Assembly (NCBI RefSeq): GCF_000817735.3
Contig: NZ_JTJC03000004.1
Location: forward strand, 310,001 to 374,000
DNA: 64,000 bases
Origin: Scytonema millei VB511283
GTDB taxonomy: Bacteria > Cyanobacteriota > Cyanobacteriia > Cyanobacteriales > Chroococcidiopsidaceae
Direction: 5' to 3'
The notes under the pieces are model-generated. The model was not told the DNA's origin and did not search any database. It was given only the letters and a program-made list of their open reading frames with translations. The translations under genes and the position numbers were made by a program. Below, in pieces: positions 1 to 64,000 of the stretch; within the stretch, counting starts at the first letter, position 1; each line of letters starts with the position of its first letter.

Positions 1-228
1 ATTGGTTTTGCCATGTCGTCTTTACCCAATCGTGGTAAAGATTATATCTGGCATTGGTCATTTGTGAGTGACTGGTGGCTGGTGGCTACTGGCTAGTCAC
101 GCTTTCAACAGCTTTTATCGCCACTGATAACTGTACGGGCGGGTTTTGAACGAAGATGATGGCTTGAGCCGTGAATCTGCTGGCTAAACCCGCCCCTACG
201 ACAACTGATAACTGATAACTGATAACTG
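1..228. other. Leading intergenic stretch with repeats
   Basis: I see no gene here. The stretch holds GGTGGCT/GGCTAGT-type heptamer repeats near 73-100, one copy of a hairpin repeat at 133-199, and TGATAAC heptamers at 203-229 that run up to the stop codon of the CHAD gene. A gene to the left of the window could end before position 1. Confidence 0.6.
133..199. repeat. Hairpin repeat, GGGCGGGTTTT family, copy 1
   Basis: Terminal arms GGGCGGGTTT and AAACCCGCCC are inverted, and the right end reads GCCCCTAC. A second copy lies at 2038-2105. The two agree in the arms and in the first bases inside them (TTGAAC after the left arm, GCT before the right arm), while the centre differs. That is the pattern of a mobile or recombination-spread palindromic element. 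Confidence 0.7.
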
Positions 229-1257
229 TTAACTCTGTTGGCTGAGAACAGTATCGTGTTCTGTGCTTTGTCCGTTATTGACGTTTTCCCAAGTGGGCAT
301 CAAAATCGACAAGTGTAAGCCTTTGCGACTTTCCAGATTGAGATATCGCTGTTGCAGAGTTTGCCATTGTTGCCAAGCTTTGTAATTATGCTCTGCTAAT
401 AAATTAGCCAGAGTTGGCATGGTTTTTTCAATTTTTGTTTGCAAAGCATCTGCTAAAAACTCAGACAGTACGGCGCTGTCTTGAAATTGCCCTAAAACGC
501 TCTGGATGGCTTTGAGATCTTCAAGGTAAGTTTCGTAGGAAGCTCCATAAAAGTTAGCAAAGACTTCCATTTGATAGCGAGCGCGTTTGGTTTCTTTACG
601 CAAGCTGTGGAGAAGAGGGGCGTTATCGATTAGTTGTTGTTTTGCCTGTGCTGGTGTTTGTCCTGTTTGTACTACTACCTGTTCGTCTTGTAATTTGGTT
701 CCTACTAACCAACTTGGGTGTAAAAGTAGCCTACCAACCTCAGATAGAAGTAAATCTGGTAGAGTCGCCTGAATTGGCATCTGCGCGATTGGTTGCAGTT
801 GGGGCTGAGATAGCCATTTTTCTAAAGCCTGCTTCAGTTCTTGATAGCGATCGCCCGTCAAAGTTTCATGCACTTTCGCAAAAGCCTTCCGCCGCCGCTT
901 ATACAGGTAAACCAGTGCTGTATCCAATTGTTCTTGTTCGTCAGCAGGTAAAGCGGGTTTATATTTGTTTTCTAATGATTCTCGCAGTACGTCTAAATCT
1001 CGCAATTTGCCCAGAATACGGGCAATTTTACCAATTTTTTTTTCTTGGACTGGTTTCGGCAAGTCGATGGCTGGAGCAAAACCCGCGATCGCACTACGCA
1101 AGCGACGCATTCCTACGCGCATCTGATGCAATGCTTCTGGATCGCGATCTGCGATTACGTCAGCTTCGTGTTTGAGAAATTTTTCAAAGTGCTTTTTAAT
1201 TGCCAGCACCGCGCGATCGCCTAAAGTATTCTTTCCGCTTAATGTAGACGATGTCAT
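229..1257 (-). CDS. CHAD domain-containing protein
   Basis: This 342-residue protein is built around a CHAD domain, a helical domain rich in conserved His and Arg/Lys that binds polyphosphate or other polyanions. The first signature is DPEALHQMRVGMRRLRS at about residues 39-55. A second basic-His segment, LLHSLRKETKRARYQMEVF, lies near residue 215. The two helical halves of the family are therefore both present and the length is usual. No signal peptide or membrane segment is visible, so it is probably cytosolic. It is not obviously part of an operon. Its stop codon lies directly against TGATAAC repeats. The exact role is not known from the sequence; a link to polyphosphate granules is family knowledge, not something seen here. 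Confidence 0.85.
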   Translation of the reverse strand: MTSSTLSGKNTLGDRAVLAIKKHFEKFLKHEADVIADRDPEALHQMRVGMRRLRSAIAGFAPAIDLPKPVQEKKIGKIARILGKLRDLDVLRESLENKYKPALPADEQEQLDTALVYLYKRRRKAFAKVHETLTGDRYQELKQALEKWLSQPQLQPIAQMPIQATLPDLLLSEVGRLLLHPSWLVGTKLQDEQVVVQTGQTPAQAKQQLIDNAPLLHSLRKETKRARYQMEVFANFYGASYETYLEDLKAIQSVLGQFQDSAVLSEFLADALQTKIEKTMPTLANLLAEHNYKAWQQWQTLQQRYLNLESRKGLHLSILMPTWENVNNGQSTEHDTVLSQQS

Positions 1258-1368
1258 ACTTTATACCCCGCTTTACCTACCTGACAGCACTATCTTGTTT
1301 TTGAGTTTCTCATACTATCACACAGCCGCGATCTCCTTTATTCCACCTCAGACAGAAACAATAGCAAA

Positions 1369-1410
1369 AAGCCGCAAGTTTTAAGTATTGTTAGTTAAAA
1401 CTTGCGGCTT
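1369..1410 (-). terminator. Strong intrinsic terminator candidate
   Basis: Perfect 16-bp inverted repeat, arms 1369-1384 and 1395-1410, with a 10-base loop. Read on the minus strand the stem is followed directly by a run of T. It lies downstream of the small minus-strand gene at 1599-1868 and upstream of the CHAD gene, so it would separate the two transcription units. Confidence 0.75.
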
Positions 1411-1473
1411 CTCCAGACACGCTTGAAATTTGTATTTGATAGCAATTTCCAGTTGAATGAGGTACACGGATCT

Positions 1474-1501
1474 GTAGGGGCACACAGCCGTGCGCCCCTA
1501 C
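1474..1501. repeat. 28-bp GTAGGGGCRCAC palindrome, copy A
   Basis: Near-palindrome with ends GTAGGGGC and GCCCCTAC. Six copies occur in the window (about 1474, 31596, 44363, 46788, 50614 and 53930). This copy is in the 341-bp gap between the CHAD gene and the 89-residue gene; apart from the terminator at 1369-1410 I see nothing else in that gap. Confidence 0.8.
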
Positions 1502-1598
1502 GAATGTATTAAACCCGCATGGGAAATGCTACGAATTTGAATTTGTATCGCGCAATGGCGATACACTAATCGCTAAATTTTGGTCGCTAGCTTTTCGA

Positions 1599-1868
1599 TT
1601 AGGCAGCTAATTCTTGCAACTGTGCGCGATCCGTGTTGTACTCTACGGCACTTAGCGGTAATTGTTCTGCTTGTGGAGCTGGTACTTGTTCCAAAACCTT
1701 GACTTCAATATTGACGGACACTAGATATGTACCAGGTTCCGCACCAATAGCTTCAGCAATCAATTTTGCGATCTCTGGACGCTTGGCAGTAATTGGATCG
1801 CGCAGGATACACCGATCCCAGTCATGCTTAGCAGTGGGGTTAAGGCTGAGAATATAGTGCTTGGTCAT
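1599..1868 (-). CDS. Small conserved-looking hypothetical protein
   Basis: 89 residues, not assigned to a named family. It starts MTKHYILSLNPTAKHDWDRC, is soluble, and has a mixed alpha/beta appearance with an acidic Ala/Gln-rich tail. The stop falls in a clean context, and a strong terminator lies about 190 bp downstream at 1369-1410, which supports a real transcription unit. No membrane segment or metal-binding motif is seen. The start ATG at 1866-1868 is the only reasonable one. Function unknown. Confidence 0.6.
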   Translation of the reverse strand: MTKHYILSLNPTAKHDWDRCILRDPITAKRPEIAKLIAEAIGAEPGTYLVSVNIEVKVLEQVPAPQAEQLPLSAVEYNTDRAQLQELAA

Positions 1869-2037
1869 AGAGCAATTTTGAGTTTATCTTGCGTCACATC
1901 GAGCTACCATCAAGCCATTTTTTACTTCTGCTGACTCGATAACAACTATCACTATTATAGTACAAGTGTACCAAATTAGCCAAGAGACCATACAATTCAA
2001 AATCGGTCAATTCACGATAAAACCCGCCTGTACCAGT

Positions 2038-2105
2038 GTAGGGGCGGGTTTTGAACCAAGATTTATTCTCCCCAGGCAGGAATCCTTTGCTAAACCCGCC
2101 CCTAC
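2038..2105. repeat. Hairpin repeat, GGGCGGGTTTT family, copy 2
   Basis: Begins GTAGGGGCGGGTTTTGAAC and ends GCTAAACCCGCCCCTAC. It is the same element as 133-199. The outer bases GTAGGGGC/GCCCCTAC are shared with the six-copy 28-bp palindrome family. Confidence 0.75.
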
Positions 2106-2237
2106 AACTCCTACTCCCTGATCGCTGACAACTATTCAAACAACGATTATTGAGATAGTATATATATGCCCCAGGGGGGGATTTACATTGTGATATATTG
2201 AATAAGATTAAGATAAGTAACAAATTTTAATATTCAA

Positions 2238-3020
2238 TTGATTAATTCTACTTTGCCTACCTACACCACTCCCACACCTACGATTCGCTCAGTCTCAACT
2301 GAAACGAGCGATACCATCGTCCAGCCGTCAAATTTAGAATCGTCAAACTTCGATCTAGTACAACCCATCTCAGCTCAAAAAGCCAAGCAGCAAACATGGT
2401 GGGCATTTGGAGCGGCTGTATTTTTGGTATCTGTACCAGTTTTTATCGAAGCGCCGCTGGTGCGATCGCTACCACTACTCAGTCTGGGAATAACCCTGAT
2501 TTGGGTGTGGCTGAGTTTAGTATTGATGTCTCGTCCTTCTAGTCATTTATGGGGCGATATTCTCTTGGGATTTAGCTGGAGTTGGTTAGCTGGCTCGATT
2601 TATTGGGGATGGTTGCGCTGGGAACCACTGCTACATCTTCCAGTTGAGGCGATCGGGCTACCGTTTGCGATCGTTTGTTTGCGGCGTAATTGGGGCAAGG
2701 TTGGTAATTTTTTCTATCTAGGCTCTTTGTTAGGTACAGTCGTCACCGACCTCTACTTTTACATCGCCGATCTAATTCCTTACTGGAGGCAAGTCGTACA
2801 GGTCGAACCAACGTTAGTCGCACCAATTCTTCGCAGTGCCTTGGCACAAGTGTATACCCCTTGGGGGTTGAGTTGGGCAGCGGTCTTAGTGTTGGTGTTG
2901 CTAGCAGGGGGAGTCTTTTCCTTGCGCGCTCGACAGACTCATTGGTGGGCATTTAGTGGAGCAGTGTTGAGTACAATTTTAGTAGATAGCTTATTCTGGC
3001 TAGCTGCGGCACTGGCTTAA
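2238..3020 (+). CDS. DUF3120-like cyanobacterial membrane protein
   Basis: 260 residues starting with TTG at 2238. The first 55 residues are a Thr/Ser/Pro-rich, probably disordered extension. After that come five or six hydrophobic segments separated by short loops rich in Trp, for example around residues 55-75, 80-100, 110-128 and 205-225, plus one at the C-terminus. The pattern resembles the cyanobacteria-specific DUF3120 family of thylakoid or plasma membrane proteins, whose function is not known. Because the N-terminal extension is unlikely to be conserved, an internal start nearer the first membrane segment is possible. The gene lies just upstream of psbU on the same strand with about 115 bp between them; I cannot tell whether they are co-transcribed. 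Confidence 0.7.
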   Translation: MINSTLPTYTTPTPTIRSVSTETSDTIVQPSNLESSNFDLVQPISAQKAKQQTWWAFGAAVFLVSVPVFIEAPLVRSLPLLSLGITLIWVWLSLVLMSRPSSHLWGDILLGFSWSWLAGSIYWGWLRWEPLLHLPVEAIGLPFAIVCLRRNWGKVGNFFYLGSLLGTVVTDLYFYIADLIPYWRQVVQVEPTLVAPILRSALAQVYTPWGLSWAAVLVLVLLAGGVFSLRARQTHWWAFSGAVLSTILVDSLFWLAAALA

Positions 3021-3135
3021 ATTTTTGCCGATCGCGATCGCCTTGTCTGATACTCAGGTAGTCAATAAGCTATATATTAGTTTCTGATACTAGCTGTGTG
3101 CTGATTTCAGTTGGATGCAAAGAGGTAGAGAAACT

Positions 3136-3576
3136 GTGAAAAAATTGATACGTTTATTAACAATTTTGAGTGTATTGGTAGGTTGTTTGGGATGGCTGGG
3201 CATATCCCAACCCGCGATCGCTGCTAATCTCAGCGATTTTAGCCTGCGTACCGTACCAATCCTAGCTGTAGAGTCTCCGGCTCAATCAAGCAATCGAGCA
3301 GATGCGAAGCTGGCAACAGACTTTGGTAAGAAAATCGATTTAAACAACACAAACGTTGCTGCTTTTCGGAAATACCCAGGACTTTACCCCACCCTAGCCC
3401 GTAAAATCGTGCAAAACGCTCCCTACGAAAACGTAGAGGACGTAATGGAGATGCCAGGATTATCCGAGCGTCAAAAACAAACTCTAGAAGCAAATCTCGG
3501 TAACTTTACTGTTACTGATGTAGAAGCTGCTTACACAATGGGTGACGATCGCTATAACAACGGCATCTACAGATAA
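3136..3576 (+). CDS. psbU: Photosystem II 12 kDa extrinsic protein PsbU
   Basis: PsbU sits on the lumenal face of photosystem II and stabilises the oxygen-evolving cluster and the binding of cytochrome c550. From the GTG at 3136 the protein has 146 residues: a basic start, a hydrophobic core and an AIAAN-type cleavage region near residue 30, which is a lumen-targeting signal peptide. The mature part carries the family features [20 protein letters not shown], then [19 protein letters not shown], which are paired helix-hairpin-helix-like units, and ends [10 protein letters not shown]. An upstream in-frame ATG at 3115 would add seven residues, but AGAGG at 3121-3125 is better spaced for the GTG. 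A short hairpin and T-run follow at about 3608-3637. Confidence 0.93.
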
Positions 3577-3607
3577 ATCCTTTTTGAATTGACAATTTAG
3601 CCTCAGC

Positions 3608-3637
3608 CCACCCTATTTCTAGAGTGGGTTATTTTTT
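3608..3637 (+). terminator. Probable psbU terminator
   Basis: CCCAC and GTGGG arms flank a short spacer (about 3608-3629) and are followed by TTATTTTTT. It lies 30 bp after the psbU stop. Because it overlaps the furthest upstream possible start of nadB, it also argues for a later nadB start. Confidence 0.6.
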
Positions 3638-3698
3638 ACTCAGTTATTGGTTATCAGTTAACCGTCAACTGTCAACTATCAACCAACAACCCTTACCC

Positions 3699-5417
3699 TT
3701 GCTACAAAACCTCAACCATTTTGATGTCATAGTCGTAGGAGCCGGAGCTGCCGGACTCTACACGGCACTGTGTCTACCCAGCCACTTTCGCGTCGGTTTA
3801 ATTGCCAAAGAAACGATAAATCTGTCTGCAAGTGACTGGGCGCAGGGTGGAATTGCTGCGGCGATCGCGGCTGATGATTCTCCTCAGTTGCATGTAGAAG
3901 ATACGCTGCAAGCGGGGGCTGGGTTGTGCGATCGCGCATCTGTAGAATTTTTGGCTCACAAAGCACCGGAATCCATTCAATCTTTGGTAGACATGGGGGT
4001 TGCCTTTGACCGTCGCGATCGCGAATTAGCATTAACCATAGAGGCTGCTCACTCCCGTCGTCGCGTCCTCCACGCCGCCGATACCACTGGTCGCCAGGTC
4101 ATTGCTACCCTGACAGCGCGGGTTCTCGAACGCCAGAACATTCAAGTTATTCCCCAAACCATAGTTTTAAGTCTGTGGCTTAACCCCCAAACCGGACACT
4201 GTGAAGGTATTAGTCTCTTTGATGGCAATCGCATTCTCTGGTTGCGCGCTCGTGCTGTCGTCTTAGCAACAGGTGGCGGAGGTCAAGTTTTTGCCCAGAC
4301 AACCAACCCCAAGTTGAGTACGGGTGATGGCGTGGCGATCGCTTGGCGGGCTGGAGCCATGCTGCGAGACTTAGAATTCGTCCAGTTTCACCCGACTGCT
4401 CTGACCAAACCTGGAGCAGACCGATTCTTAATCAGCGAAGCGGTACGCGGTGAAGGAGCGCATTTAATCGATGATACGGGTAGGCGTTTTGCTTTTGACT
4501 ATCACCCAGCAGGAGAGCTAGCACCCAGAGATGTTGTTAGTCGTGCCATATACAGCCATTTGCAGCGTACCTCAGCCGATCCTGCTACTGCCTGCGTCTG
4601 GTTAGATTTGCGATCGATCCCAGAGGCAAAAATTCGTCAGCGGTTTCCCAATATCGTTCAAGTATGTCAGCACTGGGGCATAGATGTTTTTCAGGAGCCA
4701 ATTCCAGTTGCTCCCGCCGCCCATTATTGGATGGGAGGAATTGCCGCAGATTTAACGAACCGCACTTCAATCCCTGGATTGTATGCTGTCGGCGAAACAG
4801 CTAGTACGGGAGTCCACGGCGCGAATCGTTTAGCAAGTAATTCTTTGCTGGAGTGTGTCGTCTTTGGGGCGCAGATGGCTCTGTTGAAAGATGAAGTAGA
4901 AGGGATGAAGGATGAATATACCGGATCGGATTTTAGTCTTTACCCTTTGTCGTTTAGCTTGTCAGAGATTGATTGGCTGAGCCAGCAAACCACAATTGAA
5001 GCTATCCGTTACGAACTGCCGCGTTTGGTCTGGCAGAGTGCGGGTATCTGCCGCGAACAGCAAGGATTAGAGCGGGCGATCGCGCAGGTACAATTGTGGC
5101 AACAGGCATTTATTACCCTGCCCTTGAGTCAGTTTTTGCTTCAACTTCCGCCTGGACAACCAGCCCATATCAATGTTTCCGATCTTTCAGCCAATCTTCC
5201 CGCGAATTTGCTTGAGGTAGAGCAGTCTTTGCGTCTGTGGAGCGAAACCCGCAATCTACTCGATATTGCTTACTTAATTCTCAAAAGTGCTGCCTTTCGT
5301 ACCGAAAGCCGAGGCGGGCATTACCGCTTAGATTATCCTCATACCGAAGCTCACTGGCAAACTCATACTCTCATCCAGTACGAACAGTGGTGGAAATCCG
5401 AACCGACCGCAACTTAA
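3699..5417 (+). CDS. nadB: L-aspartate oxidase NadB
   Basis: NadB oxidises L-aspartate to iminoaspartate, the first step of de novo NAD synthesis, using FAD. The FAD-binding start is FDVIVVGAGAAGLYTALCL. Further flavoprotein signatures follow: SDWAQGGIAAA, EAAHSRRRVLHAADTTGR, VLATGGGGQVFAQTTNP, FVQFHPTAL, SEAVRGEGAHLID, LAPRDVVSRAI and HYWMGGIAADL. The segment GVHGANRLASNSLLECVVFG closes the FAD domain, and a helical C-terminal domain follows. A GTG at 3624 is open but lies inside the psbU terminator and repeat DNA, so I chose the TTG at 3699. The segment at about 4884-4950 (GMKDEYTGSDF) resembles a GGATGAA-type repeat remnant in a variable loop. Confidence 0.92.
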   Translation: MLQNLNHFDVIVVGAGAAGLYTALCLPSHFRVGLIAKETINLSASDWAQGGIAAAIAADDSPQLHVEDTLQAGAGLCDRASVEFLAHKAPESIQSLVDMGVAFDRRDRELALTIEAAHSRRRVLHAADTTGRQVIATLTARVLERQNIQVIPQTIVLSLWLNPQTGHCEGISLFDGNRILWLRARAVVLATGGGGQVFAQTTNPKLSTGDGVAIAWRAGAMLRDLEFVQFHPTALTKPGADRFLISEAVRGEGAHLIDDTGRRFAFDYHPAGELAPRDVVSRAIYSHLQRTSADPATACVWLDLRSIPEAKIRQRFPNIVQVCQHWGIDVFQEPIPVAPAAHYWMGGIAADLTNRTSIPGLYAVGETASTGVHGANRLASNSLLECVVFGAQMALLKDEVEGMKDEYTGSDFSLYPLSFSLSEIDWLSQQTTIEAIRYELPRLVWQSAGICREQQGLERAIAQVQLWQQAFITLPLSQFLLQLPPGQPAHINVSDLSANLPANLLEVEQSLRLWSETRNLLDIAYLILKSAAFRTESRGGHYRLDYPHTEAHWQTHTLIQYEQWWKSEPTAT

Positions 5418-5429
5418 CAACCAATTTGC

Positions 5430-5663
5430 TTATCTCGTACCAGATCCGATCGTTCTACTAGGACTACCGATTGAGCTTGGCAATTGGTAGATTTGACTGA
5501 TTTGCTCGATCGCCGGAGGAGCGTCCGAGAAATTAGTAAAAAAATTGACTAAGGTGTCAACACTGCCAGCAATCCAAAAAGCAACTAGCTGCAAGCCGAG
5601 CGTGACCATAAGTATAGTAATTTTGAGATTGTCGGACATGGCTGTTGCTGGACTGCTACGCAT
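5430..5663 (-). CDS. Small single-span membrane protein, unknown
   Basis: About 77 residues from the ATG at 5661-5663, which has GGAG seven bases upstream on its strand; an ATG six bases further out (5669) has GGAG too close to use. One hydrophobic helix, ITILMVTLGLQLVAFWIAG, lies near residues 15-34. A polar tail rich in Pro, Ser and Gln follows. No family is recognised. It ends 13 bp from the convergent nadB stop. Confidence 0.5.
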   Translation of the reverse strand: MRSSPATAMSDNLKITILMVTLGLQLVAFWIAGSVDTLVNFFTNFSDAPPAIEQISQIYQLPSSIGSPSRTIGSGTR

Positions 5664-5669
5664 GTACAT

Positions 5670-6145
5670 ACTCCATATTTCAGCTAAAATTTTTCAGTAT
5701 TTTTACTAGTAATTAATGTAATTTATGCATTTTTTATACATTTAATTGGTTTGAGCCGATTGTTATATGCGATCGCCTCTCTCACCATCTAATGTAGAAA
5801 GCCAAAATCGACAACCAAGATAAACAATATGTGGATATCTCTTATAGGTACTACAATCACATCGAGCGATTTACGGAACAGACATGATTTTATTCCTTAG
5901 CAAATTAAATCTCACTCTATCCGCAGAAAGAAGAGCTAGTCTCTCTATAGAGAGAAGTAAAAATTGTTGATTCGAGTTAGCTTCCCAAAGCTAGAAAGTC
6001 GTTTCAGCTAAAAGTAACGTAGTCTTGCATCTATCTCGCAGCAGAGGTAAACAAAATATTAATCCTATGGCAATTAAGGCTAATCCATTTTTTGCGGGAT
6101 TTGCGTGTGGCGATCGCTAGCACAATTTAGCTTTACAAACTAGCT
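5670..6145. other. 476-bp intergenic region
   Basis: AT-rich, with no open frame of merit. A 16-base perfect palindrome, TCTCTCTATAGAGAGA, lies at 5940-5955 and could be an operator or a small hairpin. Two HIP1-type sites occur at about 5769 and 6110. I see no tRNA or recognisable RNA element. Confidence 0.5.
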
Positions 6146-8275
6146 TTACCTAGAGACAACAACCGCTATTTGATAGCAGTTTTTTCCTAGCTGCTTTGCT
6201 CGGTACATTGCAGTATCAGCCTGCTTAATCAGACTATCAATAGTATTGCAATGCAGGGGGTAAACGCCAATTCCTACACTAGCTGTAATTGAAAGAGCTT
6301 GTTCGTTAAGCGCAAAAACCTCAGACAGAGTTGCCAAAATCTTATTTGCTACTTTTTCGGCAACGCTGACTTCTGGAATTGCAGGCAAGATAACGGTAAA
6401 TTCATCACCACCCAAACGAGAAACAATATCGCTGTGACGCAAACACCCCGATAGTCTTTGGGAAACAGCAACTAACAAGCGATCGCCCCAATCATGTCCT
6501 AAAGTATCATTGACCTGTTTAAAGCCATCTAGATCGATATACAATAGCCCTACCAACAACTGATGGCTTTGCGCCCAAGCAATTGACTGGTTCAGATGTT
6601 CGAGGAATAGCTGTCGATTTGGTAAACCCGTCAGTGGGTCGTGTAAAGCCAGATGGCGGAGTCTTTGTTCGGAAAGCTGTAGCTCGGTATTATATTGGAC
6701 TAAATCCGCCGTCTGACGCTTCAGCTCTTCTTCCAACTGCTTGCGTGCCGTGATATCTCGAATGACACCCACTAGATATAGATTGCCAGCCGCGTCTTGA
6801 TGGAGCGATCGCTTCGTAGAAATTAAATGAGTCGTCCCGCTAACATCGCTAAATTCTTCTTCGTGTTCCATAGTCGTGCCACTATGAAAAACCAGATCGT
6901 CCTGCTGGCGAAACACTTCTGCTTCTTGAGGAGAAAAAAAATCGGCTTCCGACTTATCAATTAATTCTGCTAACGGATAACCAATCAGGCGACAGTAAGC
7001 TTCATTCAATACGATCCAACGATACTTTTTATTCTTGACAAAAATCGGATCGGGAATCGTATCAATTATCCCCTGCAAAAAATCTTTAGAGCGCTTGAAC
7101 TCCTCTTGCATCTGAGCGTTGCAGGCAGTCATTAAACCGGATACAGCAAATAGCGCCAGCAAAGGTGGGACAATAGGCAACCACCAACCTTGAAGAAAAG
7201 CAAGATAAGTAATGCTAATTAAGCCTAAAGCCGCCAGTAGCACGTAAATTGTGGAATAGACGATCTGCCAACGGCAACTGAGATTTGCTGCCACCACGAT
7301 CCAAGCCACTATCCACATGCTTTCCCAAAAGTCCGACCAGACGTGGATTAAGGGGCGTTCTCCTAAAGCTGCGCTGACAATTTGGCTAACAAAATTAGCG
7401 TGTAATTCTACTCCGGCAATCGGTTGAGCTGCTCCCCATAGGGGACTGGCGCTATCGGGAGTATAGAAAAAATCCTTTAAGCTAGGGGCAGTAGAACCAA
7501 TAATGACAATGCGATCGCGAAATATTTCTGCTGGGACTCGATCGGCTAGTACGTCACGCATCGGCACTTGTAGAAAATTCGTGCTGGGGTGACGAAAGTT
7601 AGCGAGAATTTGATATCCACCAGCATCAGCACCAACATAACCGCCATCGTGAGGCTGAAAGCGGTGAAACACGGCTTGACCCAAATGCAACGCCTGAAAA
7701 TTCTGCTCGATTAATGGGGACGCGATCGCTTCTGCTTGCAGGTACGTTAAAGCTAGCTTCAAATCAAAGCTTTCATGTAGTTTTGTAGGTGTAGACCAGT
7801 ACAGCAACCCTCGCCTCACCCTACCATCAGCATCTAAGACAACATTGTTAAAACCAACGCGATCCAGTCGATCTAAAAGGGGCGATGGGGCGACACTATA
7901 GCGATCGCCCATTTGTTCGATACCAACTAAATTGGCAATGGTAGTCAAAGCTTGGCGCAATTCCTGCTGACCTGGAGGTACTGGCAAGTCGCGATAGATA
8001 TCTAAACCTATAGCGCGAGGCTTGCCAACACTCACTTTTTGTAACAGTTCGGCAACTACCCTATCTGGTAAGGGCCACTGCCCGACTTGCTGTAAATCTG
8101 CCTCATCGATCGCCACAATTGCTATCCGTGCGTCTTGTGCTTCCCAAGGACGCAGGCGAAAAAACCGATCTAAAGCCGCCCACTCCAAAGGCTGTAGTAA
8201 GCCACTGAAGCGTAGCAGCAAGCAAATAGCAGCGCTAAAAATTGTAATCCAAACTCGCTGTTTACGAGATAGCAA
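6146..8275 (-). CDS. CHASE2-PAS-GGDEF diguanylate cyclase
   Basis: 709-residue membrane signalling protein predicted to make cyclic di-GMP. After an N-terminal membrane anchor comes an extracytoplasmic CHASE2 sensor domain (about residues 25-310, including IAIVAIDEADLQQVGQWPLP and VIIGSTAPSLKDFF). Two or three more membrane helices lie near residues 315-395. A PAS domain follows (about 405-520, with VKNKKYRWIVLNEAYCRLIGYP), then a coiled-coil linker and a GGDEF domain beginning HDPLTGLPNRQLFLEHL. The active-site loop RLGGDEF is intact, so catalysis is expected; no EAL or HD-GYP domain is attached. An RxxD inhibitory site before GGDEF is not obvious. The start lies against GAGGAGTG-type repeats. 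The signal sensed is unknown. Confidence 0.9.
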   Translation of the reverse strand: MLSRKQRVWITIFSAAICLLLRFSGLLQPLEWAALDRFFRLRPWEAQDARIAIVAIDEADLQQVGQWPLPDRVVAELLQKVSVGKPRAIGLDIYRDLPVPPGQQELRQALTTIANLVGIEQMGDRYSVAPSPLLDRLDRVGFNNVVLDADGRVRRGLLYWSTPTKLHESFDLKLALTYLQAEAIASPLIEQNFQALHLGQAVFHRFQPHDGGYVGADAGGYQILANFRHPSTNFLQVPMRDVLADRVPAEIFRDRIVIIGSTAPSLKDFFYTPDSASPLWGAAQPIAGVELHANFVSQIVSAALGERPLIHVWSDFWESMWIVAWIVVAANLSCRWQIVYSTIYVLLAALGLISITYLAFLQGWWLPIVPPLLALFAVSGLMTACNAQMQEEFKRSKDFLQGIIDTIPDPIFVKNKKYRWIVLNEAYCRLIGYPLAELIDKSEADFFSPQEAEVFRQQDDLVFHSGTTMEHEEEFSDVSGTTHLISTKRSLHQDAAGNLYLVGVIRDITARKQLEEELKRQTADLVQYNTELQLSEQRLRHLALHDPLTGLPNRQLFLEHLNQSIAWAQSHQLLVGLLYIDLDGFKQVNDTLGHDWGDRLLVAVSQRLSGCLRHSDIVSRLGGDEFTVILPAIPEVSVAEKVANKILATLSEVFALNEQALSITASVGIGVYPLHCNTIDSLIKQADTAMYRAKQLGKNCYQIAVVVSR

Positions 8276-8390
8276 AGGAGGGGTGAGGAGTGAGGGGTGA
8301 GGAGTGAGTGGCTAGTGGCTGGTTGCTGGTGGCTAAATTCTGAGTTTTGTTCTAGTCACTAAACACTAGTCACCAGTCACTGATAACTAA
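8276..8390. repeat. Mixed heptamer repeats
   Basis: GGAGTGA/GGGGTGA and TGGCTAG/TGGCTGG heptamers, then ACTAGTC and TGATAAC units, fill the gap between the cyclase gene and the VKOR fusion gene. Confidence 0.7.
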
Positions 8391-9377
8391 CTACTGAAAT
8401 GCATTGGGAAAGTTTTTGAAATTCGTCTGTCCTTTATAGCCAGAAATTTCTGCTAATTCCTTCAAAGACTTCACACCTGCATATTGTTTACCGTTAATCT
8501 CCCAAGTCGGAAAACTTTGAATCTTGGCTGCTTCGCATTCGGGTGCTAGCTTCTTGGCTTTAGGGGGAGCGCACTCAATATGGTTGATATAACTGTAAGC
8601 TTCTTTGCCAAATAGTTGCTTTTGTTCGTGACAGTGGGGACACCACCAAGCGATGTATTCTTTAGCTCCAATTTCTTTGAGATGTTTTGCCAGTGCGATT
8701 TCTGATTCTCCAGAAGTCGTTGTAATCTGCCAACCAACTCCCGGAATCGGATCTCCAGCAGGCTCTAGCTGTACTTGTTGTGCAGTAGTAGTATTATTTG
8801 GTTTTTCTACGTCCGCATAAACGGCAAGCGTACCAATTAGCGTGACCATTCCTACTATCAATGCTGTAAATAATATTTGCCCTACGTCTTCCCAGGAGCG
8901 ACCTAATAGTGTCAGGGTGAGCATACTAACCGAGAAGAGCGCCGAGGCAATACAGTACAAGCAAAAGGCGTTGATTTTAGCAAATAGCACGTACATCAAG
9001 TAGCCGCTAAAAACGGACATGGCGATCGCCCCTGCTAATAGCAGCATCCACGTCACATTCTCCAACTGAGAGCGGAGTGCTTTGTTTTGGTTTGGATTGA
9101 CTGCTAGGGGAGTCAGGGCAAACACGACCATGCTCGCATAAGCCAAGCAACCGAATAAAGCCAAAGGTAAACCAAATACAGTTGCCCAAGGACTTGAAAG
9201 GACATCAGCGCAGCTGGAACTTGCTTCAGCGCCCGCGCTAGCAAGACATCCAGGCGTGCGTCCCATCAACTTTTCTATAGTTAAGTATCCCGTGACCAGC
9301 GCTCCTACTCCGGCGATCGCAGCGATCGCGGGGCGAGACCAGCGATGAATCCAAGGTGTAGAACGTCGGCGTATCAT
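8391..9377 (-). CDS. VKOR-thioredoxin fusion (disulfide bond formation)
   Basis: Fusion of a vitamin K epoxide reductase-like membrane domain to a periplasmic or lumenal thioredoxin-like domain. The pair oxidises protein thiols and passes electrons to quinone. From the ATG at 9377 it has 328 residues. The VKOR part has Cys at about 44 and 56, the segment ADVLSSPWATVFGLPLALFG, and the quinone-site CxxC in AFCLYCIASALFS. The thioredoxin domain carries WWCPHCHEQKQLFGKEA. This architecture is typical of cyanobacteria and of plant LTO1, which supports photosystem assembly. A TTG at 9431 would add 18 residues, but those are encoded by ATTTGTC-type repeat DNA, so the later ATG is preferred. Confidence 0.9.
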   Translation of the reverse strand: MIRRRSTPWIHRWSRPAIAAIAGVGALVTGYLTIEKLMGRTPGCLASAGAEASSSCADVLSSPWATVFGLPLALFGCLAYASMVVFALTPLAVNPNQNKALRSQLENVTWMLLLAGAIAMSVFSGYLMYVLFAKINAFCLYCIASALFSVSMLTLTLLGRSWEDVGQILFTALIVGMVTLIGTLAVYADVEKPNNTTTAQQVQLEPAGDPIPGVGWQITTTSGESEIALAKHLKEIGAKEYIAWWCPHCHEQKQLFGKEAYSYINHIECAPPKAKKLAPECEAAKIQSFPTWEINGKQYAGVKSLKELAEISGYKGQTNFKNFPNAFQ

Positions 9378-9477
9378 AAACAAATGACAAATGATAATTA
9401 ATAAATGACGACTAATTATTAGCTTTGTCAATCATAACGGAACCTTTTTACGACCCTTAGGCAATATCACAACTCCG

Positions 9478-9684
9478 TTACATACTCTAGGGATAAGGGA
9501 GAGAAGAGAGCTGAGGCAGCGATCGGGAGCTGAGGAGGCTGAGGAAGAAAGAAATTTAAAATCTTTACACCCCACACCCTACATCCCACACCCTACATCC
9601 CACACCCCACTTACTACTAGCCACCAGCCACTAGCCACTAGCCACTCACTCTTCCGACTCCCGACTCCCGACTCCCGACTCCCT
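9478..9684. repeat. Heptamer repeat array running into btpA
   Basis: Contains CTGAGG-type, ACCCCAC/ACCCTAC, CCAGCCA/CTAGCCA and GACTCCC units. The GACTCCC block (about 9650-9684) continues past the btpA stop codon at 9638-9640 into the coding sequence. Confidence 0.75.
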
Positions 9685-10525
9685 TCAAACTAGCTACCTT
9701 TGTAAAACTGCGACGTGCGGCTTCGACAAACTGGCTGACGCGAATCGGATCGACTGGCTGTTCGCGTCGTCCGTGACGTTTGAGAGAACTAGAAACAATC
9801 ACTCCATCTGCGGCTGGCATTAAAGTAGAAATATTTTCCCAATCCGCACCGCTGCCAATAAAAACTGGCGTACCGTTGGCTGCTGCTGTCGCCAGTTCTA
9901 GGTCTTCTAAGTTGGGCGGGTTGCCCGTTGCCCAACCAGATAGAATCACTGCGTCGGCTAGTCCCCGCTCGATCGTGTCTTGTACGGCATTGGTTAAATT
10001 GGTAGAACTGAGAGGACGAGCGTGCTTTACCAATACGTCTGCAAAGATTTTGACATTGCTACCAAGTTCTCGCCGATAGCGCAAAAGGCTGTGGGCTTGT
10101 CCTTCAATAATGCCTTGATCTGTTGCCATTACGCCTGTCAAGACGTTAACGCGAATGAATTGTGCCTGCACGCAACTAGCGATCGCCATTCCACTATGAG
10201 CGTCGTTTCGCAATACGTTCAGTCCGATCGGTAGAGTCACTAGCTGTTTGAGCCGCTGTACGATCAGTGTCATGGCGCTGACGACTGCTGGATCGACTCG
10301 CTCTTTAACGAAAGGTGCGTCAAAAAAATTTTCGACAATAATTCCATCTACTCCACCAGAAGCTAAAGCTGTAGCTTCCTGTTCTGCCCTGTCAATGACA
10401 GCAGCTAAACTTCCACCCCAGCGAGCAGATGTAGGCAGGGGTAATAAATGTACGACTCCAATGATAGGGCGATCGGTTTTAAATGTCTGATTCAGATCCA
10501 CGTCTTTACAATACTTCGGACGCAC
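9638..10525 (-). CDS. btpA: BtpA family photosystem I biogenesis protein
   Basis: BtpA is needed to accumulate and stabilise photosystem I reaction-centre proteins in cyanobacteria and is a peripheral thylakoid protein of the BtpA/SgcQ TIM-barrel family. The family start PIIGVVHLLPLP is followed by GVDGIIVENFFDAPF. Further signatures are IGLNVLRNDAHSGMAIA, IFADVLVKHARPL, ILSGWATGNPP and PVFIGSGADWENI. Start GTG at 10525; an in-frame GTG at 10501 is also possible. The last 14 residues or so (GVGSRESGVGRVSG) are translated from a GACTCCC heptamer array, so the natural C-terminus has been extended or replaced by repeat DNA. The core barrel looks complete. Confidence 0.88.
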   Translation of the reverse strand: MRPKYCKDVDLNQTFKTDRPIIGVVHLLPLPTSARWGGSLAAVIDRAEQEATALASGGVDGIIVENFFDAPFVKERVDPAVVSAMTLIVQRLKQLVTLPIGLNVLRNDAHSGMAIASCVQAQFIRVNVLTGVMATDQGIIEGQAHSLLRYRRELGSNVKIFADVLVKHARPLSSTNLTNAVQDTIERGLADAVILSGWATGNPPNLEDLELATAAANGTPVFIGSGADWENISTLMPAADGVIVSSSLKRHGRREQPVDPIRVSQFVEAARRSFTKVASLKGVGSRESGVGRVSG

Positions 10526-10850
10526 TTATTTAGAAGTAGGCTAAGACAAATCATAACTTCTTTCAGTTATCAGTTATCAGCGAAAGCGTGAAAGCGTGAC
10601 TAGAACAGAACTCAGAATCCAGCCACCAGCCACCAGCCACCAGCCACTCAATATAATTTTTGTAAAATATTGTAAATTTTCATTCATTACGCTACTATAT
10701 AGATTGCATAGGTTGAGCGATTGCATTGACCGCATCCGGTGAGCAGAGAGCCATAGGGGTGTAGCATCAAACGGGGAAACCGTTTTGGAAGCGATCGCTA
10801 CAATAGAACGACTGAAAAACCCTGTCTCTACTTACACTTAAATTGACTTC
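10526..10850. other. 325-bp divergent intergenic region
   Basis: Lies between the divergent btpA and rimO genes. It holds TCAGTTA heptamers (10563-10580) and CCAGCCA heptamers (10618-10648). A 6-bp hairpin (10769-10785, AAACGG/CCGTTT) and a HIP1 site at about 10791 lie in the rimO leader. No further gene or RNA is recognised. Confidence 0.5.
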
Positions 10851-12170
10851 ATGGGCAAAAAGCCAACAATTGCATTTTCTCATCTAGGCTGCGAGAAAAA
10901 CCGAATAGATACGGAACACACGATCGGACTCCTCGTTCAAGCTGGATACGAGGTCGATAACGACGAAGAACTAGCCGATTATGTTGTCGTCAATACCTGT
11001 AGCTTTATTCAAGCAGCGCGTCAAGAATCGGTTCGTACTATAGTCGAGCTAGCAGAAGCAAATAAAAAAATCGTCATTATGGGCTGCATGGCGCAGCACT
11101 TTCAGGAACAACTGCTAGAAGAGATCCCGGAAGCGGTAGCCGCGATCGGTACGGGAGACTATCACCAGATTGTAAACGTAATTGAGCGGGTAGAAAAGGG
11201 AGAAAAAGTAAAGCTTGTCTCGCCCGAACCAACATATATCGCTGACGAAACTACACCTCGATATCGCACGACGACAGAAGGAGTAGCATACCTGCGGGTA
11301 GCGGAAGGATGCGATTACCGTTGCGCTTTTTGCATTATTCCTCACTTACGGGGAAATCAAAGATCGCGCTCGATTGAATCGATTGTGACAGAAGCAAAGC
11401 AACTCGCCGCTCAAGGGGTACAGGAAATTATCTTGATTTCCCAAATTACCACTAATTATGGTGTAGACTTGTACGGCGAACCAAAATTAGCAGAACTGTT
11501 AGTTGCTTTAGGTAAAGTCGATGTTCCTTGGATTCGGATGCATTATGCTTATCCAACAGGGTTGACACCGAAAGTCATCGAGGCAATTCGAGCCACGCCA
11601 AATGTCTTACCGTATTTAGACCTACCCTTACAACACTCCCATCCTGAAATTCTCCGTGCGATGAACCGCCCTTGGCAAGGTCGGGTCAATGACAGTATTA
11701 TCGAACGGATTAAAACGGCAATCCCAGAGGCAGTTGTACGGACAACATTTATAGTAGGATTTCCTGGCGAGACAGACGCGCACTTCGAGCATCTGATGCA
11801 GTTTGTCGAACGCCACGAATTTGACCATGTGGGTGTGTTTACATTTTCTCCAGAAGAGGAAACGCCAGCTTACAGCCTGCCGAATCAAATTCCTCAAGAA
11901 ATTATGGATGCAAGACGGGATGCATTAATGGCACTCCAGCAACCGATTTCTTGGCGGCGGAATCAGGCGCAAGAAGGCAAAGTTGTGGATGTTTTAATCG
12001 AGCAAGAAAATCCTGAAACTGGAGAATATATCGGACGTTCAGCTCGGTTTTCACCAGAAGTAGATGGTTTAGTCTACGTCAAAGGTGTAGCTAGGTTAGG
12101 TTCAATCGTGCCAGTCAAAATTACCGAGGCTGAGCCATACGATCTCAAGGGTGAGGTTGTGAGTAGCTAA
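10851..12170 (+). CDS. rimO: Ribosomal protein S12 methylthiotransferase RimO
   Basis: Radical-SAM enzyme that adds a methylthio group to an aspartate of ribosomal protein S12. It has 439 residues, the usual length. The N-terminal methylthiotransferase domain has its three cluster cysteines, C14 (in [13 protein letters not shown]), C50 and C79. The radical-SAM CxxxCxxC is [10 protein letters not shown] with C154, C158 and C161. A C-terminal TRAM domain runs from about residue 375. The [12 protein letters not shown] start and the spacing favour RimO over MiaB. It is followed after 70 bp by a helicase gene on the same strand, and both serve translation or RNA metabolism. Confidence 0.94.
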
Positions 12171-12240
12171 TAGCGGATAGCTATCGATCGATAACAATCG
12201 ATAACAAAAGTAGAAAAAACAGAGTAGTTTAGGAGCTTAA

Positions 12241-13689
12241 ATGAATTTATCCTTTGAAAGCTTAGGTCTTTCAGAAAGCCGTATTCAACAATTAGAAAAA
12301 ATTGGATTCACTACACCAACCAATATACAAGTACAGGCAATCCCCCAATTATTAGCAGGGCGCGATGTCGTTGGCAAATCTCAAACAGGTACGGGGAAAA
12401 CAGCCGCGTTTTCTTTGCCAATTCTAGAGCAAATCGATCCGCAAAATAAGGCAATACAAGCGCTAATTCTCACTCCTACAAGGGAATTAGCCGTTCAAGT
12501 CTGCCAAGCCATGAAAAGCTTTGTAGATCGAAACGAAAGCCGCATTCTAGCTATCTATGGCGGACAATCAATTGAACGCCAAATTCAGCAGCTCAATCGC
12601 GGCGTACAAATTGTTGTTGGCACGCCAGGACGAGTGATTGACTTACTCGATCGCGGTAATCTTAAGCTAGACAAAGTGAAATTTGTCGTACTTGATGAAG
12701 CCGATGAAATGCTGAGCATGGGCTTTATCGACGATGTGATAAAAATTCTTGCCTCCGCACCAAAAGAGCGACAAACAGCTTTGTTTTCGGCAACAATGCC
12801 AAGCGCAATTCAGATGATAGTTGGGAAGTTTTTGCACTCGCCCGTCACAGTTGCGGTAGAACAGCCAAAAGCCGCTCCTACTAAAATTAGCCAAGTCGCT
12901 TATCTCGTACCGCGTCATTGGACAAAAGCAAGAGCATTGCAGCCAATTTTGGAATTAGAAGACCCAGAATCGGCAATCATATTTGTCAAAACTCGCAAAA
13001 CAGCAGCAGATCTCACCAGTCAACTGCAAGCATCAGGTTATAGCGCCGACGAATATCACGGCGATTTAACCCAACAAGCACGGGAGCGCCTACTATCGCG
13101 GTTCCGCAACAAGCAAGTACGGTGGGTGATTGCAACAGACATCGCCGCGCGCGGTTTAGACGTAGATCATTTAACTCACGTGATTAACTACGATTTACCT
13201 GACAGCGTAGAAACTTACGTTCATCGGATCGGACGCACAGGTAGAGCCGGAAAAGAAGGCACGGCAATTTCCCTCATCCAACCGTTCGATCGCCGCAAAC
13301 AGCAGCAGATTGAACGTCACGTTCGCCAAAGCTTGAAAGTTAGCTACGTCCCCACCAAAACGCAAATCGAAGCGCGGCAAATTGAAAAACTGCAAGAACA
13401 ACTGCGGGAAGTTCTCTCTGGGGAAAGGTTAGCCTCCTTCTTACCAATCGTGCGCGAACTGGGCGAAGAATACGACGCACACGCGATCGCCGCAGCTGCT
13501 TTACAAATGGCTTATGACAAAACCCGTCCAGCGTGGCTCGACTCCGCTGAAGACGACATAGCAGACGAAAAGCGCTCCACTCCCAAGCCTCGCTTAGCCA
13601 AACGCGATCGCAACGGAGAAAAAGAGTTTTCCAGCTCAGAAAAGCGCCCAGTTGCTAAACCCAAACTGCGCACGGCACGGGAAAACTAG
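12241..13689 (+). CDS. crhR: DEAD-box RNA helicase (CrhR-like)
   Basis: ATP-dependent RNA helicase of 482 residues, close in size to the cyanobacterial redox- and cold-responsive helicase CrhR. The Q motif FTTPTNIQVQAIP is followed by Walker A SQTGTGKT (residues 47-54), PTRELA, TPGR, DEAD at 152-155, and SAT near 183. Later motifs are FVKTRK, ARGLD and HRIGRTGR near 327. The C-terminal part has an RNA-binding-like segment and a basic tail. A good ribosome-binding site (GGAG, eight bases upstream) fixes the ATG. A 12-base palindrome TATCGATCGATA at 12182-12193 in the leader could be regulatory. The assignment to CrhR rather than another DEAD-box paralogue rests on length and organism only. Confidence 0.88.
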   Translation: MNLSFESLGLSESRIQQLEKIGFTTPTNIQVQAIPQLLAGRDVVGKSQTGTGKTAAFSLPILEQIDPQNKAIQALILTPTRELAVQVCQAMKSFVDRNESRILAIYGGQSIERQIQQLNRGVQIVVGTPGRVIDLLDRGNLKLDKVKFVVLDEADEMLSMGFIDDVIKILASAPKERQTALFSATMPSAIQMIVGKFLHSPVTVAVEQPKAAPTKISQVAYLVPRHWTKARALQPILELEDPESAIIFVKTRKTAADLTSQLQASGYSADEYHGDLTQQARERLLSRFRNKQVRWVIATDIAARGLDVDHLTHVINYDLPDSVETYVHRIGRTGRAGKEGTAISLIQPFDRRKQQQIERHVRQSLKVSYVPTKTQIEARQIEKLQEQLREVLSGERLASFLPIVRELGEEYDAHAIAAAALQMAYDKTRPAWLDSAEDDIADEKRSTPKPRLAKRDRNGEKEFSSSEKRPVAKPKLRTAREN

Positions 13690-13699
13690 AGCATAGGGT

Positions 13700-13815
13700 T
13701 TTTAAAGATAAGAGAGACAAGGAGGACAAGGGGGACAAGAGAGCTGAGGGAGCTGAGGGAGCAAGATAATTCAAAATTCCCCACACCCCACACCCTCTTT
13801 ACGACTCCCGACTCC
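13700..13815. repeat. Heptamer repeats between convergent genes
   Basis: GGACAAG, GCTGAGG-type, ACCCCAC and GACTCCC units between the helicase gene and the aldo/keto reductase gene. The GACTCCC units touch the reductase stop codon. Confidence 0.65.
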
Positions 13816-14766
13816 CTAATAAAGCCAAGGACGAGTCACTTGCTCTAATTGAGTTATTTCTTCGTCCGTCATTTGCCAGCCGAGAGCGCCAGCGTTTTGC
13901 TGGACTTGGTTGGCATTTTTTGCACCTGCGATCGCCACTATGTTACCTTGAGCAATTAACCAATTGAGGGCGACTTGAGCGGGGGTGCGTCCGTGGCGAT
14001 CGCCAATTTTTTTCAAGATTGAAATCACTGGCTCGATTTTCTGCAAACCTTCTTTGCTAAAACGAGGATCGATCCGGCGTGCGCCTGTGGGCTCGGTACT
14101 ACTAGCCGTGTATTTTCCAGTTAACAAGCCTTGTGCTAGGGGGCTATAAGCCAAGATGGTTACGCCTAGCTTTCGTGCCGTGTCGAGAATGCCGTTCGTT
14201 TCAATTTGCCGCGTTAAAAGCGAGTAGCGGACTTGATTGCTAGCAAGCTTGACTCCACGAGTTGCCAAAATTTTGTATGCTTGCTGCATTTGTTCTGCGG
14301 AATAGTTGCTGACTCCTACTGCCTCAATTCTGCCTCGTTGCACTTCATCAGCAAGGGCATTCATTAGTGTTTCTTGACTCATGAAAAAGCTGAAAGACCA
14401 ATGGACTTGGTAGAGGCTGACTCGCTCTAAACCCAGACGCTTGAGGCTTTCTGTCAGCGCATCAGAGACAGATTGAGCTGTAAACCGCCAAGGCGCGGGA
14501 CCGAATTTCGTCGCAATCTGAATGGGGCGATCGCTTGTTTGCATGAACTGCCCCAAATACTTTTCTGATGTACCAAACCCGTAGACTTCTGCCGTGTCAA
14601 AAAATGTCGTACCTGCTTCTAGTGCGGCTTGGAAGGCTACTTGTAGCTGCTTGGCATCCTCCTCATCGCTACCGTAGTTCCAAAATAGTTTATCGCCCCA
14701 CGCCCACGTTCCAATGCATAAGGGACAAACAGCAGCGCCATCCTGACCTAATTTGATAGTTTCCAA
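13816..14766 (-). CDS. Aldo/keto reductase
   Basis: NADPH-dependent oxidoreductase of the aldo/keto reductase fold, 316 residues. The catalytic tetrad segments are visible: FDTAEVYGFGTSEKYLG (Asp and Tyr), IATKFGPAPW (Lys) and YQVHWSF (His). The NADP-binding C-terminal part contains VTILAYSPLAQGLLTGKY and TPAQVALNWLIAQGNIVAIAGA. The closest functional type cannot be read from the sequence; plant and cyanobacterial pyridoxal-reductase-like and general carbonyl-detoxifying members look similar. It is a stand-alone gene flanked by repeats on both sides. Confidence 0.88.
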   Translation of the reverse strand: METIKLGQDGAAVCPLCIGTWAWGDKLFWNYGSDEEDAKQLQVAFQAALEAGTTFFDTAEVYGFGTSEKYLGQFMQTSDRPIQIATKFGPAPWRFTAQSVSDALTESLKRLGLERVSLYQVHWSFSFFMSQETLMNALADEVQRGRIEAVGVSNYSAEQMQQAYKILATRGVKLASNQVRYSLLTRQIETNGILDTARKLGVTILAYSPLAQGLLTGKYTASSTEPTGARRIDPRFSKEGLQKIEPVISILKKIGDRHGRTPAQVALNWLIAQGNIVAIAGAKNANQVQQNAGALGWQMTDEEITQLEQVTRPWLY

Positions 14767-15069
14767 TTTTATCGCACCTATTTACACTTCTTTACACTCT
14801 CTCAGTGTAGCGTTGCAGTTATCAGTTATCAGTTATCAGTTGTCAGTTGTCAGTTGTCAGTTGTCAGCTGTTAGTGTAGCGGTGCTATGTGTATCGTCTC
14901 GACAAAACGATCCGGTGACCAGTTGGTTTATAGTGATTTATTTCAGCGACAATTTCTGACTATTCTAGAAGTGGTTGTTTCAAGTCGGAATGAATTCCCT
15001 ATCTTCTATATGAAACCTTGGTAGCAACTCACCGATAACTAATAACTGATAACTGATAACTGATTAAAT
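14767..15069. other. 303-bp intergenic region with repeats
   Basis: Divergent region between the aldo/keto reductase and the PucC-like gene. TCAGTTA/GTCAGTT heptamers occupy 14816-14868, and TGATAAC units lie at about 15039-15062, ending only a few bases before the start codon. The remaining unique bases are AT-rich and must hold both promoters. Confidence 0.55.
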
Positions 15070-16524
15070 ATGGCAAAAAGTAATTTATCTGAGCGAGAGT
15101 TGCCGCCTAAAGTCAGCATCTTGACAATGTTTCGGTTGGGCTTATTTCAAATGGGGCTGGGGATGATGTCTGTCCTCACCTTGGGAGTCCTTAACCGGAT
15201 TGCAATTAAAGAACTAGCAATTCCGGCTACCTTAGCAGCAGGGACGATCGCCATGCATCAATTTGTGGCTCCCTCGCGCCTGTGGTTCGGGCAAATGTCC
15301 GATGCTAAGAAAATTTGGAGCAATCACCGCACGGGTTACATTTGGATCGGTGCGGCATTATTTGCGATCGCTGCCTTTCTTGCAGTCCAAGTTATGTGGC
15401 AACTTGGCAGCAGTATATACAACCAAGGCTGGAGTTTCGTTACCTATGGTTGGATAGCGTTATTGGCAGGAATCTTTGCTTTGTACGGGTTGGCACTTAG
15501 TTCTAGTTCTACCCCATTTGCCGCTTTGCTCGTCGATGTTTCCGATGAAGACGATCGCTCTAAGCTAGTAGGTGTTGTTTGGTCGATGCTCATGGTAGGA
15601 ATTGTGATTGGGGCAATTATCAGCTCCAAACTTCTGCCAGCTGCAACCACTTGTCAAGAGTCAGCTGTAGGAACAGTATCGCTTTACAGTCAACCCGCTC
15701 AACTTGCTGCCCTACAAAGCTCGATTAACCGCTTATTTTTCATTTTGCCAGCAGTTGTCACTGGGTTAGCTCTACTATCAACGTTTGGTGTAGAAAAAAA
15801 GTATTCTCGTTACACATCGCGATCGCTAGTAGCAGACAGAGAAGACCAAATTACCATATCTAGGGCGCTGAAAGTCTTAACCGCCAGCCGTCAAACGGGT
15901 TTATTCTTCACCTTTCTCCTCGCCATGACTTTAAGTTTATTCATGCAAGAGGCAGTAATGGAACCTTACGGCGGGGAAGTCTTCGGAATGTGCGTTTCGG
16001 AAACTACGAGACTGAATGCTTTTTGGGGTACGGGTACGCTACTGGGGATTGGTAGCACGGGCTTTTTAATCGTGCCACGTATTGGCAAGCAAAAAACGAC
16101 TCAAATCGGCTGTATCCTAGTTGCCCTTAGTGTGGGACTCGTCATTGCATCGGGTTTTACTGCTAATCGCCAAGTTTTGCAGGGAGCATTAGTACTATTT
16201 GGCTTGGCTTCTGGCGTGACGACCACGGGTGCATTAAGTTTAATGCTAGACTTTACGGCAGCAGAAACAGCAGGGACATTTATTGGCGCGTGGGGGCTGG
16301 CGCAGGCATTAGCGCGGGCAACGGCAACAGTCAGTGGAGGGGCAATATTAGACGTAGGCAAACAGCTATTTTCAGCCCCAGTGCTAGCTTATGGTTTGGT
16401 ATTTACCATTCAAGCGTTGTTAATGGTGTTAGCAATTTGGTTACTCAGTCGCGTAGATATAGTTGAATTTCGCAGCAACGCCAAAAAAGCGATCGCTTCA
16501 GTTTTTGAAAGCGAATTAGATTGA
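15070..16524 (+). CDS. PucC/BCH family major facilitator protein
   Basis: 484-residue membrane protein with about twelve hydrophobic segments. The family start is VSILTMFRLGLFQMGLGMMSVLTLGVLNRI, followed by SRLWFGQMSDAKKIWSNHRT. PucC proteins act in assembly or pigment supply of light-harvesting complexes in phototrophs, and cyanobacterial homologues are thought to serve chlorophyll-protein assembly. Other visible segments are ALSSSSTPFAALLVDVSDED, which is a conserved MFS-like loop, and a second half beginning near residue 275. Neighbouring genes do not form an obvious operon. The function in this organism is inferred from family only. Confidence 0.85.
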   Translation: MAKSNLSERELPPKVSILTMFRLGLFQMGLGMMSVLTLGVLNRIAIKELAIPATLAAGTIAMHQFVAPSRLWFGQMSDAKKIWSNHRTGYIWIGAALFAIAAFLAVQVMWQLGSSIYNQGWSFVTYGWIALLAGIFALYGLALSSSSTPFAALLVDVSDEDDRSKLVGVVWSMLMVGIVIGAIISSKLLPAATTCQESAVGTVSLYSQPAQLAALQSSINRLFFILPAVVTGLALLSTFGVEKKYSRYTSRSLVADREDQITISRALKVLTASRQTGLFFTFLLAMTLSLFMQEAVMEPYGGEVFGMCVSETTRLNAFWGTGTLLGIGSTGFLIVPRIGKQKTTQIGCILVALSVGLVIASGFTANRQVLQGALVLFGLASGVTTTGALSLMLDFTAAETAGTFIGAWGLAQALARATATVSGGAILDVGKQLFSAPVLAYGLVFTIQALLMVLAIWLLSRVDIVEFRSNAKKAIASVFESELD

Positions 16525-16529
16525 TAATG

Positions 16530-16672
16530 GGTAATGGGTAGTTGGTAGTTGGTAGTTGGGAGGAGCGAGGAGTGAGCCTTCTATTTGTTTCCCCTTTGTC
16601 CCCCTTGTCACCCTTGTCTCCCTTATCTCCCTTGTCCCCACACCCTACACCCCGCACCCCACACCCTCATTC
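16530..16672. repeat. Heptamer repeats upstream of the phosphatase gene
   Basis: GGTAGTT units, CCCTTGT/CCCCTTG units and ACCCCAC/ACCCTAC units. They are open in the frame of the following gene, so a longer N-terminus can be read there, but it is repeat-derived. Confidence 0.7.
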
Positions 16673-17479
16673 ATGACTGACTTTTGGACGACAATTCTCG
16701 ATTTTGCCGCTACCACCTCCCAGAGGGTAGGGGCGCAACTGATGCAGGATTTTGGGCAGGTACAAGCCTCTCAGAAAGCTGATGGTAGCCTCGTTACCCA
16801 AGCAGATAAATGGGCAGATCGAGAAATTCAGGATGCGATCGCCTCCAACTTCAACGGCTATGGTATTTTGAGCGAAGAGGGAGAGACAATTTTTCCCGAG
16901 GCTGAATGGTGCTGGGTTATCGATCCGCTGGATGGGACGACAAATTTTACGCGGGGAATTCCCATCTGGGGTATTTCTTTAGGACTGCTGTACCGAGGTA
17001 CGCCTGTTTTTGGCTACGTCCACTTACCACCGCTAGGACAAAGTTTTCACGGCTTTTGGGCAGGAGATTCAGGGCTAGCAACACCTACAGGCGCATTTCT
17101 CAACCATCATCCGATCCATGTGAGTAAGGATGCGGCTAGCAAAAATCACTTTTTCAATCTTTGTTCCCGCAGTACATCTGTCATGCAACCTGGTTTTCCC
17201 TGCAAAATTAGGATGCTGGGGGTTGCCAGTTACAACTTTCTCACCGTTGCTGCGGGGGCTGTGCTGGGTGGTGTGGAGGCGACACCGAAAATTTGGGATT
17301 TGGCAGGGGCTTGGGTAATTTTACATGCAGCTGGGGGAACTTGGGTAGAGCTGCGATCGCAATCTATTTTTCCTTTATTACCTGGGAAAGATTACAGCAA
17401 TATCTCTTTCCCCTCTCTTGTCGTCAGTCGTCGCGAACTGACTTCTGTATTTCAACCCTTCTTAGAATCTTTAAAATAG
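16673..17479 (+). CDS. Inositol monophosphatase family protein
   Basis: Mg-dependent sugar- or inositol-phosphate phosphatase of 268 residues. Metal-binding motifs are LSEEGE and WVIDPLDGTTNFTRGIPIWG (near residue 80). The C-terminal motif is IWDLAGAWVILHAAGGTW. The family includes inositol monophosphatase, histidinol phosphatase and PAP phosphatases; the exact substrate is not readable. The open frame extends upstream to 16556, but that part is encoded by CCCTTGT and ACCCCAC heptamers, so I start at the ATG at 16673, where family homology begins. Confidence 0.87.
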   Translation: MTDFWTTILDFAATTSQRVGAQLMQDFGQVQASQKADGSLVTQADKWADREIQDAIASNFNGYGILSEEGETIFPEAEWCWVIDPLDGTTNFTRGIPIWGISLGLLYRGTPVFGYVHLPPLGQSFHGFWAGDSGLATPTGAFLNHHPIHVSKDAASKNHFFNLCSRSTSVMQPGFPCKIRMLGVASYNFLTVAAGAVLGGVEATPKIWDLAGAWVILHAAGGTWVELRSQSIFPLLPGKDYSNISFPSLVVSRRELTSVFQPFLESLK

Positions 17480-17582
17480 CAGCACTAATTCACTACAGAT
17501 AACGTGAAATCTTTAAAAAAACACTCCGTCAAACTACGGATGAAGCGCTAAGATGTACCAGAAGCCGTACATTACTTAACAC

Positions 17583-19124
17583 ATGCACGTTCATCCGTCT
17601 GCCAGCAATTCAACTATACGTAGTCTGCGCCAATTCTTAGTTAAAAGTGCGCCATACATTGTTATTGCTAGCATTCTTCTTGTGGTTGTTGCCACTCTTT
17701 TTCCTTTCAATTTTTCTAGGGATGAAGGTGGCTCTCTGAGATATTTTCTTAGCAATTTCAAACATTCTAGTCATTTAGGCGATAAGATTAAGAATATCTT
17801 TTTATTTATTCCATTTGGCTTTGGTATCACCTGTTTTTTGCAAGCAAAAAAGCTCAATTTATTATTCAAATTAATTTTAGTTGTCGTTCTTAGTTTTAGT
17901 TTATCTTTTGCTGTAGAAACGCTTCAAATCTTCTTACCTTCTAGAGAGACTTCACCTGCCGATCTCTTGACTAATAGCTTAGGTGGATTTATCGGGTTTT
18001 TATGTTTTTACATCTGGAAATTTAAGATTGTTAACTATATTTTAAATTTGGTAGAAAACAACAAAAATCAGTTTAGTTTACCAATAGTAGTAGTTGCTTT
18101 TTTAGGTTACTTAGCTACATCAATCCTATTTACAGTTCCATTGCAATCCGCCAATAACTTAAGTACTTGGGATTTAAATTATCCTCTCATATTAGGCAAC
18201 GAACGTACAGGCGAACGTCCTTGGGAAGGATTTATTTCAGAAGTGGCTTTCGCAGATAAAGCGTTTTCTTCAGCAGAAATAGAGCGCGTGTTTGCCAGCC
18301 AAAACTGGTGGAATAATGTAGATACGCCTTTGTTAGGACACTATCAGTTAGATAGACAAAATTACAGCGATCGCACGGGAACTTTACCCGACTTGAGTTG
18401 GCGAGGGCAACTGCCAGAAATAACGGACGATCGAGGAGTCTTTCTAAGCGATCGCCATTGGCTGCAATCAAATTCTCCTGTAAATCTACTGAATCAAAGA
18501 TTACAAGCAAGCTCCAAGTTTACAATCATAACAACAATTGCAACTAATAATTTTCAACAAAAAGGACCAGCTAGAATCGTCTCTATTTCAGAAAGTCATG
18601 GTAGGCGCAATTTTACTTTAGGACAACAAGGTAATCATTTGAATCTGCGACTGCGAACACCAATTAACGGTGTTAATGCTCAATATTTAGATACGAACGT
18701 TTATAACGTTTTTACAGATAATCGACTCCACAAGCTAGTCATCACATATGCTAATTCAGGGTTGCACGTCTATGTAGACAAACTCCAAAATAGACATGAT
18801 ATTAACCTTCTAGAAATCTTACCAAAAGAAGATCGAATTCTTTACTATGGCTTGACCTTCATTCCTTTAGGAGCGCTATTAGCAGTTGTCATTACTTTAG
18901 CAAAAAAACAATTCATTCGTTATATATTATTTTATGCTGGTGTATTGTTGCCAACTCTTATCGTAGAAATAATATTAGCAACGAGTAGTGGTAGAAGTTT
19001 TGAAATCGCTAATATTCTACTCGGACTATTAATGACAGCTTCTACAACCCTAATTTTGAAATTACAAATACCTTTTTGGTTGAGAAATAAAGTATTAAAT
19101 TACGCTAATCATAAAAACTTCTAG
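17583..19124 (+). CDS. VanZ-like membrane protein with LamG-type domain
   Basis: 513 residues. The N-terminal part is VanZ-like, with helices near residues 22-45, 65-85, 90-112 and 125-145 and the conserved core GDKIKNIFLFIPFGFG ... VETLQIFLPSRETSPADLLTNSLGG. After another helix (about 160-180) comes a roughly 200-residue region that looks like a concanavalin/LamG fold, including ISEVAFADKAFSSAEIERVF and FTIITTIATNN. Two or three C-terminal helices follow. The middle domain is probably outside the cytoplasm and may bind glycans. The base composition is more AT-rich than the neighbours and HIP1 sites are few, which may indicate transfer. The function is unknown. Confidence 0.75.
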   Translation: MHVHPSASNSTIRSLRQFLVKSAPYIVIASILLVVVATLFPFNFSRDEGGSLRYFLSNFKHSSHLGDKIKNIFLFIPFGFGITCFLQAKKLNLLFKLILVVVLSFSLSFAVETLQIFLPSRETSPADLLTNSLGGFIGFLCFYIWKFKIVNYILNLVENNKNQFSLPIVVVAFLGYLATSILFTVPLQSANNLSTWDLNYPLILGNERTGERPWEGFISEVAFADKAFSSAEIERVFASQNWWNNVDTPLLGHYQLDRQNYSDRTGTLPDLSWRGQLPEITDDRGVFLSDRHWLQSNSPVNLLNQRLQASSKFTIITTIATNNFQQKGPARIVSISESHGRRNFTLGQQGNHLNLRLRTPINGVNAQYLDTNVYNVFTDNRLHKLVITYANSGLHVYVDKLQNRHDINLLEILPKEDRILYYGLTFIPLGALLAVVITLAKKQFIRYILFYAGVLLPTLIVEIILATSSGRSFEIANILLGLLMTASTTLILKLQIPFWLRNKVLNYANHKNF

Positions 19125-19176
19125 TAGGATGGGCAACGCCCACCTTATATTTAAATCTCACTGAGACAAATAAAAG

Positions 19177-20160
19177 CTACTGCCAAATATAATCTGCTAT
19201 TGGTTGAGAAGAATTAGTATCAGTATTTTTAGGAAGACTTAACAACACAGAAACCTGTGAGAATTGCCGATGCATTCTTCTAGCTACGCGGCTAGGAATG
19301 CCATAACCATAAATAATATGTCCTTGCCCAGCAATCACGACAACTTGATGACTAGGATTAGCTTTGACAAACTTAGCAACTTCTGCTGCCATAGTCTCAT
19401 CCCATAAAACCTGAGCGAGAAAAAAGCGATCGAAACCGCTACTATTACCACGATTAGAATGTTGATGCTGTTCAAAAGTTTTTGCCAACATCTGACGGTA
19501 AGCAGCATTATCAGTCCGAATTTCTGAAGCAGGAGGAATAATTTTTCGCTGCTGAGGTGTGAGACTATCTAAACCTTCTTTTGCCACTTGACGAGTAATT
19601 TCAGAAGGAGTGTTCGCAGCTAAAACCGACAATTGCTTCTCTTTCGCAAATCTGAGTATAGGCGCATAAGATTCCCAAGAATATCCCCATCTTTGCTCGT
19701 ATTCAGTTTGTTCTAGCAACTCTTTTTCAGTCAACTTACCAGCTAAATAGCTATCGATCGCATCTTGGTACGGTATTTGAAACATCTCCATCGCGATCGC
19801 AACTTGAGGATTTCTTTTTTGTAACTCTTGAATTATTTTTAACTGAATTTTACGATCGCGATCGCGATCGTGAGTTTCTCCTAAATACACTACATCCACC
19901 TCGATCAGTTCTTGAATAGTCTGTGAAGGAGTTATAACAATATCTTCTGCTTTACAGTTACTATTATTTAAGTTCTGGGAGATCGAAGCAGGAAACATAT
20001 CTAGCTTTTCTGTTCTAACAAATTGCGGACGACAATTGTTAGTAGCTTCTTGAGCATGGATAAACTGAGTCCAAATAGCAACAAGACCAAAAACACCAAC
20101 TAAGCAATAAAATAATCGTCGCCATTGCTGCTTTTTCATTAGCCATTTCATCTGCTGCAA
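19177..20160 (-). CDS. ChaN-like haem-binding family protein
   Basis: 327 residues. A basic start and hydrophobic helix (about residues 14-35, ending FIHAQEA) form a signal peptide or anchor, so the protein is exported. The ChaN (DUF399) core follows: VDVVYLGETHDRDRDRKIQL, then VAIAMEMFQIPYQDAIDSYL, RWGYSWESYAPILRFAKEK and LAANTPSEI. Near the end is VVVIAGQGHIIYGYGIPSR. Family members bind haem and are linked to iron uptake in other bacteria. The DRDRDR string is encoded by two overlapping HIP1 sites at about 19855-19870. No iron-transport gene is next to it, so the role is uncertain. Confidence 0.82.
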   Translation of the reverse strand: MQQMKWLMKKQQWRRLFYCLVGVFGLVAIWTQFIHAQEATNNCRPQFVRTEKLDMFPASISQNLNNSNCKAEDIVITPSQTIQELIEVDVVYLGETHDRDRDRKIQLKIIQELQKRNPQVAIAMEMFQIPYQDAIDSYLAGKLTEKELLEQTEYEQRWGYSWESYAPILRFAKEKQLSVLAANTPSEITRQVAKEGLDSLTPQQRKIIPPASEIRTDNAAYRQMLAKTFEQHQHSNRGNSSGFDRFFLAQVLWDETMAAEVAKFVKANPSHQVVVIAGQGHIIYGYGIPSRVARRMHRQFSQVSVLLSLPKNTDTNSSQPIADYIWQ

Positions 20161-20335
20161 TGTATCCTCAATTAGTGATAGAACTGCGATCGCTTGCCAT
20201 CTTATTTATCCTAAATGAATCTCAGCTCGTCCGAGAAAATTATGAGAGGCTTGTATTCACGCCTTCAGCCTGTTAACCTTACACGTTAAAACTAGAATAA
20301 TCAAAACTAGAATAGTCTCCAGCCCCTAGCCGCGT

Positions 20336-21295
20336 ATGAAAGGACTCTGGCTCGAAAACAACCAATTGCAACTGCGCGCAGATCTCCCCACTCCCGAACC
20401 TTCCCCAGGAGAAGCCTTAGTGCGCGTCCTACGCGCGGGTATTTGTAACACGGACTTAGAACTGATCCGAGGCTACTATCCCTACACGGGGATTTTGGGT
20501 CACGAATTTGTTGGCGTAGTCGAACAAGGACCCCCTCACCTAGTTAACCAAAGGGTTGTAGGAGAAATCAATGCTACCTGCGGTCAATGTCGGTTCTGTC
20601 GCAACGGACAGCCAACCCACTGCGAAAACCGCACCGTGCTGGGAATCGTCAACCGTGATGGAGCCTTCGCCGACTATCTCACTTTACCAGCCACAAACCT
20701 ACACCCCGTCCCGGACAACGTTTCAACAGAAGCTGCTACGTTTACCGAACCTATCGCCGCAGCACTAGAAATTCAGCAGCAGGTGCAAATCCGGGCAGCA
20801 GATCGCGTGTTAGTAGTGGGAGATGGTAAATTAGGGCAGCTAGTCGCCCAAACCTTAGCCTTAACTGGTTGCGATTTATTAGCTGTAGGCAGACATCAGG
20901 AAAAACTGGCTAATTTAGAAGCGCGAGGGATTAAAACAGGCTTAGCCGAAACCGTAACCGACAGATCTTTCGATCTTTCCGTCGAGTGTACGGGCAATCC
21001 AGCCGGATTTGCGATCGCCCGTCGTGCGTTGCGTCCTCGCGGTACGCTAGTACTCAAAAGCACCTATGCAGGTAACTTAAGTTTTGATGCTTCCGCTTTG
21101 GTTGTAGACGAGATTACCCTCATCGGTTCCCGTTGCGGACCTTTTCCCGCCGCCCTAAATTTACTCGCCACTCAAAAAGTAGACGTTCAACCACTAATTC
21201 ACGCTCGTTATCCGCTCAGTCAAGGTTTAGCTGCCTTTGAACGCGCTCAAACACGCGGTGTGATGAAGGTCTTGTTAGAAATGGATCGAGATTGA
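20336..21295 (+). CDS. Zinc-binding alcohol dehydrogenase-like protein
   Basis: Medium-chain dehydrogenase/reductase of 319 residues, slightly shorter than the usual 340-380. The catalytic-zinc Cys is in GICNTDLELIRGYYPYTGILGHEFVG, with its His and Glu in GHE. The structural-zinc cysteines follow as CGQCRFCRNGQPTHC. The Rossmann part has VLVVGDGKLGQLVAQTLAL, in which the glycine motif is GDGKLG. A substrate is not evident; threonine/sorbitol dehydrogenase-like members are closest in style. It is a single gene with convergent small gene 21302-21607 only 6 bp away. Confidence 0.87.
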   Translation: MKGLWLENNQLQLRADLPTPEPSPGEALVRVLRAGICNTDLELIRGYYPYTGILGHEFVGVVEQGPPHLVNQRVVGEINATCGQCRFCRNGQPTHCENRTVLGIVNRDGAFADYLTLPATNLHPVPDNVSTEAATFTEPIAAALEIQQQVQIRAADRVLVVGDGKLGQLVAQTLALTGCDLLAVGRHQEKLANLEARGIKTGLAETVTDRSFDLSVECTGNPAGFAIARRALRPRGTLVLKSTYAGNLSFDASALVVDEITLIGSRCGPFPAALNLLATQKVDVQPLIHARYPLSQGLAAFERAQTRGVMKVLLEMDRD

Positions 21296-21301
21296 GCTAA
21301 T

Positions 21302-21607
21302 TTAGTACAGCAAGGGATTGGTTTTCGCTTGGTAATCCATGCAAGTAATTGCTGCCTCGGTATTAGCAATCGTAGGTTGTACCGTACATTTCAGTCGATA
21401 ATCTCCTGTAAAAAATTGACAATTCGTACAGGGAATTTGGTGCAATTTTTGACTGGTAGCTACACTGTCTCGCACAGCGCTATAGAGACTCCAAACGATT
21501 AGAGCCACAATTGCCCAAGCACTAACAAAGCAAACCGGAACTAAAATTGGTTGGATAGCTTGAATGACAAAATAAATGAATTGCAACACGAAAACTCCAA
21601 AAAGCAA
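21302..21607 (-). CDS. Small membrane protein with four-Cys tail
   Basis: 101 residues. One long or two short hydrophobic segments cover about residues 5-45. A cytosolic or lumenal tail follows that carries IPCTNCQFFTGDYRLKC and TCMDY, a C-x2-C-x10-C-x15-C arrangement that could bind a metal or form disulfides. Similar small proteins with a PCxNCxFF motif are widespread in cyanobacteria and have no known function; that resemblance is from memory. It converges with the dehydrogenase gene. Confidence 0.65.
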   Translation of the reverse strand: MLFGVFVLQFIYFVIQAIQPILVPVCFVSAWAIVALIVWSLYSAVRDSVATSQKLHQIPCTNCQFFTGDYRLKCTVQPTIANTEAAITCMDYQAKTNPLLY

Positions 21608-22207
21608 AAAAACTAAGAACGTAAGTTACGAGTATTTGTCTGTTTGATGACTTGTAGAAATTCTACAAAAAACCGCTTGAATTCACACTCCTCCCTATGT
21701 TGGGTTTATCTGGCAATTAAGTAGTGTTCGACACAAAGTTGTCAGCTATCAGTTGTCAGTTATCAGTTATCAGTTATCAGCAGGAGTCAGGAGCCAGGAG
21801 TCAGGAGTTAGGAGAAAAGAATATAAATACAATTTCTTTCACGCACCACGCACCACGCACCACTCACCACCCAACTACCAATGACCAACTTAACGTAAAA
21901 CTACTGAGACATTAGGCATGGCTTCACAAATAAAACAAATTCCTCAGTAAAAATGCGCTTGGAGCGATCGCGACGGAAAGGATAACTTGTGTCCAGTTGC
22001 GTTCCTTTATACCAACGATAGTCACTTTAGGGGATTGCCTGGGAAACGGGAACGATTGTTTCTCCTTTCCCCTTTCCCTTTAATTACTGACTTGCTCTCT
22101 CTATGAAAAACTTAGGCTCTCCTGATAGGTATGAGACGAGCCGCGCTACCCAGAACGGCATCCCCTGGTACATTAATAGCAGACACCAGTAGAGCCTATA
22201 CTAAACT
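21608..22207. other. 600-bp intergenic region
   Basis: Divergent region upstream of the AraC gene. It holds TCAGTTA heptamers (about 21746-21780), GAGTCAG/GGAGTTA units (21783-21812) and CACCACG units (21842-21870). It ends in a structured leader candidate at 22113-22198. No convincing open frame is present. Confidence 0.55.
22113..22198 (+). ncRNA. Candidate structured leader of the AraC gene
   Basis: An 86-base stretch is closed by an 8-bp perfect stem, TAGGCTCT (22113-22120) with AGAGCCTA (22191-22198). Inside, GCCG/CGGC (22140-22159) and CTGGT/ACCAG (22165-22189) can form two more stems, giving a three-way junction. It ends nine bases before the AraC start codon. It is not a tRNA and matches no riboswitch I know. 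It may be a regulatory leader or a remnant of a mobile element. Confidence 0.35.
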
Positions 22208-23056
22208 ATGTCTCATGACGAACATCCCGAGCATTTACATCTTTTAGAGGCGGGATGGGATGGCTTTCATTTCATCTATGAGTTAGAACCTGCTGATGAA
22301 ATGCCTGCGAGTTACATGAGTCAGCATTTGGTGATTATTGCTCTAGACAATTTTCGGGCAAGCTTCGATTTCAATGGCAGCTGGCGACATATAGATTACG
22401 CTCAAGGCGATATTGGCATTTTTCCAGCCAGCCAACTGTTCCCCAGAACGCAAGTGGATCGCGAAGTCCCCATCTTAGATCTATTTCTCGATCCTGCCAC
22501 CCTATGCCTTAGTGTCGATAAATCGTTCGATGGAAATTGTATCGAACTCATGCCTCAGTTGCAATTACGCGATCCGTTGATTCAGCAGATAGGGTTAGCG
22601 TTGAAAGCTGAGTTGACAGTGGGAGGTGCAGAGAGTCGGTTATATGCAGAGTCAATGGTAACGGCGCTTGCGGCTCACTTACTGCGTCGCTACACTTCTC
22701 GCCAGCAGCCAGTGAGAGATTATCGAGGCGGATTGCCCAAGTATAAACAAGATCGAGCGATCGCCTATATTTATGAAAATTTAGATCGGAACATCACTTT
22801 GGCAGAACTGAGTCATGTCGTCAACATGAGTCCCCATTATTTTGCAACTTTGTTCAAACAATCGATCGGGCTATCACCACATCAATACATCACGAAATGC
22901 CGGATTGAGACAGCAAAGCATCTACTCGCCAAGCAGGAACTCACAATTGTAGAAATTTCTCAGCAAGTGGGGTTCCAAAATCAAAGTCACTTCACGAGAA
23001 TATTTCGCCAACACGTCAAGACTACGCCAAAAATTTATCGAGACAAGCGAAAATAA
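22208..23056 (+). CDS. AraC family transcriptional regulator
   Basis: 282 residues. An N-terminal cupin-like sensor part (about 1-160) lacks a recognisable ligand signature. The C-terminal AraC/XylS DNA-binding domain has two helix-turn-helix units: ITLAELSHVVNMSPHYFATLFKQSIGLSPHQY and LTIVEISQQVGFQNQSHFTRIFRQHVKTTPKIYR. It is a complete protein. The next gene, 335 bp downstream on the same strand, is a haem-type membrane protein that may or may not be its target. The structured leader at 22113-22198 may regulate its translation. Confidence 0.9.
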   Translation: MSHDEHPEHLHLLEAGWDGFHFIYELEPADEMPASYMSQHLVIIALDNFRASFDFNGSWRHIDYAQGDIGIFPASQLFPRTQVDREVPILDLFLDPATLCLSVDKSFDGNCIELMPQLQLRDPLIQQIGLALKAELTVGGAESRLYAESMVTALAAHLLRRYTSRQQPVRDYRGGLPKYKQDRAIAYIYENLDRNITLAELSHVVNMSPHYFATLFKQSIGLSPHQYITKCRIETAKHLLAKQELTIVEISQQVGFQNQSHFTRIFRQHVKTTPKIYRDKRK

Positions 23057-23092
23057 GTCAAAAGTTAAAAATTAAAAGTTAAAAAGCTCTTT

Positions 23093-23275
23093 ATACCAAT
23101 TCTGTTTATCTTCGCCATAAACTGAGCGTCGTAGCCCTCCTTTTTAAGAGAGTGGAAAGCCCTGCGCGGATTGCCATCACCTTGTTTATCTTTGCAATCA
23201 ACTGAGCGTCGTAGCCCTCCTTTTTAAGGGGGGTTGGGGGGATCTTCACACAAAGTAGTCAGAAAGAATTGGTAT
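23093..23275. mobile_element. MITE-like element with 11-bp terminal inverted repeats
   Basis: The left end ATACCAATTCT (23093-23103) is the exact inverse of the right end AGAATTGGTAT (23265-23275). Between them are two 46-base direct repeats (about 23103-23148 and 23182-23228) that share ACTGAGCGTCGTAGCCCTCC. There is no coding capacity. ATACCAATTCT-type ends are common on small non-autonomous elements in cyanobacteria. Together with a few bases either side it fills the 334-bp gap before the ferric-reductase-like gene. Confidence 0.65.
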
Positions 23276-23390
23276 TACGGGGAAAGTTTTTGGAAGAATA
23301 GAACATTTTTCGGAATAATCGGCAAGACAGCACCTAAAGGCGATCGCTAAATTAACTACCAATTGGTATCCTCAGTTGGAGTTGTAAACT

Positions 23391-23999
23391 ATGACAGACG
23401 CTCAGCTCCCATCATTACAAAAATGGGGTATTGTCGGTTGGTCGGCGCTAGCAGTTGGCACGATGGTTGCTACCATTTGGCTAGTTAATGGAATAGACGA
23501 ACAAGGAATGCGGATGGCAATTAGAGCCACTGCTCGTACTTCGTGTATTCTGTTTCTGTGTGCTTTTGTCGCTTCGGCACTACGTCGAATGCGATCTACC
23601 CCTCTTTCGGTTTGGCTGCTGAAAAATCGTCGTTATTTTGGGGTATCAATGGCAGTTTCCCATACCTATCACGCGATCGCAATTTTTGGCTTATGGTATG
23701 TCACTGCTGGAGCTGCGCCTAAGTTCGAGTCTTTCACAACGCTCGCCATACTAGGCTATATCTTTCTGATTGCCATGACAATAACATCCTTCGATCGCCC
23801 AGCTGCTTTGTTGGGACAGAGAGGGTGGAAAATCTTACATACTACAGGGATGCACTTTTTCTGGCTGGCTTTTACGGTAGAATTCAGCTTCAAAATTGCC
23901 AATTCACCGCCGATCTATTTCCCCTTTGTTGTCTTGTTAGTCGGGGCTATGGTGCTGCGTTTAGTGACTCCTAGAAGGCAAAGAAAGTTAGCTAGCTAA
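23391..23999 (+). CDS. Ferric-reductase-like haem membrane protein
   Basis: 202 residues with about six hydrophobic segments (near residues 15-33, 48-65, 85-105, 118-136, 148-168 and 175-192). Histidines placed like b-haem ligands occur in AVSHTYHAIAIFGLW and in GWKILHTTGMHFFW. This matches the ferric reductase transmembrane component-like/MsrQ fold. There is no FAD or NADPH domain, so another protein would have to donate electrons. No MsrP gene lies nearby, so I do not call it MsrQ. A possible target of the AraC regulator upstream. Confidence 0.7.
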   Translation: MTDAQLPSLQKWGIVGWSALAVGTMVATIWLVNGIDEQGMRMAIRATARTSCILFLCAFVASALRRMRSTPLSVWLLKNRRYFGVSMAVSHTYHAIAIFGLWYVTAGAAPKFESFTTLAILGYIFLIAMTITSFDRPAALLGQRGWKILHTTGMHFFWLAFTVEFSFKIANSPPIYFPFVVLLVGAMVLRLVTPRRQRKLAS

Positions 24000-24111
24000 T
24001 TTTTCGCCTTCTGCTGCCAATCTGAGGAACAACCAGGCTAATGGCTTTATCTCAGTGGCACTACCAATAGATGATGGGATCGAGTATTCTGTCAAACTGT
24101 AAAGTTAATAC

Positions 24112-24882
24112 ATGTCTCAACTGCAACGAATCGTCATTGCTCCCGCACAACTGCAACAGCAGCAAATTACCCTCACATCGCAGCAACAGCATTATCTCAT
24201 GCGAGTCTTGCGGCTGCGTCAGGGCGATCGCTTTATTGCGATGGATGGGAAAGGTCAATGGTGGCTAGCGGTATTAGCAGAGACAACAGCACAAATTTTA
24301 GAACAAATGCAGGTGCAAACTGAGTTACCTGTAGAAATAACTCTGATGGTGGCGCTACCCAAGGGAAATGGATTTGATGAAGTGGTACGCGCTTGTACTG
24401 AGTTAGGAGTCAATTGTTTTGCTCCAGTAACCAGCGATCGCACTTTACTCCATCCCAGCCCGCAAAAACTAGAGCGTTGGCGGCGAATTGCAGCCGAGGC
24501 GGCGGAACAATCGGAACGTCAAATCGTACCGACGATTTTAGATCCCGTCCCCTTTAACAAGGGATTGTTGTCTGTGACAGGCGATCGCAAGTATATCTGT
24601 GTAGCACGGGGTAATGCTCCTCATTTGATCGCAAGTTTGCAATCGATCCCCCCTAGCCCCCCTTATCAAGGAGGGTTGGAGGGATCTATCGTCATTGCCA
24701 CAGGTGCAGAAGGCGGTTGGACGACAAACGAAGTCGAAAATGCGATCGCCTCAGAATTTCAACCTGTCTCGCTGGGTAAACGAATTTTACGCGCAGTCAC
24801 CGCTCCCATTGTCGCCGTATCGCAAATATCTGCGATTGTAGAGATAAGCAAAAACTCTGAAAACCCTGGGCTTGTACCCTAA
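24112..24882 (+). CDS. rsmE: 16S rRNA (uracil1498-N3)-methyltransferase RsmE
   Basis: SPOUT-class methyltransferase that modifies U1498 of 16S rRNA. It has 256 residues: an N-terminal PUA-like domain with HYLMRVLRLRQGDRFIAMDG and a C-terminal knot domain with VALPKGNGFDEVVRACTELGV, RWRRIAAEAAEQSERQ and GKRILRAVTAP. Two oddities are seen. The SAM-loop motif reads TGAEGGW where the family usually has GPEGG. A 42-base palindromic repeat (24645-24686) lies in frame just before that motif and encodes IPPSPPYQGGLEGS. The insert is an exact multiple of three and leaves the frame intact. Confidence 0.9.
   Translation: MSQLQRIVIAPAQLQQQQITLTSQQQHYLMRVLRLRQGDRFIAMDGKGQWWLAVLAETTAQILEQMQVQTELPVEITLMVALPKGNGFDEVVRACTELGVNCFAPVTSDRTLLHPSPQKLERWRRIAAEAAEQSERQIVPTILDPVPFNKGLLSVTGDRKYICVARGNAPHLIASLQSIPPSPPYQGGLEGSIVIATGAEGGWTTNEVENAIASEFQPVSLGKRILRAVTAPIVAVSQISAIVEISKNSENPGLVP
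24645..24686. repeat. GATC-bounded palindromic repeat inside rsmE
   Basis: Runs from GATCCCCCCTAGCCCC to GGGTTGGAGGGATC, ends inverted, 42 bases. Related elements occur at about 23210-23244, 36715-36817 and 54005-54080. This copy is the only one in the window found inside a gene. Confidence 0.8.
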
Positions 24883-24915
24883 ATTTTGACTTTTGACTTT
24901 TGACTTTTGACTTTC

Positions 24916-25719
24916 TTACGAACTCTCTTTCTCACCGCGATCGCGAATATATTCTGCCAAGAAAGCAACAAATCCAGAAACAATCATTAGAATGACGCTC
25001 AAAGCATTAATATCGGGTTTGACTCCCGTGCGGATGCGACTGAAAATTTCCATCGGTAAAGTATTGATGCCGCTTCCAGATGTAAAACTAGAGATGAGAA
25101 AATCATCTAGGCTGAGAACGAAAGCCAGCAAACAACCAGCGACAATTCCAGGCATTAACTGCGGTAACAAAACCTTGACAAAAGCTTGCAATGGTGTAGC
25201 GCCGAGGTCAAGTGCGGCTTCTTCTAAATGGGGGTCTAACTTTGCTAGTCGCGCCGCCACCACAATTCCCACATAGGCAAGGCAAAAGACAATATGAGCG
25301 GCTACAATCGTCCACAAGCTTAACGAAATGGCAAATGTAGCCAGAAAGACGAGGGTAGCTACGGCGATCGCAATATCGGGAATAATCATTGGTAAGTATG
25401 AAATCCCGCGATAGATCGTCTTCCCAGGAAATCTATATCGTCCTAAACCTACTGCCATCAGGGTTCCCAAAACAGCCGAAATGACGACAGCAAATACAGC
25501 CACAATCAGACTATTTTGTAGTGCTGCCAGGATGCGACTATCTTGAAACAACTGTTGATACCATTTGAGCGTGAACCCTTGCCAGCCAGCACTGTAGGGA
25601 GAAGTATTGAAACTATAGAAAGCGAGAACGAAGATCGGCAGGTACATGAATAGATACATCAGTACCGAAAACATGGTTTGCCAAGTAAAACTACGAGCTT
25701 TGGTTTTGGGATGTTTCAC
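24916..25719 (-). CDS. potC: ABC transporter permease, PotC-like
   Basis: Inner-membrane permease of a polyamine-type (spermidine/putrescine) ABC importer, 267 residues with six membrane helices. The start region MFMYLPIFVLAFYSFNTSP is typical of PotC, and the cytoplasmic EAA loop reads EEAALDLGATPLQAFVKVLLPQLMPG. The ATP-binding, PotB and substrate-binding partners are not within the window on this side, so it is either the last gene of an operon broken by rearrangement or an orphan. Substrate assignment is by family resemblance. Confidence 0.85.
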   Translation of the reverse strand: MKHPKTKARSFTWQTMFSVLMYLFMYLPIFVLAFYSFNTSPYSAGWQGFTLKWYQQLFQDSRILAALQNSLIVAVFAVVISAVLGTLMAVGLGRYRFPGKTIYRGISYLPMIIPDIAIAVATLVFLATFAISLSLWTIVAAHIVFCLAYVGIVVAARLAKLDPHLEEAALDLGATPLQAFVKVLLPQLMPGIVAGCLLAFVLSLDDFLISSFTSGSGINTLPMEIFSRIRTGVKPDINALSVILMIVSGFVAFLAEYIRDRGEKESS

Positions 25720-25786
25720 GCAGTTCCTCTTCTACCCTTAAGTTAATTTAGTATAAACAGGCAAAAGGTAGAAAGGCTCGATTTCT

Positions 25787-26806
25787 TCACTTATCGCCAC
25801 TGCCGCTTAATATACAATTAATCGCATTTTGCAACTTATCTCTGAATGCTTGTGCTGCTTGATATGCTGCAACTCTTTCGCGACGCGAGGTACGATCTTT
25901 CAAATCTACTCGATATACAGGTTGAACAAAGTAACGCAAACGCGATCGCATTGCCCATACTCCCATAGAAGGAAATAATGCGAATAAAGGCATTAAAGGC
26001 GATAGAGGTAAGAAAGGTAAGCCCAATATCTTTCCAATGTGTTGCAAATTCAAATTAATGGCAAATGGATGCAAAAATTCATTGCCAAGACAAATAACTG
26101 GCAAAATTGGGATTTGGTGGCGATCGCTCAAACGAATAAAACTCGGATCGAAACTTGCCAATTGATACCTTTGCTGCCAGCCTTTACTAGGTCCCCGCAG
26201 TCCTTCCGGTGCGTACAATAATACAGTTTTTTGGGCGATCGCGGTCTCAAATTCCTCTTTTTCTGCCCTTACGCCGCCTAAAACTTGCGACCATCCAGGG
26301 GGTAGCCACCAAATCATCCAAGGGTGATCGAATAAGGAGACTCCAGCTAATGGTTTAACATTCCATTCCCTTACCGTACTTAATAAATAAGCCAAAACGA
26401 TAAAATCCCAGGGAAAAGACATTCCAGCATGGTTCATCGCCACAATCATCGATTCTGATTCCGGCAAGTTTTCGATTTGCCTCAGTTCGCCACGGTAGTA
26501 ATATTTGGCAATTGGCGCTAAGACTTCATTCCGAAAAGCTTGTTGATAGTTGCGATCGAATTGCACTGCTGGTTGACGCGGAAATCGACAACCCAAGCGT
26601 AACCACCGCAGTAACAAGGCAATATAAAATCCGCCTGGAAGTAGAAATAATCCATACTCTAACCAATTCCAACCATCAGGATCGGCGTGATAGTGTTGCC
26701 AGTGACGATTAAATAGGATCAGCCAGCCGGGAGGATACCAAAGGCAAAACCGATCGAACCAGGTAAACTTATAGCCACTCACGTTTTTGTTACTGCCAAA
26801 AACCAC
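25787..26806 (-). CDS. Lysophospholipid acyltransferase-like protein
   Basis: 339 residues from a GTG start with GAGG five bases upstream. It contains an acyltransferase-like core: SMIVAMNHAGMSFPWDFIVLAYLL, where the catalytic His-Asp pair would lie, and LLYAPEGLRGPSKGW, matching the EGxR-type phosphate-binding motif. The His to Asp spacing in NHAGMSFPWD is longer than the usual HX4D, so it belongs to a divergent branch. Hydrophobic segments near residues 45-65 and 255-275 suggest membrane association. Acyl transfer to a glycerolipid is likely but the acceptor is not known. Confidence 0.7.
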   Translation of the reverse strand: MVFGSNKNVSGYKFTWFDRFCLWYPPGWLILFNRHWQHYHADPDGWNWLEYGLFLLPGGFYIALLLRWLRLGCRFPRQPAVQFDRNYQQAFRNEVLAPIAKYYYRGELRQIENLPESESMIVAMNHAGMSFPWDFIVLAYLLSTVREWNVKPLAGVSLFDHPWMIWWLPPGWSQVLGGVRAEKEEFETAIAQKTVLLYAPEGLRGPSKGWQQRYQLASFDPSFIRLSDRHQIPILPVICLGNEFLHPFAINLNLQHIGKILGLPFLPLSPLMPLFALFPSMGVWAMRSRLRYFVQPVYRVDLKDRTSRRERVAAYQAAQAFRDKLQNAINCILSGSGDK

Positions 26807-26863
26807 CCTACCTCATCCTAAATCATTCCCACATTACACCTGCTAGCTGTCTGCGCGTCTATC

Positions 26864-27100
26864 CTACTCACGGAGGAATTTCGAGCTTTCTATATCGCGT
26901 ACGCATCTAGAGCTTAAAATTACTAATTCGCATCTATTTTTTTCTACGGATTCAATAGTATTTTCGTAGAGATTGTGAGCCAGTTGAGCTACCGCGACGA
27001 CATACACTAAGTCGTAAAACAGTTCCATCCATGTCACACGACGTTGTTCTGCTTCCGTCTCATCACCAATTCTTAACTGGGGTTGCCACCAACTTTTCAT
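26864..27100 (-). pseudogene. Truncated ltrA (low temperature requirement A) fragment
   Basis: Read on the minus strand from the ATG at 27098-27100, the peptide starts MKSWWQPQLRIGDE and continues RRVTWMELFYDLVYVVAVAQLAHNL. This is the hallmark start of LtrA membrane proteins, which normally have about 370-420 residues and many membrane helices. Here homology ends after about 55 residues; the remaining 20 or so residues are unrelated and a stop follows. No downstream remainder is seen before the acyltransferase gene. GGTAGTT heptamers immediately upstream keep the frame open and fuse an NYQLPTT repeat peptide to it. Confidence 0.7.
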
Positions 27101-27212
27101 AATTGGTAGTTGGTAGTTGGTAATTGGTAGTTGGTAGTTGGTAGTTGGTAGTTGGTAGTTGGTAGTTGGTAGTTGGTAGTTGGTAGTTGGTAGTTGGTAG
27201 TTAGTAATTATT
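27101..27212. repeat. GGTAGTT heptamer tandem array
   Basis: About fifteen near-identical TTGGTAG heptamers with a few AATTGGT variants. On the minus strand they translate to a repeating NYQLPTT peptide of seven residues. There are no spacers, so this is not CRISPR. Confidence 0.9.
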
Positions 27213-27228
27213 CTCCTCTGCTCGTCTA

Positions 27229-27612
27229 TTACTCCGTTTCCTTGTCCCCCTTGTCCAAAACTAAAATCGCCTCGCAATAACTCAGTAGAGTCTGAAGGCG
27301 TTGGGTAATCTGCTGCTGACGGGTTTGTAGTGTCTGAGGTTGTCTAGCAGCTTGCAAAAATGACACATCCATACTGAGCAAGTTGAATTGCTTGCTAATT
27401 TCCGTTTGCAGCGATCGCACTCTCGACTCTACCGCTGGATCGAGATCTTGACTATCTAAACTGGCAATCTGTTGCTGAAAATACCGCTGTGCTGCCAAAA
27501 CATTCTGGCGCAGTCTGGGAGGTTCCACCTCTGGTGCTGTCGCCGCTGCTTGTATTCCCTTTAGCAGTTCCCTCAGCTTTTGATAGCACTGATAATAAAG
27601 ATCTGGCAACAT
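27229..27612 (-). CDS. patD: PatD-like heterocyst frequency control protein
   Basis: 127 residues, all helical. The conserved-looking core is QRYFQQQIASLDSQDLDPAVESRVRSLQTEISKQFNLLSMDVSFLQAARQ, followed by QRLQTLLSYCEAIL. This pattern matches my memory of PatD, a small cyanobacterial protein that binds the division protein FtsZ and affects heterocyst frequency in Anabaena. The last residues (DKGDKETE) are coded by a GGACAAG heptamer block, so the C-terminus is repeat-derived. PatD is found beyond heterocyst formers, so its presence alone does not prove differentiation. Confidence 0.65.
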   Translation of the reverse strand: MLPDLYYQCYQKLRELLKGIQAAATAPEVEPPRLRQNVLAAQRYFQQQIASLDSQDLDPAVESRVRSLQTEISKQFNLLSMDVSFLQAARQPQTLQTRQQQITQRLQTLLSYCEAILVLDKGDKETE

Positions 27613-27891
27613 GGAGCGGATTAATAAGATATTATTAGTGTAAAGAATTATGTTTCAAAGCATAAAGTCCATTAATCTACCTGAGCGAATAAATTTGAGA
27701 TTAAACCAGTTCGAGATTGAACCAGCTTGAAATTCAACAGGTTTGAAATTTGTCTGATTACGTGCGATTTGGCAAGATATTTTCTCAATACCCCGATTTC
27801 ATAGATCTATTGCCATATATACACTTCGGCAATAATTTCAGCCACAAGATTGTAGTTTATGCTACGCTTACTCATCCCCCAAAATTAAAGA

Positions 27892-30201
27892 GTGTTTGAA
27901 GCCGCCCCCATGAACACCCTGACTGCTACTGCCACCACTGTTTGTAATTCCTACGAATGTACTATACCTGACTGGTTGCAAACCTGCCTTGTAGAGAATT
28001 CGGAATTAGAAACACAACCTACTGCGACAGATAATCAACTAATTTGTCGTGCTTTTAACTTTGCTTACCAACTGCATCAAGGGCAATATCGCAAGTCAGG
28101 AGAACCTTACATTTGTCACCCCGTAGCTGTAGCGGGTTTGCTCAGAGATTTGGGAGGTGGTAGTGCAATGATTGCAGCCGGATTTCTTCACGACGTAGTA
28201 GAAGATACGGATGTAACCTTAGAGGATATAGAGCAACAATTTGGCGCAGAAGTCAAGCATTTAGTAGAAGGTGTTACAAAACTATCTAAGTTTTCCGAAA
28301 CTTTTTCGAGTAAAACAGAACGGCAAGCAGAGAATTTTCGACGCATGTTTTTGGCGATGGCGCAAGATATTCGCGTTATTGTCGTGAAACTTGCCGATCG
28401 CCTGCACAATATGCGAACTTTGGAACACTTACCCGATGAAAAACGCCGTCGCATCGCTTTAGAAACCAGAGAAATTTTTGCTCCACTGGCAAATCGGCTA
28501 GGTATTGGGACATTTAAATGGGAATTAGAAGATTTAACCTTTAAATACCTCGAACCAGAAGCCTATCGTCAAATTCAAGACTTAGTAGCGGAGAAGCGAA
28601 CAGACCGAGAAGCAAGGCTGACGCGGGTGATTGAAGTTTTGCAGCAGGGGATGGCGCAATCACACATTCAATGTATTGATATTAGCGGTCGTCCCAAGCA
28701 TCTATATGGTATCTACCAAAAAATGCAGCGGCAGCAAAAAGAATTCCACGAAATCTACGATCTAGCTGCAATTCGGATCATCGTCAAAACTAACGAAGAA
28801 TGCTACCGCGCTTTAGCCGTGGTACACGACGCTTTTAGACCGATTCCCGGTCGATTTAAAGACTATATCGGCTTACCCAAACCCAATCGCTACCAGTCTC
28901 TACACACTACAGTAGTCGGCTTTACGGGTCGTCCTCTCGAAGTGCAAATCCGCACGATAGACATGCACCACATTGCCGAGTATGGGATTGCCGCGCACTG
29001 GAAGTATAAGGAAACGGGAGGTTCTATCCATACCAAGCTGACACCTGTAGATGAGAAATTCACCTGGTTGCGCCAACTCTTGGAGTGGCAGAACGACCTC
29101 AAAGATGCTCAAGAGTACTTAGAGAGTATCAAAGATAATTTATTTGAAGACGAAGTTTATGTCTTCACTCCCAAGGGTGATGTTGTGCCTCTCACCCCTG
29201 GTTCGACAGCAATAGATTTCGCTTACCGGATTCACACAGAGGTGGGAAATCACTGTGCGGGGGCGAAAGTTAACGGCAGAATGGTAACGCTGGATACAGC
29301 CTTAAAAAATGGCGATATTGTAGATATTTTAACCCAGAAGAACAGCCACCCTAGCTTGGATTGGCTAAATTTTGTCAGAACTTCCGCAGCGAAAAACCGA
29401 ATTCGACAGTGGTACAAGCGATCGCGGCGGGAAGAAAACGTTGCCCGTGGACGGGAATTGTTAGAAAAAGAATTGGGGAAAACTGGCTTTGAAGCCTTAC
29501 TCAAGTCAGACCCGATGCAAGCTGTTGCCGAACGCTGCAACTATCATAGCGTCGAAGACTTACTTGCTGCTTTGGGTTACGGCGAAGTGACGTTAAACCT
29601 CGTACTCAACCGCTGGCGAGAAATCGTGAAAGGTCAGCAGCTGATTCCTGCTGAACCAGAAGTTCCACTCAGTTTAATACCTGCAAATGCCAAATCGACC
29701 CGCGAAGCAGCAGTTGCACCTAAATCTCGTGCTAGCGAATCGCCGATCGCCGGTGTAGAAGGATTACTCTATCATTTAGCTAAGTGTTGCAGCCCAATCC
29801 CAGGAGAATCTATTATTGGTGTCGTAACCACCCGTTCTCAGCGCGGCATCTCGATCCACCGTCAAGGCTGTCCAAACGTCGAGAACATCCCCTACGATCG
29901 CCTCGTCCCCGTCAGCTGGAATGCTAACGGCGATCGCAATCCCCGTCCGCAGACTTACCAGGTAAACGTCCAAATTGAAGCGATCGATCGCGTCGGCGTA
30001 TTAAAAGATATACTGTCTCGTCTCAGCGACCAAAGTATCAACGTCCGCCACGCTTCCGTCAAAACAGCCAACGGTCAGCCAGCAATCATTGAATTAGGCA
30101 TAGATATTCGCGATCGCCATCAACTCGAACACATCTTCAACCAAATCCGCAAAATGAGCGACATCATCGACCTGCGCCGCGTCGGTCAAGTGGATGAATG
30201 A
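27892..30201 (+). CDS. relA: Bifunctional (p)ppGpp synthetase/hydrolase RelA/SpoT
   Basis: Alarmone enzyme of 769 residues that makes and degrades (p)ppGpp in the stringent response. Domains in order: HD hydrolase (about 60-210, with AGFLHDVVEDTD and KLADRLHNMRTL), RelA/SpoT synthetase (about 260-370, with GRPKHLYGIYQKM and VHDAFRPIPGRFKDYI), TGS (about 410-470, VYVFTPKGDVVPLTPGSTAIDFAY), a Cys/His-containing conserved segment (AKCCSPIPG and HRQGCPN), and ACT (about 690-765). Both catalytic regions look intact, so it is probably bifunctional. Start is GTG at 27892; an ATG at 27910 is an alternative. The upstream 279-bp gap holds no repeat array and probably the promoter. Confidence 0.94.
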   Translation: MFEAAPMNTLTATATTVCNSYECTIPDWLQTCLVENSELETQPTATDNQLICRAFNFAYQLHQGQYRKSGEPYICHPVAVAGLLRDLGGGSAMIAAGFLHDVVEDTDVTLEDIEQQFGAEVKHLVEGVTKLSKFSETFSSKTERQAENFRRMFLAMAQDIRVIVVKLADRLHNMRTLEHLPDEKRRRIALETREIFAPLANRLGIGTFKWELEDLTFKYLEPEAYRQIQDLVAEKRTDREARLTRVIEVLQQGMAQSHIQCIDISGRPKHLYGIYQKMQRQQKEFHEIYDLAAIRIIVKTNEECYRALAVVHDAFRPIPGRFKDYIGLPKPNRYQSLHTTVVGFTGRPLEVQIRTIDMHHIAEYGIAAHWKYKETGGSIHTKLTPVDEKFTWLRQLLEWQNDLKDAQEYLESIKDNLFEDEVYVFTPKGDVVPLTPGSTAIDFAYRIHTEVGNHCAGAKVNGRMVTLDTALKNGDIVDILTQKNSHPSLDWLNFVRTSAAKNRIRQWYKRSRREENVARGRELLEKELGKTGFEALLKSDPMQAVAERCNYHSVEDLLAALGYGEVTLNLVLNRWREIVKGQQLIPAEPEVPLSLIPANAKSTREAAVAPKSRASESPIAGVEGLLYHLAKCCSPIPGESIIGVVTTRSQRGISIHRQGCPNVENIPYDRLVPVSWNANGDRNPRPQTYQVNVQIEAIDRVGVLKDILSRLSDQSINVRHASVKTANGQPAIIELGIDIRDRHQLEHIFNQIRKMSDIIDLRRVGQVDE

Positions 30202-30657
30202 GGAGTGAGGAGCGAGGAGCGAGGGGGAGATGAACAACTTCTGACTTACGACTTACGACTTACGACTTCATTATGACTTTTTCAGACCTTTCCTCACTAG
30301 TCAACTAGGGAGCGATTTAGTGGCGCTTGGCGAAGTGCTGTCTATTTCTGACTTTTTCATGCTGGCAAAATCGAAGCCGTATTTTAATCTGTATTCATGG
30401 TCACATCAACCTTGAAGCAGTTACCAAAAGTTTCAGGTAATGATAGCTAGTCACTAGTCACTGTTAACTGTTAACTGTTAACTGTTAACTGACAACTGAC
30501 AACAGACCACCCTTGGGAGGATTGTTAGGAACGACAAGACTGCAAGTGTTGCGCTCCCGATAGGGGTAAAAAACCAGAATACAACTGCCGCGATCGCGCT
30601 ATTCGTTCAACTAAGCACGATTGACCCAGCAGTATTGAGTAAAGTAAGGAGTCGCAA
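30202..30657. other. 456-bp intergenic region with repeats
   Basis: Holds GGAGTGA/GGAGCGA heptamers (30202-30226), TTACGAC heptamers (30243-30267) and GTTAACT/TGTTAAC heptamers (30462-30500). The last 60 bases before the HetZ-like gene are unique. No gene or known RNA is seen. Confidence 0.55.
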
Positions 30658-31587
30658 ATGCAGGTTGTCACATTACCTTTAGAATCAAAATTTACAGCTA
30701 GCCAAAACGCTACATTTGAAAATATATTGCAAGCTTGGCACTGGCAATTGGCATTCGACTATCCCGATCGCCGTGTAGCTACTAGAGATAGTATTGTTGA
30801 CTGGCTAATCGGAAACCATTTCGAGCAATTCGACCAGCTTGACCCACAGCAAATCCAACTGATCCAGCAAGGGATGGCATATCGCTATCGGATTTTGCAG
30901 AATCGTTATTTGGGACAAGCGCCAGAACAAGGCTATCGTCGTCTGATGACTCGCTTAGGTAGCCTAGTCGTGCTGCAAAATAAGATTCGGATGATGGTTG
31001 ACCTCAGCCGCGATCGCCGCCGTCAGGTGACGGAAGTATTACAAGAATTTTTGCAAGATTTACTGCAACGCGATTCCTACTTACAACAGCAAATGGCAGC
31101 GATCGCTAAATGTACGGACGATATTTGTCTACGACATGCCTTAATATTTACAACGATTGAAGAGTACTGCTTGCGACCAGTTCGCAATCAACCACTGATT
31201 GTTTATCGCTTTATCAATTACATGCGTCGCCTCGCACCAGGAGGAGTGACGCAAGTTCCAAAAAACGGAGAAATTCGGATTGTCTTTGCCCAAATTCCCT
31301 CAGAAGACAGCGATCGCAGTTTCAGTTTGTTAGATGCCCAGGCGATCGAGCAAGATCGCGAGCAAGAAGAAGCAGTTGAACAACAGCAGCAGCGAGATGA
31401 AATCAAACAGCGGCTATCCAAATATCTAGAGCAAAAGTTGGGACGTTTAGCTGTAGAGTGGTTGGATTTATACCTCCAAGGACAACCGCAGCAAGCGATC
31501 GCTTCTCAGTTAAATTTAACGACTAAAGATGTTTATCGTCTGCGCGAAAAAGTTTGCTATCATGCTATGCGGCTGTTTCGGAAATAA
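30658..31587 (+). CDS. HetZ-related-like protein (tentative)
   Basis: 309 residues, mostly helical and rich in Gln, Arg and Leu. Notable segments are MAYRYRILQNRYLGQAPEQG, then RLGSLVVLQNKIRMMVDLSRDRRRQV, and a C-terminal helix-turn-helix-like stretch QQAIASQLNLTTKDVYRLREKVCYHAM. From memory this resembles the HetZ-related proteins of cyanobacteria, relatives of the heterocyst regulator HetZ. Those I remember continue for some 60-90 residues past this point. Here the frame stops just before a 28-bp palindrome (31596-31622), so a C-terminal truncation is possible. The family call and the truncation are both inference. Confidence 0.5.
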   Translation: MQVVTLPLESKFTASQNATFENILQAWHWQLAFDYPDRRVATRDSIVDWLIGNHFEQFDQLDPQQIQLIQQGMAYRYRILQNRYLGQAPEQGYRRLMTRLGSLVVLQNKIRMMVDLSRDRRRQVTEVLQEFLQDLLQRDSYLQQQMAAIAKCTDDICLRHALIFTTIEEYCLRPVRNQPLIVYRFINYMRRLAPGGVTQVPKNGEIRIVFAQIPSEDSDRSFSLLDAQAIEQDREQEEAVEQQQQRDEIKQRLSKYLEQKLGRLAVEWLDLYLQGQPQQAIASQLNLTTKDVYRLREKVCYHAMRLFRK

Positions 31588-31595
31588 CATCTTGA

Positions 31596-31622
31596 TAGAG
31601 GCGCACATCTGTGCGCCCCTAC
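31596..31622. repeat. 28-bp palindrome family, copy B
   Basis: Reads AGGCGCACATCTGTGCGCCC with the right end CCCTAC; the left end is degenerate. It lies between the convergent HetZ-like and DUF3082 genes and may also act as a bidirectional terminator. Confidence 0.7.
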
Positions 31623-31921
31623 TCTTCCTTTTTCGTCAGTTTTTGAATCGAAAGTTGAATTGCGAGTGCAACTAGACCTATAGCGACAATACCGAATATA
31701 CCTGTACCTAGTGCCATGATTCCTACAACCAGAGTACGGACGGCAGCAGCAATATTAACGACAGTAAAATTATCAGAATGAATTGGTTTGCGAGCAAACG
31801 TTTGCGCGATCGCGGCTGTGAGAGAATAGGCTGCAAAAGCAATTCCTGCCGAAATCACTGCCCCACTCATACAGCGTAAGGGAGTTGGTTCTGGCGATTG
31901 TGTGGTTTGATTGTCTGGCAT
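31619..31921 (-). CDS. DUF3082-like small membrane protein
   Basis: 100 residues with two to three hydrophobic segments: GAVISAGIAFAAYSLTAAIA, then VRTLVVGIMALGTGIFGIVAIG and the following LVALAIQL. The basic/acidic tail ends KKEE. It resembles the cyanobacterial DUF3082 family, whose function is unknown. It is the last gene of a probable rsmA-ispE-DUF3082 minus-strand cluster. Its stop codon overlaps the end of a palindromic repeat. Confidence 0.7.
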   Translation of the reverse strand: MPDNQTTQSPEPTPLRCMSGAVISAGIAFAAYSLTAAIAQTFARKPIHSDNFTVVNIAAAVRTLVVGIMALGTGIFGIVAIGLVALAIQLSIQKLTKKEE

Positions 31922-31931
31922 TGGTAAGTGG

Positions 31932-32058
31932 TTGACGGTTGACGGTTGACGGTTGACAGTGACTAGTGGCTAGTGGCTAGAATCGCTCCCTCTGCTCCCT
32001 GATAACTGATAACTGGTCACTGATAACTGATAACTGATAACTGGTCACTGGTTACTGA
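31932..32058. repeat. Heptamer repeats between DUF3082 gene and ispE
   Basis: GACGGTT/GTTGACG units, GGCTAGT units, and TGATAACTGG units run up to and just past the ispE stop codon at 32045. Confidence 0.7.
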
Positions 32059-32992
32059 CTTGTATTCCCCCACTACACATTCGGGCAATCCATAGGTCTA
32101 AATCGGGATCGGGGATGGTTTGACGGACTTGCTGGTGTACCTGTTGGGCTTGTTCTAATGAAGTACATAGAGCAAATACTGTAGGACCAGAACCAGACAT
32201 CATCGCACCATCAGCGCCGCTGTCTTGAAATGCTTGCCGTAGTTGCGAGACTTGGGGATATTCTGGTAAGACAACTTTTTCTAAATCGTTGTGTAGTTTT
32301 TGGGCAATTTCTGCCCCATCTTCATGAATAATTGCTTTCACCATAGGTCCTGAGTGGACGGCTTGAGCGCGAGATTCGAGGTTTTGGATATTTCTCGTGT
32401 AGGTATGACCGAAGGTGGCGCGATAAGTTGAATACGCCCAAACTGTGGAAACTGCCAAACTACGATGTTTACCGAGAACGACATATAAATTATCGAGACT
32501 GGGGAGGGGAGACAGCTGTTCTCCCCGTCCTGTGGCGATCGCCGTTCCGCCTGCAATACAAAAAGGTACGTCAGAACCAATTTGGGCTGCGAGTTCCTGC
32601 AATTCCGATTGCGTGAGTCCCAGTTTCCACAATAAATCTATACCGACCAAAACGGCAGCAGCATTGCTAGATCCTCCTGCTAAACCAGCAGCAATCGGGA
32701 TCTTTTTGTGAATCGTAATTTCTACCCCGCCATATTGAGCAAAACTTTCTGGAAAATGTTTCGCCATCAGTTCGGCGGCGCGGTAAGCGAGATTGCTTTT
32801 ATCTGCTGGGACTTGGGCACGATCGCAGTGAACGCGGATGGTATCGGTACTAATGGCTCGAATATCGATTTTGTCAGCCAGATCGATACTTTGCAGGATC
32901 ATTACCAATTCGTGATATCCATCTGGGCGATCGCCTAAGATTTCCAGATACAGATTAATTTTTGCCGGAGCAATCAGAGAATAGGAACGCAT
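32045..32992 (-). CDS. ispE: 4-diphosphocytidyl-2-C-methyl-D-erythritol kinase IspE
   Basis: GHMP-family kinase of the plastid-type MEP pathway. It phosphorylates CDP-methylerythritol and so supplies isoprenoids for carotenoids, chlorophyll and quinones. It has 315 residues. Motifs are SLIAPAKINLYLEILGDRPD, the ATP-binding loop PIAAGLAGGSSNAAAVL, and the C-terminal SGSGPTVFALC. The ATG start lies directly after a TCAGTTA repeat. It follows rsmA on the same strand with 60 bp of repeat between; this rsmA-ispE order is seen in many cyanobacteria. ispH, a later enzyme of the same pathway, lies separately at 44670. Confidence 0.94.
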   Translation of the reverse strand: MRSYSLIAPAKINLYLEILGDRPDGYHELVMILQSIDLADKIDIRAISTDTIRVHCDRAQVPADKSNLAYRAAELMAKHFPESFAQYGGVEITIHKKIPIAAGLAGGSSNAAAVLVGIDLLWKLGLTQSELQELAAQIGSDVPFCIAGGTAIATGRGEQLSPLPSLDNLYVVLGKHRSLAVSTVWAYSTYRATFGHTYTRNIQNLESRAQAVHSGPMVKAIIHEDGAEIAQKLHNDLEKVVLPEYPQVSQLRQAFQDSGADGAMMSGSGPTVFALCTSLEQAQQVHQQVRQTIPDPDLDLWIARMCSGGIQVSNQ

Positions 32993-32993
32993 T

Positions 32994-33052
32994 CAGTTAT
33001 CAGTTATCAGTTATCAGTTACCAGTTACCAGTTACCAGTTATCAGTTACCAG
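32994..33052. repeat. TCAGTTA/CCAGTTA heptamer array
   Basis: Eight heptamers, TTATCAG then TTACCAG, fill the space between ispE and rsmA. The transcript of the two genes would have to cross them. Confidence 0.85.
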
Positions 33053-33868
33053 TCACCCATGACCTAAACTATTACTCAAATTTACCCATTGAGCCACGCT
33101 TAAATCCTCAGCGCGGGATTGGGGATTTATCTTTAATTCTTGCAGTAAATGGCTGAGGCGATCGCTATCGACTAGTGCTTTCAAATTATTTCGTAACATT
33201 TTCCGCTTGGCACTAAAACCAATTTTGACTAAAGCTTCCAATTGCTTCGGATCGTTGGCTACAGTTGACAATGTTCGCGGACGCAACCGCACTACGGCAG
33301 AATCTACTTTTGGTGGTGGTTGAAAAGCTCCGGCTGGGACAATACAAATCTGTTCGCAGGCTGCTAAATACTGCACTCTAACAGACAAAGCTCCAAATGC
33401 TTTCGATTCAGGTTTAGCATACAGTCTATCTGCCACTTCTTTTTGAACTAACAATACAATTGATTCGTATGGCTCTGGGTTAGGTTCGGCAATTGTTCCC
33501 AGCAGTTTTTCTAGAATTGGTCCAGTAATGTTGTACGGAATATTAGCAACAACTTTATTTGGCTTTTGAAAATTTGGTAATGGAGCTAATAAAGTAGCTA
33601 AATCTAAATTTAGGAAGTCACCTTGCAATAGTAAAAAATTCTCTACTTTTTTTAATTTTTGTGTTAGCAACTGACAGAGATCGCGGTCGATTTCTACCGC
33701 TACTACAGATGAGGCGAGGGGTAAAAGCTGCCGAGTTAAGACACCTGTACCAGGACCAATTTCTAAAATGCGATCGCCTTGTTGAATCTCCGCCGCCTGT
33801 ACGATTCGATCCAAGGCTTTCTCGCTCTTAAGCCAGTGCTGAGCAAATTGTTTTCTAGTTTTAATCAC
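33053..33868 (-). CDS. rsmA: 16S rRNA dimethyladenosine transferase RsmA (KsgA)
   Basis: Dimethylates two adjacent adenosines near the 3-prime end of 16S rRNA, a late step in small-subunit assembly. It has 271 residues. Motif I is GDRILEIGPGTGVLTRQLL, the acidic motif II VAVEIDRDLC, and motif IV VVANIPYNITGPILEKLL. The C-terminal RNA-recognition part includes GFSAKRKMLRNNLKAL. Typical length. It starts at an ATG immediately downstream of another TCAGTTA array (33873-33915). Confidence 0.94.
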   Translation of the reverse strand: MIKTRKQFAQHWLKSEKALDRIVQAAEIQQGDRILEIGPGTGVLTRQLLPLASSVVAVEIDRDLCQLLTQKLKKVENFLLLQGDFLNLDLATLLAPLPNFQKPNKVVANIPYNITGPILEKLLGTIAEPNPEPYESIVLLVQKEVADRLYAKPESKAFGALSVRVQYLAACEQICIVPAGAFQPPPKVDSAVVRLRPRTLSTVANDPKQLEALVKIGFSAKRKMLRNNLKALVDSDRLSHLLQELKINPQSRAEDLSVAQWVNLSNSLGHG

Positions 33869-34192
33869 TCTACCTCAGTTATCAGTTATCAGTTATCAGT
33901 TATCAGTTATCAATAGTTACTTGTTGTTGAAAACTTCAATTCAATTTATCTACATTCAAGCGTGATGTGGTTGATACCAGTACTCATTTACTATTCATTA
34001 ATTCCTTCTACCTTCTGTCTTTCTACAACCACTAAAACTGCAACAACGAAAAAAATGACAAATAAGGTAGAAAGATTTGCATAGTTGCTGTAGTCAGACA
34101 TTCCCTACGATGAGACAAAAGCGATCGCAGCCTGCTTCATCTTAGCTTTGTGGCGCGGGAAAAAGATATCCGAGCGTAACAATCGATCCATC
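33869..34192. other. Divergent intergenic region upstream of devB
   Basis: It holds a TCAGTTA heptamer array at 33876-33911 and then about 280 bp of unique sequence that must carry the devBCA promoter. I looked for the NtcA pattern GTA-N8-TAC; the closest is GTA-N8-TGC near 34070, with one mismatch, which is not enough to call a site. Confidence 0.4.
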
Positions 34193-35410
34193 ATGTCAAC
34201 CGTTAGGGAAAAGAAAACTCAGTTTGAGGAGGAGTCAGGTGCGAAACCCAAGGGTTGGTGGCGGATCGCCTTAGCTCTAATTTTGGGAATAGCAACGGGA
34301 GCTTTGGCGCTGAGTAAATTTCAGCAGAGTCAAACCCCCGCACCTGCGCCCGTAACTCAAAAACCCCCAAAAATAGATGCTGTTAGTGCTTTAGGACGTT
34401 TAGAGCCGCGTGGGGATGTGGTTCAACTGTCTGCCCCTAGTTCTTCCTTTGCTCTGGAAGGCGCAAGAGTACTTCAGCTGATGGTCAGAGAGGGTGAAAG
34501 AGTACGCAGTGGTGATGTTATAGCCGTTTTAGATAACCGCGATCGCGCTTTGGCAGCTTTAGCCAAAGCCAAGGAAGATGTCAAAGTCGCTCAAGCAAAT
34601 TTAGCCAAAGTCAAAGCAGGGGCGCAAACCGGAGAAATTGAGGCACAGCAAGCAACGATCTCCCGCCTAGAAGCCGAACTCGCCGGACAACAGCAAGTCT
34701 TACGAGCAACAATTGCCCGCCTAGAAGCCGAGCAACGTAACGCCGCGATCGATTTGCAACGCTACCAGCAGTTGTATCAAAACGGTGCGATCTCCTCTCA
34801 AGAACTCGATCGCCGCAGTTTGAATGCTAAATCTGCTACCGAACAATTAAACGAAACTCAATCGACTCGCCAACAGACGATCGCGACGTTGCAAAGGCAA
34901 ATTGAAGCAGCAAAAGCGACTTTAAATAAAATTCAAGAAGTTCGTCCAGTGGACGTACAACTGGCACAATCTGAAGTTGACAGGGCGATCGCGGCGATGA
35001 AACAAGCTCAAGCAGACTTGACACTCGCTTACGTGCGCGCGCCAACTGGCGGCGAAATTCTCAAAATTCACACTCGCGCCGGAGAAAAGATCGGTTCCCA
35101 AGGCATTGCAGAAATGGGGCGCACCGAGCAAATGATCGCCATTGCCGAAGTCTTAGAAGAAGACATTGGTAAAATCCGCCTCGGTCAAAAAGCCGCAATC
35201 AGAAGCGAGAATCTTGCCTTCCCTGGAGAACTGAGAGGTACAGTCATTGACGTTGGCAGGCAGATCGGTAAACAAGACGCACTCGACAGCGATCCCGCCG
35301 CCGATGTCGATGCCAGAGTTGTAGAAATCAAAGTCGGTCTACCCCCAGAAGCCAGTCAACGAGTTTCCGGTCTTACTTACGCCAAAGTTATCGTCAAAAT
35401 TAATATTTGA
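34193..35410 (+). CDS. devB: DevB-type ABC exporter membrane fusion protein
   Basis: HlyD-family periplasmic adaptor of 405 residues from the ATG at 34193 (a TTG at 34148 is open but lacks support). It has one membrane helix, WWRIALALILGIATGALAL, then the lipoyl/barrel half VSALGRLEPRGDVVQLSAP. Next come long coiled-coil hairpin helices, about residues 125-270, with EAELAGQQQVLRATIARLEAE. The second half ends with the beta-barrel. In Anabaena DevBCA exports heterocyst glycolipids with TolC; related sets occur in non-heterocystous species and move other lipids or stress products. It heads a devB-devC-devA operon. Confidence 0.9.
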   Translation: MSTVREKKTQFEEESGAKPKGWWRIALALILGIATGALALSKFQQSQTPAPAPVTQKPPKIDAVSALGRLEPRGDVVQLSAPSSSFALEGARVLQLMVREGERVRSGDVIAVLDNRDRALAALAKAKEDVKVAQANLAKVKAGAQTGEIEAQQATISRLEAELAGQQQVLRATIARLEAEQRNAAIDLQRYQQLYQNGAISSQELDRRSLNAKSATEQLNETQSTRQQTIATLQRQIEAAKATLNKIQEVRPVDVQLAQSEVDRAIAAMKQAQADLTLAYVRAPTGGEILKIHTRAGEKIGSQGIAEMGRTEQMIAIAEVLEEDIGKIRLGQKAAIRSENLAFPGELRGTVIDVGRQIGKQDALDSDPAADVDARVVEIKVGLPPEASQRVSGLTYAKVIVKINI

Positions 35411-35545
35411 GGGAGCAGGGAGTAGGGAGCAGGGAGTAGGGGGACAAGGGAGAGAAGTCGTAAGTCGTAAGTCGTAAGTCGTAAGTCAAACGCCTCTTGC
35501 CCCTCGCCTCTTAACAAATGACCAATGACCAATGACAAATCAAAA
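35411..35545. repeat. Heptamer repeats between devB and devC
   Basis: GGGAGCA/GGGAGTA units, TCGTAAG units (35458-35487) and ATGACCA/ATGACAA units (35517-35545). The last supply spurious in-frame starts for devC. Confidence 0.8.
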
Positions 35546-36712
35546 ATGACAAAATTTATTAAACGCAAAATTCCGTTAGCTTGGTTGCAATTGACTAGGG
35601 AAAAACCTCGTCTTATCGTCGCACTAGCTGGAATTGCTTTTGCTGATATTCTCATGTTTATGCAACTGGCTTTTCAGCAAGCTTTATTTGATAGTAACGT
35701 ACGTTTGCATTCTAGTTTAGATGGCGAAATTGTCTTAATTAATCCTCAATCTAACGCCATCAATTTTTTAGAAAGCTTCTCTCAAAGACGCTTATATCAA
35801 ACTTTAGCACTTTCAGAAGTTGCGTCAGTACATCCGATCTATTTAGGCTTGACTGAATGGAAAAACCCCGAGACTAGAGCGCTGGCTGAGGTTTTAGTGA
35901 TTGGAACTAATCCTAGAGATAAAGTTTTCAATTTACCAGGGGTACAGCAAAATATAGAAAAAATTAAATTGCCCGATGTCGTCCTTTTCGATCGCGGCTC
36001 TCGACCGGAGTTTGGCGCGATCGCATCTGAGTTCGAGCAAGGAAAAAAGATTACAGCCGAGGTAGGCGGACGACGGATTAAAGTAGGAGGAATAGCTGAG
36101 TTAGGAGCATCTTTTGGTTCTGATGGTAATTTAATTACTAGCGACCAAAATTTTTTGCGCTTATTTAAAAACCGAAAATATGGCTTAATCGATCTAGGCG
36201 TTATTAAATTAAAACCAGCGGCAAATGCTGAGGTAGTTTTAGAAAAGCTGCGGCAATATTTACCGGATGATGTCAAAGTCTTCTCTAAACAAGAATTTGT
36301 CGATTACGAGAAAGATTACTGGGCGCGCAGTACTCCAATTGGGTTTATCTTTACACTGGGAACAATTATGGGTTTCATTGTCGGAACTGTAATTGTTTAT
36401 CAAATTCTTTATAGTGAGGTTTCCGACCATTTATCTGAATATGCTACTTTAAAAGCGATGGGGTATACGCAAACCTATTTATTGTTAGTCGTTTTTCAAG
36501 AAGCTTTGATCTTAGCCAGTTTAGGTTATGTACCAGGATTTGCTTTTGCAATTTTACAATACAATTTAGCTAGAAATGCAACTCTATTGCCAATTTTTAT
36601 GACTGCTAGTCGAGCAGTTATGGTATTTTTATTAACGGTTCTCATGTGTTTTATTTCCGGTTTTATTGCCGTGCGTAAACTACGGTCTGCCGATCCAGCA
36701 GATATTTTCTAG
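35546..36712 (+). CDS. devC: DevC-type ABC exporter permease
   Basis: 388 residues from the ATG at 35546. FtsX/MacB-like topology: an N-terminal helix in PRLIVALAGIAFADILMFMQLAFQQALF, a large extracytoplasmic domain (about 45-265), then three membrane helices near 272-298, 320-345 and 355-378, ending FIAVRKLRSADPADIF. The GTVIVYQILYSEVSDHLSEYATLKAMGYTQ loop is the DevC hallmark. An upstream ATG at 35525 falls in ATGACCA repeat DNA and adds MTNDKSK, which I consider spurious. It acts with DevB and DevA. Confidence 0.9.
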   Translation: MTKFIKRKIPLAWLQLTREKPRLIVALAGIAFADILMFMQLAFQQALFDSNVRLHSSLDGEIVLINPQSNAINFLESFSQRRLYQTLALSEVASVHPIYLGLTEWKNPETRALAEVLVIGTNPRDKVFNLPGVQQNIEKIKLPDVVLFDRGSRPEFGAIASEFEQGKKITAEVGGRRIKVGGIAELGASFGSDGNLITSDQNFLRLFKNRKYGLIDLGVIKLKPAANAEVVLEKLRQYLPDDVKVFSKQEFVDYEKDYWARSTPIGFIFTLGTIMGFIVGTVIVYQILYSEVSDHLSEYATLKAMGYTQTYLLLVVFQEALILASLGYVPGFAFAILQYNLARNATLLPIFMTASRAVMVFLLTVLMCFISGFIAVRKLRSADPADIF

Positions 36713-36714
36713 TA

Positions 36715-36817
36715 GATCCCCTCAACCCCCCTTAGAAAGGGAGGCTAAGAGAGATTCTCAATTGCAAAGAGAAACCAAGAGAGTTTCCCCCTTTTTAAGG
36801 GGGACGGAAGGGGGATC
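36715..36817. repeat. GATC-bounded palindromic element between devC and devA
   Basis: Begins GATCCCCTCAACCCCCCTTA and ends AAGGGGGACGGAAGGGGGATC, so the outer arms are inverted. The centre holds a second pair, ATTCTCAATTGC and its near-direct partner. It occupies almost the whole devC-devA gap and would form a long hairpin in the operon transcript. Confidence 0.75.
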
Positions 36818-36836
36818 TAATATAGGGAGCGAGTAA

Positions 36837-37511
36837 ATGAAAGAACCTGCGATCGCTATCCATAATCTCAATCACTACTATGGTAAAGGGGCGCTGAGAA
36901 AGCAGATATTATTTGATATTAATTTAGAGATTCACGCTGGAGAAATTACCCTGGTGACTGGAGCATCAGGATCGGGAAAGACAACATTACTGACTTTAAT
37001 TGGTTGTTTGCGTTCCGTGCAAGAAGGAAGTTTAAAAATTTTAGGTAAAGAACTTTTGGGTACGAGCGAAAAACAACTAGTCAAATTTCGTCGGCAGATT
37101 GGTTATATCTTTCAAGCTCATAATTTATTAGGATTTTTAACAGCAAAACAAAACGTACAAATGTCAGTTGAATTAGATTGCGAGCTATCTCCATCAGCCG
37201 CTGAGGCTAGATCGAAAGCTATATTACAAACTGTAGGTTTAGCTCATCGAATTGATTACTATCCAGACAATCTTTCTGGAGGACAAAAACAACGAGTTGC
37301 GATCGCCCGTGCTTTGGTCAATCATCCAAAAATTGTCCTCGCAGACGAACCTACAGCTGCATTGGACAAGCAATCGGGACGCGATGTCGTCGAACTCATG
37401 CAATCTCTAGCTAAAGAACAGGGATGTACGATTTTGATGGTGACTCACGACAACAGAATTCTCGATATTGCCGATCGCATAATTGACATGGAAGACGGTC
37501 GTTTAACCTAA
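36837..37511 (+). CDS. devA: DevA-type ABC exporter ATP-binding protein
   Basis: 224-residue ATPase of the MacB/LolD type. Walker A is TGASGSGKTTLLTLIG, the Q-loop YIFQAHNLLGFLTAKQNV, the ABC signature LSGGQKQRVAIARALV, and Walker B IVLADEPTAALD. It also has the H-loop MVTHDNRI. All catalytic residues are present. It is the third gene of the DevBCA exporter. The 20-base spacer from the preceding palindrome contains GGGAG close to the ATG. Confidence 0.93.
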   Translation: MKEPAIAIHNLNHYYGKGALRKQILFDINLEIHAGEITLVTGASGSGKTTLLTLIGCLRSVQEGSLKILGKELLGTSEKQLVKFRRQIGYIFQAHNLLGFLTAKQNVQMSVELDCELSPSAAEARSKAILQTVGLAHRIDYYPDNLSGGQKQRVAIARALVNHPKIVLADEPTAALDKQSGRDVVELMQSLAKEQGCTILMVTHDNRILDIADRIIDMEDGRLT

Positions 37512-37593
37512 AGAATTGCCAACAAACAAATAAAGAATCGACAACCATATTGATAATCAGCGACTGATTGAAGCGATAGGCTATTTTTAATCA

Positions 37594-37722
37594 AGTCAAA
37601 AGTCAAAAGTCAAAAGTCAAAAGTCAAAAGTCAAAAGTCAGAAGTCAGAATTAAAATCAACTGTCAACTGCTAACTGTCAACTGTCAACTGATAACTGAT
37701 AACTGATAACTGATAACTGAAA
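37594..37722. repeat. AAAAGTC and TGATAAC heptamer arrays
   Basis: About seven AAAAGTC units, then ACTGTCA units, then five TGATAAC units that stop a few bases before the GAF protein start. Confidence 0.9.
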
Positions 37723-37726
37723 GAAT

Positions 37727-40744
<3,018 letters not shown>

Positions 40745-40769
40745 GTTTACTTTAGATCTTATACTAGGC

Positions 40770-40898
40770 GACTGTAAGTCGCGGCTACACAGACAAAACC
40801 TACCTGCGCAGGTTTCAAAGCCTCTGTGTTTCACTAGTTGCCTTGCGGACTAGCCTGCGGCAAGCCGCTGCGCGTCTACGCTTGTGTAGGCGCGAATT
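40770..40898. repeat. Palindromic repeat cluster between convergent genes
   Basis: A nested hairpin at 40787-40829 has outer arms ACACAGA/TCTGTGT and inner arms AAACCT/AGGTTT around CCTGCGCAGG. It is followed by a second complex element (40840-40898) with GCGGCAAGCCGC and GGCGCGAATTCTATTCGCC-type palindromes. Such elements are common between genes in large cyanobacterial genomes and may also terminate transcription from both sides. Confidence 0.65.
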
Positions 40899-41786
40899 CT
40901 ATTCGCCAAACCTTGGCTCATTACCCATTTCCGTTCTCAATCTCTGTTCTAAATTTTGCAGATCTAAGCCTAAATTTCTCAATACTATTACTCCCATGCC
41001 TTGCCCTTCACGGAGAATTCCTAATAATAAATGTTCCGTGCCAATATGCCGATGTTTGAATTCTCGCGCCTGTTGCAGTGCAAGTTCTAAACACTGCTTT
41101 GCCCTTGGGGTAAAGGGAATTTCTGGTGGCGAACCCGTACCTCTACCAATTCTTTTTTCTACTTCAACTCTAGTATTCTCAAAATTAACTCCCATTGAAG
41201 TCAGAATTCTTGCAGTCATTCCACTTTGTTCGCCAATTATGCCCAGTAATAACTGTTCTGTACCAATGTAATGATGTTTCAAGCGCTTAGCTTCATATTG
41301 AGCTAGAATAATTGCTTGAATTGCCTGTTGAGTAAATCTTTCAAATCCTATAGGTAAGGCAACTCGATCGAAAATACTGCCAAAAAAACCTTCTAGCGAT
41401 CGCAAAAATCCTTCAAACATAAATCCTCCATAAGTAGATTCATTTTGAATTAGTTCCGCAGATGAGTATGTTTCATCTGCTTTTGAGGTACGTTGGCGAA
41501 TACTGCAACCGTTGTACAAAAAGGACAATAAATCTTCCATCGTTGCAGCATTGGCAGAATACCAAAGAAATTGTTTATCTCTCTTAGCATTTACTAAACC
41601 TTCATGCCGTAACTTTTCCAAATGGTGTGAAAGGGTGGAATTGGGAATATTCAGCACCGCTTGAATCTCCCCTACTGTCCTTCCTTCTGGATAAGCAGCA
41701 AACAGCGATCGCATAATCTCCAGCCGAGGTTCCGATCCCAGTGCCGCAAAAATATCTGCGTACTGAGCTGTCTCTTTATTTTCCAT
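40899..41786 (-). CDS. ArsR-type winged-helix regulator fused to Clp N-domain
   Basis: 295 residues with an unusual fusion. Residues 1-95 form an ArsR-like winged helix: FAALGSEPRLEIMRSLF, then VGEIQAVLNIPNSTLSHHLEKLRHEGLV. No Cys metal-binding pair is present in the recognition helix. A linker of about 45 residues follows. Residues 145-295 are a Clp_N domain with both repeats, FTQQAIQAIILAQYEAKRLK with HYIGTEQLLLGII, and FTPRAKQCLELALQQAREFK with HRHIGTEHLLLGIL. No AAA+ ATPase part is present. The Clp_N half is like that of ClpC, which binds adaptors and McsB-type marks. The protein may couple DNA binding to proteostasis signals; that is inference. Confidence 0.85.
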   Translation of the reverse strand: MENKETAQYADIFAALGSEPRLEIMRSLFAAYPEGRTVGEIQAVLNIPNSTLSHHLEKLRHEGLVNAKRDKQFLWYSANAATMEDLLSFLYNGCSIRQRTSKADETYSSAELIQNESTYGGFMFEGFLRSLEGFFGSIFDRVALPIGFERFTQQAIQAIILAQYEAKRLKHHYIGTEQLLLGIIGEQSGMTARILTSMGVNFENTRVEVEKRIGRGTGSPPEIPFTPRAKQCLELALQQAREFKHRHIGTEHLLLGILREGQGMGVIVLRNLGLDLQNLEQRLRTEMGNEPRFGE

Positions 41787-41858
41787 ATTTCTAGTTTAAT
41801 CGAAATGAAAAGAATGTCAATTAAAGGTTCTCCACACACATCAGTAACAGGGCATTAT

Positions 41859-42194
41859 CTAAAGATACTCAATCCATCCTTTCATCTCATCAGGAGTCAG
41901 CACCTCGTAAATCAGAATCAAGCTACGAATAATCTCTCCGAGAGTGCGAACATCCTTTTTACAAAAAGCAATACCCCAATGCTCTGTGGTTTGACTGGCA
42001 ATTTTGAGGAAATCCGTATCGTACGTTACAATAATACGCCCTTGCTGACAAGCAAATGCTAATTGTGCCTCATCTGTTTGTCCCCTTAACCCCATCTCTA
42101 CTGTCGTTGTGACATCAATCAATTGACGGCGTAGAGCTAGAGCAATATCAGGATCGACGTTTTCATCCAAATGGAAACGAATGCGGTTACTCAC
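41859..42194 (-). CDS. DUF5615 PIN-like toxin
   Basis: 111 residues with a PIN-like nuclease fold of the DUF5615 type. Acidic residues expected for metal binding are in RFHLDENVDPDIA and in IVTYDTDFLKIA. Its start overlaps the end of the DUF433 gene by 8 bp (42187-42194), so the two are translationally coupled. DUF433-DUF5615 pairs are recognised as putative type II toxin-antitoxin modules in cyanobacteria. RNase activity is by family and not shown. Confidence 0.82.
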   Translation of the reverse strand: MSNRIRFHLDENVDPDIALALRRQLIDVTTTVEMGLRGQTDEAQLAFACQQGRIIVTYDTDFLKIASQTTEHWGIAFCKKDVRTLGEIIRSLILIYEVLTPDEMKGWIEYL

Positions 42195-42498
42195 CTCTCA
42201 AAGCCTTCAGCTTTGCTTGTAGTCTAGAAGGACGACTGTGCATCAAAGCATTGACAAATGCTTCATCTGCCTGCATTTGCTGCTCGATTTCGGCTTGGCG
42301 ATCGTAGTAATATGCCATTGCTGCATAAACAGATGCTAAGGGGAGATCGTACTTACCTGCAATTAATTCCAATGACTGTCCCATCTGCAAATACATCATG
42401 GCAATATCTGCCACTGTGATGCGGGTTCCAGCAATTCTTGGCTTTCCACCCCGTATTTCTGGTGTAATTTCGATGTACCGATTCAGTGTAACTTCCAT
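42187..42498 (-). CDS. DUF433 antitoxin-like protein
   Basis: 103 residues. The DUF433 core is ITPEIRGGKPRIAGTRITVADIAMMYLQMG, followed by a second helix-turn-helix-like part YDLPLASVYAAMAYYYDRQAEIEQQM. It precedes and overlaps the DUF5615 gene, the usual antitoxin-first order. The C-terminal helical tail (about 70-103) would be the toxin-binding part. It begins 9 bp after the pyrB stop on the same strand, so the module may be read from the pyrB transcript as well as its own promoter. Confidence 0.82.
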   Translation of the reverse strand: MEVTLNRYIEITPEIRGGKPRIAGTRITVADIAMMYLQMGQSLELIAGKYDLPLASVYAAMAYYYDRQAEIEQQMQADEAFVNALMHSRPSRLQAKLKALRGE

Positions 42499-42507
42499 AG
42501 TAATATT

Positions 42508-43563
42508 TTAAACCTTACCCCCACCCATCAGGTATAACAGCGCCATTCGCACCGCTACCCCACTCGTCACCTGTTGGGAAATCAAACTGAATTGAGGATC
42601 GTCCATCAGATCGGAACTAATTTCTACACCACGATTGACAGGACCTGGGTGTAAAACTTTGACATCAGGTTTACAAAATTGTAGGCGATCGCGCGTAATT
42701 CCAAATGACTGATGGTACTCTCTAATACTGGGTAAAAGATGCTGCGTCATGCGTTCCCTTTGCAACCGCAGTGTCATCACAAAATCTGCATCTTGTAATG
42801 CAGGTTCGATTTGCCAATGTAAGAATAATTTGCGATTTGGCTGATAGTTGACAGTTGACAGTTGATTATGGTTTCCCCGATCTCCCTCACTCCTCGCTCC
42901 TCGCTCCTCACTCCTCGTATCAACAAACTCCCCAAACAACTGCGGTAACAAAGTCGGTGGTGCGGCGAGGTGGACTTCTGCCCCGCTAGCGGTTAAGCTC
43001 CAGATATTCGATCGCGCTACCCGTGAATGAAGAATATCCCCGACGATCGCAATTTTTTTCCCCTGTAACAGTTCCAAGCGCGGACGATCGGGATCGAGCA
43101 GAGTGCAAATTGTAAATAGGTCGAGTAAAGCTTGAGAAGGATGTTCGTGCTGTCCGTCCCCAGCATTTAAGACTCCGACGCGGACACCCAAGCGATCCAT
43201 TTCAGCTGCGATCGCTTGAGGAACTCCCGCTTCTCGATGGCGGATCACCATCATATCGGTTCCCATTGCCAAGTAGGTTTTTGCTGTGTCTAATATTGTT
43301 TCTCCCTTCGTCAAAGAAGAGGTAGAGGCGGTAAAGTTTAGCGTATCTGCCGATAAACGTTTGGCTGCTAATTCAAAACTGCTGCGGGTACGAGTCGAAG
43401 ATTCAAAAAATAAATTCGTTACCACCTGTCCTTGTAAGGTTGGGACTTTCTTCGTCCGCCGCGTCAACACCTCTCGAAAACTCGCAGCGGTCTGCAACAC
43501 CGTGTTGTATTCTTCCGGCGTAAAATCTTCTAGGGACAAAATGTGATGGCGATTCCAAATCAT
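42508..43563 (-). CDS. pyrB: Aspartate carbamoyltransferase PyrB (with repeat insert)
   Basis: Catalyses carbamoyl-aspartate formation in pyrimidine synthesis. From the ATG at 43563 it has 351 residues. Carbamoyl-phosphate motif [19 protein letters not shown], then GMKV-equivalent [44 protein letters not shown], and [11 protein letters not shown] with [12 protein letters not shown] are all present. Between FGEFVD and [14 protein letters not shown] lies an insert of about 28 residues ([25 protein letters not shown]) encoded by GGAGTGA/GGAGCGA and GTTGACA heptamers. The frame is kept and all active-site motifs survive. An upstream start (43614) lies in repeats and is rejected. Confidence 0.93.
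42838..42921. repeat. Heptamer repeats inserted in pyrB
   Basis: GTTGACA units (42846-42864) and CTCCTCG/CTCCTCA units (42890-42917) inside the coding sequence. About 84 bp, which is a multiple of three, between two conserved blocks of the enzyme. Confidence 0.8.
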
Positions 43564-43738
43564 GGGGAGCAGGGAGAAGAGAGCTGAGGGAGCGATCGGG
43601 AGCTGAGGGAGCAAAACAATTCACGCATTCACGCATTCAAAATTCTTACACCCCACACTTCCCACACCCTACACCCTACACCCTACACCCTATCTACTAC
43701 CAGCCACTAGTCACTGTCAACCGTCAACCAACAACCAA
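43564..43738. repeat. Heptamer repeats between pyrB and a response regulator gene
   Basis: GGGAGCA, CTGAGGG-type, ACCCTAC/ACCCCAC, and GTCAACC units. The array starts immediately before the pyrB ATG and reaches the stop of the regulator gene. Confidence 0.75.
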
Positions 43739-44104
43739 TTACCCATTAAAAAGACTGTTAATTGCTGAGAGCAATTCGTTTAAGTTTACTGGTTTATGAA
43801 AGTAACCGTCAGCCCCTTGTTGTAAAGCACGGCGACGAGTTGCCATATCTGCTTCAAATGAAAGAAACCAGATAGGTATACTAGCTGTAATCGGTTCATC
43901 ACGCAACTGTCTTAAAATTTCGTATCCATTTTGTTCTGGCAGCTCCAGTTCGCAAATAATTAAGTTTGGCTGTTGTTCTCTGGCTAATTGTAAGCCCGAG
44001 CGACTATTATCTGCGGTCAAAACCTGAAAGTTATTCAAGGCGAAAAAGTCAGAAATTAATAGTAGAGAATATTCATCATTATCAATTACTAGAATTTTCC
44101 TCAC
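43739..44104 (-). CDS. Single-domain response regulator
   Basis: 121-residue CheY-like receiver. Acidic pocket IDNDEYS near the start, the phospho-acceptor region in LIICELELPEQNG, then the conserved Ser/Thr position in PIWFLSFEAD and Lys in GYFHKPVNLNEL. The canonical acceptor Asp is replaced: the sequence is ICELELP where most receivers have xxDxxMP. Glu at this position may mimic phosphorylation or abolish it, so it may act without a kinase. There is no output domain. It has its own upstream region of 550 bp. Confidence 0.82.
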   Translation of the reverse strand: MRKILVIDNDEYSLLLISDFFALNNFQVLTADNSRSGLQLAREQQPNLIICELELPEQNGYEILRQLRDEPITASIPIWFLSFEADMATRRRALQQGADGYFHKPVNLNELLSAINSLFNG

Positions 44105-44669
44105 TGCTATCTCGCGATAAACTTCATCTCAGAACAGAATTAGTACCTACCTCACACTAATTTGGAGATTTTGACTGCAATCCCAAGTAGTTCGTAGTAA
44201 TTACGGACTTGTTTTTACAACTTTGTAACGCTATAACTTTTGTTATACAGTATCATATTATACCTCAGTTTTACTAAACTAACTTTTTTAGTAATGTATA
44301 GACAGTCCAAATTTATTCGCACGCTAGTGTTATAGCAATTCTCGATTGCGTGCGTGACACTTGTAGGGGCGCACGGCTGCGCGCCCTTATAGATCGGATC
44401 GTGTGTTTTACCCAATTGAAAACCGCTATATAATAAAGCGCTTCAGATTTTCATCCGCTTTAAACTAGTATTTAAACTAGTAATAAACTTCACAAAGAGC
44501 GTGGGTAAATTCTCTTCTACACGGATGCGATCGATTAGACGATAAACAACGCGGCAATGACGATGAGTTGATGTAGCAGTCCGATTGGTACATTAGAGCG
44601 ATCGCGCTTTGAGAAAGGTAGCCAAACAGCTTACGATCGAGAATAGAGACGCTTATGGGGAAACACTGC
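44105..44669. other. Divergent 550-bp intergenic region
   Basis: Between the response regulator and ispH. It holds a TATAAC-TTTT-GTTATA hairpin (44232-44247), copy C of the 28-bp palindrome (44363-44390) and scattered HIP1-like sites. The ispH promoter must be in the right half. No gene or RNA is recognised. Confidence 0.55.
44363..44390. repeat. 28-bp palindrome family, copy C
   Basis: Reads GTAGGGGCGCACGGCTGCGC with a slightly degenerate right end (GCCCTTAT). Confidence 0.75.
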
Positions 44670-45863
44670 ATGGATACGAAAGCTTTTAAACGATCGCTCC
44701 AACACTCGGAAAACTATCATCGTAAAGGGTTCGGTCATGAAGCTGAAGTTTCTGAGATGTTGCAGTCGGAATATCAAAGCAATCTGGTGCAGCAAATCCG
44801 AGATAACGGCTATACTCTGCAACAAGGTGACGTAACAATTCGCTTAGCCGAGGCATTTGGTTTTTGCTGGGGAGTAGAACGAGCCGTAGCAATGGCATAC
44901 GAGACGCGCCAACATTTCCCCACGCAGCGGATCTGGATTACCAACGAAATCATCCACAACCCCTCTGTTAATCAGCGGTTGCAGGAAATGCAAGTCGGGT
45001 TCATTCCAGTTATTGCCGGAGTCAAAGACTTTTCTGTTGTGGAATCGGGAGATGTCGCGATCCTACCTGCTTTTGGGGCTAGCGTGCAGGAAATGCAGAT
45101 GCTTCAAGAGAAAAATTGCAAGATTGTCGATACGACTTGCCCTTGGGTTGCTAAAGTCTGGAATACTGTCGAAAAGCACAAGAAAAGTGAGTATACGTCG
45201 ATTATTCACGGCAAGTACAACCACGAAGAAACCATCGCCACCAGTTCTTTTGCAAATAAGTATTTAGTCGTGCTAAACATGGCACAAGCCGAATATGTGT
45301 GCAATTACATCTTGAATGGTGGTAATCGCGACGAATTTATGGCAAAATTCAGCCGTGCTTGTTCGGCAGGATTCAATCCCGATACAGATCTCGAAAAAGT
45401 TGGGATTGCCAACCAAACCACCATGCTCAAAAGCGAAACCGAGCAAATCGGCAAACTATTCGAGCGCACAATGATGCGAAAGTACGGTCCCGATACGCTA
45501 AACCAACACTTTATCAGCTTTAACACCATCTGCGATGCTACCCAAGAACGGCAAGACGCGATGTTTCAATTAGTCGAAGAAAAGTTAGACCTGATGGTGG
45601 TGATTGGTGGTTTCAACTCTTCTAACACGACTCACTTACAAGAAATCGCGATCGAGCATCAAATTCCCTCATATCATATTGACAGTGCCAACCGCATCGG
45701 TACAGCGAATCAGATCGAGCATCGCTTACTCAGTGGCGAGATTGTAGCTACAGAAAATTGGTTGCCTAGTGGCAAAATTACTGTAGGCATTACTTCCGGT
45801 GCTTCTACACCCGATAAGGTTGTGGCTGACGTGGTAGAGAAGATTTTTGCGCTCAAAATGTAG
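44670..45863 (+). CDS. ispH: 4-hydroxy-3-methylbut-2-enyl diphosphate reductase IspH
   Basis: Last enzyme of the MEP isoprenoid pathway; it reduces HMBPP to IPP and DMAPP using a [4Fe-4S] cluster and ferredoxin. From the ATG at 44670 (GGGGA upstream) it has 397 residues. This is the longer cyanobacteria/plant form, with the N-terminal [20 protein letters not shown]. The three cluster cysteines are in [23 protein letters not shown] and [14 protein letters not shown]. The substrate-binding segment [11 protein letters not shown] and the end [14 protein letters not shown] are intact. An ATG at 44655 is possible but less well placed. A long palindrome follows the gene. Confidence 0.95.
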
Positions 45864-45870
45864 AAACGTG

Positions 45871-45906
45871 AAATGTAGAGACGTGACATGTCACGTCTCT
45901 ACATTT
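45871..45906. terminator. Perfect 36-base palindrome, bidirectional terminator or repeat
   Basis: The halves AAATGTAGAGACGTGACA and TGTCACGTCTCTACATTT are exact inverses with no loop. It lies between convergent ispH and the SufR-like gene and covers the last codons of the latter (stop at 45899-45901). GTAGAGACG...CGTCTCTAC palindromes are widespread in large cyanobacterial genomes, so it is probably a dispersed element used as a terminator. No long T-run follows. Confidence 0.7.
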
Positions 45907-46540
45907 GATTGATTCGATATACACAACGCCGTTCGCCTGCAATTAAATGTTCGGTACGCGCGATCGCCACGTCTTCACCTAGAGTCGATTGAAAGACTTC
46001 TAGTTCTTGGCTGCAAAGTCCCGTGCAAGCTGTGGCGGCGGCGCAGATCGGGCAGTGGTTTTCAATGAATAGAAATGAGCCATCTGAGAGCGATTCAACG
46101 TCTGCCATATACCCCTCATCGGTACGTAGGTTTGCTAGGGCTTCTAGTCGCTGCTGAATACTGCTAGTGGTATGAATCTGCTCTTGATATGCTTCAATTT
46201 GTTGGCGAGTTCTAATTTCTAACAGCCGTTCTAATCCCTCCGATCCAAAAGCTTCTGTGACTGAATTGATTAGGCTTAGCGTTAACTCGGCATAACCATG
46301 AGGGAAAAAGCGATCGGCTGCGGGGGTGAGTTGCCACAACTTCGCCGGACGACCCATCGCCCGTTGTTCTTCCTGATAGGTGACTAATTGCTCTTTTTGC
46401 AGTGCATATAAATGTTGTCGCACTGCCATTGCAGAAATTTTAAAGTGAGAAGCAAGCGCAGCAGCATCCATCGCTCCTTCTTGTTTCAGCAGCTTGACGA
46501 TCGCCCGTCTTGTACGAATGTTTTGATTTGATGGCTTCAT
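45899..46540 (-). CDS. SufR-like iron-sulfur winged-helix regulator
   Basis: 213 residues. The N-terminal winged helix reads RRAIVKLLKQEGAMDAAALASHFKISAMAVRQHLYAL, followed by MGRPAKLWQLT, as in SufR. The C-terminal part ends NHCPICAAATACTGLCSQELEVF and GERRCVYRI, giving four or five cysteines for a cluster. Classical SufR, repressor of the suf operon, has fewer Cys in the first block and sits divergent to sufB. Here no suf gene is near, so this is a paralogue or a moved copy. Its target is unknown; the next gene upstream on the other strand is ridA. Confidence 0.72.
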   Translation of the reverse strand: MKPSNQNIRTRRAIVKLLKQEGAMDAAALASHFKISAMAVRQHLYALQKEQLVTYQEEQRAMGRPAKLWQLTPAADRFFPHGYAELTLSLINSVTEAFGSEGLERLLEIRTRQQIEAYQEQIHTTSSIQQRLEALANLRTDEGYMADVESLSDGSFLFIENHCPICAAATACTGLCSQELEVFQSTLGEDVAIARTEHLIAGERRCVYRINQM

Positions 46541-46787
46541 CAGTTGTCAGTTATCAGTTATCAGTTATCAGTGAGAAAAGGGATCTGTGACCAATCACCA
46601 ATTACCATTTCTATCTTTGGGCAGATACTAAAGGAAAATGTTTACATAGTTGGTTGAGTCTTTTACACTTTAGTTTATAACGAAATATCTTTAGAAAGTG
46701 AAGGCAAGTACGGGTTTCGTATTGCATGATTTACGTGGTTTCAAAAGATTTTGCCAAATAGGATTGCTGGCGAGCGCAATTCAGATG
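46541..46787. other. Divergent region between SufR-like gene and ridA
   Basis: Holds TCAGTTA heptamers at about 46543-46571. The rest is unique and AT-rich and should include the promoter and any autoregulatory operator of the SufR-like gene. Confidence 0.45.
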
Positions 46788-46815
46788 GTAGGGGCGCACA
46801 GCTGTGCGCCCCTAC
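46788..46815. repeat. 28-bp palindrome family, copy D (perfect)
   Basis: A fully palindromic copy with centre CACAGCTGTG, ends GTAGGGGC and GCCCCTAC. It lies 40 bases before the ridA start codon, inside the mRNA leader. Confidence 0.85.
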
Positions 46816-46854
46816 GAACCATTTGTATTCCATCTGTTATTCGGAGGCAAAAGG

Positions 46855-47259
46855 ATGAATAGAGAAATTCAACGCATCAACCCAGTCGGCTTATATGACC
46901 CTTCTCCAAACGGTTACACGCATGTTGCGATCGCACCAGCAGGAGCAAGCATCGTTTATATTGCTGGTCAAGGTGGTGAGGACGAAAATGGCAATCTTGC
47001 CGATGACTTTGCCACCCAATTAAAACAGGCGTTTGCCAATCTTGACACTGCTTTGAATGCAGCTGGCGCACGCCCAGAACATGTGGTGAAGCTGACTACA
47101 CTTGTAGTTAACCATGACGAGTCTAAACTACAGCACTTAGGATCTGAGATCGAGGCAAGGTGGGGCGATCGCCCGCCTACTCAAACTCTCATTCCAGTCC
47201 CAAGATTAGCGCTCGATCGCATGTTATTTGAAGTTGATGCCGTAGCAGTCTTACCCTAG
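46855..47259 (+). CDS. RidA family protein (enamine/imine deaminase)
   Basis: 134 residues from the ATG at 46855, which is preceded by a strong GGAGG. RidA-like proteins hydrolyse reactive 2-aminoacrylate-type imines. The family features are IAPAGASIVYIAGQGGEDENG, then ATQLKQAFANLDTALNAAGA, HVVKLTTLVVNHD, and the C-terminal PTQTLIPVPRLALDRMLFEVDAVAVL. The Arg that binds the carboxylate in RidA (normally near 105) appears as the Arg in PRLALDR, or is replaced; I cannot settle this by eye. An upstream frame to 46804 crosses the palindrome and is rejected. Confidence 0.85.
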   Translation: MNREIQRINPVGLYDPSPNGYTHVAIAPAGASIVYIAGQGGEDENGNLADDFATQLKQAFANLDTALNAAGARPEHVVKLTTLVVNHDESKLQHLGSEIEARWGDRPPTQTLIPVPRLALDRMLFEVDAVAVLP

Positions 47260-47263
47260 CTTT

Positions 47264-47310
47264 TCAACTGTCAACTTTTAACTTTTAACTTTTGACTTTT
47301 GACTTTCAAC
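47264..47310. repeat. AACTTTT/GACTTTT heptamer array
   Basis: Six heptamers immediately after the ridA stop. It is the inverse of the AAAAGTC family seen at 37594 and 24890. Confidence 0.85.
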
Positions 47311-47388
47311 ACCCCTACAGAGTGACTTGCCTGTGACAAAGCACACAGTTTCAGGTGTCAGCTGCAAAATATATTTATGAAGAACTAC

Positions 47389-47449
47389 AAACTGATTTTT
47401 CAGTTTTTTCGTCTCGTCTGGAAAAACTGTATTTTAAACTACAGTTTTT
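47389..47449 (+). terminator. Two tandem hairpins, terminator candidates
   Basis: First hairpin AAACTGA-TTTT-TCAGTTT (47389-47406) is followed by more T. Second hairpin AAAAACTGTA (47422-47431) with TACAGTTTTT (47440-47449) has a 10-bp perfect stem. Both lie in the 386-bp gap between ridA and argH, and the rest of that gap is AT-rich with no gene. Confidence 0.55.
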
Positions 47450-47645
47450 AAATTTCAATTGTGCATCGGTAGAGACGGCAAAACTATGAATTAACAACCT
47501 TCCTAAAACTCAAAATCTCAAATCTAAAATTTACAATGTTAGGGTTTATTCACAAAATATTCACAGCTTTTTTTTAGAGTCGAAAGTACTTTCAAGCACG
47601 ATCGCAATATCTCTTCACACTTAGGTAACACAGGGTCAAGGAAAG

Positions 47646-49052
47646 TTGAATACGCACCTCCCGAAATCACCAGCATCCCAAACCTGGAGCCAGCGATTTG
47701 AAACGGCTTTGCATCCCGCGATCGCTCGTTTTAACGCTAGTATTGGCTTCGATATCGAATTGATCGAATACGACCTGACAGGTTCGATCGCCCATGCTCA
47801 AATGCTGGCGCATACAAGTATTATTACCCAGGAGGAAGCGCAACAACTGGTATCGGGTTTAGAACAAATTCGCCAAGAGTACCGCAACGGGCAATTTACG
47901 CCTGGAATTGAAGCGGAGGACGTGCATTTTGCAGTCGAACGACGCTTGACAGAAATAGTTGGCGATGCAGGGAAAAAACTACACACAGCGCGATCGCGGA
48001 ACGATCAAGTCGGTACGGATATTCGACTTTACCTGCGCCACCAAATTCAAGAAATTCAAGCTGAAATTGAGCAAATGCAAACGGTTTTGCTGAATTTAGC
48101 CGAACAGAATATTGAAACGCTGATTCCTGGCTACACGCACTTACAACGCGCTCAACCACTGAGCTTAGCCCATCATTTGCTAGCATATTTCGAGATGCTG
48201 CAACGGGATAAAGAAAGGCTGAAAGATATCCGTAAGCGAGTGAATATTTCTCCTTTGGGTAGCGGTGCGTTAGCTGGAACTACCTTTCCCATCGATCGCC
48301 ATTACACGGCTAAATTATTAGAATTTGATGGAGTTTATGCTAATAGCTTAGATGGGGTGAGCGATCGCGATTTTGCCATAGAGTTCTTAGCAGCGGCAAG
48401 CATAATTATGGTGCATTTATCGCGGCTATCTGAAGAAGTAATTTTGTGGGCATCGGAAGAATTTAGTTTTGTCAAACTTAAAGATAGCTGCGCGACTGGA
48501 TCGAGTATCATGCCGCAAAAGAAAAACCCTGATGTACCGGAATTGGTGCGGGGTAAAACTGGGAGAGTTTGCGGACATTTACAGGCATTATTGGTACTGA
48601 TGAAAGGCTTGCCTTTAGCTTACAATAAGGATTTACAAGAAGATAAAGAAGCGTTATTTGATGCCATTCGTACCGTTAGAGCTTGTCTGGAAGCAATGAC
48701 AATTTTGTTTGCTGAAGGATTGGAGTTTCGGACTCCGCGCCTCGCTCAAGCAGTAGCAGAAGACTTTTCTAATGCTACAGATGTCGCCGATTATTTAGCT
48801 ACCAAAGGCGTACCATTTCGGGAAGCATATAACTTGGTAGGTAAGGTTGTCAAAACCTGTATCGCCGCAGGCAAACTTTTAAAGGATTTAACTTTAGCAG
48901 AATGGCAAGAATTACATCCAGCATTTGATACTGATATATATCAGGCGATCGCCCCTCATCAAGTTGTTGCTGCCCGTAATAGTTATGGTGGTACGGGATT
49001 CGAGCAAGTACGAAAAGCTTTGGTAGTAGCACGAGGAAGATTGCGGGAGTAG
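47646..49052 (+). CDS. argH: Argininosuccinate lyase ArgH
   Basis: Last step of arginine synthesis: argininosuccinate to arginine and fumarate. It has 468 residues. The TTG start at 47646 has AAGGA five to nine bases upstream and matches the family N-terminus ([23 protein letters not shown]). Signatures are [19 protein letters not shown], then [20 protein letters not shown], and the fumarase/lyase signature [19 protein letters not shown]. The C-terminal helical domain is complete. It is followed by glutamate synthase on the same strand, separated by 140 bp of repeat DNA. Confidence 0.95.
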
Positions 49053-49170
49053 GGAGTCGGGGGGAAGAGAGCTGAGGGAGCTGAGGGAGAGTCGCGGAGA
49101 AAGAGCAACCGTCAACCGTCAACCGTCAACCGTCAACCAACTACCAACTACCAACTACCAACTACCAATA
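49053..49170. repeat. Heptamer repeats between argH and the glutamate synthase gene
   Basis: GCTGAGG-type units, then CGTCAAC units (49105-49138) and CAACTAC units (49138-49166). They run to within 25 bases of the next start codon. Confidence 0.85.
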
Positions 49171-49193
49171 AAAACATAATTTAGAACTAGTCT

Positions 49194-52100
49194 ATGGATG
49201 GCAACCGTATGAATCAAAATCAACACATAAATAATGCAATAAATTCTCACGCTGCGGATGCTGTTGAAGCAGTGAATTCCTACGTGGAACCCAGATGGCT
49301 AGTAGAAGAAAGAGATGCGTGTGGAGTTGGACTGATTGCCCAGCAGCAAAATATTCCCAGCCACGGTATTGTAAGTGCAGCACTTAAAGCATTGGGATGC
49401 TTGGAACACCGAGGTGGATGTAGTGCCGATAACGATTCTGGTGATGGTTCGGGAATTTTAAGTGCTATCCCGTGGGAACTGTTTCATGCCTGGATGAAAG
49501 AGCAAAATATTGCCATTCCACCCCAAGAACGCACGGGCATCGGTATGGTATTTTTACCGCAAGAACCCTCTGACGCGCAAATCGTCAGAAAGATCGTCGA
49601 ACAAGTTGCTACTGCTGCTGGACTGACGGTTCTGGGTTGGCGAGTCGTCCCCGTGAAGCCAGAAATTTTAGGTATTCAAGCACGGGAAAACCAGCCGCAA
49701 ATCGAGCAAATAATTGTCAGTTCCGAGCTAACAGGCGAAGAACTGGAACGACAACTCTATATTACCCGCCGTCGCATCGGTAAGGCGATCGCGCAACAAA
49801 CTCAACTTCAATGGTCGGAACACTGCTATATCTGTTCCTTCTCCTGCCGTACCATCGTCTATAAAGGTATGGTGCGCGCTGCCGTATTGGGCGAATTCTA
49901 CCAAGACTTAACAAACCCTGCTTATCAAAGTGCTTTTTGCGTCTATCATCGCCGCTTCAGCACCAACACCTTACCCAAATGGCCCCTTGCCCAACCGATG
50001 CGCTTGTTGGGACACAACGGCGAAATTAACACGCTGCTGGGTAATATTAACTGGATGCGGGCGAGACAAGCTGACTTAAACCACCCTGTATGGCAAGGCA
50101 ATTTGGATGCCTTGAATCCAATCGTACAGCTCGATAACAGCGACTCTGCCACCTTAGACAATGTATTTGAATTACTGGTGCGTTCCGGTCGCAGCCCCTC
50201 GGAAGCTTTGATGTTGATGGTTCCCGAAGCTTACCAAAATCAACCAGAACTAGCACAATATCCTGAAATTGTAGACTTTTACGAATACTTCAGCGGTATC
50301 CAAGAAGCTTGGGATGGTCCCGCCTTACTCGTATTCAGCGATGGCAAAACTGTAGGAGCTACACTAGACCGCAATGGCTTGCGTCCGGCGCGGTATGTCG
50401 TCACCAAAGATGGGATGCTGGTGGTTGCTTCCGAAGCTGGAGTTGTAGACCTGAAAGAAAGCGAAATTGTTGAAAAAGGTAGACTCGGACCAGGACAAAC
50501 CATTGCTCTAGACTTAAACGAAGGCAGTATCTTCAAAAATTGGGAAATCAAACAGCGCGTCGCCAAAGCGCATCCATATGGTGAGTGGCTGAAACAGTAT
50601 CGCGTCGAACTAGGCAGGGGCGCACAGCTGTGCGCCCCTACAGAAACCACAAACCAGGACAACGGTAACGGCTCCACCCCACACCCCACACCCCACACCC
50701 CACACCCTTATCAAGATAGACAAACCCTACTGCGTCACCAAATCGCCTTCGGTTTTAGCAGCGAAGACGTAGAAATGACGATTCAGCCGATGGCGGCGGA
50801 AGGGAAAGAACCAACATTTTGTATGGGTGATGATATCCCCTTAGCTATCCTTTCAGGAAAGCCGCATTTGCTGTACGACTACTTCAAACAGCGGTTCGCC
50901 CAAGTTACCAACCCCGCGATCGATCCGTTGCGGGAAAGCTTGGTAATGTCGTTAAAAGTAGAATTGGGCGCTCGCGGGAACTTGCTCGACCCGCAAGCGG
51001 AAGATGCCCGACGCTTGCTGTTACACTCTCCCGTACTACAGCAAGCAGATTTGGAGGCAATTACCCAATCTGGCTTTGAGTGTGCCACGCTTTCGACGCA
51101 ATATGACATTACTACCGGTCCCGCAGGATTGGCAAAAGCTGTAGAAAAGTTACAAGCCGATGCAGTTGCAGCTGTCAAAGCTGGCAAGCAAATTTTAATC
51201 CTGAGCGATCGCACGCATAATCCAATTAGCGCCGAAACTAGCTATATTCCACCCTTGTTGGCAATAGGAGCCGTACACCATCACCTGATCAAAGCTGGGC
51301 TGCGAATGAAAGCCTCGCTAGTGGTCGATACAGCGCAATGTTGGAGTACCCATCACTTTGCCTGTCTAATTGGCTACGGTGCATCTGCTGTATGCCCTTA
51401 CCTCACCTTAGCCGCAGTGGAAAGTTGGCATGGCGACCCGAAGACTCAGCAGATGATGGAGCGGGGTAAAATGTCTAGTCTGACCTTACAACAAGCCTTA
51501 GATAATTACCAAAAAGCTGTCGAAGCAGGCATTTTGAAGATTCTGTCCAAAATGGGGATTTCGCTACTATCGAGCTACCAAGGAGCGCAAATCTTTGAGG
51601 CGATCGGCATCGGACACGATTTACTCGCTCTAGGATTTTACGGCACGACATCGCGCTTAGGCGGGTTGAGTATTAGCGAACTGGCAAGCGAAGTCCTATC
51701 CTTCCACACTCGCGCCTTCCCAGAAGTGACGGTGAAGAAGCTCGAAAACTTCGGTTTCGTCCAGTACCGTCCAGGGGGTGAATATCACATGAACAGCCCC
51801 GAACTGGCGAAGGCTTTGCACAAAGCTGTTGCTAGTCCAGGAGATCGCGACCATTACAACATTTACAAAAAACACCTGCAAAATCGTCCGTTAACTGCTT
51901 TGCGGGACTTACTCGACTTCCAATCCGATCGCAGTCCAGTGCCAATCGAAGAAGTGGAAACAGCTAGCGCCATTGTCAAGCGTTTCTGTACGGGTGGCAT
52001 GTCTCTAGGGGCATTATCGCGGGAAGCGCACGAAGTACTGGCGATCGCTATGAACCGGATTGGTGGTAAATCTAACTCTGGTGAAGGCGGAGAAGATCCA

Positions 52101-53921
52101 GTTCGGTTCAAGGTTTTAGAAGATGTGAGTGAAGGGCGTTCCTCGCTGCTACCGCATCTCAAGGGTTTGAAAAATGGCGACACGGCATCTAGCGCGATCA
52201 AACAAGTTGCTTCCGGTCGATTTGGCGTGACACCAGAATACCTGATGAACGCCAAGCAGATCGAAATTAAAATCGCTCAAGGTGCAAAACCAGGCGAAGG
52301 CGGACAACTTCCAGGGAAAAAAGTCAGCCCCTACATCGCCATGCTGCGGCGTTCTAAACCAGGGGTAACATTGATTTCGCCGCCACCCCACCACGATATC
52401 TATTCAATTGAAGACTTGGCGCAGCTAATTTTCGACCTGCACCAGATCAATCCCAACGCCCAAGTTTCGGTGAAATTGGTAGCAGAAATCGGCATCGGGA
52501 CGATCGCGGCGGGGGTAGCTAAAGCTAACGCCGACATCATTCAAATTTCGGGTCACGACGGTGGTACGGGCGCATCCCCCTTAAGTTCGATCAAGCACGC
52601 GGGTACGCCGTGGGAATTGGGACTGACAGAAGTGCATCGATCGCTAATGCAAAATAGTCTGCGCGATCGCGTAATTCTGCGCGTTGATGGCGGAATTAAG
52701 AGCGGTTGGGATGTGCTTATGGGTGCGTTGATGGGAGCAGAAGAATTCGGCTTCGGTTCGATCGCCATGATTGCCGAGGGTTGTATTATGGCGAGAATCT
52801 GCCACACGAATAATTGTCCCGTAGGTGTTGCTTCCCAACGGGAAGACTTGCGCCAGCGTTTCCCAGGGATTCCAGAACACGTTGTCAACTTCTTCTTATT
52901 TATTGCCGAAGAGACGCGCAGCTTATTGGCACGGTTGGGATATCGTTCTATCGATGAAATTGTCGGTCGCGCCGACTTGCTGAAAGTTAGGGAAGAGGTG
53001 CGGTTGACGAAAACGCAAACTCTCAATCTCGATTGCATCACCAAATTACCCGATACGAAAAGCGATCGCGCTTGGTTGTCACACGAAAGCGTCCACAGCA
53101 ACGGACACGTCCTGGATGACGAGATTCTTGCCGATCCAGAAATTCAAGCCGCAATTCAAAATCAATCTGCCGTAAGCAAAACCTACAACGTCGTCAACAC
53201 CGACCGTACCGTAGGCGCGAGAATTGCGGGTGCGATCGCTTCCCATTACGGCGATGATGGATTTGAAGGACAACTCGACCTCAACTTTACGGGTGCGGTA
53301 GGACAGAGTTTCGGCGCATTCAACTTATCGGGAATGACTTTGAAACTCGTTGGGGAAGCCAACGACTACGTAGGTAAAGGGATGCATGGTGGTGAAATTG
53401 TCATCACGCCTCCTCCAGAAGCTAACTACGCGGCGGCTGAGAATGTCATCGTCGGTAACACCTGCTTGTATGGGGCGACGGGTGGAGTGCTTTTTGCTAA
53501 CGGAATCGCAGGCGAACGCTTTGCAGTCCGCAACTCCAAAGGTGTAGCGGTCATTGAAGGTGCAGGCGATCACTGTTGCGAATACATGACTGGTGGGACG
53601 ATTGTTGTTCTGGGTAAAGTTGGGAGAAACGTCGGTGCGGGGATGACGGGTGGATTAGCCTACTTCCTTGACGAAGAGGGGAATTTCCCTGAGTTAGTCA
53701 ACCACGAAATCGTCAAGCTGCAACGAGTCAATTCGCCTGCGGGAGAACAACAGTTGCGTCAATTGATTCAAACTCATGCCGAAAGGACGAATTCTGCTAA
53801 AGCGCGGGCAATTTTAGCGAATTGGTCGAACTATTTGCCTAAATTCTGGCAAGTCGTACCACCTTCTGAAGCTGATGTGCCTGAAGTTACGGTAGGTAAA
53901 GAGTTGAGTTCTGTGAATTAG
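49194..53921 (+). CDS. gltS: Ferredoxin-dependent glutamate synthase (with repeat insert)
   Basis: Large Fd-GOGAT, 1575 residues, turns 2-oxoglutarate and glutamine into two glutamates with electrons from ferredoxin; central to ammonia assimilation. The N-terminal nucleophile Cys is C43 in [13 protein letters not shown] after a removable propeptide. The glutaminase domain runs to about 430, then a central domain. The FMN-binding synthase domain includes [13 protein letters not shown] and [14 protein letters not shown]. The 3Fe-4S cysteines are in [16 protein letters not shown] (about 1199-1213). A C-terminal beta-helix with [10 protein letters not shown] ends the protein. Residues 474-505 are an in-frame insert from a 28-bp palindrome and ACCCCAC heptamers. 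It is unusual for such a conserved enzyme. Confidence 0.95.
50614..50641. repeat. 28-bp palindrome family, copy E, inside glutamate synthase gene
   Basis: Nearly identical to copies D and F but lies within coding sequence and encodes [10 protein letters not shown]. This is the only coding copy of the six. Confidence 0.9.
50673..50709. repeat. ACCCCAC heptamer array inside glutamate synthase gene
   Basis: Five ACCCCAC units in frame, translated as the Pro/His/Thr string [12 protein letters not shown]. The same heptamer occurs in intergenic arrays at about 9570-9610 and 16640-16665. Confidence 0.9.
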
Positions 53922-53929
53922 GGGAGTCG

Positions 53930-53957
53930 GTAGGGGCGCACAGCTGTGCGCCCGTAC
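53930..53957. repeat. 28-bp palindrome family, copy F
   Basis: Lies 8 bases after the glutamate synthase stop; one mismatch in the right arm (CCCGTAC). It may serve as part of the terminator. Confidence 0.8.
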
Positions 53958-54004
53958 GAGGAGTCGGGAGTCGGTGGGAGTTTTGCAATTAAAGTAAAGC
54001 TCTC

Positions 54005-54154
54005 GATCCCCCCTGGTTCCCCCCTTCAAAAGGGGGGAAATAATAGCCCCCTTGTTAAGGGGGTTGGGGGATCTCCTGCGACTTTGCCTCTCAACCGAAG
54101 GGGGAAATAATAGCCCCCTTGTTAAGGGGGTTGGGGGATCTCCTGCGACTTTGC
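54005..54154. repeat. GATC-palindrome element with tandem duplication
   Basis: Starts GATCCCCCCTGGTTCCCCCC and its inverse AAAAGGGGGG. A 55-base unit (54033-54087) is repeated at 54100-54154 with a 12-base spacer and no differences seen. Each unit holds the hairpin CCCCCTTGTTAAGGGGG. It fills the gap between convergent gltS and the kinase gene. Confidence 0.85.
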
Positions 54155-54167
54155 TTTTTAACCAAGT

Positions 54168-55499
54168 CTATTGCTGCTCTCCAACCTGACGCGGTAACTC
54201 GACGTAAAATGTCGAGCCTTGCTCTACTTTACTTTCAACCGAAATTTTTCCTCCCATCATCTTGACTAAGGAATCTGTAATTGCTAATCCCAGTCCCGTA
54301 CCTCCATGCTGGCGCGTCAGCGTTTGGTTGCCTTGGCGGAATGGTTGAAAAATCGATTGCAAGTCTTCTGGAGCAATCCCAATTCCCGTATCTTCTACTG
54401 CGATCGCAATCCGGTCTGAACCTAATTCCCACACTCTAACTTCAACCCTACCAACCTCAGTAAACTTGATTGCATTTGATAGCAAATTGAGTAAGATTTG
54501 CCGCAGACGAACGCTGTCATTAGTAATTATGGGGGATTCTATAGCAAACGATCTCTGTAATTTTAGCTGTTTCTGTTCGGCTAAACAGAGCATTTCTTCT
54601 GTTGTTGCTATAACTAAATCGACGACATTTAAAGGCTCTAATTTTAAAGTCAACTTGCCAGCTTCAACTTTGGAAAAGTCAAGAATATCTTCAATTAAAA
54701 CTAACAAATGCCTCCCACTATTAAGGATACGCGACACCATATTTTCTTGGGTTTGAGGCAAGGCGCTTTGAGTCTGACGCAGTAATAACTGAGAAAATCC
54801 AACGATCGCATTTAAAGGACTGCGTAGCTCGTGAGACATAATTGCTAAAAAATGCGCTCTCAGCTTTGCGGCTTCTTGTAGTTGCAAGTTTTGCAATTGA
54901 ACGGCGCGAATCGTCGCTTCCGCTTGTTTACGGGCAGTGATATCTCGGATTAGCCACCGCCATCCCCTGGGGTTGCCACTCGCATCATATATGCTTGATA
55001 CCGTCACGGCAGCATCAAAGGCGACAGCATGGCGCGGACAAATTGTCAATTCCCATTCTTGCATCTGTTGCATTTGAGACATTTTTTGCAACTGAGTGCG
55101 AAAAGCTTGCCGTTGTTCGGAGGGAACGTAGTTAATCAGCGGTTTACCAACTAAGAATTGCTGTGGCACGTTGAGTAGTTTAGCAGCAGCACGATTGGCT
55201 TCGCGAATTTTTCCAATTGTATCTGTCACAATGTAGCCATCGGGGGCAAACTCGAATAAGTCCAGGTAACGCTGGCGCTCGATATCAATTTGAGAACGCG
55301 CGATCGCCAGTTCTTCATTTTGGGATAATATTTCTTCTTCTGCTACGTGTAATTCCTCTAGGGTTATTCGTAGTTCTTCTAGCGATTGTTCTAGTAATTC
55401 TGCCCGTTGCTCTGGTGATGCTACTTTGGTGCGCTTGTATAACAGGGCTGCTTGTTTATAGGTGGCTTCTATTTTTTGATTAAATACCCTCGCGTCCAT
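54168..55499 (-). CDS. PAS domain histidine kinase
   Basis: 443-residue soluble sensor kinase. An N-terminal coiled coil (about 15-75, rich in EEL) precedes a PAS domain (about 78-190) with LFEFAPDGYIVTDTIGKIREANRAA. HisKA follows with the phospho-acceptor His in FLAIMSHELRSPLNAIVGFSQ (near residue 227). The ATPase domain has N-box LLNLLSNAIKFTEVG, G1 VEDTGIGIAPEDL, and G2 GGTGLGLAITDSLV. It lacks a receiver. Its kinase core closely resembles the C-terminus of the large hybrid kinase at 59939. It is the last gene of a five-gene minus-strand signalling group, though 616 bp of intergenic DNA separates it from the CheR-PAS gene. Confidence 0.92.
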   Translation of the reverse strand: MDARVFNQKIEATYKQAALLYKRTKVASPEQRAELLEQSLEELRITLEELHVAEEEILSQNEELAIARSQIDIERQRYLDLFEFAPDGYIVTDTIGKIREANRAAAKLLNVPQQFLVGKPLINYVPSEQRQAFRTQLQKMSQMQQMQEWELTICPRHAVAFDAAVTVSSIYDASGNPRGWRWLIRDITARKQAEATIRAVQLQNLQLQEAAKLRAHFLAIMSHELRSPLNAIVGFSQLLLRQTQSALPQTQENMVSRILNSGRHLLVLIEDILDFSKVEAGKLTLKLEPLNVVDLVIATTEEMLCLAEQKQLKLQRSFAIESPIITNDSVRLRQILLNLLSNAIKFTEVGRVEVRVWELGSDRIAIAVEDTGIGIAPEDLQSIFQPFRQGNQTLTRQHGGTGLGLAITDSLVKMMGGKISVESKVEQGSTFYVELPRQVGEQQ

Positions 55500-56115
55500 G
55501 TTACACCTCCACCAATCGAGATTGTAGCAGTGGGTTGACCATGTGTTGTATGGCGATCGATCTTTGAGCTAAACCTAACCCTCTGAAGGTAGAAACAAGG
55601 CAGCGCTTTGACCTGACATTGACAGTGGTGTGAAATAAAATAGCGATCGATAATATATACATGGTTTTTAAAAAAAAATTCTGTCAAAATTGCTATTTTT
55701 TGAGACTTTTAGCTAATCGGTTTGCTAGAGTCGGTAAAGTCAGGTGTTATTTTTAACGCGAAGGTTTTGATAAAAATGCAATATTCGTACTAGTAACATC
55801 AATATAAGTTAAGTGATGTATGTACGGTAGGCAACATTATTTTTTTTTCACTTTTATTCAGTCGTTCAATAAAAAAATAGCTAATAAAGTGTTTCTCTCA
55901 AACCTACTGAAAGGAAGAGAATAACTCAGTCAAAAGCTTTATTTAATCAGTTATCAGTTATCAGTTATCAGTTATCGAGGAGTCACCGATCGCTGCTCCC
56001 TGGTCACTGCTCCCTGGTCGCTGGTCACTGTTCACTGGTCACCGATCGCTGCTCCCTGGTCACTGTTCACTGTTCACTGTTCACTGGTCACTGCTCCCTG
56101 CTCCCTGCTCCCTGG
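55500..56115. other. 616-bp intergenic region with repeat arrays
   Basis: The left 440 bp are AT-rich and unique, probably with the promoter of the PAS kinase gene. TCAGTTA heptamers lie at 55948-55975. From 55990 to 56130 a long array of TGGTCAC/CTGCTCC/CTGTTCA-type heptamers runs to the stop of the CheR-PAS gene. Confidence 0.6.
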
Positions 56116-57978
56116 TCACTGGTCGCTGTTCGCTGACTCTTGTTCTTCCATCAACATGATTACCCCGTGAATTCCTTGCCTAGCGTCCATTAAAGGGGTG
56201 AGAGTAACTTTACATTGGATCGCCTTACCGCGCCGATTGATCGCATCTAGAATCACTTCAATAGAGCGAGATTCTCCTGCTAGACAGGAACGGATTTGTT
56301 GTCGCAACTGTCCGACTGGTAGACCAATATCGAAGTTTAAAAAATGTTGTCCTTCAACTTCGTTACTGCGCAAGCCCCAGAGATCTTCGGCTTTATTATT
56401 CCAAACTTGGACTTGCAGTTCGCGATTCACGACTACCACTCCACCGCGCAGACTAGTGAGGATCGACTCTAGAAAGGCATTGACTTGATTCAGTTCGTCG
56501 CTGCGCAATCGCAGTTCTTCATTAATTGTCTGCAACTCTTCATTGGAAGATTGCAGTTCTTCATTCATGGTTTCCAATTCTTCGTTAGTCGATTGCAGTT
56601 CCTCGTTTGTTGTCTCCAGTTCTTCATTAGAAGATTGCAACTCTTCGTTGGTTGTCTCTAATTCTTCATTGGTTGACTGCAATTCTTCATAAGCCATTTC
56701 CAATTCTTGATTGGAATGTTCTAGTTCCTCTTGCAACCGTCGCGAGCGGCTAACATCGATAAAAACAATGCTGCATCCCAGCATTCTCCCGTTAATGTCT
56801 TGCAGGAGCGATATTTGTACGTCAAAATACAAAGTCTCTCCAGAGGAAGAAATCCACTCTACCTCTGTTTGGTTGACGGTACGCCGTTCAGCATAGGCTT
56901 GGTCAATCCGAGAGCGCAGTTCTAGAGGGCGGTAAGAAATTTCTAAGTCTTGCAGCGGACGACCCAAATCTCTAGGATGAATATTAAATAAGTTGCGGGC
57001 GCGTTCGTTAGCTAATGTGAGTAGTCCATTGACATCGATCGCTATCTGTGCAGTGGAATTGAGGTCGAATGCTGTATCCCGAATGCGGACGTGGCTAGCT
57101 AAATAATTTGCTTCGTCATCGACGTGATTGTTCCCCATAAGCAACAAGCGATCGCGCATATTTCCTTTAGGAACTTTAATAAAAATTCGTCGCTTCAAAT
57201 CAACCGGCGTGAAAGAATCGCCGTGACTGAGTAACATTTCTGCTTTACCTAAAAATAAGAAGCCAGCATCATTTAAAGCAAAGTGAAAGCGGGCAATAAT
57301 TCTCGATTGAGCTTCAGCATTGAAATACATCAACGTGTTGCGACATAACAATAAGTCAATGCGGGAAATAGGTGCATCTTGTAACAAGTCATGACGACCG
57401 AAAATCACCGAACGGCGGAGGTCTTTACGAAAAGTATAAACCCCGTTGGAATTCTCAAAATAAAGTTCTAACATTTCCGGCGGAACGGAACTCACCTCTC
57501 GTTCGTTAAAAGTAGCGTGGCGGGCTTGGTTGAGCGCTTCTTCATCCACATCTGTTGCATAAATTTTGACGCGCTGACGCAACTGCTCGATGCCCACTAC
57601 CTCAGCCATCACCATTGCTAAAGTGTAAGCCTCTTGTCCCGAAGCACAGCCAGCACTCCAAATCCGAATTGGTTCTGTAGGTTCCTTGCGGGCAGTAATT
57701 CGAGGCACAATTTCTGTTGTCACGTAGTCCCAAGTCGCGCGATCGCGAAAAAAGGACGTGACATTGATCAAAATTGTGTTGAATAAATAGACGAATTCCT
57801 CTGGTGCTACCTCTAGACGATCCATATAATCGCTAAAGCTGTCGAGATCGAGCGTCTGCATTCGTTTGCGCACTCGCCGCATCAAACTAGAACGCTTATA
57901 CCCTGTAAAATCAAAGCCGCGATTGCGTTTAATGTAGTTAATTAACGCTTCAAACTCCGCATTAACCTCATCCGTCAT
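56116..57978 (-). CDS. CheR-type methyltransferase fused to PAS domains
   Basis: 620 residues. The N-terminal CheR helical domain begins FEALINYIKRNRGFDFTGYKRSSLMRRVRKRM; the SAM-binding part has IRIWSAGCASGQEAYTLAMVMAE, then YATDVDEEALNQARHATF and ISRIDLLLCRNTLMYF. A PAS domain follows (about 305-415). Next is a long Glu-rich coiled coil (about 425-490) of repeated NEELQSTNEELETT-like heptads. The last PAS domain (about 495-605) ends the protein. CheR methylates receptor glutamates; in fusions with PAS the target may not be a classic chemoreceptor. The stop borders a heptamer array and the start is 10 bp from the CheB gene, so the two are one operon. Confidence 0.92.
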   Translation of the reverse strand: MTDEVNAEFEALINYIKRNRGFDFTGYKRSSLMRRVRKRMQTLDLDSFSDYMDRLEVAPEEFVYLFNTILINVTSFFRDRATWDYVTTEIVPRITARKEPTEPIRIWSAGCASGQEAYTLAMVMAEVVGIEQLRQRVKIYATDVDEEALNQARHATFNEREVSSVPPEMLELYFENSNGVYTFRKDLRRSVIFGRHDLLQDAPISRIDLLLCRNTLMYFNAEAQSRIIARFHFALNDAGFLFLGKAEMLLSHGDSFTPVDLKRRIFIKVPKGNMRDRLLLMGNNHVDDEANYLASHVRIRDTAFDLNSTAQIAIDVNGLLTLANERARNLFNIHPRDLGRPLQDLEISYRPLELRSRIDQAYAERRTVNQTEVEWISSSGETLYFDVQISLLQDINGRMLGCSIVFIDVSRSRRLQEELEHSNQELEMAYEELQSTNEELETTNEELQSSNEELETTNEELQSTNEELETMNEELQSSNEELQTINEELRLRSDELNQVNAFLESILTSLRGGVVVVNRELQVQVWNNKAEDLWGLRSNEVEGQHFLNFDIGLPVGQLRQQIRSCLAGESRSIEVILDAINRRGKAIQCKVTLTPLMDARQGIHGVIMLMEEQESANSDQ

Positions 57979-57988
57979 CCCTCACCCC

Positions 57989-59686
57989 TCATCCCTTTAC
58001 CTCAACTGCAACTAGTTTTACCAAGGCAGGGGCAATCTCGTTCAACGGTAAAACCAGATCGACAACGCCAGTATTAATGGCTGCTTCTGGCATTCCACCA
58101 AATTCAGCAGTTTTGTAGTCTTGGACAATGACAGTTCCACCCATTTCTTCAATTGCTCTGACTCCCATTGCACCATCGCTACCCATACCCGTCAAGACAA
58201 CTGCGATCGCCTGTTGTTTGAAACTGGCGGCTACCGATTCAAAGAGCAAATCTGCTGAAGGACGAACAAAATGTACGAGTTCTGAGTGGGACAACGACAG
58301 GCTACCATCTGCATTAACTAATAGGTGATGGTCTGGCGGCGCAATGTAAACTGTCCCCGTACGCAAATAATCTCCCGGTCGAACTTGTACGACAGGCAGC
58401 TTTGTGCGACGGCTGAGAATATCTGCCATCATACTAGGGTAGTGAGGGCTGACATGCTGAACTACAGTAATAGCAGCAGGAAAATTTGCTGGTAATGCCG
58501 ATAGAACTTGGCTCAGAGCACTCAATCCTCCTGCGGAGGCGCAGATCGCTACAACTTTCTGAGGCGGCGAGGAGTCTTCCAAGGCAGGATGTTCCATTTT
58601 TGCTTCAGGAGTGACTCCCGAGGCTGCAATACTCTGCGATCCTACCACTTGTCCATTCGCTACTGATGTATCGCTGCCGTTACTGTCGCTTTTTAAGATC
58701 AGTTGGCGCACTAAAGTCGCCTGTTGATGTGCGGCTCGCGCTTGTTCTTCAAACCGTCTAGCAGAATAAGTTTGCTGGCGATCGCGGGCGCGATTTCTCA
58801 ATCGCTCTGTCAGGGCAGCTTTTTCTTCCAATGCTCGCAGTGCGCTCCACAGTGCATCTTCCAATGACTCTGACTGAGCGGCAAGTAAACTATCTGTAGA
58901 GTAAGCGTGACCCGTGCGACAGCGGAAGCGCATCAGCCTGCCTTCATCCAGTTCCCACAGCACGCCACCGCAATCTGGGCAAGCATACGGGGAGGGCGTA
59001 CCAGGGCGATCGGGGTTTTGCATAGCATTTAACTCTAGTTCTGCCATGTCAGCCTCCATTTCCATATCATCAGATACGGTTGTTGTTTCTGTTACTACAG
59101 GCTGGTTCGCCAGCTCTACAAGCAAGGCTGCCATCTCTGTCACGGGTAAAATGCGATCGACTTCTACATTTTCAATTGCACTGCGCGGCATTCCTGAATA
59201 CATTGCCTCTTCAGGATCTTGGACGATCGCCACGCCGTCTCGTTGCTTCACCGCCATCAGTCCTGCTGTCCCGTCATCTAGCGTCCCCGACAGTACCACG
59301 CCTACAACCCTTTGTCCGTATACCCGTGCTGCCGTGCGAAACAATGGATCTACCGCAGGGCGATGACCGTTTTCTTTAGGACCGCGAGCCAGAGTAATCG
59401 AGCCGCGTTTGACGAGCAAGTGGCGATCGGGTGGTGCGACATAAATTTTGCCATATTCGATCTGCTCGCCATCTTGAGGATGGAATGCTTTGGGGGAGGA
59501 TTGCTTCTGACGCTTGGCGATCGCCCGATTGAGAATTTTCGGGAGAACACTATAACCTTCAGAGGGAATGTGTAGTACGACAAAAATTGCCGCTGGAATA
59601 TCCGCCGATAAAAGGCTTAGCAGTTGAGACAGCGCTTCTACCCCACCAGCAGAAGCACCGATAACAATTATGTCGCGTCCGGGCAT
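57989..59686 (-). CDS. Tandem double CheB methylesterase domain protein
   Basis: 565 residues with two CheB catalytic domains and no receiver. Domain 1 (about 1-195): Ser in VIGASAGGVEALS, His in VVLHIPSEG and Asp in LSGTLDDGTAG. Domain 2 (about 378-560): Ser in ICASAGGLSALS, His in VVQHVSPHYPSM and Asp in TGMGSDGAMGVRA. Both triads look intact. Between them are a zinc-ribbon-like CPDCGG/FRCRTGH segment (about 233-262) and a helical linker. CheB removes methyl groups from receptors. The gene is followed within 10 bp by the CheR-PAS gene, giving opposing enzymes in one operon. Two active domains in one chain without a receiver are uncommon. Confidence 0.9.
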   Translation of the reverse strand: MPGRDIIVIGASAGGVEALSQLLSLLSADIPAAIFVVLHIPSEGYSVLPKILNRAIAKRQKQSSPKAFHPQDGEQIEYGKIYVAPPDRHLLVKRGSITLARGPKENGHRPAVDPLFRTAARVYGQRVVGVVLSGTLDDGTAGLMAVKQRDGVAIVQDPEEAMYSGMPRSAIENVEVDRILPVTEMAALLVELANQPVVTETTTVSDDMEMEADMAELELNAMQNPDRPGTPSPYACPDCGGVLWELDEGRLMRFRCRTGHAYSTDSLLAAQSESLEDALWSALRALEEKAALTERLRNRARDRQQTYSARRFEEQARAAHQQATLVRQLILKSDSNGSDTSVANGQVVGSQSIAASGVTPEAKMEHPALEDSSPPQKVVAICASAGGLSALSQVLSALPANFPAAITVVQHVSPHYPSMMADILSRRTKLPVVQVRPGDYLRTGTVYIAPPDHHLLVNADGSLSLSHSELVHFVRPSADLLFESVAASFKQQAIAVVLTGMGSDGAMGVRAIEEMGGTVIVQDYKTAEFGGMPEAAINTGVVDLVLPLNEIAPALVKLVAVEVKG

Positions 59687-59938
59687 TGGTTAGTTAGGGA
59701 GTAGGGAAGAGAGACAAGGGGGACAAGGAAGCAGAGGAGCAGAGGGGCAGAAGGGCAATCGGAATAAATAAAGAATAACTATCTGGTAGTCTTTGTTTAT
59801 CTATTTAATCAAACTAAGTTCACGCTAACAGAATATTAGATAAATAGCTTCATTCTTGAGAAAGTATAGAGCAGGGCAGAAGTCAGAAGTCGGAATTAAC
59901 TAATAACTGATAACTGATAACTGATAACTGGTCGCTGG

Positions 59939-59955
<17 letters not shown>
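59687..59955. repeat. Heptamer arrays between hybrid kinase and CheB genes
   Basis: GGGAGTA and GGACAAG units (59697-59730), then GCAGAGG units. After a unique AT-rich stretch come TGATAAC units (59902-59929) and TGGTCAC/CGGTCAC units that run into the end of the kinase gene at 59939, encoding its last residues. Confidence 0.7.
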
Positions 59956-63493
<3,538 letters not shown>

Positions 63494-63504
63494 AAGAATC
63501 TGGA

Positions 63505-63554
63505 ATCGGGAGTGGTATATACCCTGCTCCCTGCTCCCTGCTCCCTGCTCCCTT
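63505..63554. repeat. CTCCCTG heptamer array
   Basis: Five CTCCCTG units between the hybrid kinase gene and the CheY-like gene. This is the same heptamer that occurs inside the kinase gene at 61003-61035. Confidence 0.9.
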
Positions 63555-63557
63555 CAC

Positions 63558-63989
63558 TTAAGGCATTTCACTTAAAGTCCAATAATTATTCAGCGTTGCC
63601 ATAACTTGGATAAAGTTATCGAACGTGACTGGTTTGAGAATATATCCAGCGACATTCAGGTTGTAAGCCTCAACTTTATCTCTGTCTTCGTTAGATGTCG
63701 TCAACATCACGACAGGTATCTGTTTGAGATTGGCATCACCTCGCAATTCTCGTAAAAATTCAATTCCATTCATTCTGGGCATGTTTAAATCTAATAAAAT
63801 TAATCGCCGCTCTTGCGGGATTGGCGATGGTTCGCTTTCACTTCCTCGCAAGATTGACAATGCTTCTATCCCATCACTAGCCGTATAGAGTGGATTGGTA
63901 ATGTTATTTTTCTTAAACGCTCTTTTTACGTTCATGACATCCACTTCGTCATCCTCGACAAGCAGAATATGTATCATCTTGTCTTTCAT
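63558..63989 (-). CDS. CheY-like response regulator (Rcp1-type)
   Basis: 143 residues, a single receiver domain. The acidic pair is in ILLVEDDEVDVMNVKRAFKK, the phospho-acceptor Asp in LILLDLNMPRMNGIEFLREL, then Thr in PVVMLTTSNEDRDK and Lys in GYILKPVTFDNF. The extended insert after the first beta-strand (SDGIEALSILRG plus SESEPSPIPQER) is typical of Rcp1-like regulators that partner phytochrome-type kinases. It is first in the minus-strand signalling group, 64 bp before the hybrid kinase. The start at 63989 is preceded by only 11 bases in the window, so its promoter lies outside. Confidence 0.9.
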   Translation of the reverse strand: MKDKMIHILLVEDDEVDVMNVKRAFKKNNITNPLYTASDGIEALSILRGSESEPSPIPQERRLILLDLNMPRMNGIEFLRELRGDANLKQIPVVMLTTSNEDRDKVEAYNLNVAGYILKPVTFDNFIQVMATLNNYWTLSEMP

Positions 63990-64000
63990 TATGAAGTTTT

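Follow-up and report, generated by a model that had tools for sequence, protein, structure and literature searches.

A cyanobacterial ArsR–Clp_N fusion protein with a predicted operator at its own promoter and a conserved internal start codon

The open reading frame at positions 40899–41786 (minus strand) of the window, a 64,000-nucleotide stretch of the Scytonema millei VB511283 genome, encodes a true fusion of an ArsR-type winged helix and a ClpC-type N-domain (Clp_N). With slightly less than even confidence, we favor the interpretation that this protein, whose framework is an arsenic-operon type of repressor, acts on its own as both a sensor of and a decoy for whatever binds the ClpC N-domain. 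The initial annotation of the window had missed a predicted operator and promoter (41787–41820), a second translation start with its own ribosome-binding site (41418–41429), and the kinship of the fusion with arsenic-operon repressors. The ArsR–Clp_N assembly is new, and the gene probably gives two products.

The full-length fusion comprises 295 residues and was delineated by its ORF, which begins with ATG, and by Pfam, NCBIfam and structure matches. Pfam assigned HTH_20 (1.2e-11) and HTH_5/arsR (4.9e-10), both above cut-off, and Clp_N (2.9e-28), the latter as two matched stretches. The NCBIfam model NF033788 (ArsR/SmtB) scored 63.5 bits at a cut-off of 55; the winged helix-turn-helix of this family is thus present. 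It covers residues 10–91 approximately (41514–41759, minus strand), and in the AlphaFold model the helices and the wing span residues 3–92. The model consists of two well-defined domains joined by a linker of low pLDDT, which is under 50 for residues 98–146 (41349–41495, minus strand); within this linker the model places a helix at residues 125–141. The two-repeat ClpC-type N-domain follows at residues 148–289 (40920–41345, minus strand), as deduced from Pfam, structure matches and Foldseek. Its closest solved relative by sequence is the N-domain of Arabidopsis ClpC1 (5gui), which aligns to residues 148–284 (3.3e-48). In agreement with this match, a Foldseek search with the predicted model ranked the ClpC1 N-domain first, with 56% identity. 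AAA+ ATPase modules are absent, the ORF stopping after Clp_N. Because the flanking genes of the window encode a three-GAF protein on one side and a DUF5615 protein on the other, no ATPase follows the chain. The Pfam, NCBIfam and 5gui matches thus agree with the initial annotation, which had described a DNA-binding winged helix and a complete two-repeat Clp_N domain on one chain without an ATPase.

That annotation had also proposed a survey of domain architectures, and had allowed for two separate genes joined by a sequence error or for a fusion found in no relative. A sequence error is ruled out, because the same architecture occurs in one frame in 25 copies from 24 cyanobacterial genomes. These full-length fusions, which resemble that of the window, are designated subfamily A; the other 24 copies are 48–92% identical to the window protein. 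They were collected from overlapping draws of genomes, namely 6 of 291 genomes of the class, 20 of 388 of the order (21 copies) and, from the orders to which G053 and G276 belong, 1 of 36 and 3 of 42 genomes, respectively. Combined, the draws give 24 genomes and 25 copies. Seven divergent relatives (L172–L178), all from family f58, form subfamily B; Pfam was run on three of these proteins. In a profile search of a phylum draw of 292 genomes, four genomes gave matches with an E-value of 1e-65 or better; all were from the order of the window, and one match belonged to subfamily B. Within the window's own family the fusion is found in 11 of 19 genomes, some of the other eight being incomplete. 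Furthermore, two decayed copies were detected: the reading frame is broken in L138, and L142 retains the operator and a linker remnant, followed by an ORF that looks transposon-like by eye. The patchy distribution and these relics indicate that the fusion is patchily kept and dispensable, as judged from the genomes sampled. No record among 72,556 plasmid and 50,697 phage records carried at least 80% of the protein, and six short peptide patterns did not find the fusion on viral contigs. As a probe for spread beyond cyanobacteria, the same six patterns were applied to genome contigs; this insensitive scan gave four loci, none of them an ArsR fusion.

No constant genomic partner was found across the 25 neighborhoods. 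A pyrB gene, named by eye from a Pfam carbamoyltransferase match, lies near the fusion in six of them, and an agmatinase–pyrH–frr group (names by eye) in seven. In the window, a DUF5615/DUF433 gene pair (41859–42498), which we take to be toxin–antitoxin-like, sits between pyrB and the fusion. The neighborhood of L062 resembles this order, and in L063 pyrB is located directly upstream of the fusion. The window further contains a SufR-like regulator (45899–46540, minus strand), whose score of 142.4 bits is under the NCBIfam SufR cut-off of 178.8, and ABC exporter genes for a DevC permease and a DevA-family ATPase (35525–37511, plus strand).

The fusion gene is preceded by an imperfect palindrome, ATTTCGATTAAACTAGAAAT (41787–41806, minus strand), which was recognized by eye in the upstream regions and then by its sequence pattern, and which touches the ATG. 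The 20-bp consensus of this predicted operator is ATTTCGATTATTCTAGAAAT, and it is present upstream of all 25 subfamily A copies. In 22 of them it directly abuts the ATG; the distance is 24 bases in L071 and 3 in L082, and in L084 the counted operator is 30 bases away, a nearer copy having a mismatch to the pattern. For upstream regions of the fusions, as well as of the stand-alone repressors and subfamily B described below, start codons were picked by the position of the conserved domain. A predicted -10 box read from the sequence, TAAACT (41793–41798, minus strand), lies within the operator, and across the copies the predicted -10 box is the middle of the operator. The predicted -35 box, TTGACA (41815–41820, minus strand), is found at a spacing of 16. 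Within one mismatch, TTGACA occurs 15–18 bases upstream of the -10 box in 17 of the 25 promoters; in the other eight the best -35 hexamer has two to four mismatches. From the positions of these two boxes, the transcript would be expected to begin with the A of the ATG or immediately beside it, and we infer a leaderless message.

Since the operator pattern was drawn from the same 25 copies, independent genome-wide checks were made. The genome of the window contains one perfect site, which is that at the fusion's own promoter. With up to three mismatches, 34 sites were found, the own one included, compared to 37 for the reversed pattern; a wider regulon is hence unsupported. A slightly narrower pattern occurred in 29 of the 388 genomes of the order draw, whereas its reversed version occurred in three. 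The 29 genomes comprise all 20 fusion genomes of this draw, the two relics and seven others, in which no ORF of 50 residues or more starts just downstream. Because its sole perfect site is its own promoter, the fusion is most likely an autorepressor with few if any other targets.

Copies differ in both the length and the sequence of the linker, yet alignment column 160 within it is a start codon in all 25 (24 ATG, 1 GTG), mostly preceded by purine-rich DNA. In the window this codon is Met123 (ATG, 41418–41420, minus strand), and a Shine-Dalgarno core GGAGG (41425–41429, minus strand) ends four bases before it, so that the element reads GGAGG-ATTT-ATG. Initiation at this position would give a Clp_N-only product of 173 residues (40899–41420, minus strand). 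Such a second product is likely, because the start codon is found in 25 of 25 linkers and the Shine-Dalgarno sequence is, across the family, stronger than synonymous codons predict. The strongest competing explanation, which we nevertheless regard as unlikely, is that of a single product: the gene would encode nothing but an autorepressor that senses through Clp_N, the internal start being a relic of the gene fusion or a chance purine-rich stretch at which no translation begins. The invariance of the start codon in an otherwise variable linker speaks against it.

The mean pairing energy with the 16S tail is -8.0 kcal/mol at the 25 internal starts, compared to -2.1 in each of two control sets, one of 106 in-frame ATGs from elsewhere in these genes and one of 1246 in-frame ATGs from flanking ORFs. 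The core tetramer precedes 21 of the 25 internal starts but only 66 of the 1246 flanking ATGs; its absence from four copies is compatible with a single product. The 1246 background ATGs and the codon usage were derived from all flanking ORFs of at least 200 residues, unchecked as genes. As related copies are not independent, 13 copies with less than 75% identity were kept, for which the mean pairing was -7.5 and 11 copies were at or below -4. Pairing energy alone was rejected as proof of initiation, since alignment columns 318–321 and 248 reach similarly low means without a conserved start codon, as the single-product explanation would allow. For this reason a synonymous-codon test based on local usage was run. 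Here, the excess at columns 159–162 was the largest of all 243 columns (-3.1 to -3.5 kcal/mol, with a spread over columns of 0.66), and at column 160 it was significant among the 13 diverged copies (Fisher p 1.3e-4, Wilcoxon p 0.004). This ranking counts against a single product, although columns 248 and 100 also showed a weak excess (Wilcoxon p 0.03; Fisher p 0.09 and 0.07). Four of the 13 copies had no excess: that of the window, whose Shine-Dalgarno sequence can be explained by the amino acids alone (p 0.39) and in this respect fits a single product, L075, and L082 and L083, where pairing is weak outright. The Glu codons at the Shine-Dalgarno site, in contrast, argue against a single product: GAG is used 18 times and GAA 8 times, compared to 177 and 447 elsewhere in the genes (Fisher p 2.9e-5, the copies being related and not independent). 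In subfamily B no conserved start was found at this position.

The short product was modeled from an alignment of 23 of the 25 copies (L069 and L078 were left out) as a complete N-domain. At its N-terminus, directly behind the internal start, an amphipathic helix is predicted at residues 124–141 (41364–41417, minus strand). A shuffle test of its amphipathicity gave a median p of 0.027 across the 25 copies, with values exceeding 0.05 in L072, L073, L080 and L081. The helix has low confidence in the models of both the full-length and the short form, and a docked role is unsupported.

The binding surface of the fusion's Clp_N domain seems to be largely intact, because the equivalents of the pocket Glu, Thr, Lys and Phe residues are mostly kept. 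Residues were mapped by motif onto the positions of the phosphoarginine site. Glu177 and Glu251, which correspond to Glu32 and Glu106 of this site, and Thr226, the Thr of the second pocket, are kept in all 25 fusions. At the position equivalent to Thr7, 20 copies have Thr and 5 have Ser, and at that equivalent to Lys85, 23 have Lys. The roles of Glu32, Glu106, Thr7 and Lys85 in ligand binding by the ClpC N-domain follow the accessible portion of PMC12583610. At the positions that contact cyclomarin, Phe is found in 17 and 22 of the 25 fusions; in ClpC2, two Phe residues hold this ligand, according to the available sections of PMC10030653.

The N-domain of the ClpC unfoldase has in common with the fusion the complete two-repeat fold, the Glu residues of the phosphoarginine site and the second Thr. 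In contrast to the fusion, the unfoldase possesses AAA+ modules, and its N-domain is far less variable: the mean pairwise identity is 0.99 among 25 cyanobacterial ClpC sequences and 0.58 among the 25 fusions, a difference that may be overstated, given that the two groups do not derive from one and the same set of genomes and that similarity to the query had selected the ClpC copies. The 25 ClpC sequences comprise one from the window's own genome and 24 from the class draw, which entered as best query matches; sequences from L003, L086 and L088 were excluded, and none was obtained from L087. This difference bears on a second alternative, in which Clp_N would dock the repressor to ClpC or its adaptors, and the repressor would be destroyed or held according to the load of the Clp protease. 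The resemblance of the fusion's Clp_N to the host's own ClpC N-domain is in line with such a proteolytic switch. So is the presence in the genome of two ClpC-like ORFs along with two matches to ClpS, and the ClpC N-domain is known to bind adaptors (PMC12583610, accessible portion). However, docking on a fixed host partner fits poorly with a Clp_N domain that varies while the ClpC N-domains are near-identical, and we consider this switch rather improbable. With regard to phosphoarginine as a ligand, the arginine kinase family gave no match in the own genome, a result that carries no weight because the control likewise matched nowhere.

Other Clp_N proteins were encountered. In Tengunoibacter tsumagoiensis, an ORF of 451 residues (L041:5455–6807) joins sigma-70 regions 2 and 4 to a Clp_N repeat; its sigma-70 part is ECF-like by eye, making it another transcription factor with Clp_N. 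The same genome as that of the window fusion encodes two further Clp_N proteins without ATPase, of about 260 residues and with other C-terminal parts (L086:6754–7542, plus strand, and L086:10230–11012, minus strand).

A search with the ArsR part in 195 genomes matched 30, of which 13 contained subfamily A, seven contained subfamily B, and ten contained stand-alone ArsR proteins only. Seven of these ten were examined (L179–L185). The stand-alone relatives are ORFs of 118–151 residues without Clp_N. Some are adjoined by arsenic genes (ArsI, Acr3 and ArsC in L179, ArsD and ArsA in L185) or by an ArsP_1 permease (L181); L180, L182 and L183 look similar by eye, and no such gene was recognized for L184. 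All seven have a palindrome of the fusion-operator type that touches the ATG, with 1–7 mismatches of 20 to the consensus; the weakest, those of L180 and L185, were matched by 7 and 10 of 500 shuffles. In the ArsR tree, subfamilies A and B are together separated from the stand-alone proteins at 100/100, and subfamily A is one group at 93/91. This topology fits a single fusion event; the Clp_N tree did not resolve the origin of the fusion's Clp_N domain. The fusion and the stand-alone repressors share one winged-helix lineage and a related palindrome at the ATG, and differ in Clp_N, in the presence of arsenic genes next to some of the stand-alone proteins, and in a C-terminal Cys-Cys motif.

In arsenic-sensing ArsR proteins, this motif binds the metalloid. 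It is present in all seven stand-alone relatives examined and in none of the 25 subfamily A fusions. Given this loss, sensing has probably passed from the Cys pair to Clp_N. A third alternative would be that the fusion still senses thiols or metalloids, Clp_N being a stabilizing or dimerizing appendage. The relationship to stand-alone repressors, some of them beside arsenic genes, would be in accordance with it, and 19 of the 25 copies retain a Cys where the first of the pair would be. But the pair itself is lacking throughout, six copies have no Cys at that position either, and no arsenic gene was seen by eye among the 12 commonest neighbor clusters of the fusion, which makes this alternative improbable. 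In subfamily B, the Cys pair is kept in six of seven proteins, and an operator of the ATTTC type is absent from all seven. A peptide deformylase gene is next door or nearly so in six of seven subfamily B loci and dnaA is nearby in four, as read by eye; these neighbors were named by NCBIfam in L174 only.

Plant ClpT1 and ClpT2 are part of the Clp core and are not known to contain a DNA-binding domain. Like the predicted short form, they are free-standing proteins of the Clp_N fold. That the short product joins the Clp protease core as an accessory subunit in the manner of ClpT, the repressor only setting its dose, is very improbable, since ClpT1 and ClpT2 also match the model but at far lower rank (24–27% identity, ranks 44–46) than the ClpC1 N-domain, and the gene is missing from most cyanobacterial genomes searched, being present in only 6 of the 291 genomes of the class draw and 20 of the 388 of the order draw.

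We therefore return to the reading of the fusion as sensor and decoy, which can be outlined as follows. The long protein would be made from the leaderless message. As a dimer, it would occupy the palindrome that covers the -10 box of its gene and keep this gene nearly silent. Filling of Clp_N by a ligand, which might be an adaptor, a protein that is unfolded or carries a tag, or a ClpC-directed foreign peptide, would release the repressor from the DNA. Initiation at the internal Shine-Dalgarno start of the same message would then additionally produce Clp_N in free form, devoid of the DNA-binding part. By capturing the ligand in competition with ClpC, this short form would eventually deplete it, whereupon the long form would resume repression. 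Several observations weigh against this reading: the four diverged copies lacking a Shine-Dalgarno excess, the eight promoters with a poor -35 hexamer, the incomplete retention of Phe at the cyclomarin contacts, the lack of both the operator and a conserved internal start in subfamily B, and the dispensability indicated by patchy occurrence and decay. The initial annotation had suggested that Clp_N ties gene expression to protein quality control. It is reasonable to connect transcription with Clp_N ligands in view of the invariant phosphoarginine-site glutamates; the wider form of this suggestion is not supported, as the controlled gene is probably only the fusion's own.

A bolder version, which we regard as doubtful, would state that one gene supplies both a repressor-sensor and a decoy via a leaderless ATG and a Shine-Dalgarno ATG, that cyanobacteria, starting from an arsenic-type repressor, arrived independently at the logic of mycobacterial ClpC2, which senses and soaks up agents that attack or occupy ClpC, and that the variability of Clp_N reflects an arms race with ClpC-targeting peptides. 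If true, this logic would not be a mycobacterial oddity but would have evolved on at least two occasions around DNA-binding parts that are unrelated, which would point to ClpC-targeting agents as a widespread pressure. The fusion would furthermore illustrate clearly how a metal sensor acquires a new use when a protein-binding domain takes the place of its sensing site, and how two modes of initiation allow a single message to give rise to a regulator and its effector.

No described function was known to the initial annotation. A literature search, with subscription journals mostly outside its reach, found no paper that joins Clp_N or the ClpC N-terminal domain with ArsR; a functional parallel, which the initial annotation had missed, has, however, been described. 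According to the accessible sections of PMC10030653, mycobacterial ClpC2 is a Clp_N protein without ATPase that represses its own gene. Its operator, CGTCAAC-n5-GTTGACG, lies 1–2 bases before the ORF; the sites, often two in a row, together overlap the -35 and -10 boxes, and the message was suggested to be leaderless. Binding of cyclomarin A to the Clp_N domain lifts repression, and surplus protein sponges the ligand. An excess of ClpC2 also slows casein degradation by ClpC1P. The N-terminal part of ClpC2 is a four-helix dimerization bundle, and it is the Clp_N part to which DNA binding was attributed (PMC10030653, same sections). In the fusion, this bundle is replaced by the unrelated ArsR winged helix: the ClpC2 chains among the structure matches cover only residues 147–287, and 8ADA, the N-terminal domain of ClpC2, was not listed among them. 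A second internal start, as predicted for the fusion, is not mentioned for ClpC2 in these sections of PMC10030653. Both systems have in common a Clp_N domain without an ATPase and a start-adjacent operator that overlaps the promoter, which for the fusion is deduced from the sequence. The fusion, with its unrelated DNA-binding part, is not a ClpC2, but this anatomy suggests that it works like one.
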